Below are positions 1 to 35,395 of a stretch of DNA of 35,395 nucleotides, in pieces; the stretch's first letter is position 1; the number at the start of each line of letters is the position of its first letter. The position numbers and the translations under genes are program-made. The DNA comes from Limisphaerales bacterium (GTDB lineage: Bacteria; Verrucomicrobiota; Verrucomicrobiia; Limisphaerales; SXTU01): assembly GCA_009773355.1 (NCBI GenBank), contig WRPG01000078.1, positions 1-35,395 on the forward strand, written 5' to 3'. Below the pieces are notes generated by a model. It was not told the DNA's origin. It ran no database searches and worked only from the letters and a program-made list of their open reading frames with translations.

Positions 1-175
1 GGTCAAGCGCGCGCAGCCCCAAAATCGGCGGAAGCCCTCGTCGGCACGGCCCGCAGAAGTCGGAGTTTGAAAATCAGCCTTTGTTCAGCGTTTCCCTAGC
101 AAAGATGACCAGTTCAAAAACAAGGCTGCCAAAGACTTAAATGTTAACCCGATTTTCTTCGGGCACTTCTGGCAA

Positions 176-475
176 GTGTATCGGAATGGGATGCAGCACC
201 AAGCGACACCGAAGACATACACAACCGGTGAGATTACCTACAAATGGAGCTTCGATGCCGAATATGAAGCTCACCCGATGTATTTCGACAAGGACGGTTA
301 TCGAATCATCTGCCTGAATCCTTGGAAGTTCACGCAATTCATGATTGATAAGATTTTGGCAAAGCCGGCGTGCCTTAAGAAGTCGATTGTTTACGAGTTG
401 GGCCGTATCCGTGAGAAGGATCCGGCATTCAAGCCGAAGCGGGTTATTTTCTCCCAAAAATATCCGCCGGTTTAA
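176..475 (+). CDS. Hypothetical protein, probably the 3' remnant of a longer gene
   Basis: I do not recognise this 99-residue product. The frame is open from base 71, after a TGA at 68-70, but the only usable start in it is GTG at 176. The residues encoded before that GTG look just as protein-like (NPIFFGHFWQ and so on), so the gene may have lost its 5' part or carry a frameshift near base 70. The product is rich in aromatic and basic residues and has no signal peptide or membrane segment. The DNA is visibly AT-richer than everything to its right, which suggests a different origin. It converges with the WD40 gene, whose stop lies only 4 bases away. It could also be the end of a real gene beginning outside the window with a sequence error. 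Confidence 0.5.
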   Translation: MYRNGMQHQATPKTYTTGEITYKWSFDAEYEAHPMYFDKDGYRIICLNPWKFTQFMIDKILAKPACLKKSIVYELGRIREKDPAFKPKRVIFSQKYPPV

Positions 476-479
476 CGGT

Positions 480-1637
480 TCATCCATTCCCGCCGAGTTC
501 AAACAGATGCACCGGTGAGGTGTTGCCGGGGTAGGAGCCATCGGCGGTCTTGGGGCGGCCGTTGCCGTTGCTGGCCTTGTTCATCGCGGCGACCGCGAAG
601 CGCTTGCCGTCGGGGTGCAGCGTGACGGAGTGGACGTTCGCCACGTTGGTGTGCGTGAAGAACGGCTCCTTCTCGCCGGGGCGCAGGAACATGATCTTGC
701 CGCTGCCGGGCTGGCCGCTCGTCACCAAAATCAGGTAGCCGCCGGGATGCCACGCGACATCGAGCACGAAGCCGTCTTTTGCCGCGCCGAACTTCCACTC
801 GGTCTGTTTTTTGCCGGTCGTGGTGTCGAACTTCACCAGCATGGGCGCGCCTTCGAGGAAGCCGCCGCCGGCCGGCTCGCAGCCGCCCACGAGCAGCGAC
901 TTGCCGCCCTCGATGAACGTCAGCGTCCGCAGCCCGCACACGTCCTGCAGGCGGGAGAGCTTGTAGAGCGCCGAGGCGTCGAACTCGCGCCCCGCCTGCT
1001 TCGTGCCGAAGTCCCACGTCTTCACGCGGCCCTTCTCGTCGCCGAACGCGACGAGCTTGCCCTCGGGCGCGAAGGCGACGGCGAAGACATCGTCCGTGTG
1101 CCGGTGCTCGGCGACGAGTTTGCCCGCCGTGGTCCAGACGCGGACGAACTGGTCGCGGCCGCAGGTGGCGAGGTGCTGGCCGTCCGATGAGATGGCGAGC
1201 CGACGAATCCAGCCGTCGTGTGCGGTGACGTTTTCCCAGCGCGGCTTGGGCGCGTCTCCCTCGTAGGCGGTGGCGGTGAGCCTGCCCCAGGTGTCGGCAA
1301 CGAAGAGAATCTTGTCCTTCGGGTGGAAAGCGATGTTCTGCACCCAGCCGTTGAAGCCGGTGAGATGCGGCAGCGCCACCAACTCGACGGGCGACTCTGG
1401 CGGCGTCTTGGCGTTTTTGGGCGCGGGCTTTTTCTTCGGCTCGTCGGGCAACTCGACCTCGACAGCGGGCTTGGGCTTCTCGACGACGCTCCAGCGGCGC
1501 ACGGTGCCCTCCATCGCGCCGGCGGCGAGGAAGTTCCCGCACGGACTGAACCGCGCGATGCAGAGCTGGCGGTCGTTGGGGAACATCTTGAGTTCCTTGG
1601 GCGGGACAAATTTGTCGGCGGGCTTTGCGTCGCTCAT
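480..1637 (-). CDS. WD40 repeat protein
   Basis: A 385-residue beta-propeller protein. WD40-type blades are visible throughout, with strands such as IRRLAISSDGQHLATCGRD and VFAVAFAPEGKLVAFGDEKG, each ending near a W/F-D or V-W pair. A lysine/proline-rich insert at about residues 62-82 (EPKKKPAPKNAK) interrupts the first blades. There is no signal peptide, so it is probably cytoplasmic unless carried out by a partner. Its ATG at 1637 overlaps the stop of the DUF1501 gene by 4 bases (ATGA), implying translational coupling. WD40 proteins next to DUF1501 and DUF1549/1553 genes are a recurring arrangement in Planctomycetota and Verrucomicrobiota; the shared function is unknown. It is probably a scaffold or binding protein for that set. 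Confidence 0.9.
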   Translation of the reverse strand: MSDAKPADKFVPPKELKMFPNDRQLCIARFSPCGNFLAAGAMEGTVRRWSVVEKPKPAVEVELPDEPKKKPAPKNAKTPPESPVELVALPHLTGFNGWVQNIAFHPKDKILFVADTWGRLTATAYEGDAPKPRWENVTAHDGWIRRLAISSDGQHLATCGRDQFVRVWTTAGKLVAEHRHTDDVFAVAFAPEGKLVAFGDEKGRVKTWDFGTKQAGREFDASALYKLSRLQDVCGLRTLTFIEGGKSLLVGGCEPAGGGFLEGAPMLVKFDTTTGKKQTEWKFGAAKDGFVLDVAWHPGGYLILVTSGQPGSGKIMFLRPGEKEPFFTHTNVANVHSVTLHPDGKRFAVAAMNKASNGNGRPKTADGSYPGNTSPVHLFELGGNG

Positions 1638-2914
1638 ACCAAGGCCTCCTTGATGGCTTCCATCTCGTCGTGGGCGAGCGGCAGCGGCTGGCCGTTGTTG
1701 TTGTATTCCGTCTTCTTCGGGTCAATGCCCAGCGCGTTGAACCAGGTGTGGAAGACCGCGCCGATGTCGTGGCCCTTGTCCTTCACGTCGGTGCCCTTGT
1801 CGTTCGTCGCGCCGACGACCGCGCCGGCCTTCAGGCCGCAGCCGGCCATCGCGATGCTCCACGCCTCGGGCCAGTGGTCGCGCCCGACGTGACCGTTGAT
1901 GCGCGGAGTGCGGCCGAACTCGCTCATCGCGATGACGAGCGTGTGCTCCAGCAGGCCGCTCGCAGCAAGGTCTTCAATGATGGAGGCGAAAGCCCGGTCG
2001 AACTTCGGCACGAGCGAGGCGCTGGCGTTGAAGTTGTCGCCGTGCGTGTCCCAGCCGTAGCTGCCGACCTTCACGAAGCGCACGCCGGCCTCCAGCATGT
2101 TGCGCGCGATGAGCATGTGCTGGCCCAGCTCGGTGCGGCCGTAGCGGTCCAGTTCCTTCGCCGGGAGCTTGGTCGTGTCGAAGATGTCGGCGCGCTTCAT
2201 CAGCTCGCGCGCGGAGTCGAAGACGTAGCTGCTCGCCTCGGTGTAGGCCGGGCGGCGCTGCGCGGCGTAGCGGCGGTTGAAAACCTCGCGCAGCTCGTTG
2301 CGCTCGTCGTCCTCCTCGGCGGTGAGCGACGCGTGGCGGAGCAAATCCTCCGGCGGCTTGCCGTCGCCGAACGCGAGCGAGCCGTATTTCGGGCCGAGGA
2401 AGCCGGCGTCCTCGGCCTTGAAGCCGCCGCTGCCGGGCTTGACCCAGACGTAGGCGGGGAGCTTCGAGGAGGTCGGCCCCATGAGCTTCGCGATGGACGA
2501 GCCGAAGAAGGGATAGGGCACGCCGCGATTCTTCGGGTCGCCACGCTGGATGCGCGCGACGCCGGAGGAGTGGGCGTTGTCCTTCGTCGCGATGTTCCGC
2601 ACGACGCAGAGGCGATGCGCCTGCTTCGCGCACTGCGGCATCAGCTCGGAGAAGTGAGTTCCGGGCACGGTGGTCTTGATGGTGCGGAAGGGGCCGCCGA
2701 ATTCGGTGTTCGGCTTCGGGTCCCAGCTTTCGAGCTGGCTCATGCCGCCGTCGAGCCAAACGAAGAGCACCTGCTTCTCCTTCTTGCGCATCGCCTCGGC
2801 GGCCTGCGGTGAAACAAGGCCGCCCAGCGCGCCAAACGCCATCGCGCCAGCGGACGCGCCGAGGAACTGGCGGCGGGACGTGGCGTGCTCCCAGGGTTTG
2901 CAGAGAGGGTTCAT
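1634..2914 (-). CDS. DUF1501 family protein, Tat-exported
   Basis: A 426-residue DUF1501 protein, from the alkaline-phosphatase/sulfatase-like fold superfamily common in PVC bacteria. A twin-arginine signal is clear: SRRQFLG at residues 13-19, then a small hydrophobic stretch. The family motifs VLFVWLDGGMSQLESWDPKP (about 49-68) and SEFGRTPRINGHVGRDHWPE near the C-terminus are present, carrying Asp/His residues that in the fold superfamily bind metal. I chose ATG 2914 because it puts the Tat motif close to the N-terminus; an in-frame GTG at 2935 lies inside a repeat arm. It follows the DUF1549/1553 gene, separated by a palindromic repeat, and overlaps the WD40 gene by 4 bases. The substrate is unknown. 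Confidence 0.9.
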   Translation of the reverse strand: MNPLCKPWEHATSRRQFLGASAGAMAFGALGGLVSPQAAEAMRKKEKQVLFVWLDGGMSQLESWDPKPNTEFGGPFRTIKTTVPGTHFSELMPQCAKQAHRLCVVRNIATKDNAHSSGVARIQRGDPKNRGVPYPFFGSSIAKLMGPTSSKLPAYVWVKPGSGGFKAEDAGFLGPKYGSLAFGDGKPPEDLLRHASLTAEEDDERNELREVFNRRYAAQRRPAYTEASSYVFDSARELMKRADIFDTTKLPAKELDRYGRTELGQHMLIARNMLEAGVRFVKVGSYGWDTHGDNFNASASLVPKFDRAFASIIEDLAASGLLEHTLVIAMSEFGRTPRINGHVGRDHWPEAWSIAMAGCGLKAGAVVGATNDKGTDVKDKGHDIGAVFHTWFNALGIDPKKTEYNNNGQPLPLAHDEMEAIKEALV

Positions 2915-2928
2915 GGTAAAGGGAGGGG

Positions 2929-3023
2929 AAACCACGAATGGACACTAATGGACACGAATTGGGACAGTGCCACCTGCGCGGCTGCCAATTTGAATTCGTG
3001 TTGATTCGTGTCCATTCGTGGTT
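2929..3023. repeat. Palindromic repeat, family A (ACCACGAATGGACACGAAT type), copy 1
   Basis: Arms at 2929-2960 and 2993-3023 are inverted complements with about four mismatches. Each arm is built from short direct iterations of a CGAATGGACA-like unit. The element sits between the DUF1549/1553 and DUF1501 genes of one transcription unit. Copies 2 and 3 are at 20058-20139 and 24186-24264. Confidence 0.9.
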
Positions 3024-3032
3024 TCAGTGGTT

Positions 3033-4685
3033 TCAGTGGTTCGTGAAAAACTCCATGCTCGACAGCATCGCCCACGCGAAATGGCCGAGGGCCTTCTCGC
3101 GGTCGGCGGCGTGCTTGGCCAGATACTTCTCCAGCGTGGCCGTCTCCTCAGTCGTGGGCGGACGGCTCAGGATGGTGTGGAAGAGATCGTCGGCAATCTG
3201 CGCCGGCTCCTTAAGCGCGGCGATACGCGCGATGAGGTTGCCGGGGCGCGGCTGGAAGGCCCAGAGAATCTGGTCGTTGTTGCGGAGGAACAGCGCGGCC
3301 TTGAGCGTCGGGTTCACGGTCAACTCCGGCTCCTTCGCATCATTGGCGAACGCGGCGAGGAAGGCCTTCTCGAAATCCTTCAGCATCTTCGGCTTGTCGC
3401 CCTCGGCCCAGCCCTTGCCGTTCACCACGCGCTCCTGCTCACCGACGGCGAGGAGGAACGACCGCGCGAGCTGCTCGGCGGAAAGCGGACGCTCCTTCGC
3501 GGCGAGGAAAAGCGGCTCGGGCACCTGGTCCGCGCTGGTGGGCAGCACGGTGGAACGCGCGTAAGTCTGCGTCAGCGCCAGCTCGCGCAACAGCCACTGG
3601 AGGTCGAACTTGTGCTCGGTCAGCTCCTTCGCCAGCAAGTCGAACAGCTCAGGATGCGACGCCGGGTTCTCCGAGTGCTGCAAGTCCAGCGGCTCGACCA
3701 GCCCGCGGCCCATGAGCTGCCACCAGGCGCGGTTGGCGATGTTGCGGGCGAAGGGCGCGTTGTCAGCCGAAGCGAGGCGCACGGCGAGCTCCTTGAGCGG
3801 GCTGAACTTGGGCACGCCCGCCTTGCGTGTCTTCGGGTCGGGTGGCACGGCCCAGAGTTCTTCCTTCGTCGTCGCGGTCGGAATCTCCACCTCGACGCCG
3901 AGCGGCACGCGCGGGCCGGTCGCGCCCTTCACGCTGCTGAGGACGGAGACGAACTGGTATTTGTTGGTGACAAGGCCCTCCTGCACCCACGCGGTTTTGT
4001 AATCGCCGCCCGCCGCCTGCATTTTCAGGTTTTGAATCGGGAAGAAGAGGCCGTTGAAGTCCACCTGCTTGTAATCCTTCACCGTGAGATGCTTGTGGCA
4101 CTGGCAGCATTGCAGGTCCATTCCGACGAACAGCCGGCCGATGTCGCGCGTGAGGCCGGGGTAATCCGTGTCCTGCTGGCCGACCTTGTCGAGCCGGCGC
4201 GTGATGAACCAGCCCGCACCGCGCAGCTTCTCGTCCTTGAAGTCCGGGCTGATGATCTCGCGCGCGAGCTGGTCCCACGGCTTGTTCGCGCGGAAGGACT
4301 CGGTGAGGTAGTTGCGCCACTCGTCGTTCGCGCCGTTGCGCTCCATGAGCTGGATGTTGAACGCCTCAGCCATCCGCTCCGCATACTTCGGCGACGCAAA
4401 GAGCTGCTCGATGAGCCTGGCGCGCTTGTCCGGCGACTTGTCCGCCAGGAACGCCCGCGCCTGTTCCGCCGTGGGAATGACACCGCTGAAATCAAGGTAA
4501 GCGCGGCGGAGAAACTCGGCGTCGGTGGCCGGCGCGGCGAAGGGCTTGCCGGCGGCCTTCGCGGCGATGAGCTTGTCCACCCGCCGGTGCAGCGGCTCCG
4601 CAGTCTGCGCCATCGGGCGGGCAGCCAAGGTCACGCAAAGGCACAGGAAGGCCAGCGGGAGGCGGTTCCAGATGGATTTGCGCAT
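3033..4685 (-). CDS. DUF1549/DUF1553 secreted protein with a CxxCH motif
   Basis: A 550-residue protein. ATG 4685 gives a clean Sec signal peptide (MRKSIWNRLPLAFLCLCV, cleavage near residue 26). The reading frame continues upstream to 4808, but only through repeat DNA. The N-terminal half matches DUF1549 (EFLRRAYLDFSGVIPTAEQA at about 58-77). The C-terminal half matches DUF1553 (NRAWWQLMGRGLVEP and NPASHPELFDLLA). CCQCH at residues 193-197 fits the CxxCH haem-attachment pattern and lies where DUF1549 proteins usually carry such a motif, so covalent haem is possible but unproven. At 550 residues it is shorter than many family members, which carry an extra cytochrome module. It precedes the DUF1501 and WD40 genes and very likely works with them in the envelope; the reaction is unknown. 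Confidence 0.9.
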   Translation of the reverse strand: MRKSIWNRLPLAFLCLCVTLAARPMAQTAEPLHRRVDKLIAAKAAGKPFAAPATDAEFLRRAYLDFSGVIPTAEQARAFLADKSPDKRARLIEQLFASPKYAERMAEAFNIQLMERNGANDEWRNYLTESFRANKPWDQLAREIISPDFKDEKLRGAGWFITRRLDKVGQQDTDYPGLTRDIGRLFVGMDLQCCQCHKHLTVKDYKQVDFNGLFFPIQNLKMQAAGGDYKTAWVQEGLVTNKYQFVSVLSSVKGATGPRVPLGVEVEIPTATTKEELWAVPPDPKTRKAGVPKFSPLKELAVRLASADNAPFARNIANRAWWQLMGRGLVEPLDLQHSENPASHPELFDLLAKELTEHKFDLQWLLRELALTQTYARSTVLPTSADQVPEPLFLAAKERPLSAEQLARSFLLAVGEQERVVNGKGWAEGDKPKMLKDFEKAFLAAFANDAKEPELTVNPTLKAALFLRNNDQILWAFQPRPGNLIARIAALKEPAQIADDLFHTILSRPPTTEETATLEKYLAKHAADREKALGHFAWAMLSSMEFFTNH

Positions 4686-4772
4686 GGCTACTGGACGAAC
4701 GCGGGGGGCGGGGCATTGAAGGGCAATGACGGCAGGAGCGCGGACGCCCACGTCCGCAGTTGCAGTGACTCG

Positions 4773-4845
4773 TAGCTCGACATTCCGATGTCGAGACCCC
4801 GCTGTCATTCTAACGCGCCGAACTCGACATCAGAATGTCGAGCTA
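4773..4845. repeat. Palindromic repeat, family B (CTCGACATTC type), copy 1
   Basis: Two nested imperfect palindromes, 4773-4795 and 4823-4845, are inverted relative to each other. Each contains CTCGACAT and ATGTCGAG. The right half includes the sulfatase stop codon (4843-4845). A second copy lies at 34188-34250. Confidence 0.85.
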
Positions 4846-6417
4846 CTGGGCGTCCGCCTTCTTCTTCTTCTTCGCCTTCGCGGCGGGCGGCGGCTCGGTG
4901 GGGATGCGGCGGCCGGTGGCCTTGGCCCAGCGTTCGTAGGCGGCGGTCATCTCCTTCACGAGCTCCGGTTGCTGCGTGGCGAGGTCGTTCAACTCCGTGC
5001 GGTCAGCGGCGAGGTCGTAGAGTTCCCAGCGGCGCGACTTGTTCAAGGTGTCCCAGACGAGCTTCATGTCTCCCCGGCGGATGGCGCAGTTGCCGGACCA
5101 TTCCCAGCAAAGGTCAACGGGCGCGGGACGCGTCCGGCCTTCCCAGACGGGCACAAGGCTGCGGCCTTCGAGCGGCTCAGTGGGCTTGCCGCCGAGTTCC
5201 GCGAGCGGCTTCGCGCCGGCGAGGTCCAGGCACGTTGCGGTCACGTCCATGATGTGCCCGACCTGCGCGGTCTGCGAGGCGGGCTTGATGTGGCCGGGCC
5301 AGCGGACGAGGAACGGCGTGCTGATGCCGCCTTCGTTGACCCACGACTTGTGGCGGCGGAACGGCGTGTTCTGCGCCCATCCCCACGCCGGCCCGACGGC
5401 CGTGTAAGTCGCCGCGATGCCCGGCTGCTGCGTGGCGTCGCGGCCGCCCGGCTCCTCGGTGCAACCGCCGTTGTCCGAGAGGAACATGACGACGGTGTTG
5501 TTCGCGATGCCGAGCTTGTCGAGCGCGGCGAGCAGGCGGCCGATGTTCTGGTCCATGCGGTCCACCATCGCGGCGTAGGTGGCCATGCGCAGGTCTTCCC
5601 AATCGTGGTTTGCCTTTGCCCAGTCGTAAGCGCCGGAGTCAGTGGCCGAGAGCTTCCACTTCGGGTCGAGCAAGCCGAGCGCGAGCTGCCGCGTGTGGCG
5701 CTCGCGGCGAAGTGGCTCCCAGCCCTGTGAGTATTTGCCGCGATACCGCGCGATGTCCTCAGGCGGCGCATGCAGCGGGTAATGCGGCGCGGTGTAGGCG
5801 AGGTGCAGGAAGAACGGCTTTCCCGTTGCGGAGAACTTGCGCACCGTCCCGATGGCGTGGTCGGTGAACGCGTCGGTCGTGTAGAAGTTCGTCGGAAACT
5901 CGCGGATGAGCTGGTCGTTCTGGCCGAAGGTGCGGACGCGCCCGCCCTTGAATTCCGGGTCGGCCTGCGCGGGGTTGAAGAAGTTGCAGCAGCCGTCCAT
6001 CAGCCCGTAGAACTCGTCGAAGCCCCGGTCGTAGGGCCGCTGCGGCGCGCGCGAGCCGAGGTGCCACTTGCCGCTCAACGCCGTCTGGTAGCCCGCCGCG
6101 CGCAGGTGCTCGCCGATGGTCGGCAGGTGCGGCGGGATGCTGTTGCCCGACCCTCGCGGATACATGCCTGAGAGCAACGCCGCGCGCGTGGTGGTGCATT
6201 TGGCGTTGTTGTAGAATTGCGTGAACTTCATCCCCTCGCGCGCCAGCCGCTCCAGGCTTGGCGTGCGAATCTCGCCGCCGTAGGGGCTGATGTCCGAGAA
6301 GCCCATGTCGTCGGCCATGATGAGGATGAAGTTCGGGCGCGGCGCGGCGACGGCCATGTGAGCAGCAACGAAGGCGAGTGCCGCAAACAGCCAGCGCGCG
6401 AATGGAACGGGCTTCAT
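4843..6417 (-). CDS. Secreted sulfatase family protein
   Basis: A 524-residue sulfatase (arylsulfatase-like, alkaline-phosphatase superfamily) with a Sec signal peptide at residues 1-25. Metal-binding DD is at 36-37 (PNFILIMADDMGFSD), with SGKWHLG, PHYPLHAP and SDNGG further on as in the family. The active-site loop reads AKCTTTRAALLSG, with Cys74 as the expected formylglycine precursor. The usual C-x-P-x-R proline is threonine here, so modification by a standard maturase is uncertain. A basic tail (AKAKKKKKADAQ) ends the protein. I chose ATG 6417 because it gives the signal peptide; the frame extends upstream without protein-like sequence. It is divergent from the SGNH hydrolase gene and upstream of the DUF1549-DUF1501-WD40 genes. 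It likely desulfates polysaccharide or another organic sulfate outside the cytoplasm. Confidence 0.92.
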   Translation of the reverse strand: MKPVPFARWLFAALAFVAAHMAVAAPRPNFILIMADDMGFSDISPYGGEIRTPSLERLAREGMKFTQFYNNAKCTTTRAALLSGMYPRGSGNSIPPHLPTIGEHLRAAGYQTALSGKWHLGSRAPQRPYDRGFDEFYGLMDGCCNFFNPAQADPEFKGGRVRTFGQNDQLIREFPTNFYTTDAFTDHAIGTVRKFSATGKPFFLHLAYTAPHYPLHAPPEDIARYRGKYSQGWEPLRRERHTRQLALGLLDPKWKLSATDSGAYDWAKANHDWEDLRMATYAAMVDRMDQNIGRLLAALDKLGIANNTVVMFLSDNGGCTEEPGGRDATQQPGIAATYTAVGPAWGWAQNTPFRRHKSWVNEGGISTPFLVRWPGHIKPASQTAQVGHIMDVTATCLDLAGAKPLAELGGKPTEPLEGRSLVPVWEGRTRPAPVDLCWEWSGNCAIRRGDMKLVWDTLNKSRRWELYDLAADRTELNDLATQQPELVKEMTAAYERWAKATGRRIPTEPPPAAKAKKKKKADAQ

Positions 6418-6548
6418 GCCGGCAGCAAAGCACGCGGCCCGCGCGCGGACAAGCAAATGGCGGGGATGCTGCGATGTGAACAACCAAGGCTGGCGTCGGC
6501 GGCAGTCGTTTGCCACGCTGCGCGCCCGTTGAAATGACTTTGCCATCC

Positions 6549-7259
6549 ATGAAACTCCGCCTCGCCCTCGCCACGCTGCTGGCCGCCGGCCTCGTTCCCG
6601 CCCTCGCCCAGACCGCCGCGCCCAAGGCCGCCAAAGACACCAAGACCCCCAAAGCCGCCAAGAAAGACCCGGCAATGGAACCCGTCACCGACCAGCCCGG
6701 CCTGCCGCGCGTGCTGCTCATCGGCGACTCCATCTCCATCGGTTACACCGTGCCTGTGCGCGACCTGCTCAAGGGCAAGGCCAACATCCATCGCATCCTC
6801 GAAAACGGCGGCCCGACCACCAACGGCACCGCGAAGCTGGCCAAGTGGCTCGGCACGGCCAAGTGGGATGTCATCCACTTCAACTGGGGCCTGCACGACT
6901 TGAAGTTCATGGAGAACGGCAAGGCACAGGTCAGCCTCGAAGATTACGAGAAGAACCTCCGCGAGCTGGTAAAGCGGTTGAAGGCGACCAACGCCAAGCT
7001 CATCTGGTGCGCCACCACGCCGGTGCCTGACGCCCGGCTCAACCCACCGCGCAAGGACAGCGACGTGCAAGCCTACAACGCCGCCGCCAAGAAGGTCATG
7101 GACGAGAACAAAGTCCCCACCAATGACCTCTACGCCTACACGCTGCCCAAGCTCGCGGAAGTCCAGCGCCCGGCGAACGTCCACTTCACCAACGAAGGCT
7201 CGCAGTTCCTCGCGAAGAAGGTGGCCAAGAGCATCGAGGAAGCGCTGGCGAAGCGGTAA
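6549..7259 (+). CDS. SGNH/GDSL-family hydrolase, secreted
   Basis: A 236-residue SGNH hydrolase with a signal peptide (MKLRLALATLLAAGLVPALAQ) followed by a Lys/Ala-rich linker. Block I is IGDSISIGY with nucleophile Ser61. The glycine block is NGGPTTNGT (86-94). The asparagine block is HFNWGLHDLK with Asn112. The last block reads PANVHFTNEG with His212, but the position three before the histidine, normally Asp, is Ala209, so the triad looks like a Ser-His dyad. ATG 6549 is preferred; ATG 6534 is also in frame. The sulfatase starts 131 bases away on the other strand, so the two share an upstream region. It is probably an esterase or deacetylase acting on carbohydrate; the substrate is unknown. 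Confidence 0.88.
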   Translation: MKLRLALATLLAAGLVPALAQTAAPKAAKDTKTPKAAKKDPAMEPVTDQPGLPRVLLIGDSISIGYTVPVRDLLKGKANIHRILENGGPTTNGTAKLAKWLGTAKWDVIHFNWGLHDLKFMENGKAQVSLEDYEKNLRELVKRLKATNAKLIWCATTPVPDARLNPPRKDSDVQAYNAAAKKVMDENKVPTNDLYAYTLPKLAEVQRPANVHFTNEGSQFLAKKVAKSIEEALAKR

Positions 7260-7260
7260 A

Positions 7261-7297
7261 GGAGCGCGGCTTTCCAAGCCGCAGCAAGCCACGCTCC
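7261..7297. repeat. Palindromic repeat, GGAGCGCGGCTT type
   Basis: GGAGCGCGGCTT at the left is matched by AAGCCGC and ACGCTCC at the right, giving an imperfect hairpin 1-2 bases after the SGNH hydrolase stop. It is related by its outer ends to the elements at 11046, 9485 and 11824. It could act as a terminator, but no T-run follows. Confidence 0.65.
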
Positions 7298-7309
7298 GTG
7301 GGACATGCT

Positions 7310-7384
7310 GGTGGGGCGAGCGTCCCCGCGAGCCGGGCTGCTGCTACTCGTCGGACGATGGCTCGCGAGGACGCTCGCCCCACC
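7310..7384. repeat. Palindromic repeat, family C (GGTGGGGCGAGCGTCC type), copy 1
   Basis: Arms of 25 bases at 7310-7334 and 7360-7384 pair with one mismatch. The second copy, 22070-22142, has exactly the reverse-complement arm sequences, so the two copies are in opposite orientation. The stretch 7260-7581 has no gene and is filled by this element, the hairpin before it and the element at 7410-7538. Confidence 0.92.
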
Positions 7385-7409
7385 GGACGGTCTGGACAAC
7401 ACGGCGCGC

Positions 7410-7538
7410 GTCTTGGACTGCGGCGGCAAACGAAGCGCGACACCGCTTTGGTCCGCGCGATGCCCACCCGACTTGAGCAGCACAACCGTCCGCTCGAAAG
7501 CGCCGTCGCCGCTGCGCTCTGCCGGCGCAGTCCAAGAC
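7410..7538. repeat. Palindromic repeat with GTCTTGGACTGCG ends
   Basis: Perfect 13-base inverted ends at 7410-7422 and 7526-7538 flank about 103 bases of unique sequence. That sequence has weaker internal complementarity between GAAGCGCGACACCGCTTT and CGAAAGCGCCGTCGCCG. No gene is visible inside. It looks like a small non-autonomous element just upstream of the isomerase-like gene. Confidence 0.75.
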
Positions 7539-7581
7539 GGTTTGCTTGCCCGGCTCCGCTTGGCTTCGTAGCTTCGCGCAC

Positions 7582-8550
7582 ATGCAGCCCGCCTCTGTTT
7601 CGACCCGCCGCGATTTTCTCGCCGCCTCCCTCGCCGCTGGTGCCGGCCTTCCCTTCGCAACTTCCGCTGTCGCCGCGCCCGCTCCCGCGCGGAAGCAGCC
7701 TATCCAACTCGCCGTCTCCTCCTATTCCTACTGGCACTTCCGCACCGCGAAGGTGTCCATCGAGACCGTCATCGAGAAGACTGCTGCGCTGGGCGTGCCG
7801 GGCGTGGACATCCTCCATCGGCAAATGGACATCCCAGAGAAGGAGCCGCTCACGGCCGCGCATCGCAGTTACCTGCAAAAGCTGAAGCGCCACGCCTTCC
7901 GCAACGGCGTGAGCCTCGTCTGCCTTTCCATCCACCAGGACTTTGTGGACCCCAGCGCGGACTACCGGCGCACGCAGGTTGAGCACACGCTCAAGTGCAT
8001 CGAAATCGCGGCCGCGCTCGGCGTCCCGTGCATCCGGCTGAACTCCGGGCGGTGGAACACCATCGCGTCCTTCGACGACCTGATGAAGGCGCGCGGCGAG
8101 GAACCCATCCTGCCCGGCCACACGGAGAACGAAGGCTTCAAATGGTGCCAGGACTGCATCGAGCAATGCCTGCCGCGCGCCGCCGAACTGGGCGTGGTGC
8201 TCGCGTTGGAAAACCACTGGGGCCTCACGCGCACGCCGGCGGGCCTGCTGCGCCTGCTCAACAGCGTGCAATCGCCGTGGCTCGGTGGGTTGATGGACAC
8301 GGGGAATTTCCTCGAAGACCCCTACGAAAAGCTCGCCGCCATCGCGCCAAAGACGGTCTTCGTGCAGGCCAAGACCTACTTCGGCGGCGGTGAGTGGTAT
8401 TCGCTCGACCTCGACTACGGGCGCATCGCGAAGATTCTGGCGGCGGCGAACTACACCGGCTGGGTCTCGCTGGAAATGGAAGGCAAGGAACCGGCCGACA
8501 CCGCCGTGCCCAAGAGCATCGAAGTGCTGCGGAAGGCGTTCGGCGCGTGA
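7582..8550 (+). CDS. Sugar phosphate isomerase/epimerase family protein (xylose isomerase-like TIM barrel), Tat signal
   Basis: A 322-residue protein of the AP-endonuclease-2/xylose-isomerase-like TIM-barrel family. The N-terminus carries a twin-arginine signal (STRRDFLAASLAAG at about 7-20), so it is probably exported folded. Barrel features include QLAVSSYSYWHF, VPCIRLNSG, the metal-ligand type glutamate in VVLALENHWG, the aspartate in GGLMDTGNF, and a terminal VSLEMEG. ATG 7582 is chosen because it places the Tat motif at the N-terminus. Such exported isomerase-like proteins are very common in PVC genomes and are thought to act on sugars or inositols; the actual substrate cannot be read here. 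A palindromic repeat begins at its stop codon. The next gene, on the other strand, is an inositol-phosphatase family member. Confidence 0.9.
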   Translation: MQPASVSTRRDFLAASLAAGAGLPFATSAVAAPAPARKQPIQLAVSSYSYWHFRTAKVSIETVIEKTAALGVPGVDILHRQMDIPEKEPLTAAHRSYLQKLKRHAFRNGVSLVCLSIHQDFVDPSADYRRTQVEHTLKCIEIAAALGVPCIRLNSGRWNTIASFDDLMKARGEEPILPGHTENEGFKWCQDCIEQCLPRAAELGVVLALENHWGLTRTPAGLLRLLNSVQSPWLGGLMDTGNFLEDPYEKLAAIAPKTVFVQAKTYFGGGEWYSLDLDYGRIAKILAAANYTGWVSLEMEGKEPADTAVPKSIEVLRKAFGA

Positions 8551-8625
8551 GCGCGGACACTCTTGTCCGCTATGCGTGGGGCCGCACGCTCAGGCCGAAC
8601 TCGGGGACAAGAGTGTCCCCGCTAC
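8549..8625. repeat. Palindromic repeat, GCGGACACTCTTGTCCGC type
   Basis: The left half (8549-8570, itself containing GGACA/TGTCC) and right half (8603-8625, GGGGACAAGAGTGTCCCC) are each palindromic and are inverted copies of one another. The element spans the gap between two convergent genes and holds the last bases of both: the isomerase stop (8548-8550) and the inositol-phosphatase stop (8622-8624). It could serve as a bidirectional terminator. Confidence 0.85.
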
Positions 8626-9434
8626 GCCGCCGTCAGTTTCTTCCGCAGCTTCCCGTTGCTCACGCAAATCTCGACGGCGTAATCCCCCTCCACCGGCTGC
8701 CACCAAAACTCCCCGCCCGCGCACTCGACGATCAGCCCGCCCGCCGCCACATCCCAGAGCCGCACGCCGTTCTCGATGTAGGCGTCCAGCCGGCCGTTTG
8801 CCGTCCACGTCATCGAGAGCGCCGCCGCGCCGAGCAGCCGCACCTTGCGGACGCGATGCACGAGGCGGTTGAAGACCGGCAGCATGAGCGCCAGCGTCTT
8901 GGTGTATTTCGCGAAGCCCATCGCCACGATGGCTTCGTTGAGCTTCGCGCGGTTGCTCACTTGGATTGGCTTGCCGTTCAGCTTCGCCTTCTGCCCGCGC
9001 ACCGCAGTCCACAGCTCATCGAGGAACGGGTCATACACCACGCCCACGAGCGTCGTGTAGCCGCGCAACGGATCGCCGGGGAACTTGGACTTCGGGTCGC
9101 GCACCTGCAACGCGATGGACACGCACGCGTGCGGGATGCCGTAAGTGAAGTTCACCGTGCCATCAATCGGGTCCACCACCCAGCGCGCGGCGGACGCCGG
9201 GTCGCCGAGAATGCCTTCCTCACCAAGAATCGCGATGGTGGGAAAAGCCTTTCGCAGCGCGCGCTCGATGAGCTTCTGGCAGCGCACGTCCAGCTCCAGC
9301 TTGATGTCGTGCTGGGTGGCCTCGTTGACGCGCTTGGTCAGCGCAAGGTTCTGCCGCATCAGCTTCCCGGCGGCGCGGGCGGCCTGGGTGGCGACGGACA
9401 AGGCGCGCATCTCGGAGCGTAGATTTCGTTCCAT
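8622..9434 (-). CDS. Inositol monophosphatase family protein
   Basis: A 270-residue member of the Mg-dependent inositol monophosphatase/CysQ/FBPase-like superfamily. The signature residues are intact: GEE at 71-73, WVVDPIDGTVNF with DPIDG at 88-92, and WDVAAGGLIVECAGG with the metal-binding Asp at about 228. The length is normal for the family (about 260-270). It is cytoplasmic, with no signal peptide. It hydrolyses a phosphomonoester; inositol phosphate, histidinol phosphate or 3'-phosphoadenosine 5'-phosphate are the family's usual substrates, and the sequence alone does not choose among them. It converges with the isomerase-like gene across a palindromic repeat and diverges from the ATP-grasp-like gene across another. 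Confidence 0.93.
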   Translation of the reverse strand: MERNLRSEMRALSVATQAARAAGKLMRQNLALTKRVNEATQHDIKLELDVRCQKLIERALRKAFPTIAILGEEGILGDPASAARWVVDPIDGTVNFTYGIPHACVSIALQVRDPKSKFPGDPLRGYTTLVGVVYDPFLDELWTAVRGQKAKLNGKPIQVSNRAKLNEAIVAMGFAKYTKTLALMLPVFNRLVHRVRKVRLLGAAALSMTWTANGRLDAYIENGVRLWDVAAGGLIVECAGGEFWWQPVEGDYAVEICVSNGKLRKKLTAA

Positions 9435-9484
9435 GCGCGGAGCCTAGCCACGATTGCCGAGCAGGGGAAGCAACGGAACACAGC

Positions 9485-9591
9485 GGAGCGCGGGACTCCG
9501 GTCCGCAGCGGCCACCTCAGCCCGGGAGCGCTGCGACAACTCGAATGCCACACCGCGCCAGTTGCCGCTGCGGCCCGGAGGGCCGCGCTCC
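9485..9591. repeat. Palindromic repeat, family D (GGAGCGCGGGACTCCGG type), copy 1
   Basis: Arms of 28 bases at 9485-9512 and 9564-9591 pair with a few mismatches. The second copy is at 11824-11933. It occupies most of the divergent intergenic region between the inositol-phosphatase and ATP-grasp-like genes, where promoters would be expected. Confidence 0.88.
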
Positions 9592-9662
9592 GGCTGCGAT
9601 GCCTCCGCGCAACGGGGTTGGCTTCGCCGCCCGATGCGTGTTCAATCCGCCGAGCAACGAAC

Positions 9663-11042
9663 GTGAACCTCACTGACACTTCCAGCCCAGCCGACCGCGC
9701 GCGGCACCTCCGCGACGCGCTGCCGCCCGGCGGTCTTTTCGCCGACCAGCACTGGCGCATCTCCCCGGCCCCGTTCGCCCTCGGACCGGAGCTGGCGAAG
9801 GAGCTCGATTCGCTCGGGCGCGTGCTGCTCCAGTTCTATCGCGCGGTCAACCTGCTCTACCGCAGGAGCGTCGAGGGCAGGCAGCCCGAGTGGATTGCGC
9901 GCTGGCTGGATCAAGGCAAGCCCGCGTGGCTCGTGGAACTTCAGCGGCACCCGGCGCTCAAGAACGAGCTGCCCCGCGTCATCCGCCCGGACATTCTGCT
10001 GACGGAGGGCGGCTTCAGCATCACGGAGCTGGACAGCGTGCCCGGCGGCATCGGGCTGACGGCGTGGCTGAATCAGACCTACGATTCCGTGTTGCGTGCT
10101 GCGTGTTCCGTGTCGTCACCGGACGCACAACACGCAGCACGCAACACGCAACACGCCATCGGCGGCGCGGACGGGATGCTCAAAGGCTTCGCCTCCCTCT
10201 TCGGCGATGCGCAGCAAGTCCACATCGTCGTCTCGGAGGAGTCGGGCAGCTATCGCCCGGAGATGGAATGGCTGGCGGGGCAGGTTTCAGGTTCAAGGTT
10301 CCAGGTTCAAAGTTCGGAGTTTTCCCACCCCGCCCCCGGCGACGCCGTGTATCGCTTCTTCGAGCTGTTCGACGTGGCGAACGTGCCGGGGGCGCGGCGG
10401 CTCTTCGAACTGGCGATGGAGCAGCAAATCCGCCTCACGCCGCCGCCGCGACCGGTCTTCGAGGAGAAGCTCATCTTCGCGCTGCTGTGGAACCGCAACC
10501 TGCGCGGCTTCTGGCGGCAGGAGCTGGGCGAAGGCTTCCTGCACCGGCTGCAAAAGGCCGTGCCCTACACCTGGGTCGTGGACCCGACGCCGCTGCCGCC
10601 GCACGCGGCCATCCCCGAACTGAACCTCACGGACTGGCGGCAGCTCATGGCGCTCTCGCAACGCGAGCGCGAGCTGATCCTGAAAGTGTCCGGCTACTCC
10701 GAGGAGGCGTGGGGGGCGCGCGGAGTTTATTACGGCAGCGACCTCTCGACGGCGGAGTGGAGCGTGGCGGTGGAGAAGGCGCTGCGCGAGTTCGAGCGCA
10801 CGCCCTACGTGCTTCAGCGCTACCATAAACCCCGCCTCGTCGAGTCGCATTGGTTCGACTTCGAGCGCAACCAGCTCGTGCTGATGCTGGGCCGCGTGCG
10901 GCTGTGCCCCTACTACTTCGTCGGCGGTGAGGGCGACGCCGCGCGCGCGAACCTCGGCGGCGTGCTGGCGACCATCTGCCCGGCGGACAAGAAGATCATC
11001 CACGGGATGAAGGATGCCATCCTAGCGCCCTGCGCGGCATGA
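9663..11042 (+). CDS. ATP-grasp-like protein of unknown function, with repeat DNA in frame
   Basis: A protein of about 459 residues. RVIRPDILLTEGGFSITELD (about 105-124) and the C-terminal GARGVYYGSDLSTAEW ... YVLQRYHKP resemble a circularly permuted ATP-grasp (glutathionylspermidine-synthase/amino-acid-ligase type) fold, so it may ligate a carboxylate to an amine. This is a fold-level guess. GTG 9663 is the first plausible start; TTG 9618 is also in frame and there is no clear ribosome site. The reading frame contains two stretches that do not look like protein: residues about 143-165, from a palindromic DNA element, and about 207-221 (VSGSRFQVQSSEF), from a GGTTCAAGGTT-type direct repeat. 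Both keep the frame open. They may be tolerated surface-loop insertions. Confidence 0.7.
   Translation: MNLTDTSSPADRARHLRDALPPGGLFADQHWRISPAPFALGPELAKELDSLGRVLLQFYRAVNLLYRRSVEGRQPEWIARWLDQGKPAWLVELQRHPALKNELPRVIRPDILLTEGGFSITELDSVPGGIGLTAWLNQTYDSVLRAACSVSSPDAQHAARNTQHAIGGADGMLKGFASLFGDAQQVHIVVSEESGSYRPEMEWLAGQVSGSRFQVQSSEFSHPAPGDAVYRFFELFDVANVPGARRLFELAMEQQIRLTPPPRPVFEEKLIFALLWNRNLRGFWRQELGEGFLHRLQKAVPYTWVVDPTPLPPHAAIPELNLTDWRQLMALSQRERELILKVSGYSEEAWGARGVYYGSDLSTAEWSVAVEKALREFERTPYVLQRYHKPRLVESHWFDFERNQLVLMLGRVRLCPYYFVGGEGDAARANLGGVLATICPADKKIIHGMKDAILAPCAA
10088..10148. repeat. Palindromic repeat inside a coding sequence
   Basis: Perfect 17-base inverted arms, 10091-10107 and 10129-10145, are rich in GTTGCGTGCTGCGTGTT. 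They lie within the ATP-grasp-like gene, translated as a low-complexity stretch (RAACSVSSPDAQHAARNTQHA), without breaking the frame. Confidence 0.9.
10283..10316. repeat. Short direct repeat of AGGTTCAA type inside a coding sequence
   Basis: Iterated units AGGTTTC, AGGTTCAAGGTTCC and AGGTTCAAAGTTC form a simple-sequence tract about 135 bases downstream of the palindrome in the same gene. It too is read through in frame. Confidence 0.75.
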
Positions 11043-11045
11043 AGT

Positions 11046-11122
11046 GGAGCGCGGCTGTGCGCGTAGCGTCAGCCGCAGCAGGCCGTGAGTCCTGCGGCTG
11101 GTCTTCGACACAGCCGCGCTCC
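11046..11122. repeat. Palindromic repeat, GGAGCGCGGCTGTG type
   Basis: Perfect 14-base outer arms (11046-11059 and 11109-11122) enclose a second hairpin made of CAGCCGCAG and CTGCGGCTG. The element begins 3 bases after the ATP-grasp-like stop codon and precedes marC. It may form a cruciform or a terminator-like RNA fold. Confidence 0.88.
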
Positions 11123-11135
11123 GGCCGCAAACAGA

Positions 11136-11170
11136 TTCGACATTCCCCCTTCGCCATTCGACATTCCCCC
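11136..11170. repeat. Direct repeat of TTCGACATTCCCCC upstream of the MarC gene
   Basis: Two near-identical copies of (A)TTCGACATTCCCCC start at about 11136 and 11157, separated by a short TTCGCCA spacer. They end at the GTG start of the MarC gene, so they occupy its 5' leader. No Shine-Dalgarno sequence is left there. Confidence 0.7.
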
Positions 11171-11171
11171 C

Positions 11172-11801
11172 GTGAGCCTCCTCGCCTTCACCATCATGGC
11201 GTTCAGCTCGATGTTCGTCATCGTGGACCCCATCGCGAGCATCCCGGCGTTCCTCGCCATGACCGCGCGCGACACGCCGGAGCAGCGCATCAAGATGGCG
11301 CGGCTCGCGTGCCTCGTCGCGGCCGGCGTGCTGCTCACCTTCGCCGTGGTGGGCAAGTGGATCTTCCAATACCTCGGCATCACCCTGCCGGCGTTTCAGA
11401 TGGCGGCGAGCCTCGTGCTGCTGCTCGTGGCGCTGGACATGATCCGCGCGCAACGCTCCCGCGTGCAGGAGACCACCGAGGAGACCATCGCCGGCACGGA
11501 GAAGGAGGACATCGCCATCACCCCGCTCGCCATCCCGATGCTCGCGGGGCCGGGCGCGATCTCCACCGCCGTCCTCCTCCACAACCAGGCGCAGGGGATC
11601 GAGCAAAACATCGCCCTCTACCTCTGCATCGTCGCCGTGTGCTCGGTGAGCTATTACATCCTGCGCCTCAGCTCGAAGGGCGTGCAATGGCTCAGTCCCA
11701 TCGCCCTGAAGATCACCATCCGCGTGATGGGCCTGCTGCTGGCGGCGCTGGCCTTCCAGTTCCTCATCAACGCCATCAACGAGCTGCGCAAGGCCGGCTG
11801 A
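11172..11801 (+). CDS. MarC family integral membrane protein
   Basis: A 209-residue MarC/YchE-type protein with about six hydrophobic helices, located in the inner membrane. The two family signature regions are present: the N-terminal FVIVDPIASIPAFLAMT and the central PLAIPMLAGPGAISTAV. The length matches the family (200-215). The MarC family is old and widespread, but no transport substrate is established; the multidrug-resistance role first proposed for E. coli marC was not upheld. The start is taken at GTG 11172 because the hydrophobic first helix begins there and the upstream frame is repeat DNA. It may share a transcript with the ATP-grasp-like gene upstream, with a hairpin element between them. 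Confidence 0.9.
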   Translation: MSLLAFTIMAFSSMFVIVDPIASIPAFLAMTARDTPEQRIKMARLACLVAAGVLLTFAVVGKWIFQYLGITLPAFQMAASLVLLLVALDMIRAQRSRVQETTEETIAGTEKEDIAITPLAIPMLAGPGAISTAVLLHNQAQGIEQNIALYLCIVAVCSVSYYILRLSSKGVQWLSPIALKITIRVMGLLLAALAFQFLINAINELRKAG

Positions 11802-11823
11802 CCGTCCCTCCGGCAAGGCTGGT

Positions 11824-11933
11824 GGAGCGCGGGACTCCGGGCCGCAGCGGCAGCTTGCGCCAGCCACCGTGCGGATATCCGCAGCGCCCCCGGTTGATGA
11901 AGGTGGCCGCTGCGGGCGGGACGCCCGCGCTCC
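11824..11933. repeat. Palindromic repeat, family D, copy 2
   Basis: Arms at 11824-11851 and 11906-11933 match those of the element at 9485-9591 closely (GGAGCGCGGGACTCCGG at the left end). The loop differs in sequence. It starts 22 bases after the MarC stop codon. Confidence 0.88.
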
Positions 11934-11986
11934 GGTTCATGGGTGGCCGCCTCGGCCTGAAAGCCGCGATTTCAGCCCCTGAACTT

Positions 11987-12058
11987 GGTAGGGCCGCGCT
12001 GCTGCGCGGCCTCGGCTGGCTGAGGTGCATGGTGGCCGACCAGCAGGTCGGCCCTACC
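11987..12058. repeat. Palindromic repeat, family E (GGTAGGGCCG type), copy 1
   Basis: Outer inverted ends GGTAGGGCCG (11987-11996) and CGGCCCTACC (12049-12058) each continue into a small internal hairpin: GCCGCGCTGCTGCGCGGC on the left and CCGACCAGCAGGTCGG on the right. The whole can fold as a two-armed cruciform. Copy 2 is at 13792-13874. Confidence 0.88.
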
Positions 12059-12334
12059 AGGTCTGGGCCGCTCAAAAACGCCTTGACGCGTCCCGGCCCG
12101 TTTCTTTTACTCCCCCACAAGAGCAATCACCCTGAACGACGCGGGTCATACCGCGTGGAGTGGTGTGGCCATGACGGTGGGACATGGGACAATTCAGCAC
12201 GGCTGCCGGGTCGGCGAGGCATCCTCGCGCCCGGAGGCGAAGGGATGTCCGGTCGCCGCCCATTTTGCCGTCCGTTATCGTCATCCTAGCCCTCCATTCT
12301 CCAAAATCACCCTGACGGCGAGGCATTTTACCAC
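12059..12334. other. Non-coding stretch, nothing recognised
   Basis: No credible gene, hairpin or repeat was found here. Open frames exist on both strands, but their products are Arg/Pro/Ser-rich and look like shadows of GC-rich DNA. The composition is ordinary up to the start of the 21-bp array. Confidence 0.5.
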
Positions 12335-12544
12335 TTCGACGCCTCTCAATGCCTCGTCGCCGGCTCGGAGCACGCCCTCGACCCCAAGCAACGGCTGCTC
12401 GACCTGTCGGAACGATGTCTCGACAGGTCGCAACGCCAGTTCGACGCCTCGAACTGCCCTCTCGACGCCTCAAACCGACCTCTCGACGCCTCGAACTGCC
12501 CTCTCGACCGCTCGGAATGACCCTTCGACCGCTCAGAACGTCGC
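12335..12544. repeat. 21-bp tandem repeat array, ten units
   Basis: Ten consecutive units keep an exact 21-base period, starting at 12335, 12356, 12377, 12398, 12419, 12440, 12461, 12482, 12503 and 12524. Nine of the ten begin with (C/T)TCGAC; the second has GTCGCC. Most carry a second TC(G/A) about nine bases on (CTCGACGCCTCGAACTG). Units 6-9 are nearly identical, and the outer ones are decayed; a fading trace continues to about 12625. Because 21 is divisible by three, each frame reads a heptad. On the minus strand the units read like S-R-G-Q-F-E-A, but no convincing gene start or conserved flanks accompany it. The array ends 217 bases before the FN3 gene start. Confidence 0.93.
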
Positions 12545-12744
12545 GTCGTCGTTGACGACTGACCGCCCTGAGCCGTCGAGCTGGCACTCTGACTTGTCGC
12601 CGGCATTCTCCGGTCCGTCGAGCGGCTGTTCCGAGGCGGCGACCGGCCATCCCTTCATGCCGGCTTGGCATTATGACTGCCCGCTGGCGCTCCCCAAGCA
12701 GACGACCTCCCTTTTACCGCTGTCGGTCAACCAAAACAGTCAAC
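12545..12744. other. Leader region of the FN3 gene
   Basis: The region holds degenerate continuation of the 21-bp units (scattered GTCGAGC motifs to about 12625), then ordinary sequence. From about 12720 it becomes A-rich (CAACCAAAACAGTCAACAG), in contrast to the surrounding GC, and probably contains the promoter and untranslated leader of the gene at 12762. I could not assign -35 and -10 boxes with confidence. Confidence 0.4.
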
Positions 12745-12752
12745 AGAAAGGA
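12745..12752 (+). promoter_or_regulatory. Shine-Dalgarno sequence of the FN3 gene
   Basis: AGAAAGGA lies about nine bases before the ATG at 12762. It is the clearest ribosome-binding site in the window, where most genes have none, and it suggests strong translation of the FN3 protein. Confidence 0.7.
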
Positions 12753-12761
12753 TAAATCAGT

Positions 12762-13703
12762 ATGTTCGAGAACTATGTGTTTGAGACCTTGCGTCTCCGT
12801 TACATCAAGGCCGCGATGGATGCCATCGCGGCCTATCGGCCCGACGGGAAGACGCCTGCCGAAGTGCAGGCGATGGTCGCCAACGCCACGTCCCCCACGG
12901 GGCCGCGCGGCGTGTATGAGTCCGCCTACGCCACGCTCCAGCTCGCCCAGGGCGAGTATGACGAGGACATCGCCGAGCTGCACGGCGTCTGCGTGCAGGT
13001 CTATCCCATCATGAAAAGCCGCTACCGCACCGATGCCGGGAGCACCTCCGCCATCAACTCCCTGCCCACGCAGGACGAGACCGGCACCGAGACGTTCACG
13101 CGCGGCAAGGCCATCTCCACGCTGTGGGGCAAGCTGCCCAACCCGCCCGGCTCCGCCACACCCTTCAAGGCGTGGGACACGATGGGCCTGACGGAGTTCA
13201 ACGCGTTCCTCACCGCCATTGAGGGCACCGCCGGCCCGCCCGTGGTGGAGGGCACGCTCGCCGCGAAGGCCAGCGCCGAGTCCGCCTTCCAGGTGGCCGA
13301 GGGCGCGCTGCACAAGGCCGAGCAGGACATGGGGGACTTCGCCACCAACGCGCTCATCCAGGGGCGCGGGCAGTTCCCCGAGGGCACGCCCAACCGCGAG
13401 GTCATTGACGCCATCCCGACCGCGCCCGCCACGCAGCCGCCGGGCCAGGCCGTCATCACGAACGCCAGCTCCCCCGCAGCGGGCGCGGCGCACTTCGACT
13501 ACGACGCGCCGCACAGCACGAGCTGGGACGTGTTCCGCAAGGGGCCGGCGGACGCCGACTTCGTGAAGGTGGCCAATGACGTGATCGTGAAGACCTACGA
13601 CGCGACCGGGCTGCCCGCCGGCGCGTATGACTTCAAGGTCATCGGCCGCAACTCGAAGGGCGACGGCCCCGTCAGCGCCGTGACGACGATCACGGTGGCG
13701 TAA
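12762..13703 (+). CDS. Fibronectin type III domain protein of unknown function
   Basis: A 313-residue protein. Residues about 1-220 look largely helical (FENYVFETLRLRYIKAAMDA; AESAFQVAEGALHKAEQDMG) and match no family I recognise. Residues about 228-313 form one fibronectin-III-like beta-sandwich (TSWDVFRKGPADADFVKVAN ... GLPAGAYDFKVIGRNSKGDG). There is no signal peptide or membrane helix. The ATG is set by a good Shine-Dalgarno sequence, unusual in this window. A 21-bp tandem array lies upstream, a strong GC hairpin downstream, and the integron integrase next. The isolated position between repeat elements suggests an accessory gene. FN3 domains usually bind proteins or glycans; a structural or assembly role is possible. 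Confident as a gene, unsure of function. Confidence 0.85.
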   Translation: MFENYVFETLRLRYIKAAMDAIAAYRPDGKTPAEVQAMVANATSPTGPRGVYESAYATLQLAQGEYDEDIAELHGVCVQVYPIMKSRYRTDAGSTSAINSLPTQDETGTETFTRGKAISTLWGKLPNPPGSATPFKAWDTMGLTEFNAFLTAIEGTAGPPVVEGTLAAKASAESAFQVAEGALHKAEQDMGDFATNALIQGRGQFPEGTPNREVIDAIPTAPATQPPGQAVITNASSPAAGAAHFDYDAPHSTSWDVFRKGPADADFVKVANDVIVKTYDATGLPAGAYDFKVIGRNSKGDGPVSAVTTITVA

Positions 13704-13737
13704 GACAGAAGAGCACCAAACAAACCGCCGACCAGCC

Positions 13738-13767
13738 GGGGCGCGCGCGGGCAACTGCGCGCGCCCC
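13738..13767 (+). terminator. Strong GC hairpin after the FN3 gene
   Basis: GGGGCGCGCGC (13738-13748) pairs perfectly with GCGCGCGCCCC (13757-13767) around an 8-base loop, 35 bases after the FN3 stop. The following sequence (ATACTTTCC) is only weakly T-rich, so it is a probable rather than a textbook intrinsic terminator. Confidence 0.55.
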
Positions 13768-13791
13768 ATACTTTCCTGAAACCGGAATCAA

Positions 13792-13874
13792 GGTAGGGCC
13801 GCGTTGCTGCGCGGCCTCGTGCCGACCAATGGCTCTGAATGGATTTACGAGGACGAGCACAACTCGTCCCTACC
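13792..13874. repeat. Palindromic repeat, family E, copy 2
   Basis: The left end shares GGTAGGGCCGCG(T/C)TGCTGCGCGGCCTCG with the copy at 11987, differing at one base in that stretch. The right end is GGGA-type: ACTCGTCCCTACC (13862-13874), preceded by GAGGACGAG. It lies 11 bases past the end of the integrase gene. Confidence 0.82.
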
Positions 13875-13885
13875 GGGCAACAGCC

Positions 13886-14884
13886 TTACCCATCCAGCGG
13901 ACTGCGCACGCCGAGACCGGGCCGCTGCATGACATGCGTGTAGATTTGCGTCGTCGTCACGTCCTTGTGCCCCAGCAAGTCCTGCACGGTGCGGATGTCG
14001 CAACCATTCTCCAACAAGTGTGTGGCGAAGGAATGGCGGAACGTGTGCGGCGTCACTGGTTTGCTCAGGCGTGCCAAGACTGCCGCCGCCTTGACGGCCC
14101 GCTGGAGATTCACCTCATGCAGATGATGCCGGCAGGGCAGGCCCGTCGCCCGTTCCGTGATGCGGGAGGGCGCGGGGAAGATGAACTGCCAGCCCCATTC
14201 CTTCGCCGCGTTGGGATATTTGCGCGCCAGCGCGTGTGGCAACGACACCCGGCCAAACCCGGCCCGCAAATCCTGCTCGTGTTGCGCCCGCCCACGCTCC
14301 AAATGCTGCTGCAACGCCGCCGTGAGACTCTCCGGCAGCATCGTCATCCGGTCTTTGGCTCCCTTGCCGTCATGCACCACAATCTCGCCCCGCCCGAAGT
14401 CCACGTCCTTCACGCGCAACCGCAGGCACTCCAGCAGCCGCAGGCCGGTGCCATACAACAACCGGCAGGCGAGCTGATGCTCCGGGGCCACCGCCGCGAG
14501 CACCCGGCGCACCTCCTCCTTCGTCAGCACGGTGGGCAGTTTCGGGCCACGCTTGGGCCGCTCAATCCGCCCGATGGCTCCCAACTCCATATGCAGCACC
14601 TCGCGATACAGGAACACGATGGCATTGAGCGCCTGATTCTGCGTCGCTGGCGCGACATCCCGGTCTGTCGCCAGATGCGAAAGGTAAGCCTGCACCTCCG
14701 CCGCGCCCATCTCCCGAGGGTGCCGCTTCTGATGGAAGAAGATGAAGCCCCGAATCCAGTGCCAATAGGCCGACTCCGTGCGATGCGAGAAGTGCTTGAA
14801 CCGCATGACCTCCCCCATCTGCTCCCGCAGCTTCAACTTCGGGTTGGGGATGAACTTCTCCAGCGGTTTGAGCGGGGCATTCAC
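13886..14884 (-). CDS. intI: Integron integrase (IntI-type tyrosine recombinase)
   Basis: A tyrosine recombinase of the integron-integrase clade. From GTG 14884 it is 332 residues, close to typical IntI length; ATG 14971 would add 29 residues that are not IntI-like. Using the longer numbering, catalytic residues are Arg178 (GTGLR), His309 and Arg312 ([14 protein letters not shown]), His335 (LLGHKD) and Tyr344 (TQIYTHV). The IntI-specific insert is present between the conserved patches: [17 protein letters not shown] at 251-267. The C-terminus [16 protein letters not shown] is also IntI-like. It recombines single-stranded folded attC sites with attI, capturing or excising gene cassettes. The gene points away from the attI and cassette at 15014-15344, the standard integron layout. 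All catalytic residues are intact, so it could be active. Confidence 0.93.
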
Positions 14885-15007
14885 AGTTGCTTTCCCCGAT
14901 TCAATAACGAACCGGCGAATTGCACAAGGAGCCTGCTGGACAAGGTGTTGCCGAAGATTTAACCTCCGCACCGATGACCCTGATTAACGACAATCCAGTC
15001 GCTCAAT

Positions 15008-15020
15008 CATAATGTTAGGC
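15008..15020 (+). other. Putative attI core site
   Basis: GTTAGGC at 15014-15020 fits the GTTRRRY core consensus and stands about 130 bases from the integrase GTG start, on the correct side. Cleavage would fall between G15014 and T15015. No attC-like hairpin arm precedes it, so it is the attI/first-cassette junction rather than the end of another cassette. The accessory integrase-binding repeats of attI could not be identified. Confidence 0.7.
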
Positions 15021-15338
15021 CACAGCAGGAGCGTTGAGATTTTTCCGAGTCGTTGGTGCTGGCGAGGGTTCAGCCAGTTCGGGTTTGCAGACTGTCAGCG
15101 ATGGGAGTATTTGAGAGTCGCACGCTGGCGCGGGTGCGAGTGCGCCAAGCGATTGGAACGATTCAGGTTTTTGTGAGTCAGGGTTTATGATGTTTGTTTT
15201 CCAAGACACGATGCTGTGGCCTAACCAGGGCGCTGCAGCGAACCGCCGCCCCGCTGGGCAGTTGGACGGTTCAGATAATTTGGCCGCGACTGTTGCAGCC
15301 GACCGGGCGTTTCCGGCGGCGGTCGCTGAGCTTGGTCG
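15015..15338 (+). mobile_element. Single integron gene cassette, about 324 bases
   Basis: The cassette is bounded by the G/TT crossover points at 15014/15015 and 15338/15339. It contains no long gene. On the plus strand (the usual cassette orientation) a 29-codon frame runs from ATG 15101 to the stop at 15188-15190, or 45 codons from TTG 15053. On the minus strand a 64-codon frame starts at GTG 15209 and stops inside the core site (15015-15017). Its first 14 bases with the core (15014-15027) are the exact complement of 15212-15225, just before and including the attC R'' box, so the excised circle would carry an extended attC arm. It may encode a small protein, an RNA, or nothing. Confidence 0.8.
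15053..15190 (+). CDS. Possible small cassette protein
   Basis: A 45-codon frame from TTG 15053 (GTG 15056 and ATG 15101 are alternatives), in the normal cassette orientation and ending 28 bases before the attC. The product is basic and Val/Arg/Leu-rich, with two similar segments (VLARVQPVRV and TLARVRVRQA). There is no clear ribosome site and no family I recognise. It may not be translated. Confidence 0.3.
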   Translation: MVLARVQPVRVCRLSAMGVFESRTLARVRVRQAIGTIQVFVSQGL

Positions 15339-15344
15339 TTAGGC
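15219..15344 (+). repeat. attC recombination site (126 bases)
   Basis: R'' box GCCTAAC (15219-15225) and R' box GTTAGGC (15338-15344) are perfect complements. Inside them the L'' box CAGCGAACCGCCGCC (15236-15250) pairs with L' GGCGGCGGTCGCTG (15315-15328), except for one extra A in L''. That is the extrahelical base integron integrases use to choose the strand. Unpaired spacers (about 10 and 9 bases) separate R from L, as in known attC sites. The loop is about 64 bases. Crossover is expected at 15338/15339. Confidence 0.92.
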
Positions 15345-16298
15345 GAGCTTCGCCGCCACCCACTTCTCCAGCTTGAGGGTGTCCACGGCGAAGAGGCGGA
15401 TGCCTTCGGCGAGCTTCTCGGTCGCCATCGCGTCCTCGTTGTGCTGCCAGCGGAACGCCTTTTCATCGAGGTGGATTTTCTCGCGCCCCAGTTGGGCGGC
15501 GGTGTCCGGGCTGAGCTTGCGGACGACCGCGCCATTGGTCTTCTGCATCTCCTCGAGCAACGCGGGGCTGATGGTGAGCAGGTCGCTGCCGGCGAGTTCG
15601 AGGATTTCCCCGACGTTGCGGAAGCTCGCGCCCATCACCTCGGTCGGGTGGCCGTGGCGCTTGTAGTAGTTGTAGATGGCGGTGACGGAGACGACGCCGG
15701 GGTCGTCCGCACCGGCGAAGTCCCGGCCGGCGCTCTTCTTGTGCCAGTCGAGGATGCGGCCCACGAAGGGGGAGATGAGCTGCACGCCGGCCTCGGCACA
15801 GGCGACGGCCTGGGCGAAGGAGAAGAGCAGGGTGAGGTTGCAATGGATGCCGTCGGCCTTGAGCTGCTCGGCGGCGCGGATGCCCTCCCAGGTGGAGGCG
15901 AGCTTGATGAGGACGCGCTCCTTGGGGATGCCGGCCTGCGCGTAGCGGGCGATGAGGGAGCGGGCCTTCGCGACGGAAGCGGCGGTGTCGAAGGAGAGCC
16001 GGGCGTCCACCTCGGTGGAGACGCGGTTGGGGACGATCTTGAGGATCTCGAGGCCGAAGGCGACGGCGATCTGGTCCATGGCCGCGCCGAGCAGCGCGCC
16101 GCCGGAGGCGGACTGCCGGGCGTCGGCGAGCGCCTGGTCCACGACGGCGGCATACTCGGGCATCTGGGCGGCCTTGAGGATGAGGCTGGGGTTGGTGGTG
16201 GCGTCGCGGGGCTGATACTTGCGGATGCTCTCGAAGTCGCCGGTGTCGGCGACGACGATGGTGTGCTGCTTGAGGCTGGCAAGGAGGTTGGTGCTCAT
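15339..16298 (-). CDS. tal: Transaldolase
   Basis: A 319-residue transaldolase of the classical TalB-length subfamily (E. coli TalB is 317). The Schiff-base lysine is Lys132 in [13 protein letters not shown]. Other family blocks are [10 protein letters not shown] (32-41), [20 protein letters not shown] and [10 protein letters not shown]. The enzyme moves a dihydroxyacetone unit between sedoheptulose 7-phosphate and glyceraldehyde 3-phosphate in the non-oxidative pentose phosphate pathway, in the cytoplasm. The protein is complete. Its TAA stop occupies 15341-15339, inside the attC R' core, so the integron cassette boundary falls exactly after the last base of the gene. It converges with the integron and diverges from the histidine kinase gene. 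Confidence 0.97.
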
Positions 16299-16452
16299 GG
16301 GGTGCGGAAGGTTGGGTTGGTGGCGCCGGGGTCAAAACCAGCGCTTCGCATTAACGGCGCAAGCCGCGCGCGGGTCAACTCTTTCCGCGCCGCGCCTTGC
16401 CAACCGGCACTTGATATCGCCCGGCGCGGCTCATAAGGTGCCGCCGACAATC

Positions 16453-17910
16453 ATGCCGCCCGTCCCCGTCAAGCCGCCACCCGCCCGCTCTCCCGGCGCA
16501 CTGCCTCCCCGCGCCGGAATGCCTCCCGCGCAGAAAGTCGGGGCCAAGGTCGTGCAGATCGTCCGGCCGCGCGTGCTCGCGGTGGACGACACGCCCGACG
16601 CGCTGCGGCAGCTCCGCGACTGCCTCAAGGCGCTCAACGCCGAGTGCTTCACCTGCGGCAGCGGCAACTCGGCGGTGGAGTTCCTCGGCAAGGAGCTGGT
16701 GGACCTGGCCATCGTGGACGTGTCCATGCCGGGCATGGACGGCTTCGAGGTCTGCCGCGCCATCAAGCACGACCCGCGCACGGCGGACATCCCGGTCATC
16801 CTGGTCACGGGCGACATCAAGTCCGAGGACACGAACCGCGGCATCGAGCTGGGCGCGTTTGACTACCTGACCAAGCCGGTGGACCCGCACGAATGCACCG
16901 TGCGCGTCCATGCCGCGCTCCAGATGAAGCGCCTGATGGAGGAGCTGAAAGTCCAGCTCATGGCCCCCGAGGAGCAGCGCCGCGCGCAGGCGGAGCTGAC
17001 GCAGAAGATGACGGACTTCCAGCACGGGATGACCACGACGCACTGGCAGAAGCGCTTCGGCCAGTTGGCGGCGTCGTTTGTGGACGACATCCATTTTCCC
17101 CTCGCCCACGCGCTGGCCAGCCTGCAAATCCTCATGGTGGACGAGCGGCTCAAGGACGACGTGCGCCAGCGGCTGCTGCTGCTACACGCGCAGTTCCGCA
17201 AGGTGAACGACCATTTGCGCCGGCTCATCAACATCTCCGTCTACAGCCGCAGCCCGCAACTGCTCCGCCCGGCGGAGCTGGTCGCCGACGTGACCCGGCT
17301 GCTGGAGCCGGAGTTCACCTATCACGGCATCGTCCTGGACTTGCAGCTCGACCCCACCATCGAGTGGTGGGGGATGCGCAGCGAAATCAGCCGCGCCATC
17401 CTCTATCTGCTGCACAACGCCATCGAGGCGCACACCGAGAAAGGCCCGGTCATCAAACGCCGCTTCGAGGACGAGGGCGACGAGGAACCGTCGAAAGATG
17501 ACCCGAACAAGGTGCCCATCATCATGGTGCTGGCGGAGCAGACCGGCGACACCATCGTCATCCAAATCCGCGACAACGGCCCCGGCATCCCGCCGGAGCT
17601 GCACGAGCGCATCTGGGATCCCTACTTCACCACCAAGACGCCGCCGCACACCGGGGCCGGCCTGCACCTGGCCCGCGCCATCGTCCGCGCGGCGGGCGGG
17701 GAGATCCAGTTGCAATCCCCCGGCCCCGCCTGCTCCACGCAGTTCTCCGTCGTCCTGCCGGTGAATGTCATCCTCGAGGAGCCGCCGGTCGAGGAAGCTC
17801 CGCCCGAGGAACCATCCCCAGAAGAGGCTGAACCCTCTCTGAGCGAGGAGGCTGACGCCGCCCTGACCGCCAGCCAGGCGCAGGAAGAGGAACCCGCCGC
17901 CCAGGCCTGA
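16453..17910 (+). CDS. Response regulator-histidine kinase hybrid (REC first)
   Basis: A 486-residue signalling protein. After a Pro-rich leader (1-30), a receiver domain spans about 38-155, with acidic VDDT (45-48), phospho-acceptor Asp89 (IVDVSMPGMDG) and Lys141 (YLTKP). A linker coiled coil follows. The dimerisation/phosphotransfer region has the candidate His214 in SFVDDIHFPLAHALASL. The ATPase domain has Asn322 (YLLHNAIEAH), DNGPG (374-378) and a GAGLHLAR lid. The C-terminus (about 440-486) is an acidic Glu/Pro tail. No transmembrane or sensor domain is visible, so it is probably cytoplasmic and driven by phosphotransfer or a partner. ATG 16453 is chosen; the frame upstream is not protein-like. 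No regulator gene is adjacent, making it an orphan. Confidence 0.88.
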   Translation: MPPVPVKPPPARSPGALPPRAGMPPAQKVGAKVVQIVRPRVLAVDDTPDALRQLRDCLKALNAECFTCGSGNSAVEFLGKELVDLAIVDVSMPGMDGFEVCRAIKHDPRTADIPVILVTGDIKSEDTNRGIELGAFDYLTKPVDPHECTVRVHAALQMKRLMEELKVQLMAPEEQRRAQAELTQKMTDFQHGMTTTHWQKRFGQLAASFVDDIHFPLAHALASLQILMVDERLKDDVRQRLLLLHAQFRKVNDHLRRLINISVYSRSPQLLRPAELVADVTRLLEPEFTYHGIVLDLQLDPTIEWWGMRSEISRAILYLLHNAIEAHTEKGPVIKRRFEDEGDEEPSKDDPNKVPIIMVLAEQTGDTIVIQIRDNGPGIPPELHERIWDPYFTTKTPPHTGAGLHLARAIVRAAGGEIQLQSPGPACSTQFSVVLPVNVILEEPPVEEAPPEEPSPEEAEPSLSEEADAALTASQAQEEEPAAQA

Positions 17911-17919
17911 GACTTCGGC

Positions 17920-18699
17920 TCAGGCCAGCTCCACGCGGACCAGCACGATTTCGTCCGCCGACTCCCCGTAAGCGCCCCGCGCGGCGACGAGCCTCTCCGG
18001 CGCGCACACCAGCGAGTTTCCAATGCACTTCCGGCCCGCCCATTCGCCCGCCGTGACGGGGCCGACGTTGCTGCATCCGGCGATCCACACGCCCAAGTCC
18101 CGCGCCACCGGGCCGTAGTTGTCGAGCCAGAGCCGGCCGTAAGGTTCGCGCGTGTTGTCATGGTCCGCCGGCACCGCCCACGCGCACGGCGAAAGGATGA
18201 ACCGCGCGCCCATCAACGCCAGCGAGCGGCTGATGACCTGCCCCGGCGCAAAGCCGTCCGCGCAAATCATCAGCCCCGCCCGGCCCCACGGCGTCTCCGC
18301 GACGCCGAGGCGGTCGCCGACCGAGTAAAGCTCCCGCGCGAAGTCCAGCTCGCTGATCTTCCGGTGATGCAGGATGACTTCGCCGCGCGGGTCAACGAGC
18401 ACCGCTGCGTTGAACCACCGATCCCCCGCGCGCTCGACCAGTCCAGCGCAAACGAACACGCCGTGCTGCTTCGCAGCCGCGCACAGCCGACGGCAGGCAT
18501 CGCCATGTGGAATCTCGCCAGCAAACTCTCGCGCTGACGGATGCGACCAGCCGCAGTCCAGCGCTTCCGGCAGCAGCACGATGTCCGCGCCTTGTGCGGC
18601 GGCGGTGGCGATGCGTGCTTCGGCTCGTGCCAGATTCCCGGCCACCTCACCCGGCGTGACGAGCATCTGCGCGAGCGCGAGGTTGAAAGATTGTCTCAT
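17920..18699 (-). CDS. Carbon-nitrogen hydrolase (nitrilase superfamily)
   Basis: A 259-residue nitrilase-superfamily enzyme with the complete catalytic triad: Glu45 (VLLPEALDCGW), Lys114 (LHHRKISELD) and Cys146 (GLMICADGFAP). The length is that of the amidase branches (nitrilase-like, carbamoyl-putrescine or omega-amidase types). It hydrolyses a non-peptide C-N bond, most often an amide, in the cytoplasm; the substrate is not readable. ATG 18699 is chosen because the protein-like sequence (QSFNLALAQM) starts there; the longer frame to 18795 runs into a palindromic repeat. It converges with the histidine kinase gene with only 9 bases between stops, and it follows the glycosyltransferase gene on the same strand. 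Confidence 0.92.
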   Translation of the reverse strand: MRQSFNLALAQMLVTPGEVAGNLARAEARIATAAAQGADIVLLPEALDCGWSHPSAREFAGEIPHGDACRRLCAAAKQHGVFVCAGLVERAGDRWFNAAVLVDPRGEVILHHRKISELDFARELYSVGDRLGVAETPWGRAGLMICADGFAPGQVISRSLALMGARFILSPCAWAVPADHDNTREPYGRLWLDNYGPVARDLGVWIAGCSNVGPVTAGEWAGRKCIGNSLVCAPERLVAARGAYGESADEIVLVRVELA

Positions 18700-18722
18700 G
18701 AACGTGCGAGATTTGGCCGCGC

Positions 18723-18868
18723 GGAGCGCCGGCTTGCAGCCGGCTTTGCGCGAGCGACGCGGCGGGCAGGCCGCTTCTGCCAAAGGCCGTGACAATGGGG
18801 CGGCACTTCTTTCACTGATGCGCGTCCTGGCTTCATCAAGCGGTAAGCCGGCTGCAAGCCGGCGCTCC
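18723..18868. repeat. Palindromic element with perfect 24-base ends
   Basis: Arms at 18723-18746 and 18845-18868 are perfect inverted complements; each is also palindromic internally (GCCGGCTTGCAGCCGGC). They enclose about 98 bases of unique sequence with no gene. It lies between the nitrilase start and the glycosyltransferase stop. The intact ends suggest recent arrival. Confidence 0.93.
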
Positions 18869-18882
18869 GGTCGCAGTCGTGC

Positions 18883-20037
18883 TCACCGGCGACGCCGCTC
18901 CAGCATCGTCCGCAAATGCCCCATGGCCGTCGCGCCGGACACGCCCCAGTTCAGCCGCGTCTCGTATTCACGGAAGGCCGAGCGGGCCAGCAACTCGTAG
19001 CCCGCGTAGTTCGTGAAGTGCTGGCGGATGAACGCCGCGTATTCGCCCGGCGGCGAACCGAGGGGGAATGTCTTGCCGTTGCCACCATCCCGAATCGCCG
19101 TCGGGATGCCGCCCGCCCGCGTCGCCAGACTCGGCACGCCAAAGGACGCCGCTTCACAGAACACGATGCCAAACGCCTCCGCCCGCGACGGCAGGATGAG
19201 AAAATGCGACTCGGCGATGAGGTCGTTGAACTGCTTGAGGCCCACCGGATCGCTCTTGTTGATGAAACCCGTCTTGCGCACGAACGGCGGCAGCGCTTTC
19301 CCTTCCGGCGGCTGCGAGCCGATGAGCGTGAGCGTCGTGGGCAAGCCGGACTGGTTCAATTCCTCGGCCACCGCCACCGCCGTGTCGCCGCCCTTTCGCG
19401 CCCAGACTTTGCCGAGGAACAGCAGATTGCACCGGTCCTTGGGCCGCGCGGCGATGAGCTTGTCCACGTCAGCAGCGGTGCGGTCGCACTGAATGTTCGC
19501 GCCGAAGGGGATGACCTTCACCTTGTCCGGGGCCGCGCCGTAGAGGTTGATGGCCGCGTCGCGCGCCCAGTCGCAGGCGTAGAAAACCAAGTCCGCGCGT
19601 TGCAGCGCCCGCCGCTCGTAGTCGTGCCCGCGCCGGACGGCAAACGGGTTCAGGCTCTGGAAATACGGATACGCGCCCAACATGCAGCCGAAGTTCGAGT
19701 CGCTCCAATACGCGATGGGCAGGTCGCTCTCGACCTCGGAGAGCAGCTCGGTGTGCGTGGCGAGAATCACGTCGGCGTCGAGGCCGCGCAGCTTCTCCGT
19801 CACCTGCCGGCCCCAGCCGCGCACGATGGACGGCTCGCGGTTTTCGAGGAGCTGCTTGCCAAAGAGATTCCAAAACCGGCGCTCCACGCCCATGAACGGC
19901 GACACCTCCGACTCCAGCGGGCCGAGGTAATGAATCTTCGCCCCGTGCGGCTTGAGCGACTCCGCGATGTAGTGCGAGAGGCCCGACCAGCTCTTGAGGT
20001 TGTGCGGGTCGTCACCCGTGACGTAGGCGATGTTCAT
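18883..20037 (-). CDS. Glycosyltransferase family 4-like protein
   Basis: A 384-residue GT-B glycosyltransferase. The C-terminal half carries the GT1/GT4 nucleotide-sugar signature: SRAEAFGIVFCEAASFGVPSLATRAGGIPTAI, with the conserved E-x7-E spacing. The central CNLLFLGKVWARKGGDTAV is the usual first strand of the second Rossmann domain. The N-terminus begins MNIAYVTGDDPHNLKSWSG, a typical acceptor-domain start, and supports ATG 20037 over the upstream frame. No signal peptide or membrane helix is present, so it is cytosolic or peripheral. Donor and acceptor sugars are unknown. The nearest carbohydrate-linked neighbours are the VanZ-like and methyltransferase genes upstream on the same strand, hinting at a small cell-surface glycan group. 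Confidence 0.92.
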   Translation of the reverse strand: MNIAYVTGDDPHNLKSWSGLSHYIAESLKPHGAKIHYLGPLESEVSPFMGVERRFWNLFGKQLLENREPSIVRGWGRQVTEKLRGLDADVILATHTELLSEVESDLPIAYWSDSNFGCMLGAYPYFQSLNPFAVRRGHDYERRALQRADLVFYACDWARDAAINLYGAAPDKVKVIPFGANIQCDRTAADVDKLIAARPKDRCNLLFLGKVWARKGGDTAVAVAEELNQSGLPTTLTLIGSQPPEGKALPPFVRKTGFINKSDPVGLKQFNDLIAESHFLILPSRAEAFGIVFCEAASFGVPSLATRAGGIPTAIRDGGNGKTFPLGSPPGEYAAFIRQHFTNYAGYELLARSAFREYETRLNWGVSGATAMGHLRTMLERRRR

Positions 20038-20057
20038 GCGCAGCGGCGGGAGGATTA

Positions 20058-20139
20058 AACCACGAATGGACACGAATGGACACGAAGGATTCAGGCTGCC
20101 GCCGACAGGATTCGTGTTCCTTCGTGTCCATTCGTGGTT
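20058..20139. repeat. Palindromic repeat, family A, copy 2
   Basis: Arms 20058-20086 and 20111-20139 pair with about two mismatches and share AACCACGAATGGACACGAAT with copy 1 at 2929. It fills the gap between the VanZ-like and glycosyltransferase genes. Confidence 0.93.
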
Positions 20140-20142
20140 GCT

Positions 20143-21093
20143 TCAGTCGTCCTTCGCTTCAAGGTGAACGTTGTCCAAGAACCAAAACCGCTGCGGCTCG
20201 CCATCACCGGTGAAGACTGCCACCCGGCGGATGGACTTGAGATTCAGCCGGCGCCCCTTCGGCCCACGCTCGATCTCCACAGTCGGGACGCGGAGGCGGT
20301 TCCAGCCACGCGTCAGTTCAAAGCCCCGCTCGAAGCGTTCCGCAAGTTTGGCTGCGTCTTGGTCGTCGTCCAGGCGCACGAAGAGCGTGAACGGCTCGCG
20401 CGGGTTAAACACTTCCAGCACCAGCGCTCGAAACGGCGTCCAGTCCTTGTCGCCTGCCGAGTAATTCACACCGGCCCAATCCCCGGCCCCGCCCGCGACC
20501 CGCAGCGATTGCTCGCCGGTTGAAGCGCGGGCGCGCGTCAAAGTGGCGTTTGTCGGATGCCCGCGCGAGCCGCCCTGCGGACGCCATAGCTTCAACTCCG
20601 CCTCATGCTCGAAATCTCCAAGCGATGGAAAGTTTGCCTGCCGCCAGCGGATGCCGCGCCACTCCTCGTAGGCGGGCCAGAGCGCGACCGTCAGCGCCAC
20701 CGCGAGCGCAACGGCGTGACCACCGCGCCACAACCACTTCCCCGAGCGCCGCCACGCTGCAATTCCCGTGAGCGCCAAACCCGTTCCAATCGCGCCATTG
20801 ACGGCATCGCCCAGACTCCGCGACCGCCCGAAGAATGGCTGAAGCAGTTCCACCGCCACCGCAAACCCGAACGCCAGCGCGAAGGCCAGCGCGTTGCGGC
20901 GGGTCGTCGGCTGCACCCGCTCCGGCAGCGCGTAGAGCAGCACTGCCGCCAGCCAGGCCCACATCGGGATGTGCCCCACGTCGAATACATGGCCCCAGAA
21001 GCGGGCGTCCACCCGCACGCGCACCGGCCCGAAGCACGCCGCCGTGAGCACCGCCAGCGTGACCGCTAGCACGATGGATTTGCGGAACATCAT
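20143..21093 (-). CDS. VanZ-like membrane protein fused to a C-terminal beta-rich domain
   Basis: A 316-residue protein with two parts. Residues about 1-140 form a VanZ-like membrane domain: four to five hydrophobic helices, the motif FDVGHIPMWAWLAAVLL (37-53) and the typical AVELLQPFFGRSRSLGDAVNGAIGTGL (80-106). Residues about 150-316 are soluble and beta-rich (LRVAGGAGDWAGVNYSAG, FTLFVRLDDDQDA, FWFLDNVHLEAKDD) and look like a jelly-roll carbohydrate-binding or CIA30-like domain on the outer face. VanZ proteins give low-level teicoplanin resistance in enterococci, but most bacterial VanZ-like proteins have no assigned role. I chose ATG 21093 (MMFRKS). It lies between methyltransferase and glycosyltransferase genes, so an envelope-glycan role is plausible. 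Confidence 0.82.
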   Translation of the reverse strand: MMFRKSIVLAVTLAVLTAACFGPVRVRVDARFWGHVFDVGHIPMWAWLAAVLLYALPERVQPTTRRNALAFALAFGFAVAVELLQPFFGRSRSLGDAVNGAIGTGLALTGIAAWRRSGKWLWRGGHAVALAVALTVALWPAYEEWRGIRWRQANFPSLGDFEHEAELKLWRPQGGSRGHPTNATLTRARASTGEQSLRVAGGAGDWAGVNYSAGDKDWTPFRALVLEVFNPREPFTLFVRLDDDQDAAKLAERFERGFELTRGWNRLRVPTVEIERGPKGRRLNLKSIRRVAVFTGDGEPQRFWFLDNVHLEAKDD

Positions 21094-21103
21094 AGCGTCA
21101 TCC

Positions 21104-21173
21104 GTAGGAGACGACGTGAGGAGTCTCTGACCTTGTTCCGCGTTGGATTGAGACTCCTCACGTCGTCTCCTAC
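21104..21173. repeat. Palindromic element with perfect 24-base ends (GTAGGAGACGACGTGAGG type)
   Basis: Arms 21104-21127 and 21150-21173 are perfect inverted complements around a 22-base loop. It sits between the methyltransferase stop (21182) and the VanZ-like start (21093). The transcript could form a very stable hairpin that limits read-through. Confidence 0.95.
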
Positions 21174-21181
21174 ACAGGGCT

Positions 21182-22000
21182 TCACTTGCGCACGAGCATC
21201 GTGACGCCAAGGAAGAGCCGCCGGCTGATGGCCTTGCGCAGCTTCACCGGCAGCGCGCCGACGCACGCCTCGACGCTGAACGTCAGCGCGTTCCACAAGC
21301 CGCTCTGGCGGCACTTGCCGAAGCGGTAGGTGAACGCCTCGGAGAAACCCACGCGCCGCACCAGCGCGTTCATTTCGCGGTAGGTCCACTCCTTCAAGTG
21401 CATTCCCTCCGCCTCGTCCGCGAAGATGAACGACGCGTCGTGCGGACCGGAGTATTTGTGCGGCGTGTCAAAGACATAGACTCCGCCGGGCCGCAGCACG
21501 CGGAGCACGGTGCGGAAATGGTCCTCGTGGTCGTCGGGGTGGACGTGCTCAAGGAACTGGTAGCTGAACGCCATGTCCACCGAGTTGTCCGGCAGGTTCA
21601 GCGTGTAGCCGTCGTAGGTCTCGAAGTGGAAATTCTTCGGCGCGTTCTGCTGGCCGCCGCTCTGGTCGGAGATGTCGAGCGCGATGACCTTCTCGACATG
21701 CTGGCACATCTCATAGGCCAGCCGGCAGTCGCCCGGCGCGATTTCCATGAACGTCTTCACGCCGGCAAGGTGCGGACGGAGGATGTTCATCCGGGCCGCC
21801 ACGGCGCGACGGCTGTATTCCTCGGTGTCACGGCGCGTGAGGCGCGGATGGTCGGGCACGCGGCGGAACAGCTCGTCGTAAAGCTCCGCGAAGAGCGTCG
21901 TGCGCTGGGCGCGGGTGGAATTCATCAGCCGCCCGTGCAGGTCCTTCTCGACCTCGTATTGGCGGCGCAGCGACTCCAGCGGGCGATTGTCTTCGGACAT
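21182..22000 (-). CDS. Class I SAM-dependent methyltransferase
   Basis: A 272-residue protein with a Rossmann-type methyltransferase core: motif I FMEIAPGDCRLAYEM, the acidic end of strand 2 VIALDISDQ, and the later strand DMAFSYQFLEHVHPDDH with the usual LRPGGVYVFDTPH. The UbiE/Methyltransf_11 families have this shape. A helical N-terminal region of about 80 residues precedes it. The substrate is unknown; an O-methylation of a glycan or lipid would fit the neighbouring VanZ-like and glycosyltransferase genes, but this is inference. ATG 22000 (MSEDNRPLESL) is chosen; the upstream frame translates a palindromic repeat and ends at the rmuC stop. It is downstream of rmuC on the same strand. Confidence 0.88.
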   Translation of the reverse strand: MSEDNRPLESLRRQYEVEKDLHGRLMNSTRAQRTTLFAELYDELFRRVPDHPRLTRRDTEEYSRRAVAARMNILRPHLAGVKTFMEIAPGDCRLAYEMCQHVEKVIALDISDQSGGQQNAPKNFHFETYDGYTLNLPDNSVDMAFSYQFLEHVHPDDHEDHFRTVLRVLRPGGVYVFDTPHKYSGPHDASFIFADEAEGMHLKEWTYREMNALVRRVGFSEAFTYRFGKCRQSGLWNALTFSVEACVGALPVKLRKAISRRLFLGVTMLVRK

Positions 22001-22069
22001 GCGGCGGTTGCGTTGGGCGGAGTTTCCGAGCGGGGCGGAGGCGGAGCAAGGATTTTCCAGCGACCTGCT

Positions 22070-22142
22070 GGTGGGGCGAGCGTCCTCGCGAGCCGTCTGC
22101 CTGACAGCATAAAACCCGGCTCGCGGGGACGCTCGCCCCACC
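22070..22142. repeat. Palindromic repeat, family C, copy 2 (inverted relative to copy 1)
   Basis: Arms 22070-22094 and 22118-22142. The left arm equals the reverse complement of the right arm of the copy at 7310-7384, and vice versa, base for base over 25 bases. It lies between rmuC and the methyltransferase. Confidence 0.93.
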
Positions 22143-22158
22143 AAGTGCCGTCGGCAGC

Positions 22159-23682
22159 TCAACCCGGCGGCTGGCTGCCCGCGTCGGAAACAGGCGGCGG
22201 ACGCAGCAGGTCGGGCATCGGCTCCACCTCGGCGAGCGACTTGCCGCCGCTGGCGGAACCGAGCTTGAGCAAACGCTCGCCGCTGGGCCGCACCATGCGG
22301 TCGTAACTGCCCACGGCGTCATTGTATGCGGAGCTGGCGCGCTCCAGGCCGCTGCGGATGCGCTCGAAGTGTTCGGAGAACTTCGCCACGCGCGCGAACA
22401 ACTCGCCCGCCGCCTCGGCAATCTCCCGCGCGTTCACCGTCTGCTCGTGCTGCTGCCAGCTCACGCTCACGGAGCGCAGCAGCGCGATGAGCGAAGCCGG
22501 CGTCGCGAGCATGATGCGCCGCTGCGCCGCCCAGACAATCAGGTCGTGGTCGCCCTCCAGCGCCGCGCTGAAGAGCGATTCAGCGGGCAGGAACAGGACG
22601 ACGTGATCGAGCGCGTTCGGGAACTGCGCCGGGTAATCGCGCTCCGCCAGCGACCGGATGGTGCCGCGCAATTTCTCGGCGTGGGCGGCCAGCGACTCCG
22701 CGCGCTTCGTCTCATCCGCCGTGCCCAGCGCGTTGAGGAAGTCGAGGTCCGGCACCTTGGCGTCCACGATGATGAGCCGGTCGCCGGGCAGCCGCACGAT
22801 CAGGTCAGGCTTCTTGTCGTCGGACTGCGCCTGCTCGGTGAAGTCGCAGTGCGCGCTCATGCCGGCGGCCTCCACCACGCGGCGCAGCGTCTCCTCACCC
22901 CACTTGCCGCGCGCCTGGTTCGAGCTGAGGACCCGCCGCAGTTGCAGCGTCTCGGTCGAAAGTGTCTGGCTCTGCTGCGCCAGTGATTCGAGATGCTGCC
23001 GCACTTCCCCCAGCGTCTTCGACTGCGTGGTCTCGCTCTGTGCCAGCCGCTCCTGATACGTCTTCAACTGCTCCTCCAGCGGCTTGACCAGCGTGGCGAT
23101 GGCCTCCTGCCGCTGCGACAAGTCGCCCTTCGCCGACTCCGCGAACTTACCGAGCGTCTCGTTGGCGAGGCGGAGAAACTCCGGCTGCGTCTGCTTGAGC
23201 GCGTCGGCGCTGAGCGCCTTGAAGGCCTCGCGTAAATCAGCCAGCGCCTTCTCCTGCGCTTCCCTCGCCTCCCGTAACTGCCGCTCGTGAAACTCACGCT
23301 GTTCCGCCAGCAGCTTGTTAGCAGACTGGAGCTGCGCCTGCGTGGCTGCAAGCTGGTGGCCGGTCTGGGTCAGCTTGGTGTTCGTATCACCCAGCTCGGC
23401 TTCGCGCTGTTGCAATTCTTGGCGGATCTCCTCGACATGCTTCGCCGCCGCTTGCTGGCGCGCTTCGGTCGCGGCCAAGCCCGTGCTGGCCTCTGCCAAC
23501 TGCGTCCGCGTCCGCGCCAGTTCACCGTCACGATGCGTCAATTGCTGACGGAGTTCTGCTTCCAACAAGTTCACGGAAGCCAAGGGGGCTTCCGCTCGCT
23601 CGCCCCGGAACCGCGAGCCGAGCAACCAGCCAATGACGACACCGAGGACGACACCAAGAAGCAGGTAAAGCAACGGGTCCAT
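22159..23682 (-). CDS. rmuC: DNA recombination protein RmuC
   Basis: A 507-residue RmuC protein. The layout is typical: one N-terminal membrane helix (LLYLLLGVVLGVVIGWLLGS, about 4-23), a long coiled coil of about 160 residues (repeated Q/E/A/L heptads), then the conserved RmuC domain with RGKWGEETLRRVVEAAGM, PDLIVRLPGDRLIIVDAKVP and LFLPAESLFSAALE. The VDAK segment resembles a PD-(D/E)XK nuclease core. RmuC limits inversions at short inverted repeats in E. coli, which is notable in a genome this rich in palindromes. ATG 23682 is used; TTG 23688 is less likely. It stands 15 bases downstream of the alkyltransferase-like gene and is probably co-transcribed with it. Confidence 0.95.
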   Translation of the reverse strand: MDPLLYLLLGVVLGVVIGWLLGSRFRGERAEAPLASVNLLEAELRQQLTHRDGELARTRTQLAEASTGLAATEARQQAAAKHVEEIRQELQQREAELGDTNTKLTQTGHQLAATQAQLQSANKLLAEQREFHERQLREAREAQEKALADLREAFKALSADALKQTQPEFLRLANETLGKFAESAKGDLSQRQEAIATLVKPLEEQLKTYQERLAQSETTQSKTLGEVRQHLESLAQQSQTLSTETLQLRRVLSSNQARGKWGEETLRRVVEAAGMSAHCDFTEQAQSDDKKPDLIVRLPGDRLIIVDAKVPDLDFLNALGTADETKRAESLAAHAEKLRGTIRSLAERDYPAQFPNALDHVVLFLPAESLFSAALEGDHDLIVWAAQRRIMLATPASLIALLRSVSVSWQQHEQTVNAREIAEAAGELFARVAKFSEHFERIRSGLERASSAYNDAVGSYDRMVRPSGERLLKLGSASGGKSLAEVEPMPDLLRPPPVSDAGSQPPG

Positions 23683-23697
23683 GCGCAAAGGATGCGT

Positions 23698-24174
23698 TCA
23701 GACGAGTTTCTTGAACAGCCGCTTCTCAAAGTCCGCGACGAAGAAGCGTTTGCCCTTCTGCTGGACCTGATGGCCCTCCGCTTCCAGCCGCGCACGCAGG
23801 CCGGCAATGCCACCGGGATATTTGGGGTTCACCTCACCACCGACCTTGAGCGTGCGCCAGTAAGGGGTGACACGCTTCGCTCCGCCGGTCTCGGCTTCCG
23901 CAGCGGCGTGCGCGGCAATCCATGAAAAGATGCCGGTGGTGATGGGGCAGGCGAAGTCCGTGCCGTGCTTCGCGGCGAGCGCGGCGCGCAGCTCATTGAT
24001 GGTGACGACCCGGCCCTTGGGCACGCGTTTCATCAAGGCGTTCACCTCCAGCGGCGCGGGGATGACGAAGGTGCCCCCGCCCCAGCGCTTCGTGAGCTTG
24101 CCGCAAACTTGGGCGACCTTCGGGAGGCCCTTGCTATCGGCGAGCTTCTCGCGCCAGGACTTCTTGGGTTTCAT
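23698..24174 (-). CDS. MGMT-family alkyltransferase-like protein lacking the active cysteine
   Basis: A 158-residue protein related to the DNA-binding domain of O6-methylguanine-DNA methyltransferase (VPKGRVVTINELRAALA at about 51-67, then KVGGEVNPKYPGGIAGLRARLEAEG). In MGMT the active site is PCHR; here the corresponding stretch is TPYWRTLK (Pro104-Arg107), so no cysteine is available for alkyl transfer. That places it with alkyltransferase-like (ATL) proteins or a related divergent branch. ATL proteins bind alkylated guanine and hand it to nucleotide excision repair. The N-terminal 45 and C-terminal 20 residues are extra and basic (QQKGKRFFVADFEKRLFKKLV). It lies just upstream of rmuC, forming a plausible DNA-maintenance pair. 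Confidence 0.8.
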   Translation of the reverse strand: MKPKKSWREKLADSKGLPKVAQVCGKLTKRWGGGTFVIPAPLEVNALMKRVPKGRVVTINELRAALAAKHGTDFACPITTGIFSWIAAHAAAEAETGGAKRVTPYWRTLKVGGEVNPKYPGGIAGLRARLEAEGHQVQQKGKRFFVADFEKRLFKKLV

Positions 24175-24185
24175 GGACGGAGATT

Positions 24186-24264
24186 AACCACGAACAGACA
24201 CGAATGAACACGAACAAGAAGCCAGCCCAAGTGAGTCTCCCTTCGATTCGTGTCCATTCGTGGT
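24186..24264. repeat. Palindromic repeat, family A, copy 3
   Basis: The left arm 24186-24214 (AACCACGAACAGACACGAAT) and right arm 24242-24264 pair with several mismatches; it is the most diverged of the three copies. It sits between the ridA-like stop and the alkyltransferase-like start. Confidence 0.88.
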
Positions 24265-24272
24265 CGCCCCGC

Positions 24273-24653
24273 TCAGAAGTGGGCGATGACCTCGATCTCC
24301 ACGCTGGCCGCGCGCGGGAGGGCGGCGACCTGGATGGTCGAGCGCGCCGGAAAATCGCTGGTGAAATACTGGCTGTAGATTTCGTTCATGCCGGCGAAGT
24401 CGGCGAGGTTCGTGAGGAAGACGGTGCTCTTCACGACGTTGGCGAAGGTCAGGCCCTGGTCGTCGAGTATGCACTTCACGTTCTCCAGCACGCGCTGCGT
24501 CTGGGCCTTGATGTCGCCGGGGACGAGCTGGCCGGTGGCTGGGTCGAGCGGAATCTGGCCGGCGCAGAACAGCAGGTCGCCGACGCGGACAGCGTGGTTG
24601 TAGGGACCAACGGCAGGCGCGCCCTTGGCGGGTTTGATGATGGTTTTAGTCAT
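24273..24653 (-). CDS. ridA: RidA family enamine/imine deaminase
   Basis: A 126-residue RidA (YjgF/YER057c/UK114) protein. It starts with the typical KGAPAVGPYNHAVRVGDLLFCAGQIPLDP. Arg104 (FPARSTIQVAALPR) is the residue that binds the substrate carboxylate in RidA enzymes, and Glu120 (SVEIEVIA) is also conserved. It hydrolyses reactive 2-aminoacrylate-type enamines released by PLP enzymes, protecting the cell; it is a cytoplasmic trimer in the family. The length is standard. It is on the same strand as the thioredoxin-like gene 56 bases upstream and the alkyltransferase-like gene downstream, the latter across a palindromic repeat. Confidence 0.95.
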   Translation of the reverse strand: MTKTIIKPAKGAPAVGPYNHAVRVGDLLFCAGQIPLDPATGQLVPGDIKAQTQRVLENVKCILDDQGLTFANVVKSTVFLTNLADFAGMNEIYSQYFTSDFPARSTIQVAALPRAASVEIEVIAHF

Positions 24654-24709
24654 GCGGCGCGAGAGTTAAGCAGCCGCCCACCGATGCGCCAGCAAGATTT
24701 CCGGAGCGC

Positions 24710-25531
24710 CTACTTCTTCAGCGCCTTGGCCACCGCCTCTTCCAGCGCCTCACCGCGCAGGTTCTTGGCGATGATCTTGCCCTCGCCGTCGAGCAGGTAG
24801 GTGGCGGGGATGGAGTTCACCCCGTAGGTGCCGGCGAGTTTGTTCTGCCAGCCCTTGCCGTCGTAATACTGCGGCCAGGTCATCTTCCGGTCGGTGATGA
24901 AGCTGTCCAGCTTGGCGCGGTCGGAGTCGAGGCTGATGCCGATGATCTCGAAGCCCTTGGGGTGATGCTTCTCGTAGGCCTTGAGCACATTGGGCAGCTC
25001 GCCGATGCACGGGCCGCACCACGTCGCCCAGAAGTCCACGAGCACGACCTTGCCCTTGAAGCGCGCGATGGAGAGCGGCTTGCCGGCGAGGTCCTTCTCG
25101 TCGAAGTCCGGGAACTTCGCGCCGACGGCGAGCTTGCGCTGGACTTCCTTCGAGGCCTTCTGACTCTCAATGCTCGCCAGCATCCGGTCCACGGCAGCAG
25201 CGGGCTTGGTGTCCGGGAAATCCTTCTTGAGCTGCTTGAGGAGCGGCAGGCCCTTGGCCTCGTCGTCCAGCACCTGGACATAGAGCATCGCCTTCATCAG
25301 GAGGATCTGCGCCACGTCGTCGGTCTTCTCGTCCTTGTGGGCGGCCAGGAGCTTGTCGAACTCGGCAAAGTTCTCGGCGAGATCCTTCTCGGTGGTCTTG
25401 CCGGCGGAAATCTTGGCGCGGACCTTGCCCACCAGTTGTTGCAGCTCGGCTTTCGCGTCACCCGCTTGGGCGAGGTGGGCGGTCAGGAGCAGCGAGAGGG
25501 CAAGGGCAAGGATGCGGAGGGAATTTTTCAT
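24710..25531 (-). CDS. TlpA/ResA-like thioredoxin, exported
   Basis: A 273-residue protein with a signal peptide (MKNSLRILALALSLLLTAHL, cleavage near 23). Residues about 27-130 are a helical region with TPR-like character. A TlpA-type thioredoxin domain follows: VGAKFPDFDEKDLAGKPLS, VLVDFWATWCGPC with active-site Cys172 and Cys175, ISLDSDRAK, and the cis-proline segment NSIPATYLLDGEGK. It should reduce disulfides in the periplasm, for example in cytochrome c maturation, but no cytochrome maturation genes are nearby. ATG 25531 is chosen for the signal peptide. It lies 65 bases downstream of the DUF5069 gene on the same strand. Confidence 0.93.
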   Translation of the reverse strand: MKNSLRILALALSLLLTAHLAQAGDAKAELQQLVGKVRAKISAGKTTEKDLAENFAEFDKLLAAHKDEKTDDVAQILLMKAMLYVQVLDDEAKGLPLLKQLKKDFPDTKPAAAVDRMLASIESQKASKEVQRKLAVGAKFPDFDEKDLAGKPLSIARFKGKVVLVDFWATWCGPCIGELPNVLKAYEKHHPKGFEIIGISLDSDRAKLDSFITDRKMTWPQYYDGKGWQNKLAGTYGVNSIPATYLLDGEGKIIAKNLRGEALEEAVAKALKK

Positions 25532-25596
25532 GAGCGTGCGTGCTGGGCAGCATGACAGCAGCCGACCACGCCTGCGGCAAGCTGAATCCACACCAC

Positions 25597-26028
25597 TCAA
25601 ATCCGCCGCTCGTCGGCGTCAATGTAGTCCACGAAGCACTGGAGATCGTCGCGATGGCCGAGGCCGGACTGCTCTTTGCGCATCTGGAGGCGGGCCTTCA
25701 GCGCGGGGTCGTCGCCGCGCCCGTAGTCGAGGACGGCCTGGTTGAAGGCCGCCTTTTCCTCAGCGGACTTCTTCACGTTCGTCGCCACCCAGTCGCACAC
25801 CTGCCCGTCGGTCACGGTGGCCTTCACGACGGCGATGAACTGCTCCGGGGTCACGCCTGCGGCAGCGCACCACTTCGCGTCGAAGCCCTTGTGGGCGAAG
25901 TTTTCCTGGTAGTCGGCGTGCAACTGGCCGGCGAGGTGGAGGCGGATCTTGTCCACGAAGCGCGGCAGGTAGGCCCAGCCGGCCATGATTTCGCGGGCGC
26001 TGCGGGGGTAGATGATGGCGTTGCTCAT
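25597..26028 (-). CDS. DUF5069 protein
   Basis: A 143-residue protein recognisable as DUF5069 from YPRSAREIMAGWAYLPRFVDKIRLHLAGQL (about 7-36) and the FDAKWCAAAGVTPEQFIAVV segment. The family is common in Verrucomicrobiota, Planctomycetota and some proteobacteria and has no known function. It is small, mostly helical, with no signal peptide. Its ATG overlaps the TatD stop by 4 bases (ATGA), so translation is coupled to TatD and SufE. That link to iron-sulfur assembly and a metal hydrolase is context only and does not define the activity. Confidence 0.85.
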   Translation of the reverse strand: MSNAIIYPRSAREIMAGWAYLPRFVDKIRLHLAGQLHADYQENFAHKGFDAKWCAAAGVTPEQFIAVVKATVTDGQVCDWVATNVKKSAEEKAAFNQAVLDYGRGDDPALKARLQMRKEQSGLGHRDDLQCFVDYIDADERRI

Positions 26029-26870
26029 GCGGGGAGTGTCTGTGCATTCGCAACGGTGTCAATCACGCGGGCAGTGAAGAGGCGCCGGACATTTTCCTCA
26101 ACCTGCGCCGTCAACTCCGCCAACGGCACGCCCCGCAGCTCCGCCATGAACTGATAGACCGCCGGCAGGTTCGCCGGATGGTTCAACGGCTTGCCGGTGC
26201 TGGTGTCAGTCAACGGATTGGCATTCGCCGCGTCGGGCAGCAACTGGTCGGGCGCGTCCGTCTCGATCAGCAGGCGGTCGGCGGGGACGAGCTTGAATGC
26301 CGCGCGCTGGCGCGCCTTCCGCTCGTGCATGAACCAGCCTGGAAAACTGAAGCGCGCGCCGAGCTTCGCCAGCGGCGCGACCATCTCCGCCGGGCCGCCG
26401 TAGCTGTGCAGCAGGAAGCCGCGCGCGGGCCGGGGCGTCGTGCGTAGCAGCTCCAGCAGCCGGCCCCAGGTCTGCAAGCAGTGGATGCTCGCGGCCAGAT
26501 CGCGCTCCGCCGCCAGCCGCAGTTGCGCGAGGAACACTTCCTCCTGCCCGTGGTAAGCCAAGCCCGGCTTCCAGCGGTCCAGGCCGATTTCCCCAACCAC
26601 CGCACCGGGCGTGCGGTCGAGGAACTCCACGAGCGTCTCGCGCCAGCGCGGCATGCGCTCGCCCACATACCACGGGTGATAACCGAAGCTCGGCACGACA
26701 AGGTCCGGGAACTCCCGCGCCAGCGCCGCGACCCGCGGCCAGTCCGCCTCGCACGAGCCGTTGACCACCATGCGTGCGACGCCCGCCCCCCGGCACGCCG
26801 CGACGAGTTCCGCCTGCCGTCCGCCGAAGCGGTCGTCGTGCAGGTGATTGTGGGCATCGTAGAATTTCAC
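26025..26870 (-). CDS. TatD family metal-dependent hydrolase
   Basis: A 281-residue TatD-type TIM-barrel hydrolase. Metal ligands can be placed: His7 and His9 (YDAHNHLHD), Glu in VVGEIGLDRW, His in AASIHCLQTW, His in FLLHSYGG and Asp in LLIETDAPDQLLP. Family members are metal-dependent DNases or quality-control nucleases. The start is GTG 26870, which overlaps the sufE stop by 4 bases (GTGA) and puts the HxH motif at the N-terminus; an ATG-like longer frame is not needed. It overlaps the DUF5069 start by 4 bases downstream. The three genes form a compact operon. Confidence 0.92.
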   Translation of the reverse strand: MKFYDAHNHLHDDRFGGRQAELVAACRGAGVARMVVNGSCEADWPRVAALAREFPDLVVPSFGYHPWYVGERMPRWRETLVEFLDRTPGAVVGEIGLDRWKPGLAYHGQEEVFLAQLRLAAERDLAASIHCLQTWGRLLELLRTTPRPARGFLLHSYGGPAEMVAPLAKLGARFSFPGWFMHERKARQRAAFKLVPADRLLIETDAPDQLLPDAANANPLTDTSTGKPLNHPANLPAVYQFMAELRGVPLAELTAQVEENVRRLFTARVIDTVANAQTLPA

Positions 26871-27307
26871 AGTGTCGCCGCCGCCTGCGCGCAGGCGCGG
26901 ATCCGCTCCCACACGCGCGAGAGCACATTGCGCCGGTTCGCCGTGAGGTGCTGGTTGATGCCGACCTCTTCAAGGAAGTCCGGCGGCAGCGCGAGAATTT
27001 CCGCAGGCGGAGCGCCGCTGTAGAAATCGCAGAGCAATCCAGCGACCGCGCGGACGATCTGCGAGTCCGAGTCGCACTGGAAGTGGCAACGTCCCTCGCA
27101 CGATTCCGCCACGAGCCACAAATTAGCGAGGCAGCCAGGCACGCGGTTTGCCTCCGTCTTCAGCTCGGCGGCGAGCGCCGGCCGCTGCCGCGCCTGCTCC
27201 ACGAGCCATTGCAACCGCTCCTGCGGATGCCGGAAGCCGCCGAGCCGCGCGAGCAAGGCGTCACGCCTGGCGGCGAGCGGCGGTGGAGGGACGGCGTCAA
27301 CGGACAC
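26867..27307 (-). CDS. sufE: SufE family protein (Fe-S cluster sulfur acceptor)
   Basis: A 146-residue SufE/CsdE-like protein. The catalytic cysteine is Cys59 in ANRVPGCLANLWLVAE, aligned with Cys51 of E. coli SufE (V-x-G-C-x-S/A-x-V/L-W). The end, GINQHLTANRRNVLSRVWER, matches the family's LTPSR-type helix. SufE takes persulfide sulfur from the desulfurase SufS and passes it to the SufBCD scaffold; none of those genes is in the window. The start is GTG 27307. The gene leads a three-gene operon with TatD and DUF5069, each overlapping by 4 bases. It is divergent from the PQQ-propeller gene, 84 bases apart. Confidence 0.92.
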   Translation of the reverse strand: MSVDAVPPPPLAARRDALLARLGGFRHPQERLQWLVEQARQRPALAAELKTEANRVPGCLANLWLVAESCEGRCHFQCDSDSQIVRAVAGLLCDFYSGAPPAEILALPPDFLEEVGINQHLTANRRNVLSRVWERIRACAQAAATL

Positions 27308-27391
27308 GGGAGCAGATTAGTTGCCCACGTCACGCGAGGCGAGCGGCAGTTGAATGGCGGCGGCGGCGGCCAGTCCAATCGCGCCAACGAA

Positions 27392-28621
27392 ATGAAACTC
27401 ACCGTTCGCCTCGCTCCCCTGCTCTGCCTCGCCACCCTCGCCCACGCCGCCACCGACTGGCCGCAGTTCCGCGGGCCAAACGGTGACGGCCATTCCTCCG
27501 CGAAGAACCTGCCGCTCACCTGGGACGCCACGAAGAACGTCGCGTGGAAGACCGAAGTTCCCGGCAAAGGCTGGGCCTCCCCTGCCCTTTTCAAAAACCG
27601 CCTCTACCTCACCACCGCCGAGGAAGTCGGCAGCGACCTCTCGCTCCGCGCGCTGTGCCACGAGGCCGCCACCGGCAAGCCGCTCTGGGCCACTGAAATT
27701 TTCCTCACGCCACCCGTGAAACACCACGCGAAGAACAGCCAGGCCAGCCCCACGGCCATCGTGGGCGACGACCGGATTTACGTTCATTTCGGCCACTACG
27801 GCACCGCCTGCCTCGATCTCGCGGGCAAAATTGTGTGGAAGCAGACCGAGCTGAAATACTCGCCCGTCCACGGCAACGGCGGCTCGCCCATCCTCGCCGG
27901 CAACGCGCTGATCTTCAGTTGCGACGGCGGCAGCGACCCGTTCGTCGTCGCGCTGGACAAGACCAGCGGCAAGGTGCTGTGGAAAGTGAAACGCGCGACC
28001 ACCGCCAAGCGGAACTTCTCCTTCAGCACGCCCACGCTCATCACGGTGAAGGGCCAGCCGCAGCTCATCACGCCCGGCAGCGGCGTCGTCTGCGCGCTTG
28101 ATCCGAAAACCGGCGCGGAACTCTGGCGCTGGCGCTACGGCGAGGGCTACTCCGTCATCCCCAAGCCCGTCTTCGGCCACGGCATGATCTACCTCAGCTC
28201 CGGCTACGACAAACCCGTGCTCCACGCCATCCGCGTGGACGGCCAGGGCGACGTGACCGACACGCACATCGCCTGGAAACTGGAAAAGGGCGCGCCGCAC
28301 ACGCCCTCGCCGCTGCTGGTGGGCAACGAGCTTTACGTCGTCTCCGACGCCGGCATCGCGACCTGCCTCGACGCCAAGACGGGCACAGTCCACTGGTCCG
28401 AGCGCGTCGGTGGCAACTACTCCGCCTCCCCGCTGCTGGCCGATGGGAGAATTTACCTCCAGAACGAAACCGGCACCGGCGTCGTGCTCAAGCCGGGCAA
28501 GACCTTCGAGAAGCTGGCGGAGAACGCGCTCGGCGAAAGGACCCTGGCCTCCTACGCCGTGACCGACGGCGCGCTCTTCATCCGCTCGGACAAGCACCTC
28601 TACCGCATCGGGGCGAAGTAG
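27392..28621 (+). CDS. Secreted PQQ-like beta-propeller protein
   Basis: A 409-residue protein with a short signal peptide (MKLTVRLAPLLCLATLAHAA). It then shows the start typical of PVC propellers (DWPQFRGPNGDGHSSAKNLP) and seven or eight PQQ/Kelch-like blades with the recurring A-x-D-x-x-x-G-x-x-x-W pattern (ALDPKTGAELWRWRYG; CLDAKTGTVHWSERVGG). The residues needed to bind PQQ in true quinoprotein dehydrogenases are not evident, so it is most likely a BamB-like or outer-membrane-associated binding protein rather than a dehydrogenase. ATG 27392 is chosen for the signal peptide; the frame is open far upstream but overlaps sufE antisense. It converges with the NHL-repeat gene. Confidence 0.9.
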   Translation: MKLTVRLAPLLCLATLAHAATDWPQFRGPNGDGHSSAKNLPLTWDATKNVAWKTEVPGKGWASPALFKNRLYLTTAEEVGSDLSLRALCHEAATGKPLWATEIFLTPPVKHHAKNSQASPTAIVGDDRIYVHFGHYGTACLDLAGKIVWKQTELKYSPVHGNGGSPILAGNALIFSCDGGSDPFVVALDKTSGKVLWKVKRATTAKRNFSFSTPTLITVKGQPQLITPGSGVVCALDPKTGAELWRWRYGEGYSVIPKPVFGHGMIYLSSGYDKPVLHAIRVDGQGDVTDTHIAWKLEKGAPHTPSPLLVGNELYVVSDAGIATCLDAKTGTVHWSERVGGNYSASPLLADGRIYLQNETGTGVVLKPGKTFEKLAENALGERTLASYAVTDGALFIRSDKHLYRIGAK

Positions 28622-28760
28622 TTGGCGGCAGTCACCGGCCCGTCGTCCCCGCCATAAGAACGGCTCCGTTGCGGCGGTTTCGGTGGAACTCCTCCGGTTT
28701 CCGGGCAACCACCCCGCACTTCCGCCGGTTGGGCGGCCGTTGCGATGGCCGGCCAACGCT

Positions 28761-29804
28761 TCAGTGCTTGCGCACGAACTTCTGCGCCCGCTTCCCGATG
28801 ATGTCGCCGGCGTAGATGTTGCCCTTGGAGTCGAGGGCGAGGCAGTGGAGCCAGTTGAGATCGCCGGGCTTTTCCTTGTCGTCCTCGCCCTTGGGCACGG
28901 TCCAGACCTGCGTGGCGCGGCCGCTGGGGTCGAACTTCATGAAGACTTGGTCCTTGGGCGGACAGCTCAGGGGCGCGCCGGGATACTTGGGGTCGTTGCG
29001 CCACGGCATCGGCGTGGAGCCGCAGACCCAGACCTCGTCCTTCGCGCTGATCCAGAAGCCCCACGGGACGATGACGTTGGCCCACGAGTCGAGCAGCTTG
29101 CCGGCCTGGCTGAAGACCTGCACGCGGACGTTGTTGCGGTCGGCGACGTAGAGGCGGCCCTTGGAGTCCATGTCAATGGCGTGCGGGATGGAGAAGTGCT
29201 GCGGCCCCGTGCCGAGGGTGCCCCACTGGCGGATGAACTTGCCGTTCTTGTCGAAGTGGACGACGCGATTGTTGCCGTAGCCGTCGGAGATGAAGACATC
29301 GCCGTTGGGCGCGATCACCATGTCGGTGGGCATATTGAGGCGTTTGGTGTCCTCGCCCAACTCGCCCGGCACGCCGAAGGTCTGGAGGAGCCTGCCCTCG
29401 GGCGTGAACTTGCGCACGACATGGAGGCCGACATCGGAGAGCCAGATGTTTCCCGCGCGGTCAATCTTGAGGTGATGGGCGTTGCTCACGACGCCATCGC
29501 CCCACGCGCGGATGAACTTGCCGTCGGCGGAGTAGACCTGCACGGGGTTGTTGGTGCGGGTGAAAATCCAGACGTTGTCCGACTTGTCCACGGCGATGCC
29601 CGGCACATGGCCGAAGTGGACGCCGGCGGGGCGCTTGGGCCAGGTGGGGTCCACCTCATACCACGGGGCGAGGTTGACCTGCGGGTATTTGGATTCCGTG
29701 GCCGCCGCCTTTTCCGAGGCGGTCTTCGCCTGCTGGGCGGAGCCGGTGTTGAGGGTGAGGGCGAGGGCGGCGAAGGCGAGTGGGAGGCGAAACACGTTTT
29801 TCAT
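28761..29804 (-). CDS. Secreted NHL-repeat six-bladed propeller protein
   Basis: A 347-residue protein with a signal peptide (MKNVFRLPLAFAALALTLNTG). NHL-type blades repeat through the chain: VPGIAVDKSDNVWIFTR, HHLKIDRAGNIWLSDVG, TDMVIAPNGDVFISDGYGNN and IPHAIDMDSKGRLYVADRNN. The fold resembles the lyase half of peptidylglycine alpha-amidating monooxygenase and 6-bladed sugar lactonases. A GxxNxxVxxFD pattern follows each blade. Enzyme activity is not certain; similar proteins are very common in Verrucomicrobiota and Planctomycetota and are thought to be exported binding proteins. The 139 bases to the PQQ-propeller stop (28622-28760) hold no gene or clear repeat. Confidence 0.9.
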   Translation of the reverse strand: MKNVFRLPLAFAALALTLNTGSAQQAKTASEKAAATESKYPQVNLAPWYEVDPTWPKRPAGVHFGHVPGIAVDKSDNVWIFTRTNNPVQVYSADGKFIRAWGDGVVSNAHHLKIDRAGNIWLSDVGLHVVRKFTPEGRLLQTFGVPGELGEDTKRLNMPTDMVIAPNGDVFISDGYGNNRVVHFDKNGKFIRQWGTLGTGPQHFSIPHAIDMDSKGRLYVADRNNVRVQVFSQAGKLLDSWANVIVPWGFWISAKDEVWVCGSTPMPWRNDPKYPGAPLSCPPKDQVFMKFDPSGRATQVWTVPKGEDDKEKPGDLNWLHCLALDSKGNIYAGDIIGKRAQKFVRKH

Positions 29805-29848
29805 GGGTGCGGGGTGAGATTGAGCGGCAAGGCGGAGGAATTCAAGCG

Positions 29849-29936
29849 TGAGCAGGTGAGAAAGCGGGAAAGTGTGCAGGTGAGAGCACGGAGCCGATGC
29901 TCACTTTCTCACTCTCCCACTGTCACACCTGCTCAC
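29849..29936. repeat. Palindromic repeat, GTGAGCAGGTGAGAAAG type
   Basis: Left half 29849-29875 and right half 29902-29936 are imperfect inverted complements; the outer GTGAGCAGGTG and CACCTGCTCAC pair exactly. The right end includes the stop codon of the CDF transporter gene (29933-29935). Confidence 0.82.
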
Positions 29937-30817
29937 TTCCCCACCCGCGCCGGCTCGATGTGGACGAGCACGTCGCGGACCTTGGGCATCTGGGCGCGCA
30001 GGTGGTCCTTCACCTGATGGGCGATGGCGTGGGCGCGCTCGACGGTGAGCTGGCCGTCCACTTCCACATGGATGTCCACGAGGAGCTGCCAGCCCATCTT
30101 GCGGATGAAGCACTTCTCCACGCCGCGCACGTCCGGGACGCTGGCGGCGAGGCGGCGGATTTCCTCCACCACCGCGAGGTCGGGTGCGGTGTCCATCAGC
30201 TCGCCGAACGCCTCGCGCACGAGCCGCCAGCCGTTCCACGCGATGACGACGGAGGCTAGCAGCGCCGCCACGTCGTCCGCCGCCTCATAGCCCTTCCCTC
30301 CGATGAGCGCGACGGCGATGCCGATGCCGGCGAAGAGCGAGGTGATGGCGTCGCTACGGTGATGCCAGGCGTCGCCCTTCACGGCGCTGCTGTCCACGGA
30401 GGCCGCCTCGTGAAACACATGACGGAAGAGCGTTTCCTTCACCAGCACGACGACGATGAGCACCACGAGCGTCCACGGCGCGGGCGCGCCGTGCGGGCGG
30501 AGGATTTCGCGCACGGAGTTGACGGCGATCCACAGCGCCGCGAGCAGGAGCATGGTGGCGACCATCGCGGAGGCGAGCGGCTCGGCCTTGCCGTGGCCGT
30601 AGGGATGGTCGGCGTCCGCCGGCTCCGCCGCGATGACGAGGCCGCGCCAGACGATGAGCGAGCTGAAGAGGTCGGCGAGCGACTCGACGCCGTCGGCCAC
30701 GAGCGCGTGCGACTGGCCGAGGAAGCCCGCCGCCATCTTGCCGACGGCGAGCACGGTGTTCACCACCATGCCGAGGAAGGTCGCGCGCAGGCTGCGTTGG
30801 AGGCGCGGGTCAGGCAT
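29933..30817 (-). CDS. Cation diffusion facilitator (CDF) family transporter
   Basis: A 294-residue CDF transporter. It has six predicted membrane helices and a C-terminal cytoplasmic dimerisation domain (about 205-290, with IHVEVDGQLTVERAHAIAHQVKDHL). Site-A type residues are Glu45 and Asp49 (ADGVESLADL) and His153/Asp156 (GDAWHHRSDAI); HPYGHGKAEPLAS at 71-83 is the usual loop after helix 2. Glu45 stands where zinc transporters have Asp or His, seen in a CDF branch of unsettled metal preference, so Zn, Mn or Fe are all possible. It exports divalent cations in exchange for protons. ATG 30817 is chosen; the upstream frame crosses a palindromic repeat. Confidence 0.93.
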   Translation of the reverse strand: MPDPRLQRSLRATFLGMVVNTVLAVGKMAAGFLGQSHALVADGVESLADLFSSLIVWRGLVIAAEPADADHPYGHGKAEPLASAMVATMLLLAALWIAVNSVREILRPHGAPAPWTLVVLIVVVLVKETLFRHVFHEAASVDSSAVKGDAWHHRSDAITSLFAGIGIAVALIGGKGYEAADDVAALLASVVIAWNGWRLVREAFGELMDTAPDLAVVEEIRRLAASVPDVRGVEKCFIRKMGWQLLVDIHVEVDGQLTVERAHAIAHQVKDHLRAQMPKVRDVLVHIEPARVGK

Positions 30818-30869
30818 GAGCAAAAGCGAAGCGCGTTGACGGGTGAAAGACAACCCGGAAGGCGGGCCA

Positions 30870-30940
30870 GTGCCGGCGACTTGGAGTCGCCGTCGGGCGG
30901 TTGCGCAGCGATCGGGGCGGCGACTGCAAGTCGTCGGCAC
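30870..30940. repeat. Palindromic repeat, GTGCCGGCGACTTGGAGTCG type
   Basis: Arms 30870-30892 and 30918-30940 pair with about four mismatches. Each arm is itself a small hairpin (GCGACTTGGAGTCGC on the left). It fills the gap between the Lrp-like gene and the CDF gene. Confidence 0.88.
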
Positions 30941-30947
30941 GAAGCGT

Positions 30948-32105
30948 TCAGCCGGCGATCATCGCCTCGCCGGGCTGGAGCTTCATGCGCTCGGGATCGA
31001 GGCCGTTGGCGCGGCAGAACTCGCGGTAGGCGTTGGGAGAAATTTCGCTCGGCTTGATCTCGCTGCGCCCGCCCCAGAAGACGTTCGTGTAGCTCACCGT
31101 GATGCCGAGGCTGGCGAGGTGCGCGTCAATCGCCGCCTTGTGCGCGAGCACGAGCGCCTTGTCCGTGCCGTGCGCGACGCCCATGACATTGACGTTGCGG
31201 AACTCCGGGCCGCCCTCGCGCCAGTAGGCGTGCGTCATGATGTGGTGGCGGCCCACCTCGCGGCCCGCCTCGATCTCGCGGCCGGGCGGCACCGCCCAGT
31301 GGAAGAGCGCGTTAAACTTCGTGACTTTCTCGCCGGTGGCGAGGGTCTTGACGTGTTCGAGGAAGGTCGAGAAGCGGCCGATGATCTTGCGCTCGTTGAA
31401 GTCGGCGGCGACTTCGAGAAAGGTCTTGAGCGGCACGCCCGCCTCGGCGGCGCGCGCGGTCCAGAGGTCGGGGACGAGCTCCTCCGCCTTGAACTCGCGC
31501 TTCACGGCTTCGAGGATGCGCCACTCCAGTTCGTTGAGCGTGACCATCGCCACGTCGGTCGCCTCGGCGGGGACTTCGGCCTTGCTGCCCGGCTCCATGC
31601 CGCGCCGCCGCGTGTGGCCGACGCCGAGCGCGAAGAGCTTCTTCGCCGGCATGAGCCGGAAGTGCCCCGCGCCGATGCGTTTCGCGAGATACTCGCAATG
31701 GCGCGGCATCGAGTAGCCGGCGGGAATCTTCAGCGTGGTCCAGAGCTTGTAAGTCGAGCCGGGCGTGGCGGCGTCCGTCGAGCGCGTGACGACGTGGCCG
31801 GAGAAGGGGTCGTTGGCGAAGAGGTCGTCGAACGCGGCATCAAGCCGCTCCTGCGGCACCTCCCACGCGACAAGCGCGCCCTGCGCGAGGTTCGTGGCGA
31901 GCAAGGTTTGCCGCACCCGGCGGATGACGCCCGCGCGCAGCATCGCCTGGATGCGCTCGATGACGGTCTCCAGCGGCAAGTCAGCCTGCCGCGCGATGGC
32001 CCCGAGCGGATCGCTCTGAAAGCCCTGCAACTGGTCTTCGGAGATCGCAAGAATGCGGTGATTGATCGGGTCGGCGATTTCAACCGGGATGGTGGCCAGG
32101 CTCAT
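30948..32105 (-). CDS. Double Lrp/AsnC-like protein related to AhbA/AhbB/NirD (sirohaem decarboxylase type)
   Basis: A 385-residue protein made of two similar halves. Each half has a winged helix-turn-helix (DPINHRILAISEDQLQGFQSD... and LNELEWRILEAVKREFK...) followed by a RAM-like alpha/beta domain (CEYLAKRIGAGHFRLMPAKK; HHIMTHAYWREGGPEFRNVN). Paired AsnC-like proteins of this kind include AhbA/AhbB and NirD/L/G/H, which decarboxylate sirohaem in haem and haem d1 synthesis. They keep the fold but are not mainly DNA-binding. Fused copies like this also occur annotated as Lrp-family regulators. No other haem gene is nearby, so both readings stand. ATG 32105 is chosen. It is 104 bases downstream of the response regulator gene. 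Confidence 0.75.
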   Translation of the reverse strand: MSLATIPVEIADPINHRILAISEDQLQGFQSDPLGAIARQADLPLETVIERIQAMLRAGVIRRVRQTLLATNLAQGALVAWEVPQERLDAAFDDLFANDPFSGHVVTRSTDAATPGSTYKLWTTLKIPAGYSMPRHCEYLAKRIGAGHFRLMPAKKLFALGVGHTRRRGMEPGSKAEVPAEATDVAMVTLNELEWRILEAVKREFKAEELVPDLWTARAAEAGVPLKTFLEVAADFNERKIIGRFSTFLEHVKTLATGEKVTKFNALFHWAVPPGREIEAGREVGRHHIMTHAYWREGGPEFRNVNVMGVAHGTDKALVLAHKAAIDAHLASLGITVSYTNVFWGGRSEIKPSEISPNAYREFCRANGLDPERMKLQPGEAMIAG

Positions 32106-32174
32106 GATTCGGGTGTCAGACGACAAATACGCGAGCATCATTCCTGACGCCCAAGGGAGCTGCCAGCCACAATT

Positions 32175-32206
32175 TTGCCCAAAGCCAGTCGGATTCTGGC
32201 GGGCAA
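32175..32206 (-). terminator. Hairpin after the response regulator gene
   Basis: TTGCCC-AAA-GCCAG pairs with CTGGC-GGGCAA around a 7-base loop, with a 3-base bulge. It begins 4 bases past the response regulator stop. The minus-strand sequence after it is AAAATTG rather than a T-run, so a Rho-independent role is uncertain. Confidence 0.35.
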
Positions 32207-32209
32207 CGG

Positions 32210-32860
32210 TCAGTTCTGCTTCGCCGTCCACTGCTCCGCGTAGCGCCGCAGGTCCGCCTGGCTGGGGAGGCCGAGCTTGAGGACGATGTTCTGGCAGACC
32301 AGCGGGAGCGGCAGCGGCTGGTGCGCGAGGCGGCGGGTGATTTCCGCCGGTTCACAGCCGGAGCCGAGGAGCTGGAGCACGAGCCGTTCGTCGTCGGTCA
32401 GCAGGTCCTGCCGGTTCCACGGCTGGTTGCGGAAACGGGTTTCAATCTCCTTGAGCGCCTGTCCGGAGACTGCCGGCGTGCAGAAGAACCGCCCGGCCAT
32501 CGCGTCGCGGATGGCGGTGACGAGGAACGTGGGCGCGGACTGCTTGAGCACGTAGGCGGCGGCCCCGGCCTCGGTGGCCTCCTGGATGTAGCGCGGCTCG
32601 TCGAAGAGCGAGAGCACGATGAGCAGCGGGCGGGGCGTCTGCTTGGACAACTCCCGCAGCAGGTCGAGGCCGCCGACCATCGGCATGACGATGTCCGTGA
32701 TGACGACATCGGGCGGGGATTGCTCGATGAGGTGGAGGGCTTCGAGGCCGTTGGACGCCTCGCCGATGACGCGGAAGTCGCGCTGCGCCTGCAGCAAGCC
32801 CCGAATGCCCCGCCGCACGAGCGGGTGGTCCTCCACGATGAGAATGCTGGTGGTCTTCAT
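32210..32860 (-). CDS. NarL/FixJ-type response regulator
   Basis: A 216-residue regulator. The receiver domain (1-125) has acidic EDH (10-12), phospho-acceptor Asp56 (DVVITDIVMP) and Lys in AAYVLKQSAP. The C-terminal domain (about 150-210) follows the LuxR/GerE pattern, LTDDERLVLQLLGSGCEPAEITRRLAH ... ANIVLKLGL, with two oddities. Two prolines (PLPLPLV) sit where the recognition helix should start, and the usual T-V-x-x-H is replaced by L-V-C-Q. DNA binding may therefore be altered or of different specificity. It overlaps the upstream kinase gene by 4 bases (ATGA), so they are a cognate pair. Confidence 0.9.
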   Translation of the reverse strand: MKTTSILIVEDHPLVRRGIRGLLQAQRDFRVIGEASNGLEALHLIEQSPPDVVITDIVMPMVGGLDLLRELSKQTPRPLLIVLSLFDEPRYIQEATEAGAAAYVLKQSAPTFLVTAIRDAMAGRFFCTPAVSGQALKEIETRFRNQPWNRQDLLTDDERLVLQLLGSGCEPAEITRRLAHQPLPLPLVCQNIVLKLGLPSQADLRRYAEQWTAKQN

Positions 32861-34116
32861 GTGATTGGTGGCGGGCTGGCCTTCGCGAAGTCAGCGGGCC
32901 GCAGCATCCGCGTGTCCAGGGTGGTGAAGGCGGGCGGCTCCGGCGGGCGCTCGTCCGCGAGTGGAAACTCGGCGACGAGCCGCGTGCCCTCGCCGACCTG
33001 CGAGGTCAGCGTGAACGTGCCGCCCAGCAGCCGCACGCGCTCGCTCATGCCCACCAGCCCGCAACTGCCCTCGCGGCTCAGGCGGCCTCCGCGCAGGTCG
33101 AAGCCCTTGCCCTCGTCCACCACCTCGACGCGGAGCGAGCGCTCATCGGCGCAGACGATCACCTGCGCCTCCTTCACGCCCGCATGGCGGGTGACGTTGG
33201 TGAGCGCCTCCTGGATGGTCCGGTAGGCGGCGGTCTCGATGTCCGGGTCGAAGCGCCGGCCCTCCACGCCCTGCTGCTGGAAGTCCACGCGCAGGCTGGA
33301 ACTGGCCGCGATGCGCTCGAAATACCATTGCAGCGCGGAGAGCAGGCCGAGGTCGTCGAGCAGCGCCGGGCGCAGCTCCTGCCAGAGGTTGCGGATGAGC
33401 GCGGTGAGCTTCTTCAGCGCCCCGCGCCCGTCGGCGACGGTCTGGGCCGAGGGCGTTTGGCCCGGCTCCTCCAGCGTGTCGAAGACGTAGTTGAGCACCG
33501 TGAGCGTCTGGCCCGCCTCGTCGTGCAGCTCGTGCGCGAGGCGGCGGCGCTCGCGCTCCTGCGCCTCCAGCAGCCGGTGCGACAGCGTGCGCAGCTCGCC
33601 GGCGGCGTGGTGCAACTGCTCGTTCGCCTGCTCCAACTCCGCCGTGCGTTCCAGCACGCGCGCCTCCAGCAGGTCGCGCGCGTGGCGCAGCGCGTCGGCG
33701 GCCTCGCGGATGCGCAGGAACGAGCGGATGCGCGCGACGATTTCCGCCGGCTGGACGGGCTTGGTCAGGTATTCGTCCGCGCCGAGGTTCAACCCGCTGA
33801 TGCGGCTCTGCGGCCCGATGGCCATGCCGGAGATCAGGATGACGAACACATCGCGCGTGGGCCCGGCGGCCTTGAACTCCTGGCACAGGTTGCGCCCGTC
33901 CCCGTCGGGCAGCATCACGTCCAGCAGCACGAGATCGGGACAGCGCCGGGCGATGGCCGCGCGCGCCTCGGCGGCGGTGTGGGCCTTCGCGACCTCGAAG
34001 CCCTCGTCCTCCAGCACATGGACGAGCAATTCCACCGTCGCAATGTCATCATCCACCACGAGCACAGGATGCTTGGGTGGCAATGGCCTGGCCGGGCGGG
34101 CGTCAATGGATGGCAC
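32857..34116 (-). CDS. Receiver-histidine kinase hybrid (NarX/DesK-like HisKA_3)
   Basis: A 419-residue kinase with its receiver domain first: VVDDD (20-24), Asp66 (LVLLDVMLPDGDG) and Lys119 (YLTKP). A coiled coil of about 50 residues (140-190) follows. The HisKA_3 motif ERRRLAHELHDEAGQTL comes next, with His198 the probable phosphorylation site. The ATPase domain has IQEALTNVTRHA, DEGKGFD and a glycine-rich GSCGLVGMSERVRLLGG. There is no membrane segment. It would phosphorylate the LuxR-type regulator encoded immediately downstream. The input to its own receiver must come from another kinase, possibly the orphan hybrid at 16453. The C-terminal 35 residues are Pro-rich and not conserved-looking. 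Confidence 0.93.
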   Translation of the reverse strand: MPSIDARPARPLPPKHPVLVVDDDIATVELLVHVLEDEGFEVAKAHTAAEARAAIARRCPDLVLLDVMLPDGDGRNLCQEFKAAGPTRDVFVILISGMAIGPQSRISGLNLGADEYLTKPVQPAEIVARIRSFLRIREAADALRHARDLLEARVLERTAELEQANEQLHHAAGELRTLSHRLLEAQERERRRLAHELHDEAGQTLTVLNYVFDTLEEPGQTPSAQTVADGRGALKKLTALIRNLWQELRPALLDDLGLLSALQWYFERIAASSSLRVDFQQQGVEGRRFDPDIETAAYRTIQEALTNVTRHAGVKEAQVIVCADERSLRVEVVDEGKGFDLRGGRLSREGSCGLVGMSERVRLLGGTFTLTSQVGEGTRLVAEFPLADERPPEPPAFTTLDTRMLRPADFAKASPPPIT

Positions 34117-34187
34117 GGCGGTTTCCTAGCAGAACCCGGTTCCTTGGAAAAGTCCGAAACGGGCGGCGTCGGGCATCGTCATGGGCA

Positions 34188-34250
34188 GCTCGACATTCCA
34201 ATGTCGAGTCTAGGTGGCTCCCCTCGCCTCTCGACCTTGGAATGTCGAGC
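34188..34250. repeat. Palindromic repeat, family B, copy 2
   Basis: Two small palindromes: 34188-34208 (GCTCGACATTCCAATGTCGAG) and 34230-34250 (ending TGGAATGTCGAGC). They are inverted copies of one another, like the element at 4773-4845. It stands between the last gene and the hybrid kinase gene. Confidence 0.88.
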
Positions 34251-34273
34251 CACGCCCGTCGCGCCTGACGGTC

Positions 34274-35395
34274 TCAGCGCTCGTAAATCCGCGCGGTCTC
34301 CGTGAAACCCTTCACCTCCGCGCCGGCGCGCCCTGGGAAAATTTCCAGCTTCAGCCGCCCGTCGGCCTGCAACTGCGCGAGGACGACGCCCTGCACGGCG
34401 TCGGCATCGTGGCGCACGGTGCGCTGTCCGGAACTGCCGAGCTGGCCCCAGAGCAGCTCGTATTTCACGAGGCCATCCGCCGCGCTGACCTTCGCCGGGT
34501 CGGGCGCGTTGCCCTTCACCCAGAACTGGCGCGGCTTGCCCTCGTAGTTGCCGAGCGAAACGACAATGTGCTCCGGCTCGACGTGGTGATACACGAACGC
34601 GACGTGCCCATCCCAATAGTCGAGCCGGCGGTTCAGGCCCGCGTAGCCGCCGCTCTCCTGCCGATACCAGTTGCCGATGAGCCGGCCCGGCACATCGTAG
34701 CCAATCTGCCCGCCCAGCGGCTTCACCTTGCGCGGGTTCAGCGCGAGCAGCTTTCCGCGCAACGGCTCGTCCACGTAGTCGAACGGGTCCACCGTATGCG
34801 GCTTCCACGGGTCGCGGTGGAGGAACTGCTCCAGCCGCGCGAAGCCCGGGCGCGTCACGGTCGTGTCCACCAGCGCGAAGTCGAACATCCGCTCGACGTG
34901 GCCGATGACCTGCCCGGCCTTGACCGGGATGCGCACGTTGAACGGCGGGCCGGGCCGCAGCGGCTCGCCGACCGCCTTCAGCAGCGACACCTCCAGTTCG
35001 GTGACGTGGTCGTAGTAGCTCCAGCACGTCGCCGAGTGTTCGAGGGTGAGCTTCAAATCCACTTCGCGGTCAAAGACCGTCGGGTCCGGGTTGCCCTTGG
35101 GCCGCCATTGCACGACGACGAGGAATCCATCCGCCACCGCGACGACATCCGTGCGGCGCGGCTGGCCCGGCGACGACTTGGGCACAATGTAGAGATGGTC
35201 GCTGGGCGTGACGTGGCCGCTCGCGGTGAGGCCCATCGGGATGATGCGCTCAATGTCTTCCAAGCGCAGGGAAAGGTTCTGCAAGCGAACCGGCCCCTTG
35301 CCCGTCGCCTGCCCCCGGCTCCACATCTGGTTCAACGCCTCGGCGGTGGACTTCGGCGCGAAGGGACGCGGGCCGCCGGAGTTGCCGGGCGGAAC
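34274..35395 (-). CDS. Conserved protein of unknown function, 5' end outside the window
   Basis: At least 373 codons; the frame is open to the right edge and the start is not seen (the TTG at 35335 is internal-looking). The recognisable part is about residues 40-120 of the visible chain: LEDIERIIPMGLTASGHVTPSDHLYIVP followed by VVAVADGFLVVVQWR. That pattern (G-H-x-x-P-x-D-H-x-Y) occurs in secreted proteins with a peptidase-M23-like beta fold in several phyla. I see no complete LytM zinc motif (H-x-x-x-D plus H-x-H), so peptidase activity is unlikely from what is visible. The C-terminal part (KYELLWGQLGSSGQRTVRHD) is unfamiliar and beta-rich. Probably extracellular, but the signal peptide would be off the window. 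Confidence 0.6.
   Translation of the reverse strand, partial: VPPGNSGGPRPFAPKSTAEALNQMWSRGQATGKGPVRLQNLSLRLEDIERIIPMGLTASGHVTPSDHLYIVPKSSPGQPRRTDVVAVADGFLVVVQWRPKGNPDPTVFDREVDLKLTLEHSATCWSYYDHVTELEVSLLKAVGEPLRPGPPFNVRIPVKAGQVIGHVERMFDFALVDTTVTRPGFARLEQFLHRDPWKPHTVDPFDYVDEPLRGKLLALNPRKVKPLGGQIGYDVPGRLIGNWYRQESGGYAGLNRRLDYWDGHVAFVYHHVEPEHIVVSLGNYEGKPRQFWVKGNAPDPAKVSAADGLVKYELLWGQLGSSGQRTVRHDADAVQGVVLAQLQADGRLKLEIFPGRAGAEVKGFTETARIYER

Follow-up and report, generated by a model that had tools for sequence, protein, structure and literature searches.

A two-armed 21-bp repeat array upstream of a helical-bundle/FN3 gene in a Limisphaerales bacterium: candidate phased protein-binding sites in a putatively mobile module

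Results

The window, by which we mean the whole 35,395-nt stretch of Limisphaerales DNA analysed here, carries on its forward strand a gene (12762-13703) for a 313-residue protein that AlphaFold2 models with high confidence (pLDDT 92.9). The model, together with matches to known FN3 folds, divides the protein into a helical bundle (residues 2-216) and an FN3 domain (residues 224-313), and the product belongs to no Pfam or NCBIfam family at cut-off. A structure search with the helical domain alone returned no clear match, the best (Z 7.8) being to BAR-domain and sensor bundles, and viral structures matched the product mainly via FN3 domains. No homologue of the gene was found in the plasmids, phages and viral contigs searched. 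The product is acidic (pI 4.79; 4.6 to 5.5 among the 12 family members examined), which makes it unlikely to bind DNA on its own.

A complete small integron adjoins this gene. Its integrase (13886-14971, reverse strand) matches TIGR02249 with 454.9 bits against a cut-off of 265, and the element further comprises a GTTAGGC attI-like core (15013-15019) and one canonical attC (15219-15344), which together delimit a cassette of some 330 bp. On contig C89 of G004, another species, a remnant of the FN3 gene is found next to intI, arranged as in the window. Two contigs of genome G007 (L016/L064 and L131), which carry array-linked family members, end in one and the same 89-bp piece of integron integrase, and the copy of the integrase in G007 has two in-frame stops.

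Upstream of the FN3 gene lies an array of 21-bp units. The ten gapless units at 12335-12544 that the earlier note had described were seen again, as were the (C/T)TCGAC start of nine of them (the exception being GTCGCC at 12356) and the 217 bases that separate position 12544 from the ATG at 12762. These units, with the forward-strand consensus (C/T)TCGAC-N2-CTCg-n-A, have an identity of 0.65 at lag 21, 0.63 at lag 42 and 0.58 at lag 63. The array gives the strongest lag-21 signal of the window (0.667 in its best 168 bases, where the window averages 0.32 with a standard deviation of 0.05), and among lags 5 to 79 only 21, 42 and 63 exceed 0.48 anywhere in the window. The array does not, as had been claimed, end at 12544. 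Beyond a tip, GTCGTC-GTT-GACGAC (12545-12559), on which the best antiparallel register is centred (12552), the 21-bp register of this left arm runs on to about 12670 in a right arm of some five to six degenerate units (12560-12670, reverse strand), which resemble the left units more closely as reverse complements (10.5 of 21 positions) than in the same orientation (7.6-7.7).

Two conserved segments flank the array on the forward strand. The block at 12074-12232 is 75% identical (blastn and alignment) to positions 4537-4694 of locus L051, where it precedes the array of an 80%-identical homologue in another species, so that the two loci have a 159-bp block in common upstream of their arrays. The leader directly before the gene (12713-12743) is 90% identical to L051 over 31 bp and 92% identical to L026 over 37 bp.

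Several other repeats occur in the window and at related loci. Heptanucleotide tandem repeats (TTCCGTG, CAACACG and CAGGTTC) lie inside a long open frame of the window at 10085-10156 and 10281-10315, and another (TGCGTGT) at L123 3347-3430. Dispersed decamer repeats, CACGAATGGA / ATTCGTGTCC, are found in the window at 2933-3041, 20061-20156 and 24189-24217 and at L020 1454-1495, one copy at L020 standing immediately before the FN3 paralogue. An interspersed repeat, CTCTCCCTTTGCGGAGCAAGGGGAGAGGGCCGGGGTGAGGGG, lies near several array-linked genes and elsewhere in the genomes (L057 6971-7082, L022 6-118, and L026, L082, L142, L145, L151 and L051).

Homologues of the FN3 gene were found in congeners and a related family, at 15 public genome loci and, among 388 sampled genomes of the phylum, in one more genome, from the same class. 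Of the 15 non-redundant homologues that are full-length and have sufficient sequence upstream, 14 are preceded by a non-coding array of 21-bp period. With every lag from 10 to 60 scored save the multiple 42 (49 lags), lag 21 came first upstream of 16 of the 18 FN3-family loci examined and in none of the downstream controls. Even two homologues from a distant family of the class have arrays with lag 21 as the best, ending at most about 60 bases from the start codon. Two loci count against the binding-site model developed below: L061, the full-length homologue that has no array, and L062, where an unrelated ORF separates array and gene. The earlier note had held that the array stands alone, which is wrong, and had asked whether further arrays lie before FN3-gene paralogues, which is borne out both in this genome and upstream of nearly all homologues.

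The link between array and gene is strong enough to lead from arrays to new gene families. A scan by periodicity alone, covering about 1.54 Mb of the 6.16-Mb genome in pieces and with coding heptads, a 7-mer repeat and weak coding hits set aside, revealed arrays before two more genes (L034:1555-2595 and L039:7597-8667). Among the full-length relatives examined, an upstream 21-bp array was present at all eight loci of the L039 family, including the orthologue pair L148/L149, and at all three of the L034 family, with lag 21 likewise the best lag upstream of both. Profile comparison identifies the L039 and FN3 families as remote homologues along most of their length (hhalign probability 97.5%, E 6e-12), and no similarity of the L034 protein to the FN3 profile was detected. 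Two arrays of the genome have no family gene beside them and count against the site model. One lies upstream of argS (G000 contig C86, about 47,880-48,385; loci L011 and L048) and the other between glcF-like and hisC-like genes, so named from their translations (contig C16, 51,380-51,620; locus L090). A search for gene remnants beside the two gave no convincing match, and the argS loci of eight congeners have no array.

As 21 is divisible by three, the arrays could in principle code for a peptide of seven-residue repeats or for an upstream extension of the gene, and most of them, including that of the window (ORF 12165-12755), do contain at least one open frame. The codon-position pattern is nevertheless inconsistent, its combined p of 0.004 being driven by only a few arrays; orientation switches inside arrays, and the reading frame into the gene is not conserved. 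In four arrays (L135, L126, the left arm of L148, and L090) the gene strand has no frame that stays open across a tested stretch, so that heptad coding, which the earlier note had allowed for, fails as a general explanation, and we consider coding of either kind a very remote prospect.

In many arrays the orientation of the units switches once. One half then matches the other far better as reverse complement (10-12.7 of 21 positions) than directly (4-8), as in L057 (12.7 against 5.9), L150 (11.6 against 5.4) and L145 (10.9 against 4.0). With synthetic one-orientation arrays searched in the same way for comparison, 23 of the 30 arrays exceeded the simulations on score and 17 on both criteria; the 13 that failed the strict two-criterion test count against the site model. 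The window copy exceeds the synthetic arrays in the difference between reverse-complement and direct identity and not in raw score, and its switch is only moderately supported because the unit itself is nearly palindromic (TTCGA-CGCC-TCGAA). Evidence for a second arm is stronger in L020, L057, L135, L150 and L011. When one anchor is used, L020, L051 and L011 have the same inter-arm phase, 17 mod 21.

Two facing arms would also suit an array that is transcribed and acts as RNA, the arms folding into the long imperfect hairpin of a regulatory RNA or a long gene leader. The position before the gene, with a conserved block upstream, agrees with this, and the RNA of the window and of L011 folds more strongly than shuffled sequence (z-scores of about -5; -5.1). 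However, the pooled complementarity of facing units is 0.513, against 0.46-0.54 for unit pairs shifted by 21, 42 or 63 bases, so that there is no sign of compensatory change or selection for pairing. The closest paralogue, L020, folds ordinarily (z -1.5), the window has no Rfam match, and several arrays lack a clear second arm. With the facing register not favoured, separate oriented sites in double-stranded DNA, each used independently, fit better, and we regard a functional hairpin as quite unlikely.

The period is 21 in every array, and the unit consensus differs widely among distant loci. Close relatives have their unit sequence in common (L133/L143, L148/L149, L054/L058 and L057/L022); the TCGAC-type unit of the window recurs in the argS array and also in L166, which belongs to a distant family (z 4.4-5.4 against the window, L051 and L011). 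Within this genome, comparisons between the unit matrices of the arrays mostly gave no match, and a single genome-wide regulator motif was rejected; since units fail to match between distant loci, a common regulator reading a single motif appears unlikely even within this genome. Intrinsic curvature was likewise rejected, the arrays having no 10.5-bp roll periodicity. Conserved positions within the unit form one contiguous block (combined p 4e-7). Orthologous arrays keep this core and nearly the same length. L133 and L143 align without gaps, with 88% identity in the first nine unit columns and 56% in the remaining ones, and the sequence upstream of a short flank is unrelated (25%). Differences in unit number, which the earlier note had proposed to look for between strains, were seen between species in L148/L149 (nine against eight) and not in L133/L143.

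Tandem repeats are common, and those of L023 and L054 are nearly homogeneous, as would be expected if slippage had produced the arrays by neutral duplication with no function. Such an origin does not readily account for one period kept with unrelated sequences before three protein families, for cores conserved between species while the spacer diverged, for the constant length of L133/L143 or for inverted second arms, and we judge it very unlikely.

In four pairs of orthologues whose proteins are roughly 75-88% identical, no neighbouring gene was held in common over the 5-40 kb compared, the sole exception being one weak 30% paralogue match. The argS control has one or two downstream neighbours in common with congeners; because synteny is this short in the genus, the differing neighbourhoods are moderate evidence of mobility. 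The block and leader conserved between the window and L051 suggest that both belong to the moving unit, which thus seems to consist of block, array, leader and gene. When neighbouring ORFs were compared all against all, no transposase was consistently linked and no partner was shared save the family gene.

Orthologous units in different neighbourhoods, arrays without a gene and several copies per genome would also be expected of a mobile or selfish repeat, REPIN-like or an array of target sites, with the gene as passenger or partner and without a regulatory role. No transposase or recombinase is consistently linked to the arrays, though, the units differ among loci of one genome, unlike those of REP families, and orthologues keep their cores and a constant array length, which suggests use. 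We hold a purely selfish repeat to be unlikely.

Discussion

The reading that we favour, with about even confidence, is that the arrays are phased and oriented double-stranded DNA sites for a protein that controls the adjacent gene, and that array and gene together form a mobile module. The earlier note had named phased protein-binding sites as one possible explanation. The invariant period with changing units, the contiguous core, the orientation switch and the conservation of core over spacer all point the same way, and the binding itself remains putative. As in an operator array, the sites are oriented and helically phased and have a contiguous conserved core.

The mechanism could work as follows. 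First, each 21-bp unit would present a contiguous core as an oriented recognition site, and a spacing of exactly two helical turns would place all sites on one face of the helix. Second, the single orientation switch in the middle of many copies would make of the array a two-armed, roughly two-fold symmetric platform, along which a putative DNA-binding protein, probably not the encoded acidic protein itself, may assemble side by side. Third, the assembled protein could control the adjacent helical-bundle/FN3 gene, as on an operator or enhancer, or hold the gene in a nucleoprotein complex. Finally, array and gene would travel between genomic places as one unit, the unit sequence drifting with the lineage of the gene and the spacing being kept.

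A more far-reaching proposal is that this is a new kind of mobile module and not a simple operator. Its two-armed array would be recognised by geometry and a lineage-specific core, would nearly always be paired with a cytoplasmic helical-bundle/FN3 protein, and would build with it a nucleoprotein assembly that might resemble those of segregation, defence or mobility; we put this forward tentatively and think it rather doubtful.

A fixed spacing with changing sequence points to selection on the geometry of the DNA, in lineages whose gene regulation and mobile elements are little known. The protein families concerned are absent from Pfam, and the defined DNA element linked to them offers a direct handle on their function. 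The array is also a means of discovery, since periodicity could lead a genome scan to further families as it led here to those of L034 and L039.

Several known systems resemble the module in part. CRISPR arrays were considered and rejected, as the units here are degenerate, follow a 21-bp period and adjoin without unique spacers. The iterons of plasmid origins are tandem direct repeats of about 17-22 bp, spaced by two turns and lying beside the gene of a partner protein. The window array likewise consists of tandem direct repeats at two-helical-turn spacing, but no Rep gene is adjacent (no Pfam Rep family), the partner being an acidic helical bundle plus FN3 for which no plasmid homologue was found; many arrays have a second, inverted arm, and the unit differs at each distant locus. 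The centromere-like arrays parC (with ParR) and tubC (with TubR) are made of phased short sites upstream of their cognate gene, in two blocks in some cases. Ours likewise consist of phased short sites upstream of a gene, in many cases in two arms, whereas the loci share only the family gene in the all-against-all comparison and not an NTPase with its DNA-binding adaptor. Tandem operators and enhancers of transcription factors, for example of the OmpR/PhoB type, are also made of helically phased direct repeats before a gene; here there are about 10 to more than 20 units, the spacing is kept while the sequence changes, and the array moves with its gene.

Integron attC sites have imperfect inverted symmetry and variable sequence, as our arrays do, and an integron adjoins the gene. 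The array, however, has no RYYYAAC/GTTRRRY box pair, the nearest canonical pair lying beyond the integron integrase (15219-15344), and its units are periodic, its stem pairing is not conserved and it stands 5' of the gene rather than 3'. REP/REPIN elements with their RAYT proteins are also dispersed repeats that sometimes sit beside a dedicated gene, but the present arrays are not one repeat family per genome, and no RAYT-type transposase was found among shared neighbours. Iterons, parC/tubC, attC and REPINs each lack a defining feature, and no description of such a gene-plus-array unit was found in the literature that we searched. What is new is the combination: a fixed spacing, a drifting sequence, two arms and a link to uncharacterised protein families.
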